In this document: positions 1 to 64,000 of the stretch, one piece after another
How positions within the stretch are numbered: position 1 is the first letter of the stretch
Layout: the number at the start of each line of letters is the position of its first letter
DNA from: Magnetospirillum sp. SS-4
Lineage (GTDB): Bacteria > Pseudomonadota > Alphaproteobacteria > Rhodospirillales > Magnetospirillaceae
Assembly (NCBI RefSeq): GCF_902729425.1
Contig: NZ_CACVCH010000001.1
Coordinates: 379,501 to 443,500, forward strand
DNA: 64,000 bases
Direction: 5' to 3'
Made by a program: the position numbers and the translations under genes
Notes under the pieces: model-generated
Seen by the model: only the letters and a program-made list of their open reading frames with translations
Databases searched by the model: none
Told to the model about the DNA's origin: nothing

Positions 1-794
1 GCGGCGGCCTCGGCCTCGGCCTGCCCGGCGTAAAGGCCGAAGCAGGTGGCCCCCGACCCCGACATGCGCGCCAGCAGACAACCGGAAGACGCGGCCAGTT
101 CCACCAGCATCTCGCCCACCACCGGTTCGATGGATACCGCCGCCGGAGTCAGATCGTTGCGCCGCGCCGCCAGCGCCCTGGCCAATCCGGCGGCGTCGGC
201 GGGGGATTCGGTCAGCGGGTCGGCGGGCGAGAACGGCCCGGTCCGGGCCTTGAACACCGCCGGGGTATGCAGCGGCACCATGGGATTGACCAGCACCAGC
301 CATGCCGGCGGCAGGGCGGGAGCCGGTTCCAGCACCTCGCCGATGCCGGACATGCGGGTGGGAACGCCGGCCAGGCAGACCGGAACGTCGGCGCCGATGG
401 CCAGCGCCAGCGCCCGCAGCCGGTCGTCGGGCAGGGCGACGTTCCACAGCCGCATCAGGCCTTTCAGGGCGGCGGCGGCATCGGCCGAGCCGCCGCCGAT
501 GCCGGCCGCGACCGGCAGCCGCTTGGTCAGGCGAATGGCGGCGCCGCCGGCCGTCCCGACCGCCTCGGCCAGCAATCGCGCCGCCTTCAAGACGATATTC
601 TCGCCCTCGGCGGGAATCTGGCCGGCGGTGGGGCCGGCCACCTCCAGGCGCAGGCCGTCGGCCTCGCCGATTTCCAGGGTGTCGCCGACGCCGGCGAACA
701 CCACCAGCGAGTCCAGCAGGTGATAGCCGTCGGCGCGCTTGCCGGTCACATGCAGGGACAGGTTGAGCTTGGCGGGAGCGAACACGGTGATCAT
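1..794 (-). CDS. ispE: 4-diphosphocytidyl-2-C-methyl-D-erythritol kinase IspE (3' end outside window)
   Basis: GHMP-family kinase of the MEP isoprenoid pathway; it phosphorylates the 2-hydroxyl of CDP-methylerythritol in the cytoplasm. The N-terminus reads MITVFAPAKLNLSLHVTG, followed by ADGYHLLDSL and the ATP-binding loop LPVAAGIGGGSADAA; a second glycine motif (MSGSGATCFG) lies near the visible end. About 264 codons are seen with no stop before the window edge, so the C-terminal tail is missing. It starts 6 bases after the stop of the TPR lipoprotein gene and is probably co-transcribed with it and with the ETF-QO gene upstream. Identification is firm from family motifs. Confidence 0.93.
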   Translation of the reverse strand, partial: MITVFAPAKLNLSLHVTGKRADGYHLLDSLVVFAGVGDTLEIGEADGLRLEVAGPTAGQIPAEGENIVLKAARLLAEAVGTAGGAAIRLTKRLPVAAGIGGGSADAAAALKGLMRLWNVALPDDRLRALALAIGADVPVCLAGVPTRMSGIGEVLEPAPALPPAWLVLVNPMVPLHTPAVFKARTGPFSPADPLTESPADAAGLARALAARRNDLTPAAVSIEPVVGEMLVELAASSGCLLARMSGSGATCFGLYAGQAEAEAA

Positions 795-800
795 GGCGAC

Positions 801-2510
801 CTACCGGGCCGGCGCGGCCGGAAGCCGGCCGGTGGAGATCTTTTCCCTCAGCGCCTCGATCTGCTCGGGCTCGGGGTCCAGCGACATGGCGCGGTTCCAC
901 TGGAAACGGGCCTCGTCGACGCGGCCGACCCGCCACAGGGCGTCGCCCAGATGCTCGTTGATGGTGGGATCCTCTGGCTTCAGCTCGACGGCGCGCTCCA
1001 GGTGCTTCACCGCCGCCTGGAAATCGCCGGTGCGGTAGAAGGCCCAGCCCAGCGAATCGACGATGGCCCCGTCATTGGGACGCTGCTGCACGGCGCGTTC
1101 GATCAGCTTGCGCCCCTCGTCCAGGTTGACGCCCTGATCGACCCAACTGTAACCGAGATAGTTGAGCACATCGGGCTGATCCGGCTTGAGCCGCAGCGCC
1201 TCCTTGAAATCGGCCTCCGCCCGCGCCCACTGCCTCGACCGCTCCAGCGCCATTCCCCGGGCGTAATGAAGCGTCCAGTTGGGGGGCTCGCCCGATCTGG
1301 CGGCACGCTCGATGGCCTGGTCGTAGGCCTCGGCCGCCTCGGCGTAACGCTTGTGGCGGCGCAGGATGTCGCCCCGGCTCAGAACCGGCTCGAACGCATC
1401 GGGCCGGGCATTGGCCAGGCGGCGCAGTTCGGACAGGGCGCCGTCGGTATCGCCGGCCTCGTCCAGGTTGAAGGCCAGCCGCAGGCGGGCGAACTCGGCC
1501 GCCTGGCTGTTGCCGTCGATGGCGCGGTAGATGGCGTTGGCCTCGGCGAGCCGCCGCTGGCGGCCCAGGGTGTCGGCCACCAGCAATTGGGCCAGCGGAA
1601 AGTCCGGCCGGAGGCCAAGGGCAAGGCGCGAGAACACCAGGGCGAGGTCGTGGGCGTTGCCCTGGCGCACCAGCGAGGCGGTATCGAACATCACCTCGGC
1701 CAGTCCCTGGATGGGGTCGGAGACCACGCGAGCCACGGCGGCCCCGGCGGCCATCTGGCGGCGGCCGTCCAGCAGCGAACGGTCGTTGTGCTCGACATGA
1801 TAGCGCTGATACAGCTGGGCGGCGGCCTCCATCCGGCCGGTCCGCTGAAAGAAGCCGCCCACCGCCTCCACCGTGCGCACGCTGGTCTGGCCGGCCAGGG
1901 CGGCGGCGTAATGCCCTTCCGCCGGCTGGAGCCGCCCGGCCATCTCGGCGATCAGGCCGGCGTGGAACTCGTAGATGGGGGCGAAGCTGGCGGTTTCCGA
2001 ACGCGGCTTCAGCAGTTTCAGCGCCCCGTCGGGATCGTTCTGGGCCTGGCGGGTCCAGGCCAGCAGCAGCGGCCCGAGAAAACCGTTGATACCCTTCTGC
2101 GGCAGGGCGGCGAAGCGCTTTTCCGCCGCAGCAAGGCGTCCGTCACGGGCGTCGCGCAGGCCGGCGGCGAGAAGGGGCAGGGCGGAATCGCCGTCGATGA
2201 TCAGCAGCCGCTCGGCGATGGGCATGGCCTCGTCCAGCCGCCCCTCGGCCAGCAGCAGGCTGAAGGCGCGCTGTTGCAGGTCGGTGTTGTCGGGGTCGCG
2301 GCGGGCGGCGTTCAGCAGGAACTCGGCGGCCGAGCGGGTGTCGCCGTGGGATTGGGCGTAGCGCCCGGCGAGATAGGCCCCCAGCCCGCCCTCGCCGCCC
2401 AGCCCGATTCCGCCCGTGGCCTCGGCCTGGGGCGCGGAACGGGGCGCGCAGCCCAGCAGGGCGGCGGCGACAAGCGCGATGCACGACAGACGTCCGACCG
2501 ATATCACCAT
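801..2510 (-). CDS. TPR-repeat lipoprotein
   Basis: 569-residue protein with an N-terminal export signal ending in a lipobox-like LLGC (Cys21), so it is probably lipid-anchored on the periplasmic side. The rest is helical tetratricopeptide repeats, clearest in the last 200 residues (for example LNYLGYSWVDQG and DSLGWAFYRTGDFQAA). TPR proteins are interaction scaffolds; the partner cannot be deduced. It lies between the ETF-QO gene (52 bases upstream) and ispE (6 bases downstream) on the same strand, so the three look like one transcript, although no functional link is evident. Confidence 0.85.
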   Translation of the reverse strand: MVISVGRLSCIALVAAALLGCAPRSAPQAEATGGIGLGGEGGLGAYLAGRYAQSHGDTRSAAEFLLNAARRDPDNTDLQQRAFSLLLAEGRLDEAMPIAERLLIIDGDSALPLLAAGLRDARDGRLAAAEKRFAALPQKGINGFLGPLLLAWTRQAQNDPDGALKLLKPRSETASFAPIYEFHAGLIAEMAGRLQPAEGHYAAALAGQTSVRTVEAVGGFFQRTGRMEAAAQLYQRYHVEHNDRSLLDGRRQMAAGAAVARVVSDPIQGLAEVMFDTASLVRQGNAHDLALVFSRLALGLRPDFPLAQLLVADTLGRQRRLAEANAIYRAIDGNSQAAEFARLRLAFNLDEAGDTDGALSELRRLANARPDAFEPVLSRGDILRRHKRYAEAAEAYDQAIERAARSGEPPNWTLHYARGMALERSRQWARAEADFKEALRLKPDQPDVLNYLGYSWVDQGVNLDEGRKLIERAVQQRPNDGAIVDSLGWAFYRTGDFQAAVKHLERAVELKPEDPTINEHLGDALWRVGRVDEARFQWNRAMSLDPEPEQIEALREKISTGRLPAAPAR

Positions 2511-2562
2511 ATGCTCCGTCTACAATCCGGGGGGCCAGAGGGGGGCGCCCCGGACCACAGCT

Positions 2563-4185
2563 TTACATGTTGGGATAGTTCGGTCCACCGCCACCTTCGG
2601 GAACCACCCAATTGATATTCTGGGTCGGGTCCTTGATGTCGCAGGTCTTGCAGTGCAGGCAGTTCTGCGCGTTGATCTGGAGACGCGGATTGGAACCGTC
2701 GTCGTTCCGGACGATTTCATAGACGCCGGCCGGGCAATAGCGCTGTTCGGGGGCGTCGTAATGCTCGAGATTGATGGCGACGGGCACCGCCGAATCGCGT
2801 AAGCGCAGATGCGCCGGCTGGTTCTCCTCGTGGTTGGTGCTGGAGATGAACACCGACGACAGCTTGTCGAAGCTGACCACCCCGTCCGGCTTCGGGTATG
2901 CGATCTTCGGACAGTCCGACGCTTTTTTAAGCGCCAGATGGTCGGGACGGTGGTGCAGCGTCCACGGCGCCTTGCCCCTGAAGACATAGGTCTCCAGCGC
3001 CGAATAGGCGATTCCCCCCCACAGGCCCCAGTGGAAACTGGGGCGGATGTTCCGGACCTCGTGCAATTCGCTCCACAGCCACGACTTCCTCAGGTGCTCG
3101 GGGTACGCGGTCACCTCATTGGAGCCGCCCTCGTGACCCAGGGCCTCGGCCACCGCCTCGGCCGCCACCATGGCCGACTTCATGGCGGTATGGGTGCCCT
3201 TGATCTTGGGCACGTTGAGGAAACCCGCCGTGTCGCCCACCAGCACGCCGCCGGGGAAGCAAAGCTTGGGGATCGACTGGAAGCCGCCCTCGGACAAAGC
3301 GCGGGCGCCGTAGGAGATGCGCCGGCCGCCCTCGAAGGTGGGACGGATGGCGGGATGGGTCTTGAAACGCTGGAACTCGTCGAACGGCGACAGATGCGGG
3401 TTGGCGTAGTCCAGGCCGACCACGAAGCCCACCGCCACCTGGTTGTTCTCCAGGTGATAGAGGAACGAGCCGCCATAGGTGCTGGTGTCCAGCGGCCAGC
3501 CGACGGTATGGATGATGGTGCCGGCCTTGTGCTTGGCCGGATCGATCTCCCACAGCTCCTTGATGCCGATGCCGTAGGTCTGGTCCTCGCAATGGGCGCG
3601 AAGGTCGAAGCGCTCGAACAGGGTCTTGGTCAGCGAGCCGCGGCAGCCTTCGGCGAACACGGTCTGGCGCGCCCACAGCTCGACGCCCGGCGTATGGTTG
3701 TGGGTGGGCTGGCCGTCCTTGCCGATGCCCATGTCGCCGGTGGCGACGCCCTTGACCGAGCCGTCCTCGTGGTAGAGCACCTCGGCGGCGGCGAAGCCGG
3801 CGAAGATCTCGACGCCCAGCGCCTCGGCCTGGGCGCCCAGCCAGCGGGTGAAGTTGCCCAAGGACACGATGTAATTGCCGTGATTGTTCATCTGCGGCGG
3901 CGTCATCAGGCGGATGGCCTTGGATTCCGTCAGGAACATGAAGCGGTCGTCGGCGGCCGGCGTCAGCAGCGGGGCTTCCCGCTCCTTCCAGTCGGGGAAC
4001 AGTTCCGCCAGCGACCGGGTCTCGATCACCGCGCCCGACAGGATGTGAGCGCCGATCTCCGATCCCTTTTCCAGTACGCAGACGGTCAGCTCGGGATTGA
4101 TCTGCTTCAGCCGGATCGCCGTGGTCAGGCCCGAGGGGCCGCCACCGACGATCACGACATCGAATTCCATGCTCTCACGTTCCAT
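2563..4185 (-). CDS. electron transfer flavoprotein-ubiquinone oxidoreductase
   Basis: ETF-QO passes electrons from reduced ETF (fed by acyl-CoA dehydrogenases) to ubiquinone at the inner membrane. The N-terminus has the FAD dinucleotide fold ([14 protein letters not shown]); the middle matches the quinone/FAD region ([18 protein letters not shown]); the C-terminus holds a four-cysteine [4Fe-4S] module (YCPAG, then CLHCKTC). I place the start at the ATG at 4185 (540 aa, MERESMEF), preceded by a GGGAG stretch; an upstream in-frame ATG at 4236 would add 17 unconserved residues. The promoter region is shared with the divergent uracil-DNA glycosylase gene and contains a perfect palindrome at 4288-4305. 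Confidence 0.95.
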
Positions 4186-4287
4186 GACGACCCCGACTCC
4201 CAGATCGACCAGGGGGCTGTACCCCTCTTGATCCAAACAGACAGGTCGCCTCTATAGCATACCCGGCGCGGCCGGTTGGACACAAAA

Positions 4288-4305
4288 TCGGTAAGCGCTT
4301 ACCGA
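4288..4305. promoter_or_regulatory. 18-bp perfect palindrome, LacI-like operator candidate
   Basis: TCGGTAAGCGCTTACCGA is its own reverse complement and lies in the divergent spacer between the ETF-QO and uracil-DNA glycosylase genes. Its core GTAAGCGCTTAC resembles operators of LacI/GalR-family regulators. On the minus strand it sits immediately upstream of a plausible TTGTGT-N18-TATGCT promoter for the ETF-QO operon. No cognate regulator gene is in the window, so the regulator is unknown. Confidence 0.5.
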
Positions 4306-4356
4306 AAATATGCGCCGAGGTCGCGGAAGCGGCGGCACCATGCTACCCTCCGGCTC

Positions 4357-5175
4357 ATGGACGGAGCCCTTCACCCCCACGACATCCTGCGCTGGTACCT
4401 GGAGGCCGGCGTCGACGAAACCATCGGCGAAACGCCGGTGGACCGCTACGCCGTTTCCAGCCGCGCCCGCGAACAGCAGCAGCGGCCGGCCTCCGCCCCG
4501 CCGCCGGATCCCGTCCCCGACCGCCATCACGCGCCGCCGGCCAGCGCCGCCGTCGCCGCCTCGGCCATCGTCGGCACCGCCGCCCACATCGCCGCCGGCT
4601 GTTCCTCCCTGGCCGAACTGCGGGTGGCGCTGGAGGGGTTCGACGGCCTGGCCCTGAAGCGCGCCGCCGCCAGCACCGTCTTCGCCGACGGCAATCCGGA
4701 AGCCGCGGTGATGTGCATCGGCGAGGCCCCCGGACAGGAGGAGGACCGCCAGGGCCGCCCCTTCGTCGGAGCGAGCGGCAAGCTGCTGGACCGCATGTTG
4801 AATTCCATCGGGCTGGATCGCGACACCGCCTACATCACCAACGTGGTGCCGTGGCGGCCGCCGGCCAACCGCAAGCCCGGCCCGGACGAGGTGGCGGTGT
4901 GCCTGCCCTTCCTGTCGCGCCACATCGAACTGGTCGATCCGCAGATGCTGGTCCTGTTCGGCGGTGCCGCCGCCTCGGCGCTGCTGGCCAAGGCCGAGGG
5001 CATCAACCGCCTGCGCGGCCGCTGGTTCGAATACAATTCCCCCGGCCTGCCGCGTCCGGTGCCGGTGCTGGCCACCTTCCACCCGGCCTACCTGCTGCGC
5101 ACCCCCGAGGCCAAGCGCGACGCCTGGCGCGACCTGCTGATGGTGCGAAAAAAGCTGGACGGCGGCGGGCGCTGA
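4357..5175 (+). CDS. uracil-DNA glycosylase, family 4-like
   Basis: Removes uracil from DNA as the first step of base-excision repair. 272 aa from the ATG at 4357 (MDGALHPHD). Motif A is [15 protein letters not shown] and motif B is HPAYLLR, as in family 4/5 enzymes. Family 4 proteins usually bind a [4Fe-4S] cluster through four cysteines; here two positions appear lost (CSSL where CxxC is expected, and WRPPANR where CRPPxNR is expected). The first 90 residues are Pro/Ala-rich and low-complexity, as in many alphaproteobacterial homologues. Divergent from the ETF-QO gene. Confidence 0.88.
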
Positions 5176-5259
5176 GCCCGAAGACCGCCCGTACCCTCTT
5201 GGCTGGCGGCGGCGGTCGTGATTGAATTTCCCGCCTGCCCAATCGTCGGAGTCCGCCCC

Positions 5260-5940
5260 ATGCTGTCCGCCCTCGTCAAGGCCTTCGCCCAGTGGAGCGA
5301 TCCGCGCCTGCGCCGGATCCTGAAACTGGGAGTCGGGGTGGCGCTGGCCTGCTGGATCGGCCTGGCGGTCATCGCCACCCTGGTGCTGAGGCATGTCAGC
5401 CTGTTCGAGAACAGCTGGGCCGAAACCGGCTCGGACGTGGCGCTGGGACTGGCCGCGCTGGTGGTGCCGCTGCTGTTCTTTTCCGCCGTCGCCACCTTCG
5501 TCATGAGCTTCTGGCTGGACGAGGTCGCGGTCCTGGTGGAGGAGCGGCATTATCCCGGCCTGGGGCCGGCGCGACAGCTGGGCTGGAAGGAGGCGTTGCT
5601 GGCCTCGACCCGCTTCCTGTTGGTGATGGTGGCCATCACCCTGGTCGCCGCCCCCGTCTATGTGGCGCTGCTGCTGGTCGGCCTCGGCATCATCCTCAAC
5701 TACGCCGTCAACGGCTATCTGCTGGGGCGCGAGTATTTCGAGCTGGTGGCCAGCCGGCGGATGGAGGCCGGCGAGGCCCGCCTGCTGTTCCGCAACAATC
5801 TGGGGCGGCTGTGGCTGTGCGGCGCCGTCATCAACCTGTTGTTCCAGATTCCGCTGCTGAACCTGACGGCGCCGGTGACCGCCGCCGCCTTCATGGTGCA
5901 TGTGGTCCAGGGATTGCGGACCGGGCCGTCCAGGCCATGA
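5260..5940 (+). CDS. EI24/CysZ-like integral membrane protein
   Basis: 226 aa from the ATG at 5260 (MLSALVKAF), chosen because GGAG lies 8 bases upstream and the extension to 5218 is unlike the family. It has several hydrophobic segments (around residues 25-45, 60-85, 120-155 and 185-210) and the EI24 landmark NYAVNGYLLGREYFE near the middle. CysZ members of this family are linked to sulfate uptake, but no sulfur-assimilation genes are nearby, so transport of sulfate is not claimed. Its stop overlaps the start of the next gene (ATGA), indicating translational coupling. Confidence 0.8.
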   Translation: MLSALVKAFAQWSDPRLRRILKLGVGVALACWIGLAVIATLVLRHVSLFENSWAETGSDVALGLAALVVPLLFFSAVATFVMSFWLDEVAVLVEERHYPGLGPARQLGWKEALLASTRFLLVMVAITLVAAPVYVALLLVGLGIILNYAVNGYLLGREYFELVASRRMEAGEARLLFRNNLGRLWLCGAVINLLFQIPLLNLTAPVTAAAFMVHVVQGLRTGPSRP

Positions 5941-6398
5941 TCGCCGCCATGACGTTCCCAGCCCGCCTCGCCCGTTTCCGCCCCCTGGCCGCGCTGTCGC
6001 TGCTGATCCTGTCGGCCTGCGCCGCGCCCGGCGGATCGCCGCCGGCAACCGGGGACGACCCGTCCGCTCCGGCCGCCGCCGCCGCGCCACCGGGCGAGCG
6101 CACCGCCATGCCGCCGCCGGTGGACCGCCGGACGCTCACTCCCGAACGACTGAAGGGACTGCACGCGGTTCAGGTGGAAGGGGCGCTGGGAGCCCCAAGC
6201 TTCCGCCGCCGCGACCCGCCGGCCGAGATATGGCAGTACCGGATGGGGACATGCACCCTCGACCTGTTCCTGTACAAGGAGACGGACGGCGTCATCGTCG
6301 CCCATTACGCGGTGCGCAGCCCGCCGGGAAGCGGGGTCACCGAGCGCGCCTGCCTGGACGAGGTGCTGAACCGCGGCGCGGAGCGGCCGGTCAGCTGA
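5937..6398 (+). CDS. small lipoprotein of unknown function
   Basis: 153 aa. The N-terminal signal ends in LSAC (lipobox) and is followed by a Pro/Ala-rich linker of about 35 residues and a compact domain (residues ~75-150) with RLKGLHAVQVEGALGAP and IWQYRMGTCTLDLFLY. That pattern resembles small outer-membrane-assembly-like lipoprotein folds, but I do not recognise a specific family. The start ATG at 5937 overlaps the EI24 gene stop; a second ATG at 5949 is also possible. The gene ends 7 bases before the palindromic element at 6406. Confidence 0.75.
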   Translation: MIAAMTFPARLARFRPLAALSLLILSACAAPGGSPPATGDDPSAPAAAAAPPGERTAMPPPVDRRTLTPERLKGLHAVQVEGALGAPSFRRRDPPAEIWQYRMGTCTLDLFLYKETDGVIVAHYAVRSPPGSGVTERACLDEVLNRGAERPVS

Positions 6399-6405
6399 CC
6401 GCACC

Positions 6406-6592
6406 TAGAGCGTCGAGCCCCATATCTGAAACGGTAAAATGCATGCGGAGCATGCGTGGGACGGGCGGATTTGCCCCATTACCTTCGGCAACGGGCTTGA
6501 CCGTAGCGCTGGCTACGCTCGGCGCCCCTTGCCTCGATTCTGAGCCAAATCCACTCCGTCAGGGTGCTTCAGATATGGGGCTCGCCGCTCTA
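6406..6592. repeat. palindromic intergenic element, copy A
   Basis: 187-bp element with 25-base ends that are inverted copies of each other (24 of 25 match; 6406-6430 and 6568-6592, TAGAGC...CCCCATATCTG). Inside are a nested stem CGTAGC-GCTG-GCTACG (6502-6517), a GCATGC-GGA-GCATGC hairpin (about 6440-6455) and further facing arms, so it can fold end to end. A second copy is at 39262-39533. Both lie between convergent genes, and both right ends supply the TAG stop of the minus-strand gene. It could be a bidirectional terminator, a structured RNA or a miniature transposable element. Confidence 0.85.
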
Positions 6593-7093
6593 CCGCTGCC
6601 GCCGCCATTCCGGCCGGACCGCGCTGTCTCCCGGCCGGCGGGCGGCCAGCGGCGGCCGGACGTAAAGCGCGATCAGGTCGACGTAATCGAGGCTCGGCAG
6701 CAGGAACAGGGTCACCGAGGCGATCAGGCCGGTGGCCGTCACCGGCACCGCAACCTCGATATCGCCCCCCAGAAGGATGCGCCCCTGGGTCACCCGGAAC
6801 GGCGCCCCCCCCAGATGGGCGTTGGCGGCCTCGACGATGCGGGCGAGACCGGCGCGGGCGGCCGGCGCTTCGGCCGAAAACGGCATCGGTCCCATGTCGC
6901 CCACCAGCTTCAGATGCGCCCGCCCCTCGGATTGCTCGATCCGGCCGGCGAAAAGGACGTCGCGAAAGCGGAAATCGAACTGAACATTGCCGTCGCCCAT
7001 GGACAGCGGGCGGCCATCGTCATCGGTCCAGACGGTATGGAGATCGATGGGCAGGGCCTTGCCGCCCAGGGTGAACATTTTTGCTTTTGACAT
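6590..7093 (-). CDS. conserved hypothetical protein
   Basis: 167 aa, not assigned to a family. The N-terminus [16 protein letters not shown] is followed by a soluble beta-rich stretch ([17 protein letters not shown]), then a hydrophobic segment [23 protein letters not shown] near residues 120-140 and a very basic tail ([16 protein letters not shown]). It is divergent from psd, with a 131-base spacer. The stop codon lies within the right arm of the palindromic element, so the tail sequence may have been shaped by that insertion. No function is proposed. Confidence 0.65.
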
Positions 7094-7224
7094 TGTTGCC
7101 GTCGGGAAAAAGGCGTGCGCACAGTACTATCATGCCGTCGTTCGGGATGAAATTCCAAATGACCGGCGCTATAAGGTGGTCTGTCCCGCCGAACCGGCGG
7201 GATCATCGCTCCGGAGAATTGCGC

Positions 7225-7932
7225 GTGCAGGCTCACGAAATCTCGCTGACCAAGTATCTGTGGTTCCCCGTCAACCGGGAGGGCTGGCCGTTCGTGGCGC
7301 TGTTCGCCGTGGCGGCGCTGCTGCTGGGGCAGCTTTGGGAGCCGCTCGGCTGGCTGGGCGCCATCCTGACCTGCTGGTGCGCCTGGTTCTTCCGCGACCC
7401 CGACCGGGTGACGCCGGTGCGCGACGGGCTGGTGATCAGCCCGGCCGACGGCGTCGTGCAGTTGCTGGGCATGGCGCCGCCGCCGCCGGAACTGGACATG
7501 GGCGAGGCGCCGCTGATGCGCGTCTCGGTGTTCATGAGCGTGTTTTCCGTCCACATCAACCGCGTCCCGGTGGACGGCAAGGTGGTCAGGACCGCCTACC
7601 AGCCCGGCAAGTTCCTCGACGCTTCGCTGGACAAGGCCAGTTCCGACAACGAACGCATGTCGGTCCGTCTCGCCCTGGCCGACGGCCGCGACGTCGCCTT
7701 CGTCCAGATCGCCGGTCTGGTGGCGCGCCGCATCAAATGCGACCTGAAGGACGGGCAGGAGGTCCGGGCCGGCCAGCGCTTCGGCCTGATCCGCTTCGGC
7801 TCGCGGGTCGACGTCTACCTGCCCGAGGGCGTGCAGCCGCTGGTCGCCCTGGGCCAGAGCATCATCGCCGGCGAGACCGTGCTGGCCGATCTCGCCTCCG
7901 CCGAGGGACCGCGACAGGGCGAGGTTCGCTGA
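7225..7932 (+). CDS. psd: phosphatidylserine decarboxylase (small pyruvoyl type)
   Basis: Converts phosphatidylserine to phosphatidylethanolamine at the inner membrane. 235 aa from a GTG at 7225 ([13 protein letters not shown]); GGAG at 7213-7216 gives a good ribosome-binding site, while an ORF start at 7081 would add an unrelated leader. It has an N-terminal hydrophobic stretch, NPADG-like motif ([10 protein letters not shown]), [11 protein letters not shown], and near the C-terminus [11 protein letters not shown]. The Gly-Ser in that last motif is where family members self-cleave to make the pyruvoyl group. TGATG overlap couples it to pssA, the preceding step in the pathway. Confidence 0.93.
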
Positions 7933-8726
7933 TGTTCAGGCCAAAGCGTCCGCCACGCATTCCCGGCCTGTCGGTCAACAAGCTGATCCCGAACATCCTG
8001 ACCATGCTGGCGCTGTGCGCCGGCCTCACCTCCATCCGCTTCGCCGTCCACGGCATGTGGAAGGAGGCGGTGATCGCCACCGTGCTGGCCGCCATCCTGG
8101 ATGGCCTCGACGGCCGCGTCGCCCGCCTGCTCCAGGGGACCTCCAAGTTCGGCGCCGAACTCGATTCCCTGTCGGATTTCGTCAGCTTCGGCGTGGCCCC
8201 GGCCATGGTGCTGTATTTCTGGGTGATGCGCGAGGCCGGCGGCTTCGGCTGGGCGCTGGTGCTGCTGTTCTCGGTGTGCTGCGCGCTCCGCCTCGCCCGG
8301 TTCAACACCATGATCGGCGAGCCCGACCTGCCGCCCTACGCCTACAACTTCTTCACCGGGGTTCCGGCCCCGGCGGCGGCGGGGCTGGTGCTGATGCCGC
8401 TGATCCTCACCATCCAGTTCGGCGACGGCCTGTTCGACCGCCCCCTGGTGGTGGCGGTGTTCCTGATGGGCGTGTCGTTCCTGATGGTGAGCAAGCTGCC
8501 CACCTTCTCGTTCAAGAAGGTGCGCATTCCCCACGGATGGGTCCTGCCGATCCTGCTGGTGGTAGGGCTGGCGGCGGCCTTCCTGGTGACCGAGCCGTGG
8601 CTGACCCTGGGGCTGGTGGGGTGCGCCTACCTGACCTCGATTCCCTTCGCCGCCCGCTCGTTCCGCCGGCTGAAGGCCCAGGCGGACATGGTGGTGGCCG
8701 AGGCGTCGCCCCCGCCCCAGGCATGA
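7932..8726 (+). CDS. pssA: CDP-diacylglycerol-serine O-phosphatidyltransferase
   Basis: Makes phosphatidylserine from CDP-diacylglycerol and serine; psd then decarboxylates it, so the pair forms the phosphatidylethanolamine operon. 264 aa, with multiple membrane segments and the complete CDP-alcohol phosphotransferase signature DGRVAR, 8 residues, G, 3 residues, D, 3 residues, D (around residues 60-82). ATG at 7932 overlaps the psd stop by one base. Firm identification. Confidence 0.94.
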   Translation: MFRPKRPPRIPGLSVNKLIPNILTMLALCAGLTSIRFAVHGMWKEAVIATVLAAILDGLDGRVARLLQGTSKFGAELDSLSDFVSFGVAPAMVLYFWVMREAGGFGWALVLLFSVCCALRLARFNTMIGEPDLPPYAYNFFTGVPAPAAAGLVLMPLILTIQFGDGLFDRPLVVAVFLMGVSFLMVSKLPTFSFKKVRIPHGWVLPILLVVGLAAAFLVTEPWLTLGLVGCAYLTSIPFAARSFRRLKAQADMVVAEASPPPQA

Positions 8727-8735
8727 GCTTCGCGT

Positions 8736-8755
8736 CTGTTGCCATGCAGCAACAG
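8736..8755. terminator. short hairpin after pssA
   Basis: CTGTTGC and GCAACAG form a 7-bp stem around a 6-base loop, 10 bases after the pssA stop. There is no T tract, so intrinsic termination is uncertain. Confidence 0.35.
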
Positions 8756-8792
8756 TGAGGCGGGAATGCATCGCGCGCACCCGCGGGGGACT

Positions 8793-8820
8793 TGTTGACG
8801 GCGGCAAGCTCTAGTACATA
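8793..8820 (+). promoter_or_regulatory. candidate promoter of the ompA-like gene
   Basis: TTGTTG at 8793-8798 and TACATA at 8815-8820 are separated by 16 bases, about 50 bases before the gene start. The match is weak at the -10 and is a candidate only. Confidence 0.3.
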
Positions 8821-8869
8821 GGGATCACCTAATTCCACGTCGCGAAAAGTCCGGGAAGGATTTCGACTC

Positions 8870-9895
8870 ATGCGCAGCATCAAGACGCTCCTCGTCGCCA
8901 CGGCCATCGCCGCCGTCCCCGCCCTGGCCCAGGCCCAGTGGTATGTCGGCCTCGACGCCGGCGCGCAGTTCCTCCAGGATTCCGACAACAGCGGCACCGG
9001 CCTCGGCTACAAGAGCGAGTCCGACATCGGCTGGCTGACCCAGGGCCAGATCGGCCACGCCTTCGGCCCGTGGCGCCTTGAAGGCGAACTCAGCTACCGT
9101 TCCAGCGGCATCGACACGGTCGGCGGCACCTCGGGCAGCGGCGACACCACCGCCCTCGGCCTCATGGTCAACGGCCTCTACCACTTCATGCCGCAGTCCA
9201 GCTGGCATCCGTTCGTCGGCGCCGGCATCGGCGCCGCGCAGGTCGACGCCGGCTCGGTCAAGCGCAACAACGTCGAACTCTATTCCGGCGACGACTGGCA
9301 GTTCGCCTATCAGGGCTTCGCCGGCCTGGCCTATGACGTCAGCAAGGATGTCGAGCTGAAGGCCCAGTACCGCTACTTCGCCACCCTGGATTACGAGACC
9401 AAGGCCGCCAACGGCACCGCCCTGGACAGCGAATACCGCGACCATGCCGTGCTGATCGGCTTTACCTACAAGTTCAACCCGCCGCCGGTCGCCGCCCCGG
9501 CCCCCGCGCCCGCCCCGATGCCGGTGGCGGCCCCCGCTCCCGCCCCGGCTCCCAAGCCCATGGTGGCGAAGAACTTCATCGTGTTCTTCGACTTCGACAA
9601 GGCCGCCGTGACTCCCGAGGCCGACCGCGTCATCCAGCAGGCCGCCGCCGCCGCCAAGTCGACCGGCGCCGCCCGCATCGACCTGACCGGCCACACCGAC
9701 ACCTCCGGCAGCGACAAGTACAATCAGGCCCTGTCGCTGAAGCGCGCCGAGGCGGTCAAGGCCCAGCTGGTCAGGCAGGGCGTGCCCGCCGGCCAGATCA
9801 TCACCGTCGCCAAGGGCGAAAGCTCGCCCATGGTCAAGACCCCCGATGGCGTGCGCGAGCCGCAGAACCGCCGGGTCGAGATCGTCCTGCCGTAG
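8870..9895 (+). CDS. OmpA-family outer membrane protein
   Basis: 341 aa. Signal peptide of about 22 residues (cleavage near AQAQWYV), an N-terminal beta-barrel domain to about residue 205, a Pro/Ala hinge of about 30 residues (repeated PAPAP), and a C-terminal OmpA peptidoglycan-binding domain (FIVFFDFDKAAVTPEA, LTGHTDTSGSDKYN, NRRVEIVLP). It would anchor the outer membrane to the cell wall. AAGGA lies 9 bases before the ATG. A strong terminator follows at 9924, so the gene is monocistronic. Confidence 0.92.
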   Translation: MRSIKTLLVATAIAAVPALAQAQWYVGLDAGAQFLQDSDNSGTGLGYKSESDIGWLTQGQIGHAFGPWRLEGELSYRSSGIDTVGGTSGSGDTTALGLMVNGLYHFMPQSSWHPFVGAGIGAAQVDAGSVKRNNVELYSGDDWQFAYQGFAGLAYDVSKDVELKAQYRYFATLDYETKAANGTALDSEYRDHAVLIGFTYKFNPPPVAAPAPAPAPMPVAAPAPAPAPKPMVAKNFIVFFDFDKAAVTPEADRVIQQAAAAAKSTGAARIDLTGHTDTSGSDKYNQALSLKRAEAVKAQLVRQGVPAGQIITVAKGESSPMVKTPDGVREPQNRRVEIVLP

Positions 9896-9923
9896 ACGGC
9901 CGCCACCCCGATATCCGGACAGC

Positions 9924-9960
9924 AGGGGGTCCAGCCGCGAGGCTGGACCCCCTCTTCGTT
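9924..9960 (+). terminator. strong intrinsic terminator after the ompA-like gene
   Basis: A perfect 13-bp stem (AGGGGGTCCAGCC with its complement) closes a GCGA tetraloop at 9937-9940, followed by CTTCGTT. Confidence 0.8.
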
Positions 9961-10019
9961 CCGGCCGGTCCTGCCAAACTTCTTGATTCTTGCCCCGGTT
10001 CCGACGAAAACCCACAGCC

Positions 10020-11606
10020 ATGAGCACATTGTCCGACGCCCTGGCGCTGCGGCGCACCTTCGCCATCATCTCGCATCCCGATGCCGGCAAGACCACCCTG
10101 ACCGAAAAGCTGCTGCTGTTCGGCGGTGCCATCCAGCTTGCCGGCGCGGTGCGCGCCCGTGGCGAGCAGCGCCGAACCCGTTCCGACTGGATGGCCATCG
10201 AGAAGGAGCGCGGCATCTCGGTGTCGGCCTCGGTGATGACCTTCGAGCACGAGGGGTTGACCTTCAACCTGCTGGACACCCCGGGCCACGAGGACTTTTC
10301 CGAGGACACCTACCGCACCCTGACGGCGGTGGACTCGGCGGTGATGGTGCTGGACGCCGCCAAGGGCATCGAGACCCAGACCCTGAAGCTGTTCGAGGTC
10401 TGCCGGTTGCGCGACGTCCCCATCGTCACCTTCGTCAACAAGGTCGACCGCGAGGGCCGCGACACCTTCGACCTGCTGCACGAGGTGGAAAAGACCCTGG
10501 CGCTGGACGTCACGCCGGTGACCTGGCCCATCGGCATGGGCCGCGACCTGAAGGGCGTGTTCGATCTGGTGCGCGACCGGGTCATCCTGTTCGACCCCGG
10601 CCGGGGCGACCATATCGCCGAGATCGCGGTGGACGCGCCGCTGGATTCGCCCAAGCTGGACGAGGTGGTGGGCGCCGCCGCCGCCGCCAAGCTGCGCGAG
10701 GACGTGGAACTGGTCCGGGGCGGCTATCCCGAATTCGACCTGGAAAGCTTCCTGGCCGGCCACATGACGCCGGTGTTTTTCGGCAGCGCGCTCAAGACCT
10801 TCGGCGTCGCCGAACTGCTGAAGGGCATCGGCCGGCTGGCGCCGGCGCCGCTGGCTCGCAAATCCGACAAGCGGCTGGTGGAACCGGACGAAGCCAAGGT
10901 TACCGGCTTCGTCTTCAAGGTCCAGGCCAACATGGACCCCAACCACCGCGACCGCATCGCCTTCTTCCGCATCTGCTCGGGCCGCTTCCGGCGTGGCATG
11001 AAGCTGAGGCATGTGCGTTCGGGCAAGGTCATGGCCCTGGTCAATCCGGTGTTCTTCCTGGCCCGCGACCGCGAACTGGCGGAAGAGGCCTTTCCCGGCG
11101 ACATCATGGGCATCCCCAATCACGGCCAGCTTCGCATCGGCGACACCCTGTCGGAAAGCGAGGACCTCAACTTCCTCGGCATTCCCACCTTCGCGCCCGA
11201 GGTGCTGCGCCGCGTCCGCCTGGACGACCCCATGAAGGCCAAGCAGTTGAAGAAGGCGCTGGAGGATCTGGCCGAGGAAGGCGTCAGCCAGGTGTTCAAG
11301 CCGCTGGACGGTTCCACCTGGATCGTCGGCGTGGTCGGCGCCCTGCAATTCGACGTGCTGACCACCCGCATCGAAAGCGAGTATTCCATCAAGGCCGGAT
11401 TCGAGGAAGCCCCGTTCGTCACCGCCCGCTGGGTGGCCTGCGACGACGAGACCGCCATGAAGCGGTTCATGGAGGCCAACAAATCCAACATGGCCGAGGA
11501 CCGCGACGGCGGCATCGTCTATCTGGCGCGCAACACCTGGCAGCTCAACCGGGCGCAGCAGGATTTCGAGATGGTCCGCTTCACCGCGACGCGGGAGCAG
11601 CACTGA
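10020..11606 (+). CDS. prfC: peptide chain release factor 3
   Basis: GTPase that recycles RF1/RF2 from the ribosome after termination. 528 aa from the ATG at 10020 (MSTLSDALALRR); an in-frame ATG at 9990 would add ten residues not typical of RF3. G1 is SHPDAGKTTL, G3 is DTPGHEDFSEDT and G4 is NKVDREGRD; the RF3-specific C-terminal region contains LQFDVLTTRIESEY. Its last 26 bases overlap the end of the convergent GGDEF-EAL gene. Confidence 0.95.
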   Translation: MSTLSDALALRRTFAIISHPDAGKTTLTEKLLLFGGAIQLAGAVRARGEQRRTRSDWMAIEKERGISVSASVMTFEHEGLTFNLLDTPGHEDFSEDTYRTLTAVDSAVMVLDAAKGIETQTLKLFEVCRLRDVPIVTFVNKVDREGRDTFDLLHEVEKTLALDVTPVTWPIGMGRDLKGVFDLVRDRVILFDPGRGDHIAEIAVDAPLDSPKLDEVVGAAAAAKLREDVELVRGGYPEFDLESFLAGHMTPVFFGSALKTFGVAELLKGIGRLAPAPLARKSDKRLVEPDEAKVTGFVFKVQANMDPNHRDRIAFFRICSGRFRRGMKLRHVRSGKVMALVNPVFFLARDRELAEEAFPGDIMGIPNHGQLRIGDTLSESEDLNFLGIPTFAPEVLRRVRLDDPMKAKQLKKALEDLAEEGVSQVFKPLDGSTWIVGVVGALQFDVLTTRIESEYSIKAGFEEAPFVTARWVACDDETAMKRFMEANKSNMAEDRDGGIVYLARNTWQLNRAQQDFEMVRFTATREQH

Positions 11607-14088
11607 GGCCGCTCCGGTCCAGGATGAAAGACAGGGCTGCGCTCTCGGGCAGCGGATGGCTGAGGTGATAGCCCTGGGCGCCGTCGCAGGCCATCCGCCG
11701 CAGGCAATCCAGTTGAATCGGAGTCTCGACCCCCTCGGCGATCACGGTCCAGCCCAGGGAATGGGCCAGGGCGGTGGCGGCGGCGCACAGGGCGGCGGCG
11801 CCGGGACCGCCGTCCATGTCGGCGGTCAGCGAACGGTCGAGCTTCAGGTAGCTCAGCGGAAACTGCTTCAGGTGCCGCAGCGAGGTCGGGCCGGTGCCGA
11901 AATCGTCCATGGCGAGGGCGACGCCCATCGACCGGATCTCGGCCATCACCGCCAGGACCGCTTCGGGATCGGCCATGGCCGCCTGCTCGGCGACCTCCAG
12001 GGTCAGGAGGCCCGGCGCCAGCGCCGAGGCGGCCAGGCCGGCGCGGACCAGACCGGCCAGGGTTCGCGGCCTGATCTGCGACGCGCCGACGTTGATCGCC
12101 AGACGGATCGGCCCGCCGGTCACGGATTGCCAGTGGGCAAGCGTGCGCATGGCCCGGGTCATGACCCAGGCCCCGATCGGGTCCATCAGGTCCAGTTCGT
12201 CGGCCATGGAAATGAACGCCGCCGGCAGCATCAGCCCCTCGCCCGGCCGGTTCCAGCGGATCAGCGCCTCGACCCCGACCACCGCGCCGGTGCCCAGATC
12301 CATCTGCGGCTGGTAGTGCAGGACGAATTCGTCGCGGTCGAGGGCGCCGCGCAGGGCGGTTTCGAAGTCCAGCCGCCGCCTGACCGAGGTGTTCATGGTC
12401 TCGTCGAAGAAGCGGTAGCGGCCGCGCCCCGCCGTCTTGGCGTGATACATGGCCACGTCCGCGTTCTTCATCAGCGTGGCGCGGTCGCCGCCGTCGTCGG
12501 GAAACACCCCGATGCCGATGGAGGTGGACGTGGTCAGGCGATGCGGCCCCACCACCACCGGCGCCCCCACCTGGGCGATGATCTTGTCCAGGATCACCAC
12601 CACGTCGGCGGGATCGCCGAAATCGCTGACCACCACCACGAATTCGTCGCCGCCCAGGCGGGCGACGATGTCGGATTCCCGCACGCAGGATTGCAGCCGC
12701 CGGCTGACCTCGATCAGCAATTCGTCACCGACCGCATGGCCCAGGGTGTCGTTGACCGACTTGAAGCGGTCGAGATCGAGGAACAGGACGGCGAGGCGGG
12801 TCTCGTGGCGCCTGGAATCGGCCAGCGACTGTTCCAGCCTTGATTCCAGGGAGTGGCGGTTGGCCAGCCCGGTCAGGGAATCGAAGCGGGCCAGCCGGTT
12901 GATCTCCTCCTCGGCGGCCTTGCGCTCGGTGACGTCGGTGTAGATGCTGACGAAACCGCCGTCGGGCAGCGGCATGCCGCGAATTTCCAGCACCAGCCCG
13001 TTGGGCCGTGCCCGCTCGAACTTGTGCGGCAGCCGCAGGCTGGCCCGTTCCAGCATTCCCTTGACGTGTTCCTCCACATCGACAGTGCCGTATTCGCCGC
13101 GTCGGGCGTTAAAGCGGAACAGATCGGCCATGGTGGTGCCGCCGTCCTCGAACAACTCGTCGGGAAAGTCCAGCAGCCGCTTGAACTCGGCGTTGTAGGC
13201 CACCAGGCGCAGATCCTTGTCGAACAGGCTGATTCCACCGGGAATGTTGTCGAACACCGTCTGGAGAACGTCGTTCTTGCGGCGCACCTCGTGCTCGATG
13301 GAGATGCGGTCGGTGATGTCGGTATAGGTGGTGACGAAGCCGATCAGGCTGTCGCCCAGACGCATGGGCCGACCTTCCACCAGATGGGCCCGGCCGGTGG
13401 GGCGGGACCGTTCAAAGCGGTGCGGCAGGAACTGCATGGCCAGTTCGCGCCTGGCCCGCACATGCGCCGCCGGGTCGCCGGGACCGTATTCGCCGCGCAA
13501 GGCGGGAATCATGATCAGATCGTCGAACGGCACGTCGGGATAGACCGATTCCTCGGGCAGGCCCAGCACGTCCAGCAGATTGGCGTTCCAGAATTTCAGC
13601 CGCAGGTTCTCGTCGAACACCGAGATGCCCTGGGGCAGGTTGTCGATGACCGAGCGCAGGTATTCGGTGCGGCGCTGCAAGGCCTCCTCGGCTTGGCGCT
13701 GGCCGGTGACGTCGGCATAGATGGTGACGAAGCCGCCGCTCGGCAGCGGCGCGCCCCGCACCTGGATCACGACGCCCCCGGGCCGGGTCCGTTCGAAGCA
13801 ATGGGGCTCGAATCGCCGGGCCTGCGCCACCCGCTCGGCCACCAGGGCGGCGCCGTCGCCGGGACCATATTCGCCGCGATCGACGTTGTAGCGCATGAAG
13901 GTGGCGAAATCGGTGCCACGCCGAGAGAAATCAGCGGGAAAATCAAGCAATTCAAGAAAACGGCGGTTGCACAGGACCAGCCGCAGGTCGCGATCGAACA
14001 CGGTGAAGCCCTGGCCGAATTCCTCGACCGCCTCGATCAGATGCCGCCAGTCATCGTCGGTCGAACCCGCGCCTGCACCGTGATGCAT
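11581..14088 (-). CDS. triple-PAS GGDEF-EAL c-di-GMP protein
   Basis: 835 aa, no membrane segments. Three similar PAS modules of the PAS_7 type (roughly residues 12-130, 140-260 and 270-395) each carry a GEYGPGD- or GEYGTVD-like motif. A GGDEF domain follows (~400-560, intact [10 protein letters not shown]) and then an EAL domain (~575-825). EAL catalytic positions look present: EAL in GVEALIRW, Asn in INVGAS, Glu in LEVAE, DDFGTG, Lys in YLKLD, AEGVE and QGYHL. Both synthesis and hydrolysis of cyclic-di-GMP are therefore possible, and the PAS array is the likely sensor. It stands alone, convergent with prfC and divergent from the malyl-CoA-lyase-like gene. Confidence 0.92.
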
Positions 14089-14272
14089 GCCGAATCGTCA
14101 CCCCTGTCCCAGCGCCTCAACCCCTGGTGTCGACACTAAGCGAGATTTCCGGCAGAGGAAAGCCCGACCAACGTATCTCGGTAATCTCCCTGATGCAGTT
14201 CCCTCTTGTGCGCCGCACCATCACGCAGCATTATTTCGGCCCATCGTTATTTGTCGCAAGAGGATTGCGTTC

Positions 14273-15322
14273 ATGAGCACCAAGCCGCCCCGCAAGTTCT
14301 TCGAGCCGCTCGCCATCGGCGCGCCGGCCCCCTATCGCGAGCTGCCGGTGCGGCTGGAGCGGATGATCCATTTCTTCCCGCCCCATGTCGAGAAGATGCG
14401 GGCCAAGGCCGGCGAGATGGGCAAGCAGGTGGACGTGCTGCTGGGCAATCTGGAGGACGCCATTCCCGCCGACGCCAAGGAGGCGGCGCGGGCCGGCTTC
14501 GTCGAGGTCGCCAAGGGCTGGGACAATCCCGACACCGGATTGTGGACCCGGGTCAACTGCCTCAACTCGCCCTGGCTGCTGGACGACCTCACCGCCATCG
14601 TCGGCGAGGCCGGCGACAAGGTCGACGTGGTGATGCTGCCCAAGGTGGAAGGCCCATGGGACATCCATTATCTCGACCAGTTGCTGGCGCAGTTGGAGGC
14701 CCGGAACGGGGTCCGCCGTCCCATCCTGATCCACGCCATCTTAGAGACCGCGCTGGGCGTCGAGAATATCGCCGAAATCGCCAAGGCCAGCCCGCGCATG
14801 CACGGCATGAGCCTGGGGCCGGCCGACCTGGCGGCGTCGCGCGGCATGAAGACCACCCGCGTCGGCGGCGGCCATCCGTCCTACGGCGTGCTGGAGGACG
14901 CCGCCGAGGGCCGGGCCGGCCGCACCTTGTTCCAGCAGGATCTGTGGCACTACACCGTCGCCAGGATGGTGGACGCCTGCCAGTCGGCCGGGATCAAGGC
15001 GTTCTACGGCCCGTTCGGCGACTTCTCCGACGATGCCGCCTGCGAGGCGCAGTTCCGCAACGCCTTCCTGCTGGGCTGCGCCGGCGGCTGGAGCCTGCAT
15101 CCCAAGCAGATCGACATCGCCAAGAAGGTGTTCAGCCCCGACGTGGCCGAGGTGCTGTTCGCCAGGAAGATTCTCGACGCCATGCCCGACGGCACCGGCG
15201 CGGTGATGATCGACGGCAAGATGCAGGACGACGCCACCTGGAAGCAGGCCAAGGTCATGGTCGACCTCGCCAGGGCGGTGGCGGCCAAGGACCCGGTGAT
15301 GGCCGCCGCCTACGGACTGTGA
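14273..15322 (+). CDS. HpcH/HpaI-family CoA-ester lyase, malyl-CoA lyase-like
   Basis: 349 aa from the ATG at 14273, preceded by AGAGGA. Family landmarks are [18 protein letters not shown] (metal and CoA region), [10 protein letters not shown], a catalytic Glu in [36 protein letters not shown] and [10 protein letters not shown]. Relatives include L-malyl-CoA/beta-methylmalyl-CoA lyase of the ethylmalonyl-CoA pathway and citrate-lyase beta subunits. The GPFGDFSDD and HPKQ motifs favour a malyl-CoA lyase role, consistent with PHA/acetyl-CoA metabolism suggested by the phasin gene nearby. Substrate is inferred. Spacer 14089-14272 is the only upstream regulatory region. Confidence 0.8.
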
Positions 15323-15330
15323 CGGCGCGG

Positions 15331-15367
15331 GCGCCGGAGGGAGGAGGTCTCCTCCTCGTTCCGGCGC
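15331..15367. terminator. bidirectional terminator between convergent genes
   Basis: GCGCCGGA (15331-15338) pairs with TCCGGCGC (15360-15367), and inside it GAGGAGG pairs with CCTCCTC around TCT. It lies between the convergent stops at 15322 and 15375. Confidence 0.65.
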
Positions 15368-15374
15368 CGGCCGG

Positions 15375-15719
15375 CTACTCGTCCTCGTCGATGGCGGAGG
15401 CGGGCAGGACGGTGACGCCCGAGCCGTCGTCCTCCTCGATCAGGACCAGATCGCCCTGGATGCGGTCGTCGCCCTCGGCCAGATGATTGAAGTAATGCCA
15501 CAGGAACGAGACGGCGATGGTCTGGTCGATCTCGTCCTCCTCGTCCATCTCGTCCTCGTCCATGGCCGAGATGTCGCGCAGGATGTCCAGCGAATCGTCG
15601 AACATCTCCGTCAGGTCGGGGTTATCCTCAAGCACGTTCTTGATGATGTAGTCGTGCTCGGAATCCTCCAGCTCATATTTCCATTGGGCGGTGCCCGACT
15701 TGTAATACACGGTGATCAT
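15375..15719 (-). CDS. acidic hypothetical protein
   Basis: 114 aa from the ATG at 15719 (MITVYYKSGTAQWKYEL), with GAGGAGAGG upstream as ribosome-binding site; the longer in-frame ORF back to 16295 is antisense to purU and rejected. The protein is strongly acidic, with a DEDEMDEEDEID run in the middle and an acidic C-terminus (AIDEDE), and no membrane segment. I do not recognise the family. It is divergent from purU with a 132-base spacer. Confidence 0.7.
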   Translation of the reverse strand: MITVYYKSGTAQWKYELEDSEHDYIIKNVLEDNPDLTEMFDDSLDILRDISAMDEDEMDEEDEIDQTIAVSFLWHYFNHLAEGDDRIQGDLVLIEEDDGSGVTVLPASAIDEDE

Positions 15720-15851
15720 CGGGCCTCTCCTCAGGCAGGGCCGGCAATGGGTCGGACCTTCGGGCATTTGCGAAAAAAACGCAAGGGGGCGATTGCCGGC
15801 CCGGCGCGTCCGGGCTAAACCTGTGGCTGGGCGCATGACGGGAGCGACAGC

Positions 15852-16715
15852 ATGGCCGAGAAGCGGGCTTGGATACTGACCATCACCTGTCCCGACACGG
15901 TGGGAATCGTGGCGGCGGTCTCGGGATTCCTCAGCCAGCACGATTGCTTCATCACCGAGGCGGCGCAGTACGGCGATCCGCTGTCGTCGCGCTTCTTCAT
16001 GCGAATCGTGTTCGGGCCGGGCGCCATGACGCCCCCCAAGGGCGAGTTCGAAAAGCTGTTCACCGCCATCGCCGACCGTTTCCAGATGATCTGGAAGCTG
16101 CATGACGCCGGCCGCAAGGCCCGCGTGGTGATCCTGGTGTCCAAGTTCGGCCATTGCCTCAACGACCTGCTGCACCGCTATCACACCGGCTCGCTCAACG
16201 TCGAGATTCCGGCGGTGATCTCCAACCACCAGGAGATGCGCTCCATCGTCGAATGGCACGGCATCCCCTATCACTATTTGGCGGTGGACAAGCACGACAA
16301 GGCCGCCCAGGAAACCCGGGTGATGGAGGTCATCGACCGCTCCGGCGCCGAACTGGTGGTGCTGGCCCGCTACATGCAGATCCTGTCCACCGACATGTGC
16401 GCCCGGCTACAGGGGCGCGCCATCAACATCCACCATTCGTTCCTGCCCAGTTTCAAGGGCGCCAAGCCCTATCACCAGGCCCATTCCCGGGGCGTCAAGA
16501 TCATCGGCGCCACCGCCCATTACGTCACCCCCGACCTGGACGAAGGCCCCATCATCGAGCAAAGCGTCGAGCGGGTCGACCACACCCATACCCCCGACGA
16601 TCTGGTGGCCATCGGCCGCGACATCGAGAACGTGGTGCTGGCCCGCGCCGTGCGCTGGCACACCGAACAGCGGGTGCTGCTGAACGGGTCCAAGACGGTG
16701 GTGTTCCGCAGCTGA
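15852..16715 (+). CDS. purU: formyltetrahydrofolate deformylase
   Basis: Hydrolyses 10-formyl-THF to formate and THF, balancing one-carbon pools. 287 aa with an N-terminal ACT regulatory domain (residues ~7-85, ITCPDTVGIVAAVSGFL) and a formyltransferase-type catalytic domain. The catalytic triad region is visible: NIHHSFLPSF with Asn and His, and the Asp in TPDLDEGPIIEQ. Length and domain order match PurU. Confidence 0.94.
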   Translation: MAEKRAWILTITCPDTVGIVAAVSGFLSQHDCFITEAAQYGDPLSSRFFMRIVFGPGAMTPPKGEFEKLFTAIADRFQMIWKLHDAGRKARVVILVSKFGHCLNDLLHRYHTGSLNVEIPAVISNHQEMRSIVEWHGIPYHYLAVDKHDKAAQETRVMEVIDRSGAELVVLARYMQILSTDMCARLQGRAINIHHSFLPSFKGAKPYHQAHSRGVKIIGATAHYVTPDLDEGPIIEQSVERVDHTHTPDDLVAIGRDIENVVLARAVRWHTEQRVLLNGSKTVVFRS

Positions 16716-16769
16716 TTGACTCTTCGGGCGCCGCCGTCAGGATATGAGTTCGACGAGCCGATAGTTTGA

Positions 16770-18503
<1,734 letters not shown>

Positions 18504-18518
18504 AGAAAAGAGGGACTC

Positions 18519-18731
18519 ACCACAGAGACACAGAGAGGCTCTGCCGGACGGAACCTCATTGTCTCCCCGTCATCGCCGGGCTTGACCCGGCGACCCACGT
18601 GGTGCCGCACTTGAGCCATCGACAGTGCGGAACGACGTGGATGCCCGGAACAAGTCCGGGCAATACTAGTAATTGGAAGTGTTAATGTGCAAACTTGATC
18701 GTTATGATTGCTATTCTATGTCTCTGTGGTT
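18519..18731. repeat. small element with inverted ends
   Basis: The left end ACCACAGAGACACAGAG (18519-18535) is matched in inverted form by CTATGTCTCTGTGGTT (18716-18731). The element lies between pgm and an AT-rich small gene and contains the palindromic unit at 18567-18665. It looks like a miniature inverted-repeat element or a composite of intergenic repeats; no transposase is present. Confidence 0.55.
18567..18665. repeat. extragenic palindromic repeat unit
   Basis: Two facing halves, CGTCATCGCCGGGCTTGACC near 18569 and GATGCCCGGAACAAGTCCGGGC near 18640-18661, each contain their own small CCGGG/CCCGG stem. This resembles dispersed extragenic palindromes (CGTCATTGCCGGGCTTGAC type) widespread in alphaproteobacteria. 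Confidence 0.55.
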
Positions 18732-18772
18732 CATGATCTGGCCCCACCATTACGATGACAGGAGCTGGAACG

Positions 18773-19165
18773 ATGAGTTGGACGATTGAGCAATCGGCTG
18801 CAATTGCCACGATTGTGAGCTTGGTAATTGCGGCGATATCCCTGGTCATACTGATCTATCCTGCATTCAAATATGTTAGAATCCGCAGGGAGGATCGCCA
18901 GCATCGCGAATTTGAGACATATCATGGATTGGTCAAAACAGCAGTTGGCGATACAGATAATATTGCAAATAGGTATGCAGATCGACAAATTGCTGCAATT
19001 TATGAATTGCGGAACTATAATAGGTACTATGAAGTTACAGGACGCATCTTGGAAAATTTAAGGAAAGCCATTAACTCAAGAGACACCCGTAATGATCAAG
19101 GCCCATTATCCGTCTGTAAAGAAATCGATCTCACTCTTGACGTAATTACGAGATACAAAAAATGA
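18773..19165 (+). CDS. AT-rich small membrane protein, probably acquired
   Basis: 130 aa from the ATG at 18773, with AGGAG nine bases upstream. A single transmembrane helix lies near residues 8-30 ([20 protein letters not shown]), then a basic RRED region and a soluble helical part ([30 protein letters not shown]). No family recognised. Its base composition is far more AT-rich than every neighbour, and it sits just after a small inverted-repeat element, both pointing to transfer. The stop overlaps the phosphomannomutase start (ATGA), so it is nevertheless positioned for translational coupling. Confidence 0.65.
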
Positions 19166-20550
19166 CCCACGCCTTCCACCCCACCATCCTGCGGGAATAC
19201 GACATTCGCGGCATTGTCGGCGAAACCCTGTTCGCCGCCGATGCCCGCGCCATCGGCCGTGCCTTCGGCACCCGCGTGCGCCGCAACGGCGGCCGGGTGG
19301 TGTGCGTCGGCTGGGACGGGCGGCTATCGTCGCCCGAGATGGCCGAGGCGCTGGCCGAGGGCCTGATGGCCTCGGGATGTTCGGTGCGGCGCGTCGGGCG
19401 GGGGCCGACCCCGATGCTGTACTACGCCGCCAAGGTACGGGAGGCCGATGGCGGCATCATGGTGACCGGCAGCCACAACCCCCCCGACCACAACGGCTTC
19501 AAGATGGTGCTGGCGGGGCGGCCGTTCTTCGGCGCCGACATTCAGGACCTGGGCCGGCTTGCCGCCGCCGGCGATCTTGAAAGCGGCGAGGGCGAGGCGG
19601 TCGACGACGCCATCCTGCCGGACTATGTCGCTCGCCTGGCACAGGATTACGACGGCGCCCGCGACCTGACCGTGGTGTGGGATTGCGGCAACGGCGCCAC
19701 CGGCGAGGCGCTGGCCGAACTGGTCAAGACCCTGCCCGGCCGCCACACTGTGCTGTATGGCGAGATCGACGGACGTTTTCCCAACCACCATCCCGACCCC
19801 ACCGAGCCCCACAATCTGGTGGCGCTTCAGGACCGGGTGCTGGTCGAGGGCGCCCATCTCGGCATCGCCTTCGACGGCGACGGCGACCGTATCGGCGTGG
19901 TCGACGGCGAGGGCCGCATCCTGTGGGGCGACCAGATCCTGGTGATCCTGGCCGAGGACCTGCTGAAGGCCCGGCCCGGCGCCACCATCATCGCCGACGT
20001 CAAGGCCAGCCGGGTGTTCTTCGACGAGGTGACGCGCATGGGCGGCAACGCGGTGATGGGCCGTACCGGCCATTCGCTGATCAAGACCCGGATGGCCGAG
20101 ACCGGGGCGCCCCTGGCCGGCGAGATGAGCGGCCACATCTTCTTTGCCGACCGCTATTACGGCTTCGACGACGCGCTGTACGCCGCCGTGCGCCTGCTGG
20201 GCGTGGTGGCACGCTGGGATCGGGAAACCTTGGCCCATCGCCGCGACCGGCTGCCCCACATGGTCAACACCCCGGAATTGCGCTTCGACTGTCCCGACCA
20301 GCGCAAGTTCGCCGTGATCGGCGAGGTCAGGGCGCGACTGGAGGCGGCGGGCGCGGCCTTCAACGCCATCGACGGCGTTCGCGTCGACACCGCGGACGGC
20401 TGGTGGCTGCTGCGCGCGTCGAACACCCAGGCGGTGCTGGTGGCCCGTTGCGAGGCCGCCTCGGCCGAGGGGCTGAAACGGCTGCGGGCCGCCCTGGCCG
20501 ATCAATTGGCGCAAAGCGGGGTCGCGCCGCCGGCCTCAGTTGGACATTGA
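19162..20550 (+). CDS. phosphomannomutase/phosphoglucomutase
   Basis: Alpha-D-phosphohexomutase of the AlgC/ManB group, making mannose-1-phosphate (and possibly glucose-1-phosphate) for nucleotide-sugar and polysaccharide synthesis. 462 aa with all four active-site loops: [11 protein letters not shown] (phosphoserine), FDGDGDRIG (metal), GEMSGHIFF (sugar) and RASNTQAV (phosphate). Second hexomutase in the window after pgm. A product for GDP-mannose would fit the GDP-sugar-like dehydratase at 26945, but that link is inferred. Confidence 0.93.
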
Positions 20551-20634
20551 AATTCTCCGGCACGCCCCCCATTCTGGACCACGTACAATCTGCCGACCGA
20601 AACGGTTGAAGCAAAATCAAAAGGGGGACCATCG

Positions 20635-21066
20635 ATGTCCGTTGAAGCCATCCTGAAGACCAAGGGCAGCAACGTCTTTACCGTCCGGCCCGAACACGCG
20701 GTGGCCGACGCCGCCGCCCTGCTGACCAACAAGAAGGTCGGCGTCGCGGTGGTGTGCGACGCCAAGGGCAAGCTGGTGGGCGTGCTGTCGGAACGCGACA
20801 TCGTCAAGGGCCTGTCCCAGTACGGCAAGAGCGCGCTGGAAATGCCGGTCCGCAACATCATGTCCAGCCCGGTGGTCACCTGCTCGCCCTCGGATTCGAT
20901 CAAGGCGGTGATGGAGGTGATGACCGAGCGCCGCATCCGCCACCTGCCGGTGGTCGAGAAGGACGAATTGCTGGGCATCGTCTCCATCGGCGACGCCGTC
21001 AATTTCCGCCTGCACGAGGCGCAGATGGAAATGAACGTTCTGCGCGATTTCGCCGCCACCCGCTGA
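20635..21066 (+). CDS. tandem CBS-domain protein
   Basis: 143 aa made of two CBS motifs (residues ~5-62 and ~72-130), for example VADAAALLTNKKVGVAVV, VGVLSERDIVKGL and RRIRHLPVVEKDELLGIVSIGD. Stand-alone CBS pairs bind adenine nucleotides and report energy status to a partner, which is not identifiable here. AAGGGGG precedes the ATG. A strong terminator follows at 21080. Confidence 0.9.
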   Translation: MSVEAILKTKGSNVFTVRPEHAVADAAALLTNKKVGVAVVCDAKGKLVGVLSERDIVKGLSQYGKSALEMPVRNIMSSPVVTCSPSDSIKAVMEVMTERRIRHLPVVEKDELLGIVSIGDAVNFRLHEAQMEMNVLRDFAATR

Positions 21067-21079
21067 ACTCCGCCGGTTC

Positions 21080-21115
21080 ACGCCCCCGAAGCGGTCGCCG
21101 CTTCGGGGGCGTTTT
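21080..21115 (+). terminator. intrinsic terminator after the CBS gene
   Basis: ACGCCCCCGAAGCG pairs with CGCTTCGGGGGCGT around a short loop and is followed by TTTTG. Confidence 0.85.
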
Positions 21116-21142
21116 GCTGGGAGCATTGCAAGAATCGAATGC

Positions 21143-21209
21143 TGCACTGCAAAAAAGCGTATTGCGTCGCAGGGGGGATGCGGTAGATTACCCTCATGTT
21201 GCACTGCAA
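21143..21209. promoter_or_regulatory. paired TGCACTGCAA sites upstream of the phasin gene
   Basis: Identical TGCACTGCAA sequences at 21143-21152 and 21200-21209 (the second extended to TTGCACTGCAA) precede the phasin start by about 110 and 50 bases; a related ATTGCAAG is at 21125. Alphaproteobacterial phasin genes are repressed by PhaR at TGC-rich sites, so these are good PhaR operator candidates. The assignment is inferred from context. Confidence 0.5.
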
Positions 21210-21255
21210 TACGCCCTCGCGGCGGCATTGCCTCCCACTTCGGAAGGGTTTCGTC

Positions 21256-21615
21256 ATGAGCTTCAAGTTCGACGGTTTCGACAAGCTGGTCGCCATCAGC
21301 AAGGACAACGCCGACGCCATCGCCCAGAGCGGCGCCGCCACCGTCAAGGCGTTCGAGGAAATCGCCAAGGCCCAGCAGGCCGTGGTCGCCAAGGGCGTCG
21401 AAAAGGCCGACGCCGCCGTGAAGGCCATGTTCTCGGTCAAGAGCCCGGCCGAGCTGGCCGACCTTCAGAGCAAGCTGGCCCGCGAGTCCATCGAAGCCGC
21501 CGTCGCCGACAGCCGCAAGCTGGCCGAGCTGGCCACCTCGGCCTTCACCGCCGCCTTCGAGCCCCTGAACGCCCGCTTCGCCGCGTTCCAGGCTCTGACC
21601 AAGGTCGCCGCCTGA
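21256..21615 (+). CDS. phasin (polyhydroxyalkanoate granule protein)
   Basis: 119 aa from the ATG at 21256 (MSFKFDGFDKLV). Amphipathic, Ala/Lys-rich helices with phasin-like sequence: SGAATVKAFEEIAKAQQAV, SPAELADLQSKLARESIE and LATSAFTAAFEPLNARFAAF. Phasins coat PHA storage granules and control their size. No PHA synthase genes lie in the window. Upstream TGCACTGCAA repeats suggest PhaR control; two hairpins follow. Confidence 0.88.
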   Translation: MSFKFDGFDKLVAISKDNADAIAQSGAATVKAFEEIAKAQQAVVAKGVEKADAAVKAMFSVKSPAELADLQSKLARESIEAAVADSRKLAELATSAFTAAFEPLNARFAAFQALTKVAA

Positions 21616-21617
21616 TT

Positions 21618-21655
21618 CTTTCGAGGGGGGAATTCTCCCATTCTCCCCTCGAAAG
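21618..21655. terminator. hairpin after the phasin gene
   Basis: CTTTCGAGGGG (21618-21628) pairs with CCCCTCGAAAG (21645-21655). No T tract follows. Confidence 0.5.
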
Positions 21656-21733
21656 CCGATCCGCCGTCGCCCGCAGGTGTCCGGGACTCTCCCCCCCATC
21701 CCGCTGTTTCGGACACTGGCGACGACGGACATG

Positions 21734-21770
21734 AACCCCGGCCATCCTCCCATGGCCGGGGTTCGCTTTT
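21734..21770. terminator. second hairpin between phasin and galE-like gene
   Basis: AACCCCGGCCAT (21734-21745) pairs with ATGGCCGGGGTT (21752-21763) and is followed by CGCTTTT. It lies between convergent genes and may stop transcription from both sides. Confidence 0.7.
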
Positions 21771-21794
21771 GCGAAGGACGCCGTCGCGTCCCGG

Positions 21795-22781
21795 TCAGGT
21801 CAGCCGCTGGGGCTGGGTGTGCCAGCGCCAGGCGTCCTCGACCATCATCGGCAGGGCGCTGCGGACCGGCTTCCAGTCCAGCAGCGAACGGGCGCGCGAG
21901 CATTCGCCCACCAGCGAGGCCGGATCGCCGGAACGACGGTCGCGGACCAGCACCGGCACGATCTGACCGGAGACGCGCTCGACCTGCTGCAACACCTGCC
22001 GCACCGACCAGCCCTCGCCGGTTCCCACATTGAGGGTGAGCGGCCAGCCCCCATCCATCATCCGCCGCAGCGCCAGGATATTGGCGGCGGCCACGTCGCC
22101 CACATGGACGTAGTCGCGCATGCAGGTGCCATCGGGGGTGTCGTGGTCGCGGCCGAACAACAGGAAAGCGGCCCGTCGCTGCATCGCCACCTCGATGGCG
22201 ACGGGAATCAGGTGGGTTTCGGGGTGGTGGGCCTCGCCGATCTCGCCGGCGGGGTCGGCGCCGGCGACGTTGAAGTAGCGCAGACAGGTCCACGACAGCC
22301 CGGTGTCGCGCCCGACATCGGCGATGATCTGCTCGGCCACCCATTTGGAGCGGCCGAAGGGATTGAGCGGCGCCACCGGATGGGCCTCGTCGGCGGGCGA
22401 GAATTCACCCAGCCCGTAGACGGCGGCGGAACTGGAATAGACCAGGTGGGGAATCCCCGCCGCCGCCATGGCCTGGAGCAGGGCGATGGTGCCGCCGACA
22501 TTGACGTCGAAGAAATCCAGGGGGGTGTTGGCGTCAAGCCGGCAATCGACCAGGCCGGCCAGATGGATCACCCCCACCGGATGGTGAAGACGCATCACCT
22601 CGATCAGGCGCTGGCGGTCGCGGACGTCGCCCTGTTCCAGCGGCCCCCAGCGCACCGCCCAGTCGTGGCCGCCGGACAGGTTGTCGTAGGCCACCGGCGA
22701 CCAGCCGGCCTCGGACAGGGCCTTGCAGGTATGACTGCCAATATAGCCGGCACCGCCGGTGACCAGGACTGAGGGACGCAT
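21795..22781 (-). CDS. UDP-glucose 4-epimerase-like SDR with altered catalytic motif
   Basis: 328-aa extended SDR with NAD loop VTGGAGYIGSHTCKAL, active-site Ser region YSSSAAVYG, and GalE-type features (CLRYFNVAGADP, CMRDYVHVGDVAAA). Overall it looks like GalE, which interconverts UDP-glucose and UDP-galactose. The YxxxK motif, however, reads FGRSK (codon TTC), so the catalytic tyrosine is phenylalanine. In GalE this substitution severely lowers activity, so the protein may be impaired or have a different role. Flanked by its own 3' hairpin and divergent spacer; no sugar operon around it. Confidence 0.82.
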   Translation of the reverse strand: MRPSVLVTGGAGYIGSHTCKALSEAGWSPVAYDNLSGGHDWAVRWGPLEQGDVRDRQRLIEVMRLHHPVGVIHLAGLVDCRLDANTPLDFFDVNVGGTIALLQAMAAAGIPHLVYSSSAAVYGLGEFSPADEAHPVAPLNPFGRSKWVAEQIIADVGRDTGLSWTCLRYFNVAGADPAGEIGEAHHPETHLIPVAIEVAMQRRAAFLLFGRDHDTPDGTCMRDYVHVGDVAAANILALRRMMDGGWPLTLNVGTGEGWSVRQVLQQVERVSGQIVPVLVRDRRSGDPASLVGECSRARSLLDWKPVRSALPMMVEDAWRWHTQPQRLT

Positions 22782-22873
22782 GACGACCTCCCGGAGACGA
22801 ATTGCTCGTCACTGGAAGCCGCAAGCGCCATGCCAGGAATCACCCCGGTGGAATGGACCCGATCCGGGTCGGT

Positions 22874-22914
22874 TTCGCACTTCGCGTTTCATTTTGCGAA
22901 TCGCGAAGTGCGAA
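22874..22914. terminator. long hairpin between minus-strand genes
   Basis: TTCGCACTTCGCG (22874-22886) and CGCGAAGTGCGAA (22902-22914) form a 13-bp stem around a 15-base loop. It lies downstream of the minus-strand exported-protein gene at 22978 and upstream of the galE-like gene, so it probably ends the former transcript. Confidence 0.55.
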
Positions 22915-22977
22915 GCGGGAGATTCACACCACCGGCCATGATGTCCTACCTATGGCCGAATGTTTCGACCGTTGGCA

Positions 22978-23460
22978 TCAGTGGGCGAGCGGTCTCCATC
23001 CGGGATGATCGAAATGGGCCTGATAGGCGTCGAGAGCCTTGACCACCGTCACCGCGCCTCGCGACCGGTCCCGCGTTCCGCCCTTGCCCTTCATCACCTC
23101 GGAGGCGTCCATGATCTCGGCCAGAACCAGATGCAGCTGCGCATCGGCGGCCGGCGGCAATCGGCAATCGCGGGTGATGCCGTCGATATGGGCATCGATG
23201 GAACCGGCCAGGGCCTCGTAATCGGCCGGGCCGAAGCGGTTGCCATGAATGCGATCCAGCGCGCCGGCCATGTCGGCGCCGATGGCGGACATGCCCTGGC
23301 GCAACGGGGCATCGGTCTGCCATTTGCGCCCGTGATCGAGAGTCAACTGGCCGCCGTGGCCGGATTCGTGGGAATGGCCGTCCCTGGCGACGGCCGCCGG
23401 GGCAAGGGACAGGGCCGCCGTCAGGATGAGGGCGGCAAGGGGAAGGGCGCGTCGTGGCAT
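22978..23460 (-). CDS. exported protein of unknown function
   Basis: 160 aa from the ATG at 23460 (MPRRALPLAALILTAAL), with AGGA upstream; the longer ORF to 23550 only adds a non-signal leader. A signal peptide of about 25 residues is followed by a His-rich start (DGHSHESGHGG), which could bind metal, and a helical domain with KWQTDAPLRQGM, DCRLPPAADAQLHLVLAEI and YQAHFDHPGWRPL. The same overall pattern occurs in small periplasmic proteins of unknown role. Divergent from the cysteine-rich exported protein gene. Confidence 0.75.
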   Translation of the reverse strand: MPRRALPLAALILTAALSLAPAAVARDGHSHESGHGGQLTLDHGRKWQTDAPLRQGMSAIGADMAGALDRIHGNRFGPADYEALAGSIDAHIDGITRDCRLPPAADAQLHLVLAEIMDASEVMKGKGGTRDRSRGAVTVVKALDAYQAHFDHPGWRPLAH

Positions 23461-23627
23461 GATCGTCCTTTCTGTGGTCTGGCTGCGAAAGACGGCAGAG
23501 ACTAGGCTTGCGAACATGAACCGGAAATGAATGATTGGATGCGCCCCCATGGTGGCTCACTTGACTTTTGTCAGTTCGCTCGGACCGGCTTCCCGCTAGA
23601 ATGCCCCGTCATTTCAAGGAGAAGGCC

Positions 23628-24065
23628 ATGATCCGACGTCTTGCCGCCATTCTGTGCGTCGCCACCTTTCCCGCCATGGCCGGCGAGGTCGCTTGCCCCG
23701 ACCTCGCCACCGCCGTTCAGGTGGGTGACTGCCCCACCGAGAAGGAGCTGATGACCGGCTTCAACGGCTATTGCAGCGACAACGCCCGCATCTACGACAA
23801 GGGCGACGGCGACACCTGCCACAGCCTGGACAACTACAAAAAGCTGAAGGACACCGCCCTGTGGGAGGCCGGCGACTTCCAGGGCTATCTGCACTGCGCC
23901 ACCCCGGCCGAGACCCGCAAGAACAGCAAGCTGTTCGGCATCAAGGTCCTGCGGACCACCAAGATCACCCGGGTGATCTGCACCTATGACAATGGCGAGG
24001 AGATGACCCTGCGGACCCGCGCCGAATGCACCGTCCAGGGCAAGACCGCCATGTGCAAGGACTGA
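23628..24065 (+). CDS. small cysteine-rich exported protein
   Basis: 145 aa from the ATG at 23628, preceded by AAGGAG. An 18-residue signal peptide (MIRRLAAILCVATFPAMA) leads to a mature domain with eight cysteines spread along its length (VAC, GDC, GYC, DTC, LHC, VIC, AEC, AMC), enough for four disulfides. I do not recognise the family. Its stop overlaps the start of the ABC-2 permease gene (TGATG), so the two are likely co-expressed. Confidence 0.75.
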   Translation: MIRRLAAILCVATFPAMAGEVACPDLATAVQVGDCPTEKELMTGFNGYCSDNARIYDKGDGDTCHSLDNYKKLKDTALWEAGDFQGYLHCATPAETRKNSKLFGIKVLRTTKITRVICTYDNGEEMTLRTRAECTVQGKTAMCKD

Positions 24066-24859
24066 TGGATTCCCTTCACCGCATCGGGGCCATGTGCCTG
24101 CGCCACCTCTACATCCTGAGGGGGTCGTGGCCGAGATTGCTGGAGATGGCCTATTGGCCGGCCATCAACATGGTGGTATGGGGGTTCACCAGCCAGTTCT
24201 TCGCCACCACCTCCAACTGGGTGGCCCAGGCCGCCGGCGTGCTGATCGGGGCGGTGATCCTGTGGGACGTGATGTTTCGCGGCAATCTGGGGGTGGCGCT
24301 GTCCTTCCTGGAGGAGATGTGGTCGCGCAATCTCGGCCATCTTTCCGTCAGCCCGCTCCGCCCCCACGAACTGGTGGCCTCGATACTGTGCATGAGCCTG
24401 ATCCGCACCCTGATCGGGGTGCTGCCGGCCGCCATGCTGGCGATTCCGCTGTATCACTATTCCATCTTCACCCTGGGGCTGCCGCTGATCGGCTTTTGGA
24501 TCAACCTGATGATCAGCGGCTGGGCCATCGGACTGGCGGTCTCGGCGCTGGTGCTGCGTTTCGGCCTGGGCGCGGAAAGCCTGGCCTGGGTCCTGATCTT
24601 CGCCATCGCGCCGCTGGCCGGCATCTATTACCCCATCGCCACCCTGCCGGAATGGCTGCAACCGCTGGCCTGGGCGCTGCCGCCGGCCCATGTGTTCGAG
24701 GGCATGCGCTCGGTCATGCTGGGGCATGGCTTCCGCCTCGACCTGCTGGTCTCGGCGATGGCGTTGAACCTGCTCTATCTTGCCGCCGGGACCGCCCTGT
24801 TCCTGTGGGTCTGGCACGGCGCCCGCATCCGGGGCGCCCTGCTGAACGTGGACGAATAA
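24065..24859 (+). CDS. ABC-2 type transporter permease
   Basis: 264 aa with six hydrophobic segments and ABC-2 permease features (VVWGFTSQF, FGLGAESLAWVLIFAIAPLAGIYYPI, ALPPAHVFEGMRS). Such permeases export drugs, lipids or glycans together with a separate ATPase. None is adjacent; the ATPase at 41233-41964 is equally isolated and is a possible partner. Coupled to the cysteine-rich protein gene upstream and followed 22 bases later by a tiny gene. Confidence 0.85.
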   Translation: MDSLHRIGAMCLRHLYILRGSWPRLLEMAYWPAINMVVWGFTSQFFATTSNWVAQAAGVLIGAVILWDVMFRGNLGVALSFLEEMWSRNLGHLSVSPLRPHELVASILCMSLIRTLIGVLPAAMLAIPLYHYSIFTLGLPLIGFWINLMISGWAIGLAVSALVLRFGLGAESLAWVLIFAIAPLAGIYYPIATLPEWLQPLAWALPPAHVFEGMRSVMLGHGFRLDLLVSAMALNLLYLAAGTALFLWVWHGARIRGALLNVDE

Positions 24860-24881
24860 CCGCGAGAACGGAGAACGGCGC

Positions 24882-25073
24882 ATGACGATCGATCTCGATT
24901 CCGACCTTGCCGCCCGCCTCGCCGCCTGCGCCCGCCGCCTGAGGCGCGATCCGGCCGAATGCGCGCGGGCCGCCGTCCAGGCCTTCGTCGCCGATTGCGA
25001 GGAGGCTTTCGCCCACGCGGCCCAATTCGGCGACGGCGTCGCGCGAATGCCCGATGACGGTTTCATGGATTGA
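24882..25073 (+). CDS. ribbon-helix-helix-like small protein
   Basis: 63 aa. The start (MTIDLDSDLAARLAACARRL) and the following helix (DPAECARAAVQAFVADCEE) fit a ribbon-helix-helix DNA-binding fold as in antitoxins and small regulators. No toxin gene is adjacent. GGAGAACGGCGC precedes the ATG. It lies between the ABC-2 permease and the split transketolase genes and could belong to either transcript. Confidence 0.6.
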   Translation: MTIDLDSDLAARLAACARRLRRDPAECARAAVQAFVADCEEAFAHAAQFGDGVARMPDDGFMD

Positions 25074-25137
25074 GATGCTTGGAGCGACAGGTGCAATTTG
25101 GTAGTGTGCGCCCGAATCCGAGAATAGGGGTCTGGGC

Positions 25138-25965
25138 GTGGAAGCTTCAGGGGTCAACGTTGATCTGAAAGCCAAGGCGGACTGGGTCTGGCGCCAGACC
25201 CTCAAGGTCTATCGCCGGGCGCCGGAAGTCCGGCTGGCGTCGTCGCTGTCGCCCATCGAGATTTTCGTCTCGCTTTATTACGGCGGCCTGATGCGGTTCG
25301 ACCCCCAGAATCCCGCCTGGGAGGAGCGCGACCGCTGCATCATCAGCAAGGGCCATGGCTCCATCTGCATGTATCCGATCCTGGCCGACCTGGGCTTTTT
25401 CCCCGCCTCGGAACTGGAACGGGTGTGCCAGGCGGGCAGCTTCCTGGGTGGCATCCCCGATCCGGTGATCCCCGGCTACGAGACGGTCAACGGCTCGCTG
25501 GGCCACGGACTGGGCGTCGCCAGCGGCATGGCGCTGGGCCTCAAGGTCAAGGACGGGCCGCAAGACGTCTTCGTGGTCACCGGCGATGGCGAACTGCACG
25601 AGGGCGCCAACTGGGAAGCCATCATGTTCGCCGCCCAGAACCGGCTGGACAACCTGACCCTGGTGGTCGACGACAACCGCATCTGCATGCTGGGCTTCAC
25701 CGACGAGATCAATTCGCTGGGCCGGCTGGCCGACCGGCTGGGCGGCTTCGGCTGGCACTGCCTGGAGGTGGACGGCCACGACGTCATGGCGGTGCATCGG
25801 GCGCTGTCGCACCTGAAGAAGACCCGCGACGGCCGGCCCAAGGCGCTGGTGGCCCGCACCATCAAGGGCCGGGGCGTGCCGGGGCTGGAAAACGCCCCCA
25901 TGTCCCATGTGATGTCGCCCAGTTTCGATGTCATCGACGCCCTGTTGCAGGAGCCCCGGCCATGA
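25138..25965 (+). CDS. transketolase, N-terminal subunit
   Basis: 275 aa starting at a GTG with AGGGG upstream. It carries the thiamine-diphosphate half of transketolase: SKGHGSICMYPILADLGFF, SLGHGLGVASGMALGLK and the ThDP/metal motif GDGELHEGANWEA with VVDDN. It pairs with the next gene, which supplies the pyrimidine-binding and C-terminal domains; the two overlap (ATGA). Split transketolases of this kind often sit in specialised sugar loci instead of the pentose phosphate pathway, and here the genes that follow act on nucleotide sugars. The donor and acceptor are unknown. Confidence 0.88.
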   Translation: MEASGVNVDLKAKADWVWRQTLKVYRRAPEVRLASSLSPIEIFVSLYYGGLMRFDPQNPAWEERDRCIISKGHGSICMYPILADLGFFPASELERVCQAGSFLGGIPDPVIPGYETVNGSLGHGLGVASGMALGLKVKDGPQDVFVVTGDGELHEGANWEAIMFAAQNRLDNLTLVVDDNRICMLGFTDEINSLGRLADRLGGFGWHCLEVDGHDVMAVHRALSHLKKTRDGRPKALVARTIKGRGVPGLENAPMSHVMSPSFDVIDALLQEPRP

Positions 25966-26924
25966 ACGAGCCCAAGCCGAGGGCCATGCGCGACGCCCTG
26001 CTGGAGCGCATCTGGCAAGGCATGGCCGACGACGAGCGCCTGTTCTTCGTCGCCGCCGATTTCGGCGCCCCCACCCTGGACCGCATCCGCGGCGACTTCC
26101 CCAGGCGGTTCATCAACGTCGGCATCGCCGAGCAGAACCTGATCAACGTATCGGCCGGCCTGGCGCTGGAAGGCTTCACTGTCTTCGCCTACGCCATCGC
26201 CCCCTTCATCACCATGCGCTGCTACGAGCAGTGCCGCACCAACCTGGCGCTGCTGTCGACGGTGCGCCCCATGAACGTCACCCTGGTGGGGGTGGGCGCC
26301 GGCTACAGCTACGTGGTGTCGGGACCGACCCACCAGTGCTACGAGGACATCACCCTGATGCGGGCGCTGCCCGGATTCCAGGTGCTGTCGCCCGCCGACC
26401 ACGTCACCGCCGGCCGCCTGTTCGACCGCTGCGCCGGCCGGCCGGGACTGAAATACCTGCGCTTCGACGCCCAGAACCTGCCGGTTCTCCATGGTGAAGC
26501 CGGCCCCGACCTGGACAAGGGCTTCGCCCTGCTGCGCGACGGCGCCGACGCCTGCGTCGTCGCCACCGGCTACATGGTCCATACCGCGCTGAAGGTGGCG
26601 GAGCGGCTGGCCCGGGACGGGATCAACCTCGCCGTCGTCGATCTGTTCGACCTGTCCGGCTTCGACGCCGACGCCCTGGCCGGACTGATGGCGGCAAGGC
26701 CGCGGGTCATCAGCATGGAAGAGGGCTTCAGCGGCCGGGGCGGCGTCGATTCCCTGCTGCGCGACCTGCTGAGCCGCCAGGGGCTGGAGCGCCCCACCTT
26801 GGGGCTCGGAGTCGAACCGGCCTATCGTTTCGAGCTGGGCGACCGCGCCACCTTGCACGAACAGGTGGGAATTGGCCCGGCGGTGGCCGAGGCCAGCGTG
26901 CGCACCTTCCTCAACCGGCCCTAA
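25962..26924 (+). CDS. transketolase, C-terminal subunit
   Basis: 320 aa from the ATG at 25962. The pyrimidine-binding domain has FINVGIAEQNLINVSAGLALEG with the catalytic Glu, followed by a transketolase C-terminal domain (ACVVATGYMVHTALKVAERL, VVDLFDLSGFDADAL). It forms the functional enzyme with the preceding subunit and transfers two-carbon ketol units. The close link with a His-type PLP dehydratase, an SDR and a B12-radical SAM protein suggests a ketol transfer to a keto-sugar nucleotide (inference). Confidence 0.88.
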   Translation: MNEPKPRAMRDALLERIWQGMADDERLFFVAADFGAPTLDRIRGDFPRRFINVGIAEQNLINVSAGLALEGFTVFAYAIAPFITMRCYEQCRTNLALLSTVRPMNVTLVGVGAGYSYVVSGPTHQCYEDITLMRALPGFQVLSPADHVTAGRLFDRCAGRPGLKYLRFDAQNLPVLHGEAGPDLDKGFALLRDGADACVVATGYMVHTALKVAERLARDGINLAVVDLFDLSGFDADALAGLMAARPRVISMEEGFSGRGGVDSLLRDLLSRQGLERPTLGLGVEPAYRFELGDRATLHEQVGIGPAVAEASVRTFLNRP

Positions 26925-26944
26925 CACACAGGATTGCCTGGACC

Positions 26945-28117
26945 ATGTTCTACGAACTCGCCGCTCCGTCCTGGGGGCCTGAAGAGGCCGCCGCCGCCAA
27001 GGCCGTCATCGATTCCGGCTTCTACACCATGGGCGCCAACGTCAAGGCGTTCGAGGAGGAGTTCGCCGCCTATCACGGCATGAAGCACGGCATCATGGTC
27101 AATTCCGGCTCGTCCGCCAACCTGATCGCCGTCGCCGCCCTGGCCTACAAGGCGGACAGGCCGCTCCAGCGGGGCGACGAAGTCATCGTGCCGGTGATCT
27201 CGTGGGCCACCACCTATCACCCGTTGCAGCAATACGGCCTGAAACTGCGCTTCGTCGATGTGGACCTCGCCACCTTGAACATCGACGCCGCCCAGCTGGA
27301 AAAGGCGCTGACGCCCAAGACCAGGGCCATCGTGGCGGTATCCATCCTCGGCAATCCGGCGGCGCTGGACGTGATGCGCGCCTTTGCCGACCAGCACGGC
27401 CTCTATCTGATCGAAGACAATTGCGAGAGCATGGACGCCGAGCTGAACGGCCGGAAGGCCGGCACCTTCGGCCACCTCAACACCTTCAGCTTCTTCTTCT
27501 CGCACCATATCTCGACCATGGAAGGCGGCATCATCCTGACCGATGACACCGAGCTGGCGCATCTGTGCCGTTCGTTGCGCGCCCACGGCTGGACCCGCGA
27601 CCTGCCTCCGGACAGCCCGGTGTTCCAGAAGAAGGGCAACGACTTCTTCGAGGCCTACCGCTTCGTCCTGCCGGGCTACAACGTCCGGCCGCTGGAGATC
27701 GAGGCCGCCATCGGCCGCCAGCAGCTGAAGAAGCTGCCGGGCTTCACCGCCCAGCGCCGCAAGAACCTGGCACTGTTCCAGGAATTGTTCGGCAACGACG
27801 ACCGCTTCATCATCCAGAAGGAGAACGGCAAGTCATCGGCGTTCTCGTTCACCATCATCCTCAATCCGGCGCTGAAGATCGACCGCAACAAGGCGTTCGC
27901 CGCCCTGAAGGACGCCGATATCGGCTATCGCATTATCACCGGCGGCAATTTCCTGCGCCACGACGTGATCCGGCACTACGAGTACGAGGTGGTCGGCGGC
28001 GGCGTGCCCAACGCCGACCTCGCCCACGACCACGGCTTCTTCGTCGGCAACCATCCGTTCGATCTCACCCCCCAGATCACCCGCCTGCGCGAGGTTCTGG
28101 ACGCGGCGTGTCGCTGA
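26945..28117 (+). CDS. DegT-fold PLP enzyme, probable ColD-type sugar 3-dehydratase
   Basis: 390 aa of the DegT/DnrJ/EryC1/StrS fold (NSGSSANLIAVAAL, EDNCESMDAEL, LPGYNVRPLEIEAAIG). The lysine that normally binds PLP is replaced by histidine: SFFFSHHISTMEGG, where aminotransferases have a Lys at the first His. In this fold that swap marks deoxysugar 3-dehydratases such as GDP-4-keto-6-deoxymannose-3-dehydratase (ColD) and the E1 dehydrase of ascarylose synthesis. The cysteine cluster of the iron-sulfur E1 type is not evident, so ColD is the closer model. Its product would be a 4-keto-3-deoxy sugar nucleotide, a suitable acceptor for the transketolase pair upstream. Confidence 0.82.
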   Translation: MFYELAAPSWGPEEAAAAKAVIDSGFYTMGANVKAFEEEFAAYHGMKHGIMVNSGSSANLIAVAALAYKADRPLQRGDEVIVPVISWATTYHPLQQYGLKLRFVDVDLATLNIDAAQLEKALTPKTRAIVAVSILGNPAALDVMRAFADQHGLYLIEDNCESMDAELNGRKAGTFGHLNTFSFFFSHHISTMEGGIILTDDTELAHLCRSLRAHGWTRDLPPDSPVFQKKGNDFFEAYRFVLPGYNVRPLEIEAAIGRQQLKKLPGFTAQRRKNLALFQELFGNDDRFIIQKENGKSSAFSFTIILNPALKIDRNKAFAALKDADIGYRIITGGNFLRHDVIRHYEYEVVGGGVPNADLAHDHGFFVGNHPFDLTPQITRLREVLDAACR

Positions 28118-28289
28118 TTCAAACGCCCGAATCGGGCTGGACACCGGAAACGCATTGCAACTAGTGTGGCTTTAAAATTCGAAGGTCCTAATGTTCGGCG
28201 AAACGCCCTGACAGGATTTTCGAATTCGCCGCACCGGCCGCCATGCGCGCCGGCGCCCACAGACCATGAAAATGAAGGGGAGCGAAGCG

Positions 28290-29228
28290 ATGTCTTACAA
28301 TATCCTGGTGACCGGCGGCGCCGGCTATCTCGGGTCGATTCTCGTGCCCGAACTGCTGGCGGCCGGGCACAAGGTCACCGTGCTCGACAACTTCATGTTC
28401 AAGCAGAACTCGCTGGCGCATTGCTGCTCGAACCCCAACTTCTCGGTGGTCAAGGGCGATTGCCGCAATGACACCCTGATGAAATCGCTGATTGTCGGCG
28501 CCGACGTCGTCATCCCGCTGGCCGCCCTGGTCGGCGCGCCCTTGTGCTCGCTCGATCCCATCGGCGCCACCAGCACCAATCTCGACTCGCCGCTGGCGCT
28601 GTTCAAGATGCTGTCCAAGGAACAGCGGGTGCTGATGCCCATCACCAATTCCGGCTACGGCATCGGCGAGAAGGGCAAGTTCTGCACCGAGGAATCGCCG
28701 CTGCGGCCGGTGTCGCTGTACGGCATCCACAAGGTCGAGGTGGAGAAGGCGCTGCTGGAGCGCGGCAACGCCATCAGCTTCCGCCTCGCCACCGTGTTCG
28801 GCATGGCGCCCCGCATGCGCATCGACCTGCTGGTCAACGACTTCACCTACCGCGCCGTCACCGACCGCGCCGTGGTGCTGTTCGAGCCGCATTTCAAGCG
28901 CAACTACATCCATGTGCGCGACGTCACCCGCGCCTTCATGCACGGCATGGACAATTTCGACTCCATGAAGGATCAGGCCTACAATGTCGGCCTGTCCGAC
29001 GCCAATTTGTCCAAGTGGGAACTTGCCGAGGTGATCCAGAAGCACCTGCCCAAGTTCGTGTTCGTGGAGGCCCCCATCGGCGAGGACCCCGACAAGCGCG
29101 ACTACATCGTCTCGAACGAGAAGATCGAGCGGACCGGCTTCAAGCCCGCCTTCTCGCTGGACGCGGGCATCCAGGACCTGATCAAGGGCTACACCATGAT
29201 CAAGAACAGCATCTACGGCAACGTATAG
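28290..29228 (+). CDS. NAD(P)-dependent nucleotide-sugar epimerase/dehydratase (extended SDR)
   Basis: 312 aa from the ATG at 28290. NAD loop LVTGGAGYLGSILVPEL, active-site region TNSGYGIGEKG and an intact YGIHK catalytic motif. HFKRNYIHVRDVTRAF is typical of sugar-nucleotide SDRs. It probably reduces, epimerises or dehydrates the sugar nucleotide made by the neighbouring dehydratase and transketolase; exact chemistry is unknown. The 172-base spacer before it contains inverted AATTCGAA/TTCGAATT motifs and may hold an internal promoter. Confidence 0.85.
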   Translation: MSYNILVTGGAGYLGSILVPELLAAGHKVTVLDNFMFKQNSLAHCCSNPNFSVVKGDCRNDTLMKSLIVGADVVIPLAALVGAPLCSLDPIGATSTNLDSPLALFKMLSKEQRVLMPITNSGYGIGEKGKFCTEESPLRPVSLYGIHKVEVEKALLERGNAISFRLATVFGMAPRMRIDLLVNDFTYRAVTDRAVVLFEPHFKRNYIHVRDVTRAFMHGMDNFDSMKDQAYNVGLSDANLSKWELAEVIQKHLPKFVFVEAPIGEDPDKRDYIVSNEKIERTGFKPAFSLDAGIQDLIKGYTMIKNSIYGNV

Positions 29229-29240
29229 GCGACCGATTCC

Positions 29241-30749
29241 ATGACCACCACCTCGCGCCCCGATCTCGTCCTCGTCAATCCCGGCGGCCGCGAGCGCATC
29301 TACCAGCAGCTCGGCAACGACCTGACCGCCATCGAGCCGCCGCTGTGGTGCCGTCTGCTCGCCGGCTATGCCGTCGATCGCGGCCGGCGGGTGGTGATCA
29401 TCGATTCCGAGGCCGAGGCCATGGGGCCGCAGGCGGTGGCGGAGCGGATCAGGGACCTTGATCCGGTCCTGGTGGTCATGGTGGTGTTCGGTCACCAGCC
29501 CTCGGCCTCCACCCAGCAGATGGTGGGGGCCGGGGAGGCCTGCGCCGCCATCAAGGATCTGACGCCCGAACAGCCCATCCTCATCGTCGGTGGTCACGTC
29601 TCGGCCCTGCCCGAGCGGACCCTGGCGGAGGAGAGGGTGGATTTCGCCTGCAAGGGCGAAGGGCCGGCGACCATGATGCAATTGCTGGAATGGCTGGAGA
29701 CCGGCGCCGAGGATGAACCTGTGGGCGTGGCCGGCCTGGTGTGGCGCGACGGAGAGGACAAGATCAGGGTCAACCTGTCGGCGCCGCTGATTCACGACTT
29801 GGACACCGACCTGCACGGCAATGTCTGGCACCTGCTGCCCATGGAGAAGTACCGCGCCCATAACTGGCAGTGCTTCGGCGACCTTGCCTCGCGCATTCCC
29901 TATGCCAGCATCTACACGACGCTGGGCTGCCCCTACAAATGCAGCTTCTGCTGCATCAACGCGCCGTTCGAGTCCAACCGCTACCGCATGCGCAAGCCGG
30001 CCGAGGTGGTGAAGGAGGTCGATCACCTCTACCGCACCTACGGGGTCAAGACCTTCAAGATCATCGACGAGATGTTCGTGCTGAACGACAAGCACGTCTC
30101 GGCCATCTGCGACGGCCTGATCGATCTGGGCTATTCCGACCAGCTCAATTTCTGGGCCTATGCCCGCGTCGACACCGTCAAGCAGGGCACGCTGGCCAAA
30201 TTGCGCAAGGCCGGCATCCGCTGGCTGGCGCTGGGCATCGAATCGGGCTCGAAGCATGTGCGCGACGGCGCCGACAAGGCACTGCGGCACGAAGACATCG
30301 TCGGCATCGTCCGCGATATCCAGAAGGCCGGCATCAGCGTCATCGGCAATTACATCTTCGGCCTGCCCGACGACACCCTGGAGACCATGCGCGAAACCCT
30401 GGACCTGGCCAAGGACCTCAACTGCGAGTTCGCCAATTTCTACTCCGCCATGGCCTATCCCGGATCGGGACTCTACAATCAGGCGGTGGCCAACGGCTGG
30501 GCGCTGCCCGAAAGCTGGTCCGGCTTCTCGCAGCATTCCTACGACTGCAAGCCGCTGCCCACCGAGCATTGCACCGCCGCCCAGGTGCTGAAGTTCCGCG
30601 ACGACGCCTTCCACGAATACTTCGCCGCCGAGCGCTATCTCGGCATGGTGGCGCAGCGCTTCGGCTGGGACACCCGCCGCCATATCGAGGAAATGGCCGA
30701 GCACCGGCTGTCGCGCAAGCTGGTGGAAGAGGAATTCGGGCCGGCCTGA
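29241..30749 (+). CDS. B12-binding radical SAM protein
   Basis: 502 aa. The N-terminal half is a cobalamin-binding Rossmann domain (VLVNPGGRERIYQQL, VGGHVSALPERTLAEE, CKGEGP). The radical SAM core carries the [4Fe-4S] motif CPYKCSFC at about residue 230, then IDEMFVLN, ALGIESGSKHVRDGA and NYIFGLPDDTLETM. Such enzymes do methylations at unactivated carbons and skeletal changes. It begins 12 bases after the SDR gene and ends the sugar operon, so a role in modifying that sugar, or a carbon next to it, is the likeliest guess. Converges on mipZ with a 4-base gap. Confidence 0.88.
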   Translation: MTTTSRPDLVLVNPGGRERIYQQLGNDLTAIEPPLWCRLLAGYAVDRGRRVVIIDSEAEAMGPQAVAERIRDLDPVLVVMVVFGHQPSASTQQMVGAGEACAAIKDLTPEQPILIVGGHVSALPERTLAEERVDFACKGEGPATMMQLLEWLETGAEDEPVGVAGLVWRDGEDKIRVNLSAPLIHDLDTDLHGNVWHLLPMEKYRAHNWQCFGDLASRIPYASIYTTLGCPYKCSFCCINAPFESNRYRMRKPAEVVKEVDHLYRTYGVKTFKIIDEMFVLNDKHVSAICDGLIDLGYSDQLNFWAYARVDTVKQGTLAKLRKAGIRWLALGIESGSKHVRDGADKALRHEDIVGIVRDIQKAGISVIGNYIFGLPDDTLETMRETLDLAKDLNCEFANFYSAMAYPGSGLYNQAVANGWALPESWSGFSQHSYDCKPLPTEHCTAAQVLKFRDDAFHEYFAAERYLGMVAQRFGWDTRRHIEEMAEHRLSRKLVEEEFGPA

Positions 30750-30753
30750 CGGC

Positions 30754-31545
30754 CTACCGGTCCAGGCCGATGGCGTCGACCAGCCCGCGCAGTTCCTGGC
30801 GGGCGGCGACGTGGCTCATGCTGAAGTCGAAGCCGAGGATTTTCCGGCGCAGATCCAGCAGGGTCAGCCCCTCCAGGAACATGGACCGGTAGATCACCCG
30901 CTCGCCCAGGCCGGGGATGACGCGAAAGCCGACCCGCTTGGCCAGTTCGGCCAGCAGCTTCTCCATGTCGCGCTTGTTGCGGGCGTCCAGGTTGGACAGC
31001 CGGTTTCTCAGCACGATCCAGTCCACCACCTTCCTCTCGCCGCGCATGGCCCGGATCTTCTTGGTCTCCCACACCATCTCGGAATACTGGCTGGGACGCC
31101 TGATCTTCATGGTTCCGGGCTCCACCAGGGCCAGCACGTCCAGGTCGATCAGGCTGTCGTTCAGCGGCGTCACCAGGGTGTCGGCGAAGGAGTGGCCCAG
31201 GCGCGACAGGTAATGGTCGCTGCCGGGGGTGTCGATCACCACCACGTCGTGGCGCGCGGCCAGATGATCGAAGACCTCTTGCAGCCGCGCCTCGTCGGCC
31301 TCGCGGTCGGGGGTGGGCGGCACCGCCACATGCTCGGGCAGGGCCAGGGCCAGTTCCTCGCGGTCCTTGCGGGCCTCGCGATTGGCGATATAGCGCGACA
31401 GCGTCGCCTGCCGGGCGTCGATATCGATGCTGCCCACCGACCGGCCCTGTTCCAGCAGGCTGATGATCAGGTGCATGGACACGGTGGACTTGCCGGTCCC
31501 GCCTTTCTCGTTGCCGACGACGATGACGTGGGCGCGCTTGCTCAT
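30754..31545 (-). CDS. mipZ: MipZ, division-plane positioning ATPase
   Basis: 263-aa ParA/MinD-type ATPase from the ATG at 31545 with GGAGAG upstream; the longer ORF to 32052 runs antisense into another gene. It has a deviant Walker A motif ([15 protein letters not shown]), [13 protein letters not shown], and [21 protein letters not shown]. In alphaproteobacteria MipZ forms a pole-to-midcell gradient by interaction with ParB and inhibits FtsZ assembly away from midcell. The start overlaps the stop of the molybdopterin oxidoreductase gene (ATGA), an odd functional pairing. Confidence 0.9.
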
Positions 31546-33599
31546 CCGCTCTCTCCCCGCAGCCAGACCCGGGTATCGTGAAACACGGCGCCGCCGGCGG
31601 GCAGGGCGGCGTCGGCGCTGGTCAGATGGTTGATGCCCCGCCCCTCGGCGAAGCACTCGTCCGGCCAGATGCTTTCCACCGCCACCACGCCCCGGGCGAT
31701 GCCGGCGGTCGACCGGACCCGGACGACCACCGATCCCCTGATATTGCCGATGCGGACCATGCCGCCGTCGGCGAGACCCAGGGCAGCGCAGTCGGCCTCG
31801 TGGACCAGGGCGGCCGGCTCGCCGGCCAATCGGCGCGACGTCTCGGTCTCGGCGAAGGTGGAGTTGAGGAAGTGCAGCGACGGCGGCGTGATCAGGCGGA
31901 AGGGATGATCGGCGTCGGCCTCGTCGATCACCGCCATGTGATCGGGAAGCGCCGGCATCCTGGCGTCGTTCCAGTCGGGGGCGAAGCGGAACCGGCCGTC
32001 CTCGTGGCCGAATCCCGACAGGAAATGAGCGTCCTCGAACACCTTGGCGCAATTGAGCCAGCCCAGCGCGCGCAGCTCGTCGGCCCCCGGCAGGTCCGAC
32101 GACCTCAACACCTGATCGATCATCTCGATCTCGTCCATCTCGAAGCCGGGATGCACCGCCCCCAGCCGGGCGGCGAGATCGCGGATCACCCGATGGTTGG
32201 GGCGGGCCTGGCCCAGCGGTTCAATCACCGGCATCGCCATTTGCAGGAAGGTGTGGCCGTAGGAGGTGTAGAGGTCGGCATGCTCCATGCTGGTGGTGGC
32301 CGGCAGCACGATATCGGCGAAGCGCGCGGTGGCGGTCAGAGTCTGTTCATGCACCGCGAGGAACAGGTCGTCACGCGCCAGACCCTGCCGCACCAGGCCC
32401 GATTCGGGGGCGACATTGGCCGGATTGGTGTTTTGCACCAGCATGGCGGTGACCATGGGACCACCTTGCAGATCGCGGGGATCACCGGCCAGGATCGGGC
32501 CGATTCGGCTCATGTCGAGGGTGCGGACCTTGGGCTGCGGCACGTCAAGGCCGTCCAGCAGGGTCCGGTTGATGCCGAACACGCCGCCGCTGGTCTGCAT
32601 GGCGCCGCCGCCCTTGTGCCGCCATGCCCCGGTCACCGCCGGCAGGCAGCTGACGGCGTGCAGGTTGGCGCTGCCGTTGCGCGAGCGGGCGAAGCCGTAG
32701 CCGACCCGCAGGAAGCTGTTGGGCACGCTGCCGTAAAGAGCGGCGAAAGCCTCGATCTCGGCCGGCTCCAGCCCGGTGATGGCGGCGGCCCATTGGGGCG
32801 TGCGGCTTTCAAGATGCCTTTCCAGCCGCTCCGGACAATCGGTGTAGCGGGCCAGATAGTCGCGGTCGGCCAGATTGTCGCGGAACAGCACATGCATCAC
32901 CGCCACGGCCAGGGCGCCATCGGTGCCGGGGCGCAACATCAGGTGCAGGTCGGCCTTGGCGGCGGTCTGGGTGCGGTAGGGATCGACCACCACCAGCCTG
33001 GCGCCGTTCGCGCTTCGCGCCTGCTTGATCAGCCCCATCAGCTGCACCTGGGTCGAGGCGGGGTTGGCGCCCCAGACCACCACCAGGCCGCTTTGGGCGA
33101 TCTCACCCGGCGAGACGCCCCACTTGGCCCCAATTCCGGCCATCCAGCCGGCCCCGGCGGCGGCGGAACAGATGGTCTTGGCCTGTCCGGACCAGCCCAT
33201 CACCCGGCGCAGGCGGTTGATGCCCGATTGCTGCACCAGCCCCATGGTGCCGGCGTAGAAATAGGGCCATACCGTTTCCGGCCCCAGCCGGGCGCCGGCC
33301 TCGGCCAGGCGGGTGGCGATCTCGTCCAGCGCCTCGTCCCAGGAAATGGGCGCGAAGCGGCCCTCGCCCTTGGCGCCGATCCGGCGCAGCGGATGCAGAA
33401 TCCGGTCGGGGTTGTGGACGCGCTCGGCATAGCGGGCGACCTTGGCGCAGATGACGCCGTCCACATAGGGCATGGAGCCGCCGTGAACCCGGCCGATACG
33501 GTTTCCGGGCAGGATCTCCACCTCCAGGGCGCAGGCGCTGGGGCAGTCGTGAGGACAGACGGAGGCGGCGGTGGCGATGGTCATGGCCGGCTTTCCCAT
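31542..33599 (-). CDS. molybdopterin-dependent oxidoreductase
   Basis: 685 aa, DMSO-reductase superfamily catalytic subunit. The N-terminus has a [4Fe-4S] motif (CPHDCPSAC, then ICAKV). The molybdopterin-binding body includes [25 protein letters not shown] and [14 protein letters not shown], and the C-terminal domain has [17 protein letters not shown]. There is no twin-arginine signal, so it is probably cytoplasmic. No electron-transfer or membrane-anchor subunit is adjacent, so substrate and partner are unknown. MGKPAM at 33599 or the second Met at 33584 may be the start. Confidence 0.88.
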
Positions 33600-33722
33600 T
33601 GTGCGTCGCCGCGAACTCTAGCCATCGCCGGCGGCCGGCGCAACGACCATGCGGCTTCCGCCCTCGGCCGGGCGGTGCTATTCTCGCGACATCTTGGGTT
33701 CAGCGGACCGGGGCATGACAAC

Positions 33723-34835
33723 GTGTTGACGGAAACGGCTGCCGAGCGGGTCGATTGCGTGGTGATCGGCGCCGGCGTGGTTGGATTGGCCATCGCCCGC
33801 CATCTGGCGGTGACGGCGGGGCGCGAGGTCGTCGTGCTGGAGGCTGAAGGCGCCATCGGCACCGGCATCTCGTCGCGCAATTCCGAGGTCATCCACGCCG
33901 GCATGTACTATCCGGCGGGCAGCCTGAAGGCCCGTCTCTGCGTCGCCGGCAACGCCATGCTGCGCGACTTCGCCGCCAGCCGGGGGGTGCCGTTCCGCAT
34001 GGCCGGCAAGCTGATCGTCGCCACCGACGAGGCCGAGGCCGCCCAACTGGACTCCATCCTGGACAAGGGTCGCGTCAACGGGGTCGAGGGACTGCGCGCC
34101 ATATCCGGCGCCGAGGCCCGCGCCCTGGAGCCCGAGTTGAACTGCGTCAAGGCCCTGCTTTCCCCCGCCACCGGCATCATCGACAGCCACGCCCTGATGC
34201 TGGCGTTGCGCGGCGACGCGGAAGAGCGCGGCGCCGCCATCGCCTTCCATGCGCCGGTGACCGGCGGAAGATGCGCGGAAAACGGCATCCTGATCCAGGC
34301 GGGCGGCGCCGAGCCCATGACCCTGCTGGCCCGTTCGGTGGTGGTCGCCGCCGGCCTGTCCTCGCCCGGGGTCGCCGCCAGCCTGGGACTGCGCGACGTC
34401 CCCCCCGCCTTCCTGTGCAAGGGCAATTATTTCGGCCTGACCGGCAAGACCCCGTTCTCGCGGCTGGTCTACCCGGTGCCGGTGGCGGCCGGACTGGGGG
34501 TTCACTTCACCCTGGATCTCGGCGGCCAGGGCCGGTTCGGCCCCGACGTGGAATGGATCGACCGCGAGGATTACGTGGTCGATCCCAGGCGCGGCGATTC
34601 GTTCTACGCCGCCATCCGCCGCTATTGGCCGGGGCTGAAGGACGGCGCGCTGGAGCCGGCCTATGCCGGCATCCGTCCCAAGATCCAGGCCCCCGACCAG
34701 CCGGCCCGCGATTTCGTCATTCACGGCCCGGCCGAGACCGGCGCCGCCGGGGTGGCGGCGCTGTACGGCATCGAGAGTCCCGGCCTGACCTCGTGCCTGG
34801 CCATCGCCCGTCATGTGGGGGAATTGCTGGGATGA
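33723..34835 (+). CDS. FAD-dependent oxidoreductase, L-2-hydroxyglutarate dehydrogenase-like
   Basis: 370 aa from a GTG at 33723 (no in-frame ATG nearby; the ribosome-binding site is weak). DAO-type flavoenzyme with [17 protein letters not shown], then [15 protein letters not shown] and a C-terminal [15 protein letters not shown]. These motifs match the LhgO/L2HGDH group, which oxidises L-2-hydroxyglutarate and passes electrons to the quinone pool. Substrate specificity is inferred by similarity. Divergent from the molybdopterin gene and coupled by ATGA to the next gene. Confidence 0.85.
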
Positions 34836-36052
34836 CGTGGCACCCCGCCCTGGCCCTGGCTCTCGGCCTGCTCGCCACCGCCCCGGCGCTGGCGCTCGAC
34901 AAGCCGCGCGACTTCGTGCCGCCGCCCATCGAGCGCATTCCCAATTTCCGCGACCAGACCCGCGAGGTGATCCTGGAGCTGGCCACCTACGCCAAGAAAC
35001 GCAATCCATCCTTCCAGGTGCTGATGCGCGGCGGCCACGAATTGCTGGTCAAGGGCGAGATCGAGGTGGAATGGGAGGATATCCGCGACCCCGGCGGCAC
35101 CAACTTCCTGACCCGCCCGCCGCTGCGCTCGACCTTCCGCCAGCTGGTTCAGAAACTGGACGGCCTGGTCACCGACGGCCTGTATTGCGGCCCCTACAGA
35201 TTCGACAAGCCGCTGGCCGAGGCGATCAGGACCCGGACCGAGCTTGACGCCCAACTGGACCGGGAAAGGAAGCAGGGCATCCACCGGCCGCCGATTCCGG
35301 TCGAGGTCGGCCCGTTCAGCAATGATCCCGCCGAGGAATTGCGCAAGGCCGCCGAAATCAAGCAGATGCAGATGCGGGCCGAAATCCAGCGCCGGATGAT
35401 CTATGGCCTGAACGCCATGCGCGCCGAGGGGCGCAATCTGTTCGCCCTCGATTTCTGCGCCAGCCAGGCCGAGGCCGACGCCGCCCATCGGGCCGGCATC
35501 CGCGACAAGGCGCCCGTCTTCGCCAGAGCCGGCGGCGATGCCCTCGACGACATTCCGCGCGCCCGCCCCGCCTTCGAGAATCCCGGCGAGATCCTGACCA
35601 TCGCCAATGTCCGGAACTGGCTGCCGGTACTGCGTTCCGACCGGTTCGGCACCAAGGCCCGGTTCATCGACGCCGTCGCCGAGACCAATTACGACATGGT
35701 GATGGTGGATGTGGCCCATCGCGGCGCCGACCTGCTGGTCAAGGCCGACATCGCCAAACTCAAATACAAGAAGCTGGGACCGCGCCGGCTGGTGCTGGCG
35801 GTGATGCCCATCGGCCGCGCCTACGACTGGCGCTGGTACTGGCTGCGCGACTGGGAGGCCGGCAACCCCGCCTTCCTGTTCGCCCACGACGACACGCCCG
35901 GCGTGTTCATCACCGACACCGGCAGCGGCGAGTGGCGGGGCGTGCTGGGCAAGTATCTGGCCGGCATCATGGATCTGGGCTTCGACGGCGTGATGTTCGA
36001 CGACGTCGGCACCTATCTGTGGTTCGAAGAGCTGATGCCGCTGGGACGATGA
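34832..36052 (+). CDS. secreted TM1410/GH114-like protein
   Basis: 406 aa with a signal peptide ending near [11 protein letters not shown]. The second half has the alpha-galactosaminidase-like barrel signature: [45 protein letters not shown] and a late [12 protein letters not shown] acidic motif. Related proteins are predicted glycosidases (endo-alpha-1,4-polygalactosaminidase family) or uncharacterised extracellular TM1410 proteins. The first ~200 residues form an extra domain not seen in minimal members. Coupled to the FAD oxidoreductase gene by ATGA overlap. Confidence 0.75.
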
Positions 36053-36073
36053 CTGCCCGGTCGCGAGAGAGTA

Positions 36074-36101
36074 TTGACATGATGGCGTCCATATCTATTT
36101 A
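36074..36101 (+). promoter_or_regulatory. sigma70-like promoter before the DUF3800 gene
   Basis: A consensus TTGACA at 36074-36079 is followed 16 bases later by TATTTA (36096-36101). The region is AT-rich by local standards. A GGTTCGC/GCGAACC hairpin at 36119-36137 lies in the leader. Confidence 0.5.
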
Positions 36102-36192
36102 TGAAACGGTGGTTGGGAGGTTCGCCCGAAGCGAACCGTCGGAACATGGTTTCCGCCTGACCACCTTTTTCTTTGGTGAGAGATGACGCCTG

Positions 36193-36906
36193 ATGCATCT
36201 CCTCTACCTTGACGATTCCGGCAGTCCGACGGATTCCAGCCAGCGCTATTTCGTGCTTGCCGGCATATCGGTGTTCGAGCGGCAAGGACATTGGCTCTCG
36301 GAGCAGCTTGACACGATTGCGGCACGCTTTAACCCGGCGGACCCAGCAAGCATCGAACTCCATGGCTCGCCGATGCTGAAAGGTTCCAAATTCTGGAGAT
36401 CGGTTCCCCGTGCCGAACGCAATCGGGCGATGATGGATGCCCTTGGCGTGATCGGTTCCAGCCACAACAGCAACCGTCTCTTCGCTGCCGTCGTAAGAAA
36501 GGTGTGGATATCGCCGCGCGATCCTGTCGATTACGCCTTCGAACAGGTGTGCAGCCGCTTCGATCAGTACCTGATGCGCCTCTACAAGGCAGGCGACCCT
36601 CAGCGCGGCATCATCATCCTGGACAAGAGCGCAAGGGAGGAGGCCATTCAGCATCTCGCCATGGGGTTCAAGAAGGATGGCCACAGCTGGGGTGTATTAC
36701 GGAACATGGCGGAGGTTCCTGTCTTTCTCGATTCACGCAACTCCAGGCTGGTCCAACTCGCCGACCTGATCGCCTACGCGGCATTCCAGAAATACGAACA
36801 CGGCAATTCCGAATTTTTCGATATTATCAGCCACCGCTTCGATACATCGGGCGGAATCGTTCACGGCTTCCACGTCGCCGACGATGCGGGGCAGGACTCA
36901 TGCTGA
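36193..36906 (+). CDS. DUF3800 domain protein
   Basis: 237 aa. The N-terminus LLYLDDSGSPTDSSQRYFVLAG is the hallmark of DUF3800, whose acidic residues suggest an RNase H-like nuclease fold; members are common in phage-defence and mobile regions. Late motifs include IIILDKSAREE and RLVQLADLIAYAAFQKYE. Base composition is lower in GC than neighbours and it has its own consensus promoter, consistent with acquisition. It overlaps the degenerate acyl-CoA synthetase gene by seven bases. Function not established. Confidence 0.82.
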   Translation: MHLLYLDDSGSPTDSSQRYFVLAGISVFERQGHWLSEQLDTIAARFNPADPASIELHGSPMLKGSKFWRSVPRAERNRAMMDALGVIGSSHNSNRLFAAVVRKVWISPRDPVDYAFEQVCSRFDQYLMRLYKAGDPQRGIIILDKSAREEAIQHLAMGFKKDGHSWGVLRNMAEVPVFLDSRNSRLVQLADLIAYAAFQKYEHGNSEFFDIISHRFDTSGGIVHGFHVADDAGQDSC

Positions 36907-38567
36907 ACAATCCCCGCAGCTATGAAGAGGCCTGCCGGACCTTCCGCTGGCGCATTCCCGAACGCTACAACCTGGCGTTCGACGTCTGCGACCGCCACAC
37001 CATGGGCGGCGCCGACGGGCACCGCACCGCCCTGATCGTCGAGGACGGGGCCGGCGCCGGCGAACGCTACACCTTCCATGTGCTGCGGATGCTGTCCAAC
37101 CGGCTGGCCAACGTGCTGAACGCCCAGGGAATCACCCCTGGCGACCGGGTGGCGGTGATGCTGCCGGCCGGTCTGGAAGCCGCCATCGCCCTGTTGGCCA
37201 TCGTGCGCATGGGCGCCGTGATGGTGCCGGTTCCGATGGGGCTGGGGGCGGAGCCGCTGGGCTGGCGGCTGGCGAATTCCGGAGCGGTGGCGGCACTGGC
37301 CGATTCCCGGGCGCTGCCGGCGCTGGAGGCGGCGCGGCCGGGGCTGAGGACGCTGCGCGCGGTATTGACCCCCGACGGCGACGGCCCGGATTGCGTTGCG
37401 ATGTGGCAGGCGGTGGAGGCCGCCTCGGATTCCTTCGAGCCGCTGGTGACGCCGGCCAGCCATCCCGCCTTCGTATTCTATCCCGCCGACGGCATCGGCA
37501 CGCCCCCCGGCGCGGTGCTGCCCCATCGCGCCATGGCCGGCAGCCTGCCAGCGGTCGAACTGTCGCTGGGGCTGTTCCCCCAGTTCGGCGACATCGTCTG
37601 GACCTCGGCCGACTGGATGAGCGGCGAGGCGCTGTTCCGCGCCGTTCTGCCCGCCTGGCATCACGGCGTGCCGGTGGTGGCGGGGCCGGACGGCTTCGAC
37701 CCCGGCCGGGCGCTGGACCTGATGTCGCGCCAGGGCGTGCGGGCCGCCTATCTGCCGGCCCATCACCTCGCCCGGTTGGCCGAGGTGGCGGCCGGACGGC
37801 CCCACGCCATGCCCCGCGTCCTGTCCAGCGGGCCCGAACCGCTGGACGCCGAACTGCACGAACGGGTGATCAAGGCGTTCGGCATCCACGCCAACGAGGC
37901 CTGGGGCGTGCTGGAAACCGGCGCCGTCGCCGCCAATCTGGCCGGAATGATGGAATTGCGCCCCCCCTCGCCGGGCCGTTCGGCGCCGGGCCTGACGGTG
38001 GAGGCCGTCGACGAGCGGGGGCGGGTGCTCAAGGCCGGCGAGCGCGGCATCCTGGCGGTATCGCCCAACGCGCCGGGCAGTTTTCTCGGCTATTGGGGCG
38101 ACGGCGTCGCCGGGCCGGCCCGGCGGGTCAACGGCTGGCTGCTGACCGGCCGGCTGGGCCATCGCGACCTCGACAACTACATCTGGCCGGAGGCCCTGGC
38201 CTTGCCGGACGGCGTGGCGCGAATCGACGGGGCCGCGATCGGCCTGGACGAGGTCGAGGCGGCCCTGGCCTCCCACCCCCAGGTGGCCGGAGCCGGCGTG
38301 GTCGAACTGCCGGCCGGGGAATTGCGGGCCTTCGTCGAACCGAGGGGAGCGGTCACCGCCGCCCAATTGCGCGACTGGGTGGCGCTGCGTCGCGGCGCGG
38401 CCGAGGTGCCGCGCCGGATCGAGCTGGTGGACGAATTGCCGCTGGCGGTGGACGGCACCATCTTGCGCGAGGCGCTGCTGTCCATGCCGCTGCGGTTGGA
38501 CGCACCGACCAGCGAGGATCGCTGGTACCCCAGTTCCCGTCGTGACAGGACCATAAAACCGGGATAA
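36900..38567 (+). CDS. degenerate acyl-CoA synthetase-like protein (probable pseudoenzyme)
   Basis: 555-aa ANL-superfamily protein. It has the usual start of acyl-CoA synthetases (FRWRIPERYNLAFDVCDRH) and overall layout. Catalytic motifs are broken: the P-loop YTSGTTGxPKG reads YPADGIGTPPGA; the core TE motif reads WGVLETG; TGDLG reads TGRLGH; and the C-terminal Lys in GKI is Thr in DGTILREAL. Adenylation is therefore unlikely. The reading frame is intact over 1.67 kb, so the protein seems maintained for another role. It overlaps DUF3800 upstream and precedes fzlA by ten bases. Confidence 0.85.
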   Translation: MLNNPRSYEEACRTFRWRIPERYNLAFDVCDRHTMGGADGHRTALIVEDGAGAGERYTFHVLRMLSNRLANVLNAQGITPGDRVAVMLPAGLEAAIALLAIVRMGAVMVPVPMGLGAEPLGWRLANSGAVAALADSRALPALEAARPGLRTLRAVLTPDGDGPDCVAMWQAVEAASDSFEPLVTPASHPAFVFYPADGIGTPPGAVLPHRAMAGSLPAVELSLGLFPQFGDIVWTSADWMSGEALFRAVLPAWHHGVPVVAGPDGFDPGRALDLMSRQGVRAAYLPAHHLARLAEVAAGRPHAMPRVLSSGPEPLDAELHERVIKAFGIHANEAWGVLETGAVAANLAGMMELRPPSPGRSAPGLTVEAVDERGRVLKAGERGILAVSPNAPGSFLGYWGDGVAGPARRVNGWLLTGRLGHRDLDNYIWPEALALPDGVARIDGAAIGLDEVEAALASHPQVAGAGVVELPAGELRAFVEPRGAVTAAQLRDWVALRRGAAEVPRRIELVDELPLAVDGTILREALLSMPLRLDAPTSEDRWYPSSRRDRTIKPG

Positions 38568-38577
38568 AACGGCATTC

Positions 38578-39249
38578 ATGATAACGCTTTACCATCATCC
38601 GCTTTGTGCCCTCTCGCGCCTGGTGCGGCTCGTGCTGGCCGAGAAGAAGCTGGAGTTCGAGGCCCGGATCGAGAAATTCTGGGAACGCCGCCCCGAGTTC
38701 ATGGAAATGAATCCGGCCGGCGAGGTTCCGGTCCTGGTGGAGGAGGACGGCGCCACCCTGGCCGACGCCGTCGCCATCGCCGAATACCTGGACGAAGTTC
38801 ACCGCGACCCGCCGCTGCTGCCGGCGGCGGCGGCGGCCCGCGCCGAGGTCCGGCGGCTGGTCGGCTGGTTCTGCGTCAGGTTCCATGCCGAGGTCACCGT
38901 CAACCTGTCCGGCGAAAAGGTGTTCAAGCGGCTGTCGACCCAGCACGCCGAACCGGATTCGCGCAAGATCCGGACCGGATTCGCCAACATTCACGAACAC
39001 CTGAACTATATCGGCTGGCTGACCGAGCGGCGGACCTGGCTGGCCGGCGGCGATTTCACCCTGGCCGACATCGCCGCCGCCGCCCAGATTTCCGCCATCG
39101 ACTACATGGGCGACGTGCCGTGGGAGCGCCATGCCGGCGCCAGGGACTGGTACGCCCGCGTCAAGTCGCGCCCCAGCTTCCGCCCCCTGCTGAACGACCA
39201 CCTGCCCGGCATGCCGCCGCCCCGGCACTACGCCGACCTGGATTTCTGA
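38578..39249 (+). CDS. fzlA: FzlA, FtsZ-binding GST-fold division protein
   Basis: 223 aa with glutathione-S-transferase fold (NPAGEVPVLVEEDG, AIAEYLDE) and the C-terminal signature found in FzlA, SRPSFRPLLNDHLPGMPP ending in HYADLDF. In Caulobacter FzlA binds and curves FtsZ filaments and links division to cell-wall synthesis; it is essential there. The assignment rests on the tail and on overall resemblance. Follows the degenerate acyl-CoA synthetase gene and ends 12 bases before palindromic element copy B. Confidence 0.85.
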   Translation: MITLYHHPLCALSRLVRLVLAEKKLEFEARIEKFWERRPEFMEMNPAGEVPVLVEEDGATLADAVAIAEYLDEVHRDPPLLPAAAAARAEVRRLVGWFCVRFHAEVTVNLSGEKVFKRLSTQHAEPDSRKIRTGFANIHEHLNYIGWLTERRTWLAGGDFTLADIAAAAQISAIDYMGDVPWERHAGARDWYARVKSRPSFRPLLNDHLPGMPPPRHYADLDF

Positions 39250-39261
39250 TCCACTCGACTC

Positions 39262-39533
39262 TAGAGCATCGAGCCCTATATCTGCACCAGCCCTGTTTCT
39301 CATGGGGCGAGGCAGCGGCAAGGCGCGCTTCGCCGGTCGATGCGGCGCATCGGCCAAGGAGCGGAACGCCGCCGATGCCCACCCCATGGAAATCCGAAGG
39401 AACGGGCGGATTTGCCCCATTATCATCGGCAACGGGCTTGACCATGGCGACAACCATGGCCTGCGCCCCTTGCCTCGATCCTGAGCCAAATTCGCTCCGT
39501 CAGGGCGGCGCACATATAGGGCTCGCCGCTCTA
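39262..39533. repeat. palindromic intergenic element, copy B
   Basis: 272-bp second copy of the element at 6406. Ends TAGAGCATCGAGCCCTATAT and its inverted partner at 39508-39533 match in about 22 of 26 positions. The 3' core (from about 39400) is closely similar to copy A. A CCATGG-CGACAA-CCATGG stem (39442-39459) replaces the CGTAGC/GCTACG stem of copy A, and a longer arm closed by CATGGGG/CCCCATG (about 39301-39387) replaces its short hairpin. It lies between convergent fzlA and the LysM gene and provides the latter's TAG stop. Confidence 0.85.
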
Positions 39534-40472
39534 GCGATTGGGGACGCTGAACACCTGGCCGGGATAGATCAGGTCGGGGTCCTTGATGCGGTCGCGATTG
39601 GCCTCGTAGATGACGGTGTAGGCGATGCCGCGGCCATAGAGCCGGCGGGCGATGCGCCACAGCGAGTTGCCCGGCTCCACCACCACGCCGGTCGATCCCT
39701 TGCCCAGGTCGTCGCCCGGCGTCCAGTTCACCTCGACCCGGGCCAGCACCTTGCCCTTGTCGTCGATCAGGTCGGCCCGCAGCATGTGGGCCCCCGGCCC
39801 GGGCAAGGCGCCGGCGATGCGCCAGGCGCCGATGCCGTCGGCCGCCGTCCGGCCCGCCAGCCTGTTGTCGATGTAGAGCAGGACCGTGCCCCCGGCCGGA
39901 GCTCTGCCGCCGACGAACAGGCGGCCCTGGCCGTCGTGATCCACCACGTCCAGCGACAAGATGCCGCCGCCGGTTCCGCCCGGTCCCTGAAGGATACGGC
40001 TGGCGCCGTCGCGGCCGGGCCTGACGGCCAGGGCCGGCCCCTTGCCGCGCTCGGGCACCACCAGCACCACCGGCTCTCCGGAGTCCATGGTGGTTCCGTC
40101 GGGATTGGCGGCCCTCAGGCGCAGTTCGCGGGCGCCGGGCGGCAGCGCCACCGTCGGCACGAACACCCATTCCCCCCGCGCGTCGGCGGTGACGCGGCCC
40201 AGTTCGACATCGCCGTCGATGATGGTCACCACCGCGCCCGGCATGGCGCGGCCGGCGATGACCGAATCGCCGTCGGCGTCGATGCGGACCACGTCGAAGG
40301 ACGGTTCCCGCGCGTCGGGGACGGCGGCGGCGGGAGCGACGGGAGCGACGGTCTGGGGAATCGCCTGCGGCATCGCCGGAGCGGCGTCGTCGCGCTCCTG
40401 GAGAAGCGCCAGGATCAGGGCGATGGCGGCGACGGCGAGCCCGATCAGGGCGATGGCGGTGGGCCGGTTCAA
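39531..40472 (-). CDS. membrane-anchored LysM protein
   Basis: 313 aa. One N-terminal membrane helix (residues ~6-24), then Ig-like beta repeats (DSVIAGRAMPGAVVTIIDGD around 70-90; RLFVGGRAPAGGTVLLYIDN around 185-205) and a C-terminal LysM domain (VEPGNSLWRIARRLYGRG, then IYPGQVFSVPNR). LysM binds peptidoglycan, so this is a periplasmic wall-binding protein. Its stop codon lies in the right end of palindromic element copy B. Confidence 0.88.
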   Translation of the reverse strand: MNRPTAIALIGLAVAAIALILALLQERDDAAPAMPQAIPQTVAPVAPAAAVPDAREPSFDVVRIDADGDSVIAGRAMPGAVVTIIDGDVELGRVTADARGEWVFVPTVALPPGARELRLRAANPDGTTMDSGEPVVLVVPERGKGPALAVRPGRDGASRILQGPGGTGGGILSLDVVDHDGQGRLFVGGRAPAGGTVLLYIDNRLAGRTAADGIGAWRIAGALPGPGAHMLRADLIDDKGKVLARVEVNWTPGDDLGKGSTGVVVEPGNSLWRIARRLYGRGIAYTVIYEANRDRIKDPDLIYPGQVFSVPNR

Positions 40473-40568
40473 CGGCGCTCCCCGAAATGAGTTGCGGCGA
40501 CGGTACTGGTGGGTAACCTAGCCTGGATTTGCCGTAGTGTCACGAACGCAAAGGAGAACGCGGCGGCC

Positions 40569-41228
40569 ATGCCCAAGTCTTCCAAGCCCCGGCTGGTTCC
40601 CGTCTGGGACCTGCCGACCCGCCTGTTCCACTGGAGTCTGGCCCTGGGCTTCGCCGTGGCGTGGGTCAGCGGCAGCATGGGGAAACTGGACATTCACATG
40701 CGGCTGGGCACGGCGGTGCTGGCCCTGCTGGCCTTTCGCCTCGGCTGGGGCGTCGCCGGCAGCGCCACCGCCCGCTTCGCCTCGTTCGTCCGCGGACCGT
40801 CGGCCATCCTGGCCTATCTGCGCGGACGCTGGACGGGAATCGGCCACAATCCGCTGGGCGCCGTCAGCGTCGTCGCCATGCTGGCCCTGCTGCTGGCCCA
40901 GGCGGCCAGCGGCCTGTTCGCCAGCGACGATATCGCCAGCGACGGTCCGCTGGCCTGGATGGTCTCGTCGGCGGCCACCCGGACGCTGTCGGCCTTTCAT
41001 CGCCTGAATTCATGGATCGTGCTGGGGCTGGTCGGCCTGCATCTGGCCGCGATCGCCTATTACCGCCTCGGCAAGGGGGTCGACCTGGTCACCCCCATGC
41101 TCACCGGGCGGGGCGAGGCCGACGACTATGCGCCGCCACCGCCCCAGGCCAGCCCGGCGCTGGCCCTGGCGCTGCTGGCGGTCTCCGCCGCGTTGGTCTT
41201 CGGCGGCCTGGCGACTTGGGGGCGGTAA
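40569..41228 (+). CDS. cytochrome b561-family membrane protein
   Basis: 219 aa with four main membrane helices and a fifth at the C-terminus. Histidines suited to two b-type hemes are seen in LFHWSLAL, LDIHMRLG, AFHRLN and VGLHLAAIAYYRL. Members shuttle electrons between quinones and periplasmic partners such as small cytochromes c; no partner is adjacent. The ATG at 40569 has AGGAG about 13 bases upstream. Confidence 0.88.
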   Translation: MPKSSKPRLVPVWDLPTRLFHWSLALGFAVAWVSGSMGKLDIHMRLGTAVLALLAFRLGWGVAGSATARFASFVRGPSAILAYLRGRWTGIGHNPLGAVSVVAMLALLLAQAASGLFASDDIASDGPLAWMVSSAATRTLSAFHRLNSWIVLGLVGLHLAAIAYYRLGKGVDLVTPMLTGRGEADDYAPPPPQASPALALALLAVSAALVFGGLATWGR

Positions 41229-41232
41229 GGCC

Positions 41233-41964
41233 TCAGGGCCTTTGGCGGTCGCGGGCGATGTCGAGAAAGACGTCTTCCAGGTTGGCCCGGCCGAACCGTC
41301 CGATCAGCGCCGCCGGCGATCCCTGGTCGACGATGCGGCCCTGCTTCATGATCAGCACCTGATCACACATGCGCTCGACCTCGGCCATGTTGTGGGAGGC
41401 CAGCACGATGGTGGCGCCGGTGCGCCGCCGATACGCCTCGAAATAGCCGCGGACCCAGTCGGCGGTGTCGGGGTCCAGCGAGGCGGTGGGTTCGTCCAGC
41501 AGCAGCAGTTCCGGCGTGTTGAGCAGCGCCTTGGCCAGGGCGACGCGGGTCTTCTGCCCGGCCGACAGCCGGCCCGAGGCCCGGTCGAGGAGGTCTTCCA
41601 GCGCCAGTTCTCCGGCCAGTTCGGCGATGCGCGCCTTGAGGCCGGCAACCCCGTACAGCCGGCCGTAGACGGTCAGGTTCTGCCGCACCGTCAGGCGGTG
41701 GGGCAGATCCACATAGGGGCTGGAGAAGTTGAGGCGCGGCAGAACCCGGTAGCGGTCGCGCACCATGTCCTCGCCCAGCACCGCGATCGCTCCCGCGCTG
41801 GGCACCAGCAGCCCCAGGATCATGGACAGCGTGGTGGTCTTGCCGGCGCCATTGCCGCCCAGCAGCGCGGTGATCGAGCCGGCGGCGACGTCGAAACTGA
41901 TGTCGTCGACGGCGCGATTGGTCCCGAAGACCTTGCTGACGGAGCGGACCTCGATGGCGTTCAA
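41233..41964 (-). CDS. ABC transporter ATP-binding protein
   Basis: 243 aa. Walker A is GGNGAGKTTT, signature LSAGQKTR, Walker B LLLLDEPTASLDP and H-loop VLASHNMAEVERM, so it looks catalytically complete. This is the ATPase type that pairs with ABC-2 permeases (LTVRQNLTVYGRLYG). No permease is adjacent; the lone permease at 24065-24859 is a possible partner. Overlaps the upstream EAL-like gene by four bases. Confidence 0.9.
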   Translation of the reverse strand: MNAIEVRSVSKVFGTNRAVDDISFDVAAGSITALLGGNGAGKTTTLSMILGLLVPSAGAIAVLGEDMVRDRYRVLPRLNFSSPYVDLPHRLTVRQNLTVYGRLYGVAGLKARIAELAGELALEDLLDRASGRLSAGQKTRVALAKALLNTPELLLLDEPTASLDPDTADWVRGYFEAYRRRTGATIVLASHNMAEVERMCDQVLIMKQGRIVDQGSPAALIGRFGRANLEDVFLDIARDRQRP

Positions 41965-43217
41965 GGGCGGGGACGGGACCGGAGGCCGCGCTTTCTGGGA
42001 TCACCCTGGATCAGCGATTCGATGTGGCGGCCCTGGAACAAGGTGATGCCGACGGAATGGCCGAACTCGATACCGGCCTGGTTGTCGCAGCGGCACAAGA
42101 TGATGCGGGTCACGCCGATACGGCGCAGCGCCTCGGTCTTCTTGTCCTTCTCCTCGGTCAGCGACGGATCCCACACCAGCTTGATCAGGTCGGCGCCCAG
42201 GCGCTCGCGGTCGACGAAGGGCAGCTGGCTGTAGGTCAGGCCGTCGATGCAGATGCGATAGCCGCGGTCATGGGCGAAATCGCGGGCGAACAGATAGGCG
42301 CCCAGATCGGCGAAGATGTCCACCTTCTGCAATTCCAGCACGATGGTGCCGCGCATGCCGGCCTTGACGTTGTCGTCGAACACCAGGAATTCCGGGGTAA
42401 GGATGGTCGAGACGTTGAGATTGATGCTGATGTCGCCTTCCAGCGTGCGGTCGTCGTGCTTGTTCAGCAGGCTGAGGACGCGCCGGTCCAGGGTCTCGGT
42501 CAGTTGCTGGAACAGCCAGGGGCTGGAATTGACGTTGACGGTGGGAAACAGGGTCTGGCGCAGGTCGGCGATGGAGATGAAGAGTTCGTTGAACACCGGC
42601 TGGGGCGGCGCCTTGCCCACCATGGCGCAGATGGACTGACGCCGCATCAGGTTGGCCAGATCGGCCTGTCCCAGCGAGGCCTCCACCCGTTTCAGCAGTT
42701 CCGGCGTGAACGGCGAGCCCGACGGCTTCTGGGGCAGGCGGGCGGCCGCGCCCGATTGCTGGGTCAGGGCGGTGCGCTGGGCCGCCACGTCCTGGACCAT
42801 CTTCTGGGCCAGGGTCAGCAGCAGGTCGTATTCGCGGTCCAGCGAGTACCAGGTGCAGAAATGGCCTTGGACGCCGCGCTGCTCCTCCATCACCAGGGGA
42901 TCGTCCGAGAACAGGAAGCGCAGCTTGACCACCGCCGCCTCGACCTCGTCCTGGGCCTGGGCCTTGTAGATGACCATCAGGTCCGAATTGGCCAGATGAA
43001 ACACCTGGGCCTGCATCATCTTGACCAGGGTCTCGAAGGTGTTGCCGGCGATGCGCATATGGTGCTCGCGGCGGTTCTGCGCCATCAGGCCCGACAGGTG
43101 GATATGGGCGGCCTTGCGGTCCTGGCGGTGGCGTTCCAGCCGGTGAACGTAGTCCAGCATCAGGTTTTCCTGACTGGACGGTCTGGGCTGGCCGACGGGC
43201 GGAGGCGGGTGCTGCAT
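41961..43217 (-). CDS. degenerate EAL-like protein, paralogue 1
   Basis: 418 aa, no membrane segment. The C-terminal half (~230-405) aligns in order with EAL motifs, but with substitutions: INLNVST, LELQ, CIDGLT for DDFGT, DLIKLVW, RCDNQAG for AEGVE, and LFQGRHI. The opening EAL is absent, so hydrolysis of c-di-GMP is unlikely. The N-terminal part contains VFHLANSDLMVIYKA where a GGDEF domain would have its GGDEF loop, hinting at an equally degenerate GGDEF domain (inference). Closely resembles the next upstream gene; possibly a binding protein or scaffold. Confidence 0.75.
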   Translation of the reverse strand: MQHPPPPVGQPRPSSQENLMLDYVHRLERHRQDRKAAHIHLSGLMAQNRREHHMRIAGNTFETLVKMMQAQVFHLANSDLMVIYKAQAQDEVEAAVVKLRFLFSDDPLVMEEQRGVQGHFCTWYSLDREYDLLLTLAQKMVQDVAAQRTALTQQSGAAARLPQKPSGSPFTPELLKRVEASLGQADLANLMRRQSICAMVGKAPPQPVFNELFISIADLRQTLFPTVNVNSSPWLFQQLTETLDRRVLSLLNKHDDRTLEGDISINLNVSTILTPEFLVFDDNVKAGMRGTIVLELQKVDIFADLGAYLFARDFAHDRGYRICIDGLTYSQLPFVDRERLGADLIKLVWDPSLTEEKDKKTEALRRIGVTRIILCRCDNQAGIEFGHSVGITLFQGRHIESLIQGDPRKRGLRSRPRP

Positions 43218-43226
43218 CGGCTGGTC

Positions 43227-44558
43227 CTACCGGATGGCCTTGAGCGGCGGGAAGGCGTCGAGCATGTCGTTGTCGCCGCATTCGGCGCGGGTCCGCCCCG
43301 AGATGACGCCGTGCCGCTGGGTGCACTGGTTCAAGGTGCAGGCCGACGACTTGCCGCACTCGGCCATGGTCACCGCCGAGATCATGGAATCGAGGAAGCG
43401 GCCCTGGAACATGCGGATGCCCTGTGACAGTCCCCACGAGATCGACGTCTCGGTATCGCAGCGCGACAGAATGACGCGGTCGAAGCCCACCGGCCCCAGC
43501 GCGTGCTGAATCTCGGCGGTCTTGATGTCGTCGATCATGTCGGGACTCCAGCTCACCTTGATGAAGTCGGTGTCGAACAGCTCGGCGTCCATGAACTGCA
43601 AGGTCACCGGGCTCATGCCGTCCAGCACCGATTTATGCCCGTGCGAGCGCAGCTTGTCCCGGGCCCGGAAGAAACCGTCCAGGTCGTTGAAGATGTCCAG
43701 CAACTGGAACTCCACCACCAGGCCGGCCTTGCCCCGGATGCTGGCCTCGAACTGCTGGAACACCGGGGTCTCGATGGTGGCCATGTTGAGGTTGACCGAG
43801 AACGCCGCCGGCATCTTGCGAAAGCCGGTGTCTTGAAGCACCGACAGCACCCTGAGGTCGAGAACCTGCGACAGATGCTGGAACAGCCAGCGGTTGGACA
43901 AGATGTTGACGTCGGGCGCCAGGACCTTCTGAAGGTCGGCGATGGACATGAAGAATTCCTGGAACGCCACCTCGGCGGTCATCTTCTCGTTGATGACGAT
44001 GCAGGCCTGGCGCCGCACCACCCCGGCGATGTCGGTGGCGCCGATGCGTTCCAGCACCGAGGTCAGGGTCTGGGCGTCCAGCGGCTGGATCTGCGGCGCC
44101 GTCCGCTGGGTCTCGGCCATCTTCTTGGCGGAGGAGACCATCTGGCCGCACAGGGCGAAGAACGAGTCGTAATCGGCCTCGAGGTCGTAATAGGTGACGA
44201 AGCGGTCCTGCCCGTCGGGGGATTCGGCGTAGGTCAGCGGATCGGTGGAGAACAGGGCCCGAAGCTTGTAGACCATGGAATCCAGTTCGCTGATCCGCGC
44301 GTCCTTGCAGATCAGGATGATGTCGGAATTGGTCAGCAGGAACATCTGGCCGCGATAGGCGTCGACCATGGTCTCGAACAGCCGGAAGGCGATGCGGATG
44401 CGGCCTTCCTCGCGATTGGCCGGTTGCAGGCGCGACAGGTGCAGATGCAACGCCAGCCGCCCCTCCCTGATGCGGCCGACACGCTCGGCGGCATCGAAGA
44501 GAAGGTTCTCGGACGTCACGACTTCCTGTCGCCCTGTTCCGAACGCGCCGGCGTTCAT
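43227..44558 (-). CDS. degenerate EAL-like protein, paralogue 2 with cysteine tail
   Basis: 443 aa, tandem paralogue of the following gene (9-base gap). It has the same layout: LHLHLSRLQPANREE near the start, FLLTNSDIILICKD, then SVNLNMAT, VVEFQLLDIF, VLDGMSP, DFIKVSW, SRCDTETSISWG and MFQGRFLDS. The extra C-terminal tail has four cysteines (AECGKSSAC, NQC, RAEC) that could bind metal. Both genes are intact, which argues for a retained non-catalytic role in signalling. Confidence 0.75.
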   Translation of the reverse strand: MNAGAFGTGRQEVVTSENLLFDAAERVGRIREGRLALHLHLSRLQPANREEGRIRIAFRLFETMVDAYRGQMFLLTNSDIILICKDARISELDSMVYKLRALFSTDPLTYAESPDGQDRFVTYYDLEADYDSFFALCGQMVSSAKKMAETQRTAPQIQPLDAQTLTSVLERIGATDIAGVVRRQACIVINEKMTAEVAFQEFFMSIADLQKVLAPDVNILSNRWLFQHLSQVLDLRVLSVLQDTGFRKMPAAFSVNLNMATIETPVFQQFEASIRGKAGLVVEFQLLDIFNDLDGFFRARDKLRSHGHKSVLDGMSPVTLQFMDAELFDTDFIKVSWSPDMIDDIKTAEIQHALGPVGFDRVILSRCDTETSISWGLSQGIRMFQGRFLDSMISAVTMAECGKSSACTLNQCTQRHGVISGRTRAECGDNDMLDAFPPLKAIR

Positions 44559-44669
44559 TTCGTCTCCATTTTCCGAACCGGTTCAATCGACCATTGTTGT
44601 CCGGGACATATAAAGGCAAAGTTACCAGCCGTGAAAATACCATTGGCCGGCACTGGTGTCCCAGGGGAA

Positions 44670-45446
44670 ATGACCAAGCATTCTTCAGAGCATCCCGAAG
44701 GACAAGCGGCCAAAGTTCCCGACGGAACCAGGGTCTATGCCATCGGCGACATCCACGGCCGTGCCGATCTGCTGCGGCACTTATTGGATGATATCGCCGA
44801 TGACGCTACCTATGCCCCATACGATGGCGACCCACCCCAACGTATTGTGGTAATCTGTATCGGCGACCTGATCGATCGCGGTCCGGATTCCAAGCCGGTG
44901 ATCGAGCGCCTGCTGGCCGGGGCCCCGGCCGACGGACCGCTGGCCGGGGCGCAGTTCATCGCGCTGCGCGGCAACCACGAAGACTACATGATGCAATTCC
45001 TGGCGGATTTCTCGGCGGCGCCCGGCTGGCTGCGCAACGGCGGGCTGGAGGCGGTCCGTTCCTATGTCGGCCACCTTCCCGACGGCTTCATCGCCGACTA
45101 TCCGGCCATGCAGCGGCTGCTGTACCGGGCGCTGCCCCCCACCCATCTCCGCTTCCTGTCCAGGATGCCGCTGCGCCATGTGGAGGGCGACTACCTGTTC
45201 GTCCATGCCGGCATCCGTCCCGGCGTGCCGCTGGAACGCCAGGACGCCTACGACCTGATGTGGATCAGGGAACCATTCCTGCGTGCCGCCGAGCCGCTGC
45301 CGAAGGTGGTGGTTCACGGCCATACCGTGGTGTCCGAGCCGGAAATTCATCCCTGGCGCATCGCCATCGACACCGGCGCCTATCGCACCGGCCGGCTGAC
45401 CTGCCTGGTGCTGGAGGGGGCCGGCCGGAGGTTCCTCAACACCTGA
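44670..45446 (+). CDS. PPP-family metallophosphatase
   Basis: 258 aa from the ATG at 44670; a GTG at 44631 is in frame and could be the true start because AGGGGA is almost touching the ATG. Serine/threonine-phosphatase-type metal motifs are all present: GDIHGRADLL, GDLIDRGPDS, RGNHEDYM, FVHAGIRPG and HGHTVV. Relatives act as bacterial serine/threonine phosphatases or diadenosine tetraphosphatases. Divergent from the EAL-like pair with a spacer of about 110 bases. Confidence 0.87.
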   Translation: MTKHSSEHPEGQAAKVPDGTRVYAIGDIHGRADLLRHLLDDIADDATYAPYDGDPPQRIVVICIGDLIDRGPDSKPVIERLLAGAPADGPLAGAQFIALRGNHEDYMMQFLADFSAAPGWLRNGGLEAVRSYVGHLPDGFIADYPAMQRLLYRALPPTHLRFLSRMPLRHVEGDYLFVHAGIRPGVPLERQDAYDLMWIREPFLRAAEPLPKVVVHGHTVVSEPEIHPWRIAIDTGAYRTGRLTCLVLEGAGRRFLNT

Positions 45447-45519
45447 TCGGGGCGGGTGGCGGTTCGGGCGGCCTCAAGAGCCGTCGATTGTCGGCCATCC
45501 CTGATGTAGACTGGCGTCC

Positions 45520-46791
45520 ATGAAAGATCCGGCCTCCCCCGTCGTCCGCGTTCACTCCGGCGCCGTCGTCATCGGCGGCGGGCCGGCCGGGCTGATGGCG
45601 GCCGAGATGCTGGCGGAACGGGGTGTCGCCGTGTCCCTGTACGACGCCATGCCGTCGCCGGGGCGCAAGTTCCTGCTGGCCGGCAAGGGCGGGCTGAACC
45701 TCACCCATTCCGAGGCCCTGGGCAGCTTCATTCCCCGCTACGGGGCGCGGGCCGGGCTGTTCCAGTCGCTGCTGGCCGAATTCGGCCCGAACGACCTGCG
45801 CCATTGGGCCAGGGAACTGGGCATCGACACCTTCGTCGGCTCGTCCGGGCGGGTGTTTCCCGAGGGCATGAAATCGGCGCCGCTGCTGCGCGCCTGGCTG
45901 CGGCGCCTGAAATCCATGGGCGTCGCCATCAATGCCCGCCACTACTGGCGGGGCTGGAGCGAGGCGGGACGGCTGCGCTTCCACTCGCCCGCCGGCATGG
46001 TGGAGGTGGAGGCGCCGGCGGTGGTGCTGGCGCTGGGGGGGGCCTCGTGGCCGCGGCTGGGCTCGGACGGCTCGTGGGTGGACCTGCTGGCCGGCAGGGG
46101 CGTCGCCGCCGCGCCGATCCGGCCGGCCAATTGCGGTTTCGACCTGGGCTGGAGCCACCGCTTCGCCGGGCGCTTCGCCGGACAGCGGCTGGAAACGGTG
46201 GAGCTTTCCTTCAACGGGGTCACCGTGCGCGGCGAGGTGACCCTGACCGAAACCGGCATCGAGGGTGGAGCCGTCTACGCCCTGTCGGCCGGATTGCGCG
46301 ACGCCATCGCCGAATCCGGCATCGCCATGGCCACCCTCGACCTGATGCCGGACTGGCCCGAGGCGAGGGTGCTGGAGGCGCTGTCGCGGCCGCGCGGCTC
46401 GCGCTCGCTGTCCACCTTCCTGAAAAGGGTTCTGCCGCTGTCGCCGCCGGCCCTGGGCCTGCTGCGGGAATTGCTGCCCCGCGACGTCATGGACAACCCG
46501 GTCCTGCTGGCGGCCGAGATCAAGGCCCTGCCGCTGCCGCTGCTTCAGACCAGACCGCTGGCCGAGGCCATTTCCACCGCCGGCGGCATCCGCTTCGAGG
46601 ACCTGGACGAACATCTGATGCTGAAGACGCTGCCCGGCGTGTTCGTCGCCGGCGAGATGCTGGACTGGGAGGCCCCCACCGGCGGCTATCTGCTGACCGG
46701 CAGCTTTGCCACCGGCCGCCGCGCCGGCCTGGGGGCCGCCGAATGGCTGGCCGCCGCCGGCGAAGGGATCAGCCCGTCTTCATGTCGCTGA
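45520..46791 (+). CDS. HI0933-family flavoprotein
   Basis: 423 aa. FAD-binding start [18 protein letters not shown], family motif [18 protein letters not shown], and C-terminal [19 protein letters not shown]. These proteins are predicted NAD(P)/FAD oxidoreductases of unknown substrate. Its last 23 bases overlap the end of the convergent chemoreceptor gene. Confidence 0.88.
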
Positions 46792-48448
46792 GGAAGGTGC
46801 TGACTTCCTTGCGCAGCAGGCCGGATTCCGCCACCAGTTCGTCGGCGGCCTTGAACATGCCGCCCGCCATCTCGCCGGTGGCCGAGGCCGCCTTGGAAAC
46901 GTCGGCGATGTTGCGGGTGATCTCGGCGTTGCCGTCCGAGGCCTGCTGAACGCTGCGCACGATCTCGGCGGTGGCGGCGCTCTGCTCCTCGACCGCGGCG
47001 GCGATGGACGACACCACCTGATTGACCCGGTCGATGGTCTGCCCGACATTGCGGATGGTGTCGACCGCCTCCTGGCTGATCGACTGAATGCCGGCGATCT
47101 GCTGGGCGATCTCGTCGGTGGCCTTGGCGGTCTGGTTGGCCAGGGTCTTGACCTCGGAGGCCACCACGGCGAAACCCTTGCCGGCCTCGCCGGCGCGGGC
47201 CGCCTCGATGGTGGCGTTCAAGGCCAGCAGGTTGGTCTGGCCGGCGATGGCGTTGATCAGGCTGACCACCTCGCCGATCTTGCCGGCCGCCTTGGCCAGC
47301 CCGTCCATGGTGCCGTTGGCGGCCGAGATGCCGCTGACCGCCTCGGCGGTGATGGTGGTGGTCTCGGCCACCTGACGGCTGATCTCCTGGACCGAACAGC
47401 CCAGCTGCTCGGCGGCGGTGGCCACCGTCGCCACGTTGGCGGCGGAATGCTCGGCAGCGGAAGCGACGGCGGCGCCCTGCTGGCTGGTCTGCTCGGCGGT
47501 GGCCTGCAACGAGTTGGACACCTGGTGCACCCGCTCGATGGATTGCATCACCGAAGCCAGGATGTGTTCCATGGTGGTGTTGAAGCGGGCGATCAATTCG
47601 TCGCGGCGGGCCACCAGCCTGGCCTGCTGATCGCGCTGGCTGCGCTGTTCCGCCTCCAGGCGGGCGGTCTTGTCCATGTTGTCGCGAAACACCGCCACGG
47701 CGCGGGCCATGGCGCCGATCTCGTCGCGGCTGTCCAGCGAGGGGATCTCCACCGCGGTGGTTCCCTCGGCCAGCCGCCCCATCACCGCGGTCAGTCCGCC
47801 GACCGGACCGACGATCAGGCGGGTCATGGCCAGGGTGACGACGACGCACACCGCCAGCGAGCCGAACAGTACCCCGAAATATTGCAGCTTGGTCGACGCG
47901 GCCAGATCGGCGGTGTTGCGGTAATCGGACGAGGCCTTGGCGGCGGCCTGATTGGACAGCCCGCCCAGCAGCTTGTGCAGGCCGTCATATTCGATCTCGG
48001 TGGCGCCCATCATGGACAGGGCGGTGATATGGTCGCTGGCGTACATGTCGAGCACGTCGCCGGCGGCCAGTCCGTAATCCTTGACCTGTTTGGCGGCGGC
48101 CGCGTCGGCGCCCAGGGCGGCCAGCACCTTGGCGGCCTTGTCCTGCCAGTCCTTCAGGTCCTTGCGGACCTCGGTATCCAGCGCCTTGATCTTGTCCTTG
48201 TCCTCGCGGGCGGCCTGCCAGCCCAGCAGCCGGTAAATGTTGGACTGGATGCCGGCGGCGGTTCCGTCCAACTCGGCGGCGGAGCGGCTGTTGGCGAACG
48301 AGACCGTGACCATCTGTTCCATGGAGGCCCCCTGCCGGTCCATGGCGAAATGGAACACCATGCCGAGAACCAGGATGGAGGCGATCAGCAGCAGCGGCGC
48401 GATGAACACCTTGACGGCGATGCGGGCGTTGGTGATATGGGCGAGCAC
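46769..48448 (-). CDS. methyl-accepting chemotaxis protein
   Basis: 559 aa from a GTG at 48448 ([15 protein letters not shown]), with GGGAG upstream; the ORF to 48601 lacks a good start. Layout: TM1 at residues ~15-32, a periplasmic four-helix ligand domain to about 205, TM2 ([16 protein letters not shown]), HAMP, then the long signalling helix hairpin with the conserved tip [20 protein letters not shown] and [16 protein letters not shown]. It relays a periplasmic cue to CheA/CheW. Ligand unknown. Its promoter region carries a 30-base dyad (48569-48598). Confidence 0.93.
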
Positions 48449-48544
48449 GGGACACTCCCAGAGTCGTGATTTGAGTTGTCCGGGGGCTCGAATCCGTCCC
48501 GGTCCACGAAACAACCGTTCTGCCACCCTGTTGGAGCGCTGGTT

Positions 48545-48574
48545 ATTATAGGGACGCGCCCTCGTCCGACTAAA
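48545..48574 (-). promoter_or_regulatory. promoter of the chemoreceptor gene
   Basis: Read on the minus strand, a perfect TATAAT (48545-48550) is preceded 18 bases upstream by TTTAGT (48569-48574). It lies about 100 bases before the GTG start. Confidence 0.5.
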
Positions 48575-48598
48575 GTGGTATATCAATACCGATTTAGT
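48569..48598. promoter_or_regulatory. 30-base dyad, operator candidate
   Basis: ACTAAA-N2-GGTAT-N4-ATACC-N2-TTTAGT: two nested inverted pairs with even spacing, overlapping the -35 of the chemoreceptor promoter. Symmetry and position suggest a repressor site; the regulator is unknown. Confidence 0.45.
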
Positions 48599-48670
48599 CA
48601 AGCCCTCGTTGCTCGATAGGCCTCGATTCGGACGGCTCTAAAGTATAGAACCGTCCGATACCGAGCAATA

Positions 48671-51600
48671 TCATGTGGTTATGATGACATCCGATTGATC
48701 GAACGTGCCGTCGACGCTCGCCAGGATGGCGACATCGTGGGCAGTGCCGCCCGACGACCCGTCGGCGCGATTGCTGTCGTAGGCCAGCATCAGATTGCCG
48801 CCGGTCTTGGTGTAGAGCACGAACAGCGCCCCGGTGCCGGCATTGCCGCCGCCGCTGGTGACGGTGGCGACCGCCGCCTCGGCATCGGCGTAGGTCTGGG
48901 CGTTGCTGATCATCAGAAGGTTGGCGGCGTTGAAGTCGTAATTGTTGGCGGTGTCGCTGATGGTGAAGCCCAGGCCGAGGGCTCCGTTGGAAAGGCCGGT
49001 GTTGTAGGTGGTGTTCGAGAACACGAAGCTGTCGGCGGCATGGCTGAAATTGGTGACGGTGTCGGTCGACAGCTTTTCCGTCGTCATGTTGGTGTAGATG
49101 ATCAGGTCGGTTCCGGCGCCCCCGCCCGTCGCCAGGGTGATCGCATCGGCGCCGGCGCCGCCGATGAAGCTGACGCCGCCGCCGCCGATGGTCACGGTGT
49201 CGGCGCCGCCGCCGCCGGTGATGGTTTCCACGTTGCTGACGGTGGCGCTGGTGACGGTGCCGCCGAAGGTGAGAACGTCGGTGCCGGCCCCCAGGTCGAT
49301 GGAGCCGCCGGACAGGGAGCTGCCGATGGTGACGCTGTCGTTGCCGGTGCCGCCGACGATGCTTTCGACGCCGGTGACGGTCAGGCTGTGGGTGGCGTCG
49401 CTCAGCGTCACCTTGTCGGTGCCGCCGGCGCCGTTGACGGCGGCGGTGGCGTTGGCGATGGTCAGGTCCAGCGGACCGTCGCCGGTCTTGTTGACGGTGA
49501 TGGTGCCGGTGCCGGACAGCGATCCGGTGAAGGTGCCCATGCCGGTCAGGTTGACCGTCTCCACGTTGGCGATGGTGGCGGTGGTGGCGGTCGGGCCATA
49601 GGTCCAGCTCAGGCTGTCGGTACCGCCGCCGCCGTCGACGTAGGACAGGGTCGTCCCCAGATTCATGCTGATGGTGTCGTTGCCGGACGAGGTGGTCAGG
49701 CTCTCGAAGCCGCTGAAGGTGTCGAGGGTGCTGGTGTGGTGGGTGACGCCGTTGCCGATGGTGGTGTCCATCGCCACCGAGATGCCGGCGGAATAGGCGC
49801 TGCCGGCATAGCTGAGGCTGTCGTTGCCGGTCTCGCCGTGCACGCTGCTGCTGCCGGTTCCGTTCAGGTTGACGACGTCGTTGCCGTTGCCGGCATAGAT
49901 GATGTTCTTGGTGGTGACGCCGGTGATGGTGTCGTCGCCGTCGGCGCCGAAGATCACCGCGCCGATCAGGGTGCCCGATCCGCTGGCGGTCAGGGTGGCG
50001 GCGTTGATGGTGTCGTTGCCGCCGGTCCCCGACACGATATAGCCGCGGTCGTCGCCGGTCATGGCGTTGGTGCCGCTGAGGACGACGCCGCTGCCGAGCG
50101 CCAGGGCGATGTCCGAGGCCGAGGCCTGAATCTGGTTGATGGTCTTGGCGGCCTGGATGGTGCCCAGCGAATTGCTGCTGAGATCGGTGATGGACAGCAG
50201 CAGCGACGAGGTGTGGTTGGGATCTTCCAGCACCGTGATGATGGCGTCGGTCAGATTGCTGAAGGTCAGGCGATTGACGCTGCCGCCGGAATCGGTCAGG
50301 ACGTCGGTGCCGCCGATGCTGGCGCGCTGGACCACGTATTCGGTGTTGGCGCTGTTGCCGCCGAAAGCGTCGTTGCCGGTGGTGAAGGACGAGAACGTCT
50401 GGTCGAACGGCACCTCGTTGATGGGATTGTTGGGCTTGGTGGGGTCGTTCTGCTCGACGATGGTGCCGCCGGGAGGAGGCAGGAAGGGATTGCCGGCGAG
50501 GGGGTCGTAGACGGCAGGCCCCAGCAGGACGCCGCCGCCGGCCAGCGGCCCGAAACCACCCAGGGCGCCGAAGCCGCCCGTATCGCCGAAACCGCCCAGC
50601 GGGCCGAAGCCGGCCAGCGGGCCGCTTCCCGGCAACGGGCCGAAGCCGCCCACCGGACCAAGGCCGACGGGAAGCCCGCCCTGGTCGCCCACGGGACCGA
50701 ATATCTGGCCGAAAACCTGTCCGACCACCTGGCCGATCACCTGCTGGAGCCCCTGCGGACCAAGAGGCGTCGGAGCCGGCCCCAACTGCGCCCCCTCCCC
50801 TCCCGGAGGAACCGGCCCTCCCGGAGGAACCGGACCTCCCGGAGCGACCGGGCCGGCCGGCCCCTGCGGTCCTTGCTGCGCCGGCTGCCCGTCGGGACCG
50901 ACCGGCGCGGCCGGCGGCGGAGCCACGCCGGTCTTGGCGGCCTCGCTCTGGACCTTGGCGGCGGCGGCGGCCTTGGCATCGGCGGCGGCCTTGGCGGCCT
51001 CGGCCGGAGTGGCGGCCTTGGCGGCCTCGCTCTTTTGCTGCAATTGCTGCTGCTGCTGGCGCATCTGCGGCGACGCCGGCGGCTCGGTGCGCTGTTGCAG
51101 CGGCGGCTGCGACGGCGGCAGGGTGGCGGTGGCGCTGCCGTACAATTGCTGGATCTGCTGCGGCGGAATGATCACCGGCGGCGGCGGCGGCTGGTTGAAG
51201 CTGGTCATCTGGACCGTCTGGTTGATCTGCGACATCACCTGGACGCCGCCGCCGCTCTTGATCGCGATCTGGCCGATGCCGCCGCCGGAATCGGCCAGCA
51301 GCGACACGGTGTTGTTGCCGCCCTCGGGCGCGGCGACGCCCGCCACCGTGGTGCCGCGCACGCCGATGCTCAGCACCGGGGTCTTCACCGTCATGGCGTC
51401 GAGGGTGGTCTTGGCGATTTCGCCGGAAGTGAAGCTGAAGGGACCGCTGGTGACTTGCAGGGTCGAGGTGCCGGTATTGGTGCCGGGATCGTAGGACAGC
51501 TGTTCCAGAACCGCCCGCGCGCTGTGCCCCACCGAGAAGGTCGAGCCGTCGACGAACACGATGCCGACGCTGCCCTGGGCCCCGGTGGTGACCTCGTCGC

Positions 51601-52027
51601 CCTCATAGACCGCCATGCCGTTGGCGGCGGGCACGGTGGTGCCGTCGGCATGGCGGATCTGGGCGATGCCCGACAGCTTGTTGACCTCGCCGATGGGGGC
51701 CGGACCGTCGGGCGCGGCGTCGCTGGCCGGCGCGGCCTGGGCGTATTGCCCCGGCGCCGCCGAACCGGCCAGCCGTCCGGCCAGGTCGCCGGGAATGACG
51801 GTTCCGGACGGAGACGCCAGGGCGGGGGCGCTCGCCACCGCGAAGAAGTCGGTCACCACCACCTGGCCGCCATCCCTGCCGTCGATGACCAGATTGGGGC
51901 CGAGGCGGGAATAGACGGCGTCGGCCAGCGGAAAACCCGATGGCAGGACCAGCACGGGGCCGGATGCCGCATCGAGGACGACGGGGGTGGCGGTCTGGTC
52001 CGAAATTGGCGCCGTCGATGTCAGCAT
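48671..52027 (-). CDS. large FecR-domain/RTX-like surface protein, probable type I secretion substrate
   Basis: 1118 aa, no Sec signal. Residues ~110-260 form a FecR domain (VNKLSGIAQIRHADGT, TTGAQGSVGIVFVDGSTFSVG, SIGVRGTTVAGV). A Pro/Gln/Ala-rich linker follows, then a collagen-like stretch (GPQGPAGPVAPGGPVPPGG) and Gly-Phe-Gly-Pro-Leu repeats (~470-530). The last 500 residues hold irregular RTX-type repeats (GNGNDVVNL, GGTGNDSVTIG, GGGGADTVTIG) that would fold on calcium, ending in SVDGTFDQSDVIITT. Divergent TolC-ABC-HlyD genes are its likely exporter. A surface adhesin or matrix protein is the best guess. Confidence 0.85.
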   Translation of the reverse strand: MLTSTAPISDQTATPVVLDAASGPVLVLPSGFPLADAVYSRLGPNLVIDGRDGGQVVVTDFFAVASAPALASPSGTVIPGDLAGRLAGSAAPGQYAQAAPASDAAPDGPAPIGEVNKLSGIAQIRHADGTTVPAANGMAVYEGDEVTTGAQGSVGIVFVDGSTFSVGHSARAVLEQLSYDPGTNTGTSTLQVTSGPFSFTSGEIAKTTLDAMTVKTPVLSIGVRGTTVAGVAAPEGGNNTVSLLADSGGGIGQIAIKSGGGVQVMSQINQTVQMTSFNQPPPPPVIIPPQQIQQLYGSATATLPPSQPPLQQRTEPPASPQMRQQQQQLQQKSEAAKAATPAEAAKAAADAKAAAAAKVQSEAAKTGVAPPPAAPVGPDGQPAQQGPQGPAGPVAPGGPVPPGGPVPPGGEGAQLGPAPTPLGPQGLQQVIGQVVGQVFGQIFGPVGDQGGLPVGLGPVGGFGPLPGSGPLAGFGPLGGFGDTGGFGALGGFGPLAGGGVLLGPAVYDPLAGNPFLPPPGGTIVEQNDPTKPNNPINEVPFDQTFSSFTTGNDAFGGNSANTEYVVQRASIGGTDVLTDSGGSVNRLTFSNLTDAIITVLEDPNHTSSLLLSITDLSSNSLGTIQAAKTINQIQASASDIALALGSGVVLSGTNAMTGDDRGYIVSGTGGNDTINAATLTASGSGTLIGAVIFGADGDDTITGVTTKNIIYAGNGNDVVNLNGTGSSSVHGETGNDSLSYAGSAYSAGISVAMDTTIGNGVTHHTSTLDTFSGFESLTTSSGNDTISMNLGTTLSYVDGGGGTDSLSWTYGPTATTATIANVETVNLTGMGTFTGSLSGTGTITVNKTGDGPLDLTIANATAAVNGAGGTDKVTLSDATHSLTVTGVESIVGGTGNDSVTIGSSLSGGSIDLGAGTDVLTFGGTVTSATVSNVETITGGGGADTVTIGGGGVSFIGGAGADAITLATGGGAGTDLIIYTNMTTEKLSTDTVTNFSHAADSFVFSNTTYNTGLSNGALGLGFTISDTANNYDFNAANLLMISNAQTYADAEAAVATVTSGGGNAGTGALFVLYTKTGGNLMLAYDSNRADGSSGGTAHDVAILASVDGTFDQSDVIITT

Positions 52028-52157
52028 GATTCCCGCTCCCCACCCCCCGGCCGCGGTATCAGGATACGGCCCGGATGCATTCGCTGTTTCTGCGTATGGT
52101 CAATTCAACCGGAAAATCATATCATGCGCCGGAAACGTTTCGAAGGGGGTACCTCGC

Positions 52158-53450
52158 ATGGCTTTGGGGAAGTACGCCGGCATGGCGGCGCTGCTGTGCT
52201 GTGGATTGGCCGCCGCGCCGGCCCGGGCCGATGATCTGCGCCTGCTGATCGACGACATGCTGCGAACCAACGACCGTCTGGTCGGGGCCGAGGCCGACGT
52301 CGAGGGCGCCCGCAACTCCATCGAGGTGGCGCGCGGCGGCTGGTACCCCACCCTGACGCCGACCGTCAATTACGGCTACGAGAAGCAGAACAAGCCCAGC
52401 GGCTCGGACGACACCGCCGCCTACCGAAACGAATATTCCGCCTCGCTGAAACAGCTGGTGTGGGATTTCGGCGCCACCAACTCGACCATCGGCCGCGCCG
52501 AGGCCACCCACAAGCAGGCGGAATCGACGCGCGAGGGCACCCGCCAGGGCCTGATGCTGGAGGCGGTCACCGCCTACGCCAACCTGACCCGCACCCTGCG
52601 GCAGTTGAGTTTCGCCCGCGAATCCGAGGCCAATATCCGCCGCCAGACCGGCCTGGAAGAGGCCAAGGTCGACCTGGGATCGGGCCTGTCGTCGGACGTG
52701 CTCCAGGCCAAGACCCAGCTGGCCGGCGCCCAGGCCAACCGGATTCAGTCGGAATTCGCCCTGGCCCAGGCCCAGAACCGTTTCCGCAACATCTTCAACA
52801 AGCCCATGGAGGACGCCGCCTCCATGGTGCTGCCCAAGGTGCCGCTGGACCGCCTGCCCGCCACCTTGACCGACGCCCTGGCCATCGCCCGGGCCAACAG
52901 CCCCTCCATCAAGGTCGCGACCCACGCGGTCGAGGCCGCCCGCCGGCAGATGGAGGCCACCAAGGCCCAGGGCTTCTTCCCCAAGGTCGAACTGGTGGGC
53001 GAGGCCAAGAACAAGCGCAACATCTCCGGCACCATGGGCGCCCAGCAGGAATATCTGGCCAAGGTCGAGGTCTCCATGCCCATCAATCTGGGCATGACCG
53101 CCGTCAACAGCCTGAAGGCCTCGGAAAGCGGAGTGGTGGCCGCCGAGCGCCGACTGGCCGCCGGCCGCGACCAGACCGAGGAGCAGGTGGGCAACGCCTG
53201 GGAGAACTACGTGCATCAGAAGGCCCGCGCCGAGATGCTGGGCAATCAGGCGGTGCTGGCCAACGAATTCCTCGAACTGGCCCGCAAGGAACGCCAGCTG
53301 GGCAACCGTTCGCTGATCGACGTCCTGGCCGGCGAGACCGCGCTGATCGGCGCCCAGAGTCAGGCGGCTTCCGCCCAGGCCGACGTGGTGATCGCCGCCT
53401 ACACCGTGCTGGCGGTCATCGGCAGCATGGAACCCGACGCCATCCGTTGA
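52158..53450 (+). CDS. TolC-family outer membrane channel
   Basis: 430 aa from the ATG at 52158. Signal peptide ends near AAPARADD. TolC family features are the repeated helical hairpins (SASLKQLVWDFGATNSTIG; ELARKERQLGNRSLIDVLAGE) and two-fold internal symmetry. It forms the trans-periplasmic exit duct of the type I system whose ABC and HlyD genes follow. The 130-base divergent spacer to the surface-protein gene holds the regulatory region for both. Confidence 0.92.
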   Translation: MALGKYAGMAALLCCGLAAAPARADDLRLLIDDMLRTNDRLVGAEADVEGARNSIEVARGGWYPTLTPTVNYGYEKQNKPSGSDDTAAYRNEYSASLKQLVWDFGATNSTIGRAEATHKQAESTREGTRQGLMLEAVTAYANLTRTLRQLSFARESEANIRRQTGLEEAKVDLGSGLSSDVLQAKTQLAGAQANRIQSEFALAQAQNRFRNIFNKPMEDAASMVLPKVPLDRLPATLTDALAIARANSPSIKVATHAVEAARRQMEATKAQGFFPKVELVGEAKNKRNISGTMGAQQEYLAKVEVSMPINLGMTAVNSLKASESGVVAAERRLAAGRDQTEEQVGNAWENYVHQKARAEMLGNQAVLANEFLELARKERQLGNRSLIDVLAGETALIGAQSQAASAQADVVIAAYTVLAVIGSMEPDAIR

Positions 53451-53457
53451 CTTCTGA

Positions 53458-55128
53458 ATGAATGAGCTTCTCCGCCGCCTGTTCGCCCACCCGCTGATCC
53501 TGACCGAACTGCTGGCGGCGTCGCTGTTCATCAATCTGCTGGGACTGGCCACCACCGTGTTCGTCATGCTGGTGCTCAACCGTTATGTCCCCTATGGCGT
53601 CGACGCCACCCTGGTCACCCTGACCATGGGGGTTCTTCTGGCCGCCGCCCTGGAATTCGGCTTTCGCGAGGCCCGCATCCGCCTTGCCGCGGCGGTCACC
53701 GGCCCAAGCGAGGCCCTGCGTGGCGAAAGCGCCTTCGCCGCCCTGGCCCAGACCCGGGTGGCGGTGCTGGAACGTCTGCCCGCCGGCCTGTTGCAGGAGG
53801 TCATGCGCGGTCTCGACGTGGTCGACCGCGTCTTCACGCCGGCCAATCTCTGCGCGGCGCTGGACGTTCCCTTCGCGGTGCTGACCCTGATCGCCCTGGC
53901 CTTTCTCAGTCCGCTGCTGGCGGTGCTGGCGCTGGGCTTCATGCTGGCCTCGGTCGCCACCGTGGTGGTGGGCGAGCGCCTGCTGAAGGATGTGGCGCGG
54001 GGCGCCGGCGAGGGCGAGACCCAGGCCCAGGCGGCGCTGGGCGCCGCCATCAACAGCGCCGACACGCTGCGTGCCTTCAATTCCGGCGGCCAGACCATCG
54101 GCCTGTGGCGCGCCGCCCGCGCCCGCGTCCTGGCGGCGCGGCGCAAGCTGGGCGAACGCCAGAGTCTGGTGCAGTCCATCACCCAGACCGTCGGCGTGCT
54201 TCAGGGCATCGTGATCGTCACGGTCGGAGCCGTCCTGGCGGTGAAGGGCGACCTGTCGGTGGGCGGGCTGGTGGGGGCCAACATCCTGGCCGGGCGGGCG
54301 CTGGGCCCCATCAACCGCATGGCCGGCATGGCCGAGATGTTCGCCCGCGCCGACCTGGCGCTGCGCCGGGTCCACGACTTCATGCGGCTGCCGCGCGAAC
54401 AGCAATCGGGCATGGCCCTGAAGTCGGTGGCGGGGCGTCTGGAACTGGTGGACGTGGCCTTCGCCCATCCCGGCTCCAGCGGGCCGCTGGCCGAGCATCT
54501 GTCGGTGCGGCTGGACCCCGGCATGGTGCTGGCGGTGTCGGGCCCCAACGGCAGCGGCAAGACCACCCTGGCGCGGTTGCTGATGGGGCTGATCGAGCCG
54601 GCGCGCGGCCAGATCCTGGTGGACGGGGTCGAACTGCGCCAGCTGTCGATGGAATGGTGGCGCAAGCAGGTGGCCTATCTGCCGCAGGAGCCCGAGCTGC
54701 TGGACGGCACCGTCGAGCAGGCGGTGCGCGGCGCCAATCCCGGCATGGGCGACGACGAGTTCAACCGGGTGCTGCGCGCCGCCGGCCTTCGCGCGTGGCT
54801 GGACACCTCCATGGACGGAATCGCCACCCCCATCGTCAACGGCGGGCGCAATCTGGCGCTGGGGGTGCGGCGCCGGGTGGCGCTGGCCCGCGCCCTGGCG
54901 TCGCGGGGCCGCTTCGTGGTGTTCGACGAACCCACCGAATCCCTCGACGCCGAGGGGCGGCAGGCGGTCTACGCCGCCATGAACGAACTGGCCCGCTCGG
55001 GTGCCACCATCGTGGTGTTCTCGCACGATCCGCTGGTGATGCGCGGCGCCACCTACCTGCTCGACCTCGGGCTGAAGCCGGTGCCGTCGCTGACCGGCCC
55101 GGTGCTGAAGGACGGCGGCCATGGCTGA
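53458..55128 (+). CDS. type I secretion ABC transporter
   Basis: 556 aa: six-helix membrane domain (~20-290) and nucleotide-binding domain (~330-545), without a C39 peptidase domain. Walker A GPNGSGKTTL, Q-loop YLPQEPELLDGT, Walker B FVVFDEPTESLDAEG and H-loop FSHDPLVM are intact. The signature motif LSGGQRQR reads LALGVRRR, which is unusual for a homodimeric exporter. It starts 7 bases after the TolC gene and overlaps the HlyD gene by 8 bases. Confidence 0.92.
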   Translation: MNELLRRLFAHPLILTELLAASLFINLLGLATTVFVMLVLNRYVPYGVDATLVTLTMGVLLAAALEFGFREARIRLAAAVTGPSEALRGESAFAALAQTRVAVLERLPAGLLQEVMRGLDVVDRVFTPANLCAALDVPFAVLTLIALAFLSPLLAVLALGFMLASVATVVVGERLLKDVARGAGEGETQAQAALGAAINSADTLRAFNSGGQTIGLWRAARARVLAARRKLGERQSLVQSITQTVGVLQGIVIVTVGAVLAVKGDLSVGGLVGANILAGRALGPINRMAGMAEMFARADLALRRVHDFMRLPREQQSGMALKSVAGRLELVDVAFAHPGSSGPLAEHLSVRLDPGMVLAVSGPNGSGKTTLARLLMGLIEPARGQILVDGVELRQLSMEWWRKQVAYLPQEPELLDGTVEQAVRGANPGMGDDEFNRVLRAAGLRAWLDTSMDGIATPIVNGGRNLALGVRRRVALARALASRGRFVVFDEPTESLDAEGRQAVYAAMNELARSGATIVVFSHDPLVMRGATYLLDLGLKPVPSLTGPVLKDGGHG

Positions 55129-56416
55129 GGCTTCCGATTCGCCGGAAATCGAGCCCGTCGCCCGCGGAACCCACCTGTTCGTCGGCTGCGCCTCGGCCAT
55201 GGTGGCGGGCTTCCTGGTCTGGGCGCATTTCGGGGCGCTGGACGTGGTCAGCCAGGCCACCGGCGAGGTGGTGCCGTCCTCCCAGATCAAGTCGGTGCAG
55301 CACCTGGAAGGCGGCATCGTCTCGGAAATTTCCGTCCGCGAGGGCGACAGCGTCACCCGCGACCAGCCGCTGGTGGTCCTGCAATCCACCGCCAGCGGCG
55401 CCGACGTCAACGAGATGACCATCCGGCTGGCCACGCTGCGAGCCGCCCTCGCCCGGCTGGAAGCCGAGACCGAGGACCGCGCCGTCATCGCCTTTCCCGA
55501 CGACATCCGCCACGATCATCCCGACGTGGCCATGGCCGCCGAAGCCCTGTTCGACAGCCGGCGCGGCCGGCTGGCGTCGACCATCGGCGGGCTGCGCGAC
55601 GCCGCCACCCAGCGCGAGCAGGCGGCCGGCGAGGTGGAGGCGCGCCTGCGCAACTCCCGCAATACGCTGAGCCACCTGGAGGAGCAGGTGGGCATCAGCG
55701 AGGGCATGCTGAAGGAAGGGCTGTCCAACCGCTACACCCACCTAGCGCTGCTGCGCGACCGCTCGGCGCTGCGCTCGCGCATCGACGAGGACGAGGCGGC
55801 CTTGCGGCGCACCCAGGCGGCCATCAAGGAGGCCCGCGCCCAGGTCGAGACCACCCGGCAGGCCTATCGCCAGGAAGTGGCCGAACAGAAGGCGGCGGCC
55901 CAGCGCGAGTTCGACGAACTGTCGCAGCGCCTCGGCAAGCTGTCGGACAATCTGGAACGCACCGTCATCCGCTCGCCGGTGGACGGGGTGGTCAAGACGC
56001 TTCACATCGCCACCCGGGGCGGCGTCATCAAGCCGGGCGGCACCGTGGTCGACATCGTGCCGGCCGGCGACCGCCTGATCGTCGAGGCCCGGCTGCCCAC
56101 CTACGATATCGGTTTCGTCTCGGAGGGGCAGAGCGCCAGGATCAAGCTGACGTCCCAGGACGCGGTCCGCTTCGGCACCATCGACGGCAGCGTCGTCCAT
56201 GTGGGGCCGGACACCAGCGTCACCGACAAGGGCGCCGCCTTCTACAAGGTGCGGATCGAAACGGTCAGCGACCATTTCCAGAACGGCAGCCAGCGCTACC
56301 GGCTGTATCCCGGCATGCAGGTGGTCGCCCATATCCGCACCGGCGAACGCACCGTGCTGGCCTATATCATGGAACCGTTCATCGGCCTGGCCGAATCCGC
56401 CCTGCACGAACGCTGA
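55121..56416 (+). CDS. HlyD-family membrane fusion protein
   Basis: 431 aa. One N-terminal membrane helix (~20-40), barrel-sandwich halves (HLEGGIVSEISVREGDSV and IRSPVDGVVKTLHIATRGG), a long coiled-coil hairpin between them (~105-280), and a C-terminal beta-barrel region (LYPGMQVVAHIRTGERTVLAYI). It bridges the ABC transporter and TolC. Together the three genes form a complete type I secretion system facing its presumed substrate gene. Confidence 0.93.
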   Translation: MAEASDSPEIEPVARGTHLFVGCASAMVAGFLVWAHFGALDVVSQATGEVVPSSQIKSVQHLEGGIVSEISVREGDSVTRDQPLVVLQSTASGADVNEMTIRLATLRAALARLEAETEDRAVIAFPDDIRHDHPDVAMAAEALFDSRRGRLASTIGGLRDAATQREQAAGEVEARLRNSRNTLSHLEEQVGISEGMLKEGLSNRYTHLALLRDRSALRSRIDEDEAALRRTQAAIKEARAQVETTRQAYRQEVAEQKAAAQREFDELSQRLGKLSDNLERTVIRSPVDGVVKTLHIATRGGVIKPGGTVVDIVPAGDRLIVEARLPTYDIGFVSEGQSARIKLTSQDAVRFGTIDGSVVHVGPDTSVTDKGAAFYKVRIETVSDHFQNGSQRYRLYPGMQVVAHIRTGERTVLAYIMEPFIGLAESALHER

Positions 56417-56423
56417 ACCGCCG

Positions 56424-57356
56424 TCATTCCGGACAGATCAGGTCGACGGTGTCCTCGTCCACCGATATCTCGGCGGGCAGGCGGGCGACGATGTCGCCAT
56501 CGCCCTGCACCGGAGCGCCGCGCGGCCCGGTGATGACGATGGAGCGGGCGGAAATCACCCGCACCTCCGGCAGGCCGGACAGCCGGCCCATGGGCAGCGC
56601 GAGGCCGTAGCGCAGCATGCCGGCCAGTCCGCTGGCAGGCAGGATGCACACCTCCAGCCGTGGCGCCTCCAGGTCGGCGTCGGGGGCGGCGATGAAGGGA
56701 CCGCCGTAGAAGCGGCCCTTGCAGGCGACCACCATGCGGCCCTCGTAGGGCACGCCGTCGGCGCGGATGCCCAGCTTGGGGAAATCGTAGCCCATGGCCC
56801 GCTTCAGGCTTTCCACCACATAGGCCAGCCGGCCGGCGTGGCGCTTGAGGGCGACGCTGACCCCCGCCACCACCTCGGCGTCCAGGCCGGCCCCGGCCAT
56901 CAGCAGGAAACGGCGGCCGTTGGCCAGACCCACATGAACCCGCCGCGCCGGACCAAAGGCGATGGTCCGGGCGACGCGGGCGGAATCGGCGGGATCGAGG
57001 CCGATCTCGCAGGCCAGCACATTGGCGGTGCCCAGCGGAATCACCCCCAGGGCCAGGCCGCCGGGTCCGTGCGACAGGCCGTTCAGCACCTCGTTGACAG
57101 TGCCGTCGCCGCCGGCGGCGACGATGCCGTCCAAATCCGCCGGCCGCGCCAGGGCGGCCATGTCCTCGGCATCGCCACGCCGCCGCGTCTCATGGACGGT
57201 CACCGCGCAGCCCAGGCCCTCCATCTGCCCGATCACGTCCAGAAGCCGCTTGCGCTTGTGGCGCCCGGCGGCCGGGTTGTGGACGACCAGCACCCGGCGG
57301 GGACGTGCCGGCGGGGGTGGGGTGAGGTCTGATCCCGTCATGGCCTGATGTCGCAT
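56424..57356 (-). CDS. diacylglycerol kinase-family lipid kinase
   Basis: 310 aa from the ATG at 57356 (57341 is an alternative start, giving MTGSDLTPP). YegS/BmrU-type kinase with VVHNPAAGRHKRKRLL, the nucleotide loop AAGGDGTVNEVLNGL, GVIPLGTANVLACEIG and VQGDGDIV. Members phosphorylate diacylglycerol, sphingosine-like lipids or related glycerolipids. It is divergent from a phosphoesterase/glycosyltransferase pair that may also act on lipids. Confidence 0.85.
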   Translation of the reverse strand: MRHQAMTGSDLTPPPPARPRRVLVVHNPAAGRHKRKRLLDVIGQMEGLGCAVTVHETRRRGDAEDMAALARPADLDGIVAAGGDGTVNEVLNGLSHGPGGLALGVIPLGTANVLACEIGLDPADSARVARTIAFGPARRVHVGLANGRRFLLMAGAGLDAEVVAGVSVALKRHAGRLAYVVESLKRAMGYDFPKLGIRADGVPYEGRMVVACKGRFYGGPFIAAPDADLEAPRLEVCILPASGLAGMLRYGLALPMGRLSGLPEVRVISARSIVITGPRGAPVQGDGDIVARLPAEISVDEDTVDLICPE

Positions 57357-57528
57357 GGACTCATGTATAGCGTGGCGCCTCAAGGACGATCATGAAATTA
57401 ACGTTACAGTTTGATTTCGGATCAATGAAATGATCATCGCCTGAATCAAAATATATATACACACACAAGGGATGACGACTAAATCCATGCCCATGAAGTG
57501 TTCCGATATCCGTACGGATGGGTAAGCG

Positions 57529-58395
57529 ATGAACGCCAATATCGACATCGGTCGGCGTTACAGGACCATCTGGATTTCCGATCTTCATCTCGGCACCCGC
57601 GGCTGCAAGGCCGACGACCTGCTGGACTTTCTGAAGCATTCCGAATCCGAGACCTTGTATCTGGTCGGCGACATCGTCGACGGCTGGCGGCTGCGCAAGT
57701 CCTGGTACTGGCCCCAGGCCCACAACGACGTGGTCCAGAAGGTGCTGCGCAAGGCCCGCAAGGGCACGCGGGTGGTGTTCGTGCCCGGCAATCACGACGA
57801 ATTCGTCCGCGACTATCACGGCCTGCTGTTCGGCGACATCCGGGTGGAAAACACCGTCATGCACCGGACCGTGGACGGCCGACGGCTGCTGGTCCTGCAC
57901 GGCGACGCCTTCGACGGGGTGGTCAAGCACGCCCGCTGGCTGGCGCTGCTGGGCGATCGCGCCTACACGGCGGCGCTGACCCTCAACCACTGGCTGAACG
58001 TGGCGCGGCGCTCCATGGGCTTCCCCTACTGGTCGCTGTCGGCCTACCTGAAGCACAAGGTCAAGAACGCGGTTCAATACATGACCCGCTTCGAGGAGAC
58101 CATGGCCGACGAAGCCCGGCGCCTGGGCGCCGATGGCGTGGTCTGCGGCCATATCCACCACGCCGAACTGCGCGAGATCGGCGGAATCATCTACTGCAAC
58201 GACGGCGACTGGGTCGAAAGCTGCACCGCCCTGGTGGAGCATTTCGACGGCAGGCTGGAGATCCTGCACTGGCTCGGCCGGCAGGGCGTCTCGCGTCCCA
58301 TGGCCGAGAGCAAGGAACCCGCATGCGCATACTCGTCGTCTCGGACGCCTGGATTCCCCAGGTCAACGGAGTCGTCCGCACCCTCGCCACCCTGA
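57529..58395 (+). CDS. LpxH-like metallophosphoesterase
   Basis: 288 aa. Calcineurin-like metal motifs: ISDLHLGTRG, VGDIVDGW, PGNHDEFV, HGDAFDG and CGHIHHAELREI. This group (COG2908) is annotated as UDP-2,3-diacylglucosamine diphosphatase, although alphaproteobacteria often use LpxI for lipid A, so another nucleotide-lipid substrate is possible. Its last 73 bases overlap the glycosyltransferase gene, and the final ~25 residues (ending TESSAPSPP) look non-conserved. AT-rich spacer upstream with ATCCGTACGGAT at 57508-57519. Confidence 0.83.
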   Translation: MNANIDIGRRYRTIWISDLHLGTRGCKADDLLDFLKHSESETLYLVGDIVDGWRLRKSWYWPQAHNDVVQKVLRKARKGTRVVFVPGNHDEFVRDYHGLLFGDIRVENTVMHRTVDGRRLLVLHGDAFDGVVKHARWLALLGDRAYTAALTLNHWLNVARRSMGFPYWSLSAYLKHKVKNAVQYMTRFEETMADEARRLGADGVVCGHIHHAELREIGGIIYCNDGDWVESCTALVEHFDGRLEILHWLGRQGVSRPMAESKEPACAYSSSRTPGFPRSTESSAPSPP

Positions 58396-59363
58396 AGGAC
58401 CAGCTGGAGGATTGCGGCCACCATGTGGTCATGGTGACGCCGGATCGCTTTCGTACCATCGCCTGCCCGACCTATCCCGAGATCCGGCTGGCGGTCGGCC
58501 CGGCGGCGGGGGTGGCCCGCATGATCGAGGCGGCCCAGCCCTGCGCCATCCACATCGCCACCGAGGGGCCGCTGGGCTGGGCGGCGCGACGCTACTGCCT
58601 GCGCCGGAAGCTGCCGTTCACCACCGCCTATCACACCCGCTTCCCCGAATATCTCCAGGCCCGCTTCCGGGTGCCGCTGCCGCTGTCCTACGCGGTGATG
58701 CGCCGGTTTCACCATCCGTCGTCCTGCATCATGGTGGCGACCCAAGGGATCGAGGACGAGCTTGTCCGGCGCGGGTTCGGCAACATCCGCCGCTGGTCGA
58801 GGGGCGTCGACACCGAACTGTTCCGCCCGCGTCCCGAGGCCAGGGGCGAGCACGGCCCCTTCGCCGGGCTGCCGCGCCCGATCTTCCTCTATGTCGGGCG
58901 GGTGGCGGTGGAAAAGAACATCGAGGCGTTCCTGGCCCTGGACCTGCCGGGAACCAAGGCGGTGGTCGGCGACGGCCCCCTGCTGGACGACCTGCGCCGC
59001 CGCCACCCCCAGGTTCACTTCGCCGGCGCCCGCCTCGGCGAGGACCTGGCGGTTCATTACGCCGGCGGCGACGTCTTCGTGTTTCCCAGCCGCACCGACA
59101 CCTTCGGCCTGGTCCTGCTGGAGGCGCTGGCCTCCGGCCTGCCGGTGGCGGCCTATCCGGTGCCGGGACCGGCCGACGTGATCGGGACCAGCCCCGTCGG
59201 AGCCCTGGACGAGGATCTGGAACGGGCGGCCCTGATCGCCCTGACGGCGGATTCCATCCGATGCCGCGACCACGCGCTGGGCTTCTCGTGGGCGGCGTCG
59301 GCCCGCCAGTTCATGGACAACCTGAGGCCGTTCGAAACGCCGGCATGGCGGGCGGCGGAGTAG
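58323..59363 (+). CDS. glycosyltransferase family 4 protein
   Basis: 346 aa. GT-B fold: N-terminal VSDAWIPQVNGVVRTLATL, acceptor region ATEGPLGWAARRYC and YHTRFPEYLQ, donor region YVGRVAVEKNIEAFL, and E-x7-E motif around VFPSRTDTFGLVLLEALASG. It resembles glycolipid mannosyl/glucosyltransferases. The long overlap with the phosphoesterase gene and the nearby lipid kinase suggest a glycolipid pathway (inference). Confidence 0.88.
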   Translation: MRILVVSDAWIPQVNGVVRTLATLKDQLEDCGHHVVMVTPDRFRTIACPTYPEIRLAVGPAAGVARMIEAAQPCAIHIATEGPLGWAARRYCLRRKLPFTTAYHTRFPEYLQARFRVPLPLSYAVMRRFHHPSSCIMVATQGIEDELVRRGFGNIRRWSRGVDTELFRPRPEARGEHGPFAGLPRPIFLYVGRVAVEKNIEAFLALDLPGTKAVVGDGPLLDDLRRRHPQVHFAGARLGEDLAVHYAGGDVFVFPSRTDTFGLVLLEALASGLPVAAYPVPGPADVIGTSPVGALDEDLERAALIALTADSIRCRDHALGFSWAASARQFMDNLRPFETPAWRAAE

Positions 59364-59403
59364 CCATACACCCGTCCCAGTTCGGAATTATTCCATGTCG
59401 ATC

Positions 59404-59431
59404 TTGATTTTCGCGAGGAAGCGTCTATATA
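59404..59431 (+). promoter_or_regulatory. promoter of the 54-residue membrane protein
   Basis: TTGATT (59404-59409) and TATATA (59426-59431) with 16-base spacing, 40 bases before the start codon, in an AT-rich patch. Confidence 0.5.
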
Positions 59432-59470
59432 CGCAATAGCTAATATACACGCCCCGCGAAGGAGAGATTC

Positions 59471-59635
59471 ATGAGCGCCATCCAATCCACCATGGGAATG
59501 ACCTACCGGACCGGGCACGCCGATAGCGCCGACTGGGGCCCGGCCGGCCGGGCCGTGGCCGCGATCGCCTATCTGTTCACCGTCGGAATCGTCTTCACCA
59601 GCGTGACCGGCGCCGTCCTCTATCTTCTGGGGTAG
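59471..59635 (+). CDS. 54-residue single-pass membrane protein
   Basis: Encoded by ATG at 59471 to TAG at 59635, with GAAGGAGAG just upstream and a good promoter. The product begins MSAIQSTMGMTYRTGHADS, then a helix of about 25 residues (VAAIAYLFTVGIVFTSVTGA and on) spanning the membrane, and ends LYLLG. No family recognised. It stands alone between the glycosyltransferase gene and argG, with a hairpin after it. Confidence 0.7.
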   Translation: MSAIQSTMGMTYRTGHADSADWGPAGRAVAAIAYLFTVGIVFTSVTGAVLYLLG

Positions 59636-59636
59636 G

Positions 59637-59665
59637 CGTCCCTTTCCCCGGACGGGGGGCGGGAC
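59637..59665 (+). terminator. hairpin after the 54-residue gene
   Basis: CGTCCC and GGGACG flank an inner CCCC/GGGG stem with a GGAC loop. No T tract, so strength is uncertain. Confidence 0.4.
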
Positions 59666-59758
59666 GAAGCAGAGGCGACTCGTCGCCGCTCTTGCTCCCG
59701 GCGCGGCATCTTCTATACTGCGCCGCCAAAATCCCCCCATCTCGGAAAGGCGTCTTTC

Positions 59759-60973
59759 ATGAAGGGCGAAGTCAAGAAGGTCGTTCTGGCCTATTCCGGC
59801 GGTCTCGACACATCCATCATCCTGCGCTGGCTCCAGGACCAGTACGGCTGCGAGGTGGTGACCTTCACCGCCGATCTCGGCCAGGGCGAGGAATTGGAAC
59901 CCGCCCGCAAGAAGGCCCAGATGATGGGCATCAAGGACGAGAACATCTTCATCGACGACCTGCGCGAGGAATTCGTCCGCGACTTCGTCTTCCCCATGTT
60001 CCGGGCCAACGCGCTGTACGAGGGGGTCTATCTGCTGGGCACATCCATCGCCCGGCCGCTGATCTCGAAGCGCCAGATCGAGATCGCCAACCAAGTCGGC
60101 GCCGACGCGGTGTCGCACGGCGCCACCGGCAAGGGCAACGATCAGGTCCGCTTCGAGATGGGCTATTACGCCCTGAAGCCCGACATCAAGGTGATCGCGC
60201 CGTGGCGCCTGTGGGACCTCAATTCCCGCACCAAGCTGCTGGACTTCGCCGAGAAGCACCAGATTCCCATCGCCAAGGACAAGCGCGGCGAGGCGCCCTA
60301 TTCCACCGACGCCAACCTGCTGCACATCTCCTACGAGGGCAAGGCGCTGGAAGACCCGTGGGTCGAGCCGTTCGAGGACATGTACACCCGTTCGGTCAGC
60401 CCGGAAAAGGCGCCGGACCAGCCCACCTATATCGAGATCGAGTTCGAGAAGGGCGACGCCGTGGCCATCGACGGCGTGCGGATGAGCCCGGCCACCCTGC
60501 TGACCCGTCTGAACGAACTGGGCGGCGCCAACGGCATCGGGCGTCTCGACCTGGTGGAAAACCGCTTTGTCGGCATGAAGAGCCGCGGCGTCTACGAGAC
60601 CCCCGGCGGCTCGATCCTGATCGTCGCCCACCGCGCCATGGAAAGCCTGACGCTGGATCGCGGCGAGGGCCACCTCAAGGACGAGCTGATGCCGCGCTAT
60701 GCCGAGCTGATCTACAACGGCTTCTGGTTCAGCCCGGAGCGCGTCGCCATCCAGACCATGATCGACAAGGTCAGCGAGAACGTCACCGGCACCGTGCGGC
60801 TCAAGCTCTACAAGGGCGTCGCCTCGGTGGTCGGCAGGAAGTCGCCCAAGTCGCTCTACCGCCTCGATTACGTCACCTTCGAGGAGGACAGCGTCTACGA
60901 CCAGCGCGACGCCCAGGGCTTCATCAAGCTGAACGCGCTGCGCATGCGTCTGGCCAAGATGGCGCGGGGATAG
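59759..60973 (+). CDS. argG: argininosuccinate synthase
   Basis: Condenses citrulline and aspartate with ATP in arginine biosynthesis. 404 aa with the PP-loop at the N-terminus ([16 protein letters not shown]), [39 protein letters not shown] and [10 protein letters not shown]. It lies alone and is followed by a strong hairpin. Confidence 0.97.
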
Positions 60974-60975
60974 TT

Positions 60976-61020
60976 CGTTCCCGCCCTTCCGGCCGGTCAA
61001 GGACCGGAGGGGCGGGAACG
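60976..61020 (+). terminator. intrinsic terminator after argG
   Basis: CGTTCCCGCCC (60976-60986) pairs with GGGCGGGAACG (61010-61020); an inner CCGGTC...GACCGG stem extends the hairpin. CCTTCGTC follows. Confidence 0.75.
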
Positions 61021-61028
61021 CCTTCGTC

Positions 61029-62051
61029 ATGCACATCACCCTGGTCGACGATTCCATTCCCTTCGACGGCTATTCCGCCTCCAGCCGGCCGCTGGGGGGA
61101 GCGGAAAAGGCCTTCGCCTCGCTGCCCGGCGCCCTGGCCCGGCGCGGCCATGCCGTCCACGTCATCAACCGCTGCCGCTGGGGCATGCATGTGGAAGGCG
61201 CCCAGTGGGAGACCTTCGACGGCAGGAAGCCGCTGCGCACCGACGTCCTGATCGCCTTTCGCAAGCCGTCGCTGCTGGAATTCGTCCGCCAGGCCGAACG
61301 CCGGGTGCTGTGGTTCACCGGCCCCGGCCGGCAACTGGAACGGCCGGCGGTTCGGGACTTGCTCGACAGCCACAAGCCCTTCATCCTGCTGACCGCCGAG
61401 GCCCAGGCCCGCGATTTCAAGGGACGCGGCCTTCGGGTCGGACTGATGCCGCCGGCGGTGCGCCCGGATTATCTGGCGGGCGAACCGCGCCCGGCCACCC
61501 CGCCCCGCGCCATGGTCACCACCCATCCCGCCCACGGCATGGACTGGCTGCTGGATCTGTGGATCACCCGCATCCGGCCGCTGGCCCCCACGGCGGAACT
61601 GCACATCCATTCCAACACCCTGGCCGCCGCCGCCGAGGGCGGGGCGGTGGACGAGGCCATCCGCCCCATCGCCGGCAAGGCGCTGGCGGCGCGCGAGCAT
61701 GGCGTGGTGATCACCCGGCCCCAGGGCGATTTCCTGATGGCGGTGGCCTGGCAGGAGGCCTGCGTCCACCTGTTCCCCGGCCATGCCGACGACATGGGCT
61801 GCTTCACCTTGATGGAAAGCCAGGCCAGCGGCTGCCCGGCGGTGATCCGCCCGCTGGGGGCGGCGGCGGAACGGCTGGTGGACGGGCTGAGCGGCTATGT
61901 GGCCCCCGACGACGACGCCTTCGCCAATCTGGCGGCCCTGCTGCTGAACGACGCCCCGGTGCGCCGGGCCATGGGGGCCGAAGCCCGGACGCTGTACGCG
62001 GGCCGCACCTGGGAGAATGCCGCGACGACCCTGGAAGGCTGGCTGAAATGA
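61029..62051 (+). CDS. glycosyltransferase (GT4-like)
   Basis: 340 aa. It starts MHITLVDDSIPFDGYSASSR, with a GGAEKAFASLPGALARRGH motif typical of GT-B enzymes and a late ESQASGCPAVIRPLGAAAERL donor-site region; it ends in GWLK. It overlaps the next glycosyltransferase by ATGA, so both likely act on the same glycan. Sugar and acceptor are unknown. Confidence 0.75.
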   Translation: MHITLVDDSIPFDGYSASSRPLGGAEKAFASLPGALARRGHAVHVINRCRWGMHVEGAQWETFDGRKPLRTDVLIAFRKPSLLEFVRQAERRVLWFTGPGRQLERPAVRDLLDSHKPFILLTAEAQARDFKGRGLRVGLMPPAVRPDYLAGEPRPATPPRAMVTTHPAHGMDWLLDLWITRIRPLAPTAELHIHSNTLAAAAEGGAVDEAIRPIAGKALAAREHGVVITRPQGDFLMAVAWQEACVHLFPGHADDMGCFTLMESQASGCPAVIRPLGAAAERLVDGLSGYVAPDDDAFANLAALLLNDAPVRRAMGAEARTLYAGRTWENAATTLEGWLK

Positions 62052-63091
62052 CCCGGCTGATCCAGGCCATGGCCGGCGCCCCCCACGGCGGGGCCGAAGC
62101 CTTCTTCGAACGTCTGGTTCCCGCCCTGGCGCGGGCCGGCGTGGCCCAGCGCGCGCTGATCCGCGCCAATTCCAGACGCGCCGCCCTGCTGCGCGATGCC
62201 GGAATCGACGTGGTGGAACTGCCGTTCGGCGGCGCCCTCGACCTGGTCACCCGCTGGGGGTTCGCCCGCGAGGTCCGCGCCTTCCGTCCCGGCATCGTGC
62301 TGAGCTGGATGAACCGGGCCAGCCGCTTCGTCCCCGGCGGGGATTTCGTGCCGGTCGGCCGGCTGGGCGGCTATTACGACCTGAAATACTACCGCAATTG
62401 CCGCCACCTGATCGGCAACACCCCGGATATCCGCGACTGGATCGTCGCCCAGGGCTGGCCCGAGGACCGGGCCCACTACGTCCCCAACTTCGTGACCGAG
62501 CCCCGGGCGGCGCCGGTGCCGCGCGCCTCGCTCGACACCCCGGCCGACGCCCGCCTGATCGTCGCCATGGGCCGCCTGCACCCCAACAAGGCGTTCGACG
62601 TGCTGCTGCGGGCCATGGAACAGGTTCACGACGCCTATCTGTGGATCGCCGGCGAGGGCGAATTGCGGGCGGAACTGGAAATGCTGGCCGCCCATCTCGG
62701 CATCCGGCCGCGCGTGCGCTTCCTCGGCTGGCGCGACGACGCCGCCGCCTTGTACGCCGCCGCCGACCTGTTCGTCTGTCCGTCGCGGCACGAGCCGCTG
62801 GGCAACGTGGTGATCGAGGCCTGGGCGGCGGGAAAGCCGGTGATCGCCTGCGCCGCGCAGGGGCCGGGTCAGCTGATCATCGGCGGAATCAACGGCCTGC
62901 TGGTGCCGGTCGACGACGACGCGGCCCTGGCCGCCGCCATCCGCCGCCTGCTGGCCGAGCCCGGCGCCGCTCGCGCCCTGGCCGAGGCCGGCCGCAAGGC
63001 CTATCTGGACCGCTTCACCGAACCGGCGGTGGTGGGGCGCTACCTGGCGTTCTTCGAGGCGGTGACGGCCGGAATCAGCGCTCGATCCTGA
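62048..63091 (+). CDS. glycosyltransferase family 4 protein
   Basis: 347 aa from the ATG at 62048. Complete GT-B/GT4 signature: GAPHGGAEAFFERLVPAL, VAMGRLHPNKAFDVLLRAM, AGEGELRAELEMLA, and FVCPSRHEPLGNVVIEAWAAG with the E-x7-E region. Resembles LPS-core or capsule transferases. Coupled to the preceding glycosyltransferase; its last 17 bases overlap the convergent STAS gene. Confidence 0.9.
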   Translation: MTRLIQAMAGAPHGGAEAFFERLVPALARAGVAQRALIRANSRRAALLRDAGIDVVELPFGGALDLVTRWGFAREVRAFRPGIVLSWMNRASRFVPGGDFVPVGRLGGYYDLKYYRNCRHLIGNTPDIRDWIVAQGWPEDRAHYVPNFVTEPRAAPVPRASLDTPADARLIVAMGRLHPNKAFDVLLRAMEQVHDAYLWIAGEGELRAELEMLAAHLGIRPRVRFLGWRDDAAALYAAADLFVCPSRHEPLGNVVIEAWAAGKPVIACAAQGPGQLIIGGINGLLVPVDDDAALAAAIRRLLAEPGAARALAEAGRKAYLDRFTEPAVVGRYLAFFEAVTAGISARS

Positions 63092-63380
63092 AGGTCTTGT
63101 GGGCCTCGGTCAGTTCAAGCATGCGATAGACGTTGTCGCGCGGATGCGACAGCGTGATGGTGTTGCCGGCGTCGGCCATATCCTCGCGGGCGATGTAAAG
63201 CAGGCCGAGGCCGACCGAATCGATATGGGTCAGCCCGGCCAGGTCGAAGACGACGGAGCAGCCTTTCCTGCCGCCAAGCTGAGCCAGCAGCCCCTGGAAA
63301 TCCTCGTTGGCGGCGAAATTCAACTGACCCTCCAAGATGACATGGACGCCGCCGCCATCCTCCTTCACTCGATACTGCAT
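63075..63380 (-). CDS. STAS-domain anti-sigma factor antagonist
   Basis: 101 aa, a single STAS domain. The core motif LTHIDSVGLGLL places the conserved phosphorylatable Ser in DSVGLG. Such proteins bind and release an anti-sigma kinase (RsbV/RsbW type switch). It follows the HATPase gene, overlapping it by 16 bases, so the two form the switch pair. The target sigma factor or output is not in view. Confidence 0.9.
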   Translation of the reverse strand: MQYRVKEDGGGVHVILEGQLNFAANEDFQGLLAQLGGRKGCSVVFDLAGLTHIDSVGLGLLYIAREDMADAGNTITLSHPRDNVYRMLELTEAHKTFRIER

Positions 63381-64000
63381 GGTCCCGGTACCTCCTCGTT
63401 ATCTTCGTCGCCCGCTTCGGCGGGGGACCGGCCGTTGAACAACATCACCAGCGTGCGGCCGCCATCCTCGCCATGAAGGGCCGAACAGGCCTTGCGGATC
63501 ACCCCCAATCCGCGGCCATGGGTCGCGTCGGGACCGGCGGCGCGGCTCAGCCGGGCCGCCAGGTCGAAACCGTGCCCCTGGTCGCTGACCGAGGCGCGAA
63601 CATATCCGGCTCCATTCGACGACATATTGATTTCGACGCGCCGCCCCGACAAGACCGGATCGTTCAGGCGTTCCTCCATGATCCGGCAGAACCGCTGGAA
63701 CCCCTTGGCAGTGGCGCGCAGATGGCCGGGAATGCCCAAATTGCCGTGGATCACCGCGTTGCCGATCGCCTCGGCGATGCAGATGTCGATCATGTCGGCG
63801 ACGTCCCGGTCGGCAAGGATGAAGTCGCGCCGAACCGCCTCGCCAAGCAGTTCCATGACGCCGAGGGCATAGGCCGAGGCGGTGGTCAGCGACAGGGCGA
63901 GGCCGCCGCCGCGCGCCGTGTCGAAGCATCGCAGGCCGACGCCCAGCAGGCCTTCCCCCCCCAGTTCCACGAAGCCGCCGAATGGGGGCCGCAGACCGCG
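63365..64000 (-). CDS. anti-sigma factor-type HATPase (5' end outside window)
   Basis: 211 residues are visible and the frame stays open to the window edge, so the start is outside; a GTG at 63970 is only an internal possibility. The domain has the N box ICIAEAIGNAVIHGNLG, the G1 box SDQGHGFDLA and THGRGLGVIRKA, as in RsbW/SpoIIAB-type Ser kinases. N-terminal to it is an extra segment (RPPFGGFVELGGEGLL and LTTASAYALGVMELL) of unknown fold. It probably phosphorylates the STAS protein encoded downstream. Confidence 0.85.
   Translation of the reverse strand, partial: RGLRPPFGGFVELGGEGLLGVGLRCFDTARGGGLALSLTTASAYALGVMELLGEAVRRDFILADRDVADMIDICIAEAIGNAVIHGNLGIPGHLRATAKGFQRFCRIMEERLNDPVLSGRRVEINMSSNGAGYVRASVSDQGHGFDLAARLSRAAGPDATHGRGLGVIRKACSALHGEDGGRTLVMLFNGRSPAEAGDEDNEEVPGPCSIE

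What the first reader, a model, noticed from the sequence alone, without database searches (positions are those of the whole stretch)
25138..30749. Possible uncharacterised pathway for a branched or modified deoxy sugar
Five adjacent same-strand genes encode a split transketolase, a His-type (ColD-like) PLP sugar dehydratase, an intact sugar-nucleotide SDR and a B12-radical SAM enzyme. Known chemistry of each family suggests an order: the dehydratase makes a 4-keto-3-deoxy sugar nucleotide, the transketolase adds a two-carbon ketol unit to the keto carbon, the SDR reduces or epimerises, and the radical SAM enzyme alters a carbon. I know of no standard pathway with exactly this set. No glycosyltransferases are in the operon, so the acceptor glycan is unknown.
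Basis: partly seen in the sequence, partly recalled or inferred. Interest (0 to 1): 0.8.

Follow-up and report, generated by a model that had tools for sequence, protein, structure and literature searches.

The report
Heptose-based branched-sugar operon with radical enzyme
Five neighbouring bacterial genes look like the core of a widespread but undescribed pathway that takes a seven-carbon sugar, removes one oxygen, probably grafts on two carbons and then lets a vitamin-B12 radical enzyme make an unknown final change.

Summary
In detail: five same-strand genes at 25138-30749 encode a split transketolase, a His-type (ColD-like) C3-dehydratase, an SDR and a B12 radical-SAM enzyme. The proposed substrate and order need changing. 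The SDR is closest to PDB 6vo6 (recalled: Cj1427, a GDP-heptose C4-dehydrogenase), so it probably acts first. In 80 relatives' loci the radical-SAM gene sits with a heptose-kinase homologue (62), a His-type dehydratase (51), this SDR (48), a nucleotidyltransferase (48) and a thiamine-enzyme subunit (54). In the window genome the kinase and nucleotidyltransferase lie on another contig beside two glycosyltransferase homologues. Likely route: GDP-heptose, 4-keto, 3-deoxy-4-keto, C4 two-carbon branch, radical-SAM step. The thiamine slot is exchangeable: operons whose other three proteins are 84-93% identical carry either the split transketolase or an E1-like pair. The window transketolase lacks residues that usually bind sugar phosphates. 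The first two reactions are published in vitro for Campylobacter enzymes (passages seen); branching and radical steps are inferred. The radical-SAM enzyme forms its own clade, reaction unknown. A bradyrhizose link was tested and not supported; a caryose-like carbocycle is an untested bold reading.

The parts
25138..25965 (+). TKN: N-terminal (thiamine-diphosphate-binding) half of a split transketolase, 275 aa
   Evidence: Pfam Transketolase_N 1.3e-33; best PDB 6yak split transketolase 5.2e-50; EVRLASSLS and GGIPDP replace SGHPGMPMG and AGHPE of the genome's housekeeping transketolase, SKGHG and GDGE kept
25962..26924 (+). TKC: C-terminal (pyrimidine plus C) half of the split transketolase; ATG overlaps the TKN stop
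   Evidence: Transket_pyr 2.3e-21, Transketolase_C 1e-16; best PDB 6yaj 1.7e-31; GIAEQN and GPTHQ kept, RFDAQNLP where the housekeeping enzyme has LSRQNLP
26945..28117 (+). ColD-type PLP C3-dehydratase, 390 aa
   Evidence: best PDB 2gms 1.3e-113, 3gr9 (ColD) 6.3e-112; NCBIfam RfbH 274 bits, below its cut-off 423; His-type motif
28290..29228 (+). SDR, predicted GDP-heptose C4-dehydrogenase (Cj1427 type), 312 aa (alternative start 28266)
   Evidence: best PDB 6vo6 7.5e-116 over residues 1-311, next match 2.1e-22; the entry is titled 'putative sugar-nucleotide epimerase/dehydratase'; that it is Cj1427 is recalled and could not be confirmed
29241..30749 (+). B12-binding radical-SAM enzyme of a distinct clade, 502 aa, cluster motif CPYKCSFCCINA
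   Evidence: Pfam; below the cut-off of each of the 25 NCBIfam families shown of 28; own clade 100/100 apart from HpnJ and BchE; model pLDDT 92.3, Foldseek best TsrM, AprD4, MgmA, OxsB, CysS

Best explanation
The operon is the modifying core of a GDP-heptose-based branched-sugar pathway. [quoted passage not shown] The SDR oxidises C4; the ColD-type enzyme removes the C3 hydroxyl, giving GDP-3-deoxy-4-keto-heptose; the split transketolase carries a two-carbon acyl unit (acetyl or hydroxyacetyl) to the C4 ketone, giving a tertiary alcohol; the B12 radical-SAM enzyme then changes the carbon skeleton (C-methylation, or C-C bond formation/rearrangement). The ArnC-like GT2 beside the kinase would load the sugar on undecaprenyl phosphate for a membrane GT-C transferase. 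Shown in print for Campylobacter enzymes: C4 oxidation and C3 dehydration. Inferred: that the window enzymes do the same, the branching, its donor, the radical step and the transfer route.
For: SDR best PDB match 6vo6 at 7.5e-116 against 2.1e-22 for the next (identity of 6vo6 recalled); dehydratase ColD-type with His motif. PMC10680097 passages: Cj1427 makes GDP-4-keto-heptose using alpha-ketoglutarate, and with the HS:5 C3-dehydratase gives GDP-D-glycero-3-deoxy-4-keto-heptose. In 80 rSAM loci: heptose-kinase homologue 62, His-type dehydratase 51, SDR 48, nucleotidyltransferase 48, any thiamine-enzyme subunit 54; in the 43 with at least 8 kb on both sides 38, 36, 35, 33, 35; of 219 hits to these profiles in those 43 (Lys-type DegT and weaker SDR hits included), 126 lie within 2.5 kb of the rSAM gene, 118 of them on its strand. 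Slot exchange: L034 keeps dehydratase 92%, SDR 93%, rSAM 85% identical to the window but has E1alpha/E1beta; L032, L033, L036 have the transketolase pair; G118 (L118) likewise has the E1 pair. Own genome: kinase homologue C69:292557 with nucleotidyltransferase, GT2 and PMT-like GT-C homologues; GmhA-like C2:276329. LhgO-like genes recur in 8 of 80 loci (L092's is above the L-2-hydroxyglutarate oxidase cut-off), which fits an alpha-ketoglutarate-coupled SDR. Phylum draw: 15 of 398 genomes have the rSAM; of 10 of these 15 fetched, 8 have a split transketolase in the stretch and 2 E1-like hits.
Against: The kinase and nucleotidyltransferase homologues score far below NCBIfam's HddA and HddC cut-offs (121 of 600, 104 of 300 bits), and the nucleotidyltransferase scores higher for a mannose-1-P guanylyltransferase model (130). 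7 of 80 rSAM loci have no pathway gene. In the order sample G003, G050, G058, G063, G092 and G110 have the rSAM but no ColD-like or SDR match at 1e-60, so those two steps are not universal. Dehydratases of distant loci are only 30-33% identical to the window's (L115, L188, L196) and may act on other substrates. No enzyme of this set has been assayed; ketone acceptance by any transketolase is unproven (PMC12247030 section 2.3). The SDR assignment leans on a recalled identity of 6vo6. Linkage counts come from loci picked by similarity to the window's rSAM and are not phylogenetically independent.
Confidence: 0.6

Rival explanations
1. The substrate is a GDP- or CDP-4-keto-6-deoxyhexose, and the SDR is a late reductase or epimerase.
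For: ColD itself acts on GDP-4-keto-6-deoxymannose (recalled); GDP-fucose-synthase-like SDR2 genes occur in 35 of 80 loci; a CDP-glucose 4,6-dehydratase-type cluster is in 3 of 80 loci (L087 above cut-off).
Against: The SDR is closest to what I recall as a GDP-heptose C4-dehydrogenase; heptose-kinase homologues are linked in 62 of 80 loci; among clusters in 3 or more loci I recognised no other sugar-nucleotide 4,6-dehydratase besides a PseB-type cluster in 4 (one member scanned; not every cluster was scanned).
Confidence: 0.15
2. The SDR and dehydratase make an unbranched GDP-3-deoxy-heptose and the thiamine enzyme pair acts on another substrate.
For: 3,6-dideoxyheptoses made with a C3-dehydratase are known in Campylobacter (PMC10440746 abstract); some genomes have rSAM, transketolase and kinase homologues without ColD/SDR (L128-L131).
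Against: A thiamine-enzyme subunit, His-type dehydratase and SDR are together in 42 of 80 loci, and two different thiamine classes occupy the same operon slot.
Confidence: 0.12
3. The radical-SAM gene is only a frequent neighbour and modifies something else, such as a lipid or cofactor.
For: 7 of 80 loci have it without pathway genes; its best-scoring curated families act on hopanoids, porphyrins and peptides; strong ColD-like and SDR matches occur without it in 6 and 4 of 99 genomes.
Against: At least one pathway gene is in 41 of 43 fully flanked loci, with hits falling off with distance; rSAM next to TKN in several loci.
Confidence: 0.1
4. The split transketolase is an ordinary pentose-phosphate enzyme.
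For: Transketolase domains are intact.
Against: The genome has a full-length transketolase with the canonical motifs (L001); the window pair has lost several substrate-site positions (position names recalled); an E1-like pair stands in its place in sister operons.
Confidence: 0.03

Closest known systems
Campylobacter jejuni capsular heptose pathways (Cj1427 plus HS:5 C3-dehydratase)
   Same: GDP-heptose substrate, C4-dehydrogenase and PLP C3-dehydratase; the pair gives GDP-D-glycero-3-deoxy-4-keto-heptose in vitro (PMC10680097 passages)
   Different: In the passages seen the 4-keto sugars go on to epimerases and C4-reductases; here a thiamine enzyme pair and a B12 radical-SAM enzyme follow. 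'Transketolase' and 'radical SAM' do not occur in that paper's main text
Yersiniose/erwiniose branching by YerE-like enzymes
   Same: A 3-deoxy-4-keto nucleotide sugar gains a branch at C4 from an alpha-keto acid by a thiamine enzyme (PMC12247030 passages)
   Different: YerE is a decarboxylase-class enzyme using CDP-3,6-dideoxy-4-keto-glucose; here the pair is transketolase- or E1-like and the partners point to GDP-heptose
Alpha-keto-acid-dehydrogenase-2 branching enzymes (aldgamycin, kosinostatin, kibdelomycin KbDH)
   Same: E1alpha/E1beta-type enzymes adding an acetyl unit to a keto sugar or its analogues (PMC12247030 passages); E1-like pairs fill the slot in L034 and L118
   Different: Secondary-metabolite pathways; the window has a transketolase pair in that place; no direct sequence comparison with these enzymes was made
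Miharamycin/amipurimycin split transketolases
   Same: Split-gene transketolase proposed to transfer hydroxyacetyl to a keto sugar (PMC12247030 section 2.3)
   Different: The 13 putative ketone-accepting ones counted there all come from Streptomycetes, none characterised in vitro; no direct sequence comparison made here
HpnJ, BchE and other non-methylating B12 radical-SAM enzymes
   Same: Best NCBIfam scores are HpnJ 174 and BchE 144 bits; such enzymes form or rearrange rings (PMC13142503 passages)
   Different: Far below cut-offs; other, non-HpnJ B12-rSAMs also score 142-235 against HpnJ; separate clade

Membership tests
ColD/RfbH-type C3-dehydratase | His in place of the catalytic Lys | tested here: met
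   FFSHHISTMEGG in the window; PseC-like and some other DegT rows in the same alignment have Lys
ColD/RfbH-type C3-dehydratase | NCBIfam RfbH cut-off | tested here: not met
   274 of 423 bits; nearest solved structures are the 2gms/3gr9 group, named Wbdk and ColD
Cj1427-type GDP-heptose C4-dehydrogenase | closest solved relative is 6vo6 over full length (that 6vo6 is Cj1427 is recalled) | tested here: met
   7.5e-116, residues 1-311 on 1-311; next 2.1e-22; identity of the entry not confirmed
Cj1427-type GDP-heptose C4-dehydrogenase | activity on GDP-heptose with alpha-ketoglutarate | not testable with these tools
   needs an assay
GDP-heptose supply (GmhA, HddA, GmhB, HddC) | homologues in the genome | tested here: inconclusive
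   HddA-like 121 of 600 and HddC-like 104 of 300 bits; GmhA-like 202 of 209; GmhB-like ORF on C18, 146 bits to a locus profile
Transketolase (pentose phosphate) | Transketolase_N, Transket_pyr, Transketolase_C domains | tested here: met
Transketolase (pentose phosphate) | substrate-site residues (E. coli His26, His100, His461, Asp469, Arg520; numbers and roles recalled) | tested here: not met
   replaced against the genome's own canonical transketolase and, for the His461 and Asp469 positions, against human and split transketolases
YerE-type branching (yersiniose) | decarboxylase-class thiamine enzyme with CDP-sugar genes in the operon | tested here: not met
   split transketolase in the window; no CDP-sugar gene in the operon
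HpnJ or BchE | NCBIfam cut-off and clade | tested here: not met
   174 of 577.6 and 144 of 481 bits; separate clades 100/100
Cobalamin-dependent radical-SAM enzymes | B12-binding domain plus CxxxCxxC core | tested here: met
   cobalamin binding itself not tested
Cobalamin-dependent radical-SAM methyltransferase | methyl transfer | not testable with these tools
   TsrM is the top Foldseek hit by E-value, AprD4 has the highest TM-scores of those listed (0.70/0.77); neither decides
Bradyrhizose operon | present in photosynthetic Bradyrhizobium (synteny conserved in six strains, PMC4743980 section 19) | tested here: not met
   in 195 genomes of one genus, taken to be Bradyrhizobium, 20 have Photo_RC, 4 the rSAM, 1 (G535) both
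Caryose pathway | cluster present in the caryose producer (Burkholderia/Trinickia caryophylli, recalled) | not tested
   no genome of that name was among the 80 loci kept and no further named genome scan was allowed

The most novel reading that the evidence does not exclude
The radical-SAM enzyme closes a ring: a radical at C7 of GDP-4-C-acyl-3-deoxy-heptose bonds to the carbonyl carbon of the new branch, giving a cyclopentane-fused bicyclic sugar of the caryose type (3-deoxy-heptose plus two carbons at C4 plus a C7-C8 bond; structure recalled). With the transketolase variant the branch might end in CH2OH instead of CH3. This would be a redox-neutral enzymatic route from a sugar nucleotide to a carbocyclic surface sugar, spread over several phyla.
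Probability: 0.12. Interest if true: 0.85.

Novelty: new variant of a known kind. Interest (0 to 1): 0.62.

Why it matters
If right, this is a broadly distributed surface-sugar pathway for which my full-text searches found no description (open-licence papers only, most subscription papers are not held). It would place split transketolases on a ketone acceptor in many Gram-negative bacteria, a reaction proposed but never shown in vitro (PMC12247030 section 2.3), and give a natural experiment: closely similar operons with a transketolase or a pyruvate-dehydrogenase-E1-like pair in the same slot. It also gives a B12 radical-SAM clade of unknown reaction a concrete substrate to try, a GDP-activated branched heptose.

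Tried and rejected
[quoted passage not shown] Rejected.

Shewanella 236-Da flagellin moiety (C9H16O7, PMC3765264 passages): 'radical SAM', 'transketolase' and 'heptose' do not occur in that paper's main text. Dropped as coincidence; the S. oneidensis genome was not checked for the cluster.

HpnJ as the radical-SAM identity: best NCBIfam hit, but far below cut-off, and other B12-rSAMs score as high. Rejected as a membership claim. The tree used 14 rSAM rows of the more than 80 held; other_L161 and other_L165 yielded no ORF with the cluster motif, and L153-L156, L158, L164, L169, L170 were not used.

The upstream ABC-2 permease (24026-24859) and the LhgO-like gene (33714-34835, 207 of 299 bits) were considered as parts and not included; I saw no permease among the clusters in 3 or more loci (by reading their first residues), though G154's cluster also has an ABC2_membrane gene upstream.

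Confirming that PDB 6vo6 is Cj1427: not found in two papers searched, and the structural paper is not held; it stays recalled.
Full report
WHAT IS THERE. The transketolase C-half begins at 25962, its ATG overlapping the stop of the N-half. The window lies in a 4.53-Mb genome of 130 contigs; the five nearest named rSAM relatives, 82-87% identical, include Paramagnetospirillum and Magnetospirillum, so the host is probably of that group (inference).

THE TWO STEPS WITH THE FIRMEST BASIS. The SDR aligns over residues 1-311 without gaps with 6vo6 at 7.5e-116, the next solved relative being at 2.1e-22. The entry is titled 'putative sugar-nucleotide epimerase/dehydratase'; from recall it is Campylobacter Cj1427, which I could not confirm in the papers held. 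The dehydratase is closest to 2gms and 3gr9 (Wbdk, ColD; 1.3e-113) and has His in place of Lys. [quoted passage not shown] with the HS:5 C3-dehydratase it yields GDP-D-glycero-3-deoxy-4-keto-heptose. A relative of Cj1427 and a C3-dehydratase-type enzyme stand side by side here.

WHY HEPTOSE. The single genome-contig scan found 233 relatives of the rSAM and kept 80. Clustering the neighbours and rescoring with profiles at 1e-15 gave, in 80 loci: GHMP kinase 62, His-type dehydratase 51, SDR 48, nucleotidyltransferase 48, E1beta-like 44, E1alpha-like 39, GDP-fucose-synthase-like SDR2 35, NUDIX 17, GmhA-like 10, split transketolase halves 9 and 9, LhgO-like 8, GmhB-like 3; any thiamine-enzyme subunit 54 (both E1 halves 38, both transketolase halves 9; some E1-type hits are single long ORFs); a thiamine subunit, dehydratase and SDR together 42; none of the pathway genes 7. 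In the 43 loci with at least 8 kb on both sides: kinase 38, dehydratase 36, SDR 35, thiamine subunit 35, nucleotidyltransferase 33, all three 32, none 2. Of 219 profile hits in those 43, 126 were within 2.5 kb of the rSAM gene and 14 at 7.5-10 kb (Lys-type DegT and weaker SDR hits are in this count). The kinase homologue of the window's own genome is nearest in PDB to 3k85, 4usm, 4usk and 4n3o, two of them named heptose kinases, and in NCBIfam to HddA, but far below cut-off (121 of 600 bits); its neighbour scores 104 of 300 for HddC and 130 for a mannose-1-P guanylyltransferase. So 'heptose' is the best reading, not a proven one. Solidesulfovibrio magneticus plasmid pDMC1 shows an annotated version: rSAM, NUDIX, kinase, E1alpha, transketolase C-terminal-domain gene, GDP-L-fucose synthase, DegT, NAD-dependent epimerase, nucleotidyltransferase and, after four more genes (one a phospholipid-carrier-dependent glycosyltransferase), lhgO and a SIS-domain gene. 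An lhgO fits a dehydrogenase that makes L-2-hydroxyglutarate; L092's copy is above the LhgO cut-off (344 of 299 bits).

THE REST OF THE PATHWAY IN THIS GENOME. The kinase homologue is at C69:292557-293558 (71% identical to that of L038), next to the nucleotidyltransferase, a GT2 whose best NCBIfam matches are PgfS and the undecaprenyl-phosphate transferase ArnC (190 and 126 bits, both below cut-off), and a homologue of the cluster whose L034 member matches PMT_2. In G118 and L034 these genes follow the rSAM on the same contig, so in the window genome the set looks split in two (inference). A GmhA-like gene is at C2:276329 (202 of 209 bits).

THE EXCHANGEABLE THIAMINE ENZYME. L032, L033 and L036 have the split transketolase (TKN 91-92% identical to the window) before the dehydratase; L034 and L118, with dehydratase 92 and 88%, SDR 93 and 85%, rSAM 85 and 84% identical to the window, have instead an E1alpha/E1beta pair (L118's pair by Pfam, NCBIfam and PDB). 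Enzymes of that class are reported to add acetyl from pyruvate to keto sugars or analogues (PMC12247030 passages). Conversely the window's TKN and TKC are 70-72% and 62-66% identical to those of L188 and L196, whose dehydratases are only 33% and rSAMs 40-55% identical, as if the pair moved as a module (inference; the SDR, 66-67%, is about as close). In a phylum-wide draw 15 of 398 genomes have the rSAM at 1e-60; I fetched 10 of the 15 (not G000, G018, G260, G287, G302): 8 have a split transketolase in the stretch and 2 E1-like hits, one of these weak.

WHAT THE TRANSKETOLASE LACKS. Against the genome's own full-length transketolase (L001), the window pair keeps SKGHG, GDGE, GIAEQN and GPTHQ but has EVRLASSLS for SGHPGMPMG, GGIPDP for AGHPE and RFDAQNLP for LSRQNLP; against human and Carboxydothermus split transketolases it has Gly for the His of GSH/ATH and VVSGPT for GEDGxS. 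By recalled E. coli numbering these are His26, His100, Arg520, His461 and Asp469; some are recalled as sugar-phosphate contacts. In 32 rSAM loci with transketolase hits (window included, several near-identical), 18 show an xASSLS motif by the pattern used, which missed L032 although one search shows it there, and 20 of the 31 readable lack the Arg; the other 11 keep it. So window-type pairs probably use an unphosphorylated donor; the donor is unknown.

THE RADICAL-SAM ENZYME. 14 rSAM rows form one clade (100/100) apart from 8 HpnJ and 3 BchE rows on a tree of 39 rows, many of them on long branches. A confident model (mean pLDDT 92.3, 59 sequences) finds B12 radical-SAM-fold enzymes of several reaction types: TsrM, AprD4, MgmA, OxsB, CysS. 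AprD4, a sugar diol dehydratase, has the highest TM-scores listed. Most cobalamin radical-SAM enzymes are described as methylases; the known exceptions form or rearrange rings (PMC13142503 passages). I give methylation and skeleton formation or rearrangement similar weight. Some genomes (L128-L131) carry rSAM, transketolase, kinase and nucleotidyltransferase homologues, and no ColD or SDR match at 1e-60 in the genome, so the rSAM may tolerate a 3-hydroxy substrate or serve a variant pathway.

THE BOLD READING. Caryose (structure recalled: 4,8-cyclo-3,9-dideoxy-nonose) equals a 3-deoxy-heptose with a two-carbon unit at C4 and one further bond between C7 and that unit. The operon offers the 3-deoxygenation, the C4 ketone, a candidate two-carbon transferase and a radical enzyme. 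No caryose producer's genome was reached, so this stays a hypothesis. The related idea for bradyrhizose was tested and not supported, with the caveat that the genus was taken to be Bradyrhizobium from genome sizes and species number.

LIMITS. The order-level association (13 of 21 against 6 of 99; 14 of 21 against 4 of 99) counts only strong matches: for the dehydratase 19 of the 24 genomes at 1e-60 (five with 249-286 bits dropped, among them rSAM-positive G018), for the SDR 18 of 19 (G114, 207 bits, dropped). The kinase count, 19 of 21 against 21 of 99, takes all matches at 1e-40, weaker paralogues included. Relatedness is not corrected. The 80 loci were chosen by rSAM similarity. No biochemical step has been shown for these proteins. 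Of the papers I saw abstracts, passages or named sections, none whole: section 9 of PMC12247030 and sections 15 and 19 of PMC4743980 in full; abstracts of PMC10440746, PMC3765264 and PMC4753412; passages of PMC10680097, PMC12247030, PMC13142503, PMC13331322, PMC3765264, PMC4743980 and PMC7949155.

Noticed in passing
G000:C18:128000-147900 (L117): A second locus of the same genome holds another split transketolase, a GHMP kinase, SDR2-like genes, a GmhB-like gene and an rSAM-like gene (177 bits): perhaps a second, related sugar pathway.
   Followed up: partly
window 33714-34835 +: FAD-dependent oxidoreductase, best match L-2-hydroxyglutarate oxidase but below cut-off (207 of 299 bits), about 3 kb downstream of the operon.
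   Followed up: partly
window 24026-24859 +: ABC-2 type permease just upstream; I noticed no ATPase next to it, but an ABC ATPase lies on the other strand at 41233-41964.
   Followed up: no
window 24882-25073 +: A short open frame (63 codons plus stop) between the permease and the operon, seen when reading the sequence; not searched.
   Followed up: no
L034:11597-13000, L118:12119-13573, L115:1993-3438: A second, different radical-SAM gene near the same clusters (profile hits; the L034 one has B12-binding and Radical_SAM domains).
   Followed up: no
L173 (Sinorhizobium fredii CCBAU 25509 plasmid pSF25509b): SDR, GHMP kinase and DegT genes together, with a nucleotidyltransferase hit, but no rSAM or thiamine-enzyme hit in the 18.9 kb read.
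   Followed up: partly
L075, L076, L077, L081: In Marinomonas and Alteromonas the rSAM-kinase block sits near PseB- and PseC-like genes (L077's PseB above cut-off), with a sulfotransferase-domain cluster nearby in three of them (L077 member tested), which may hint at a flagellin or surface-glycan role.
   Followed up: no
window 16806-18503, 19162-20550, 21795-22781: Genes that look like two phosphohexomutases (by reading, not searched) and an NAD-dependent epimerase-family gene (Pfam) a few kb upstream.
   Followed up: no
L185 (G363:C1:639486-641015): rSAM relative at 44% identity with one in-frame TGA as reported by the search.
   Followed up: no
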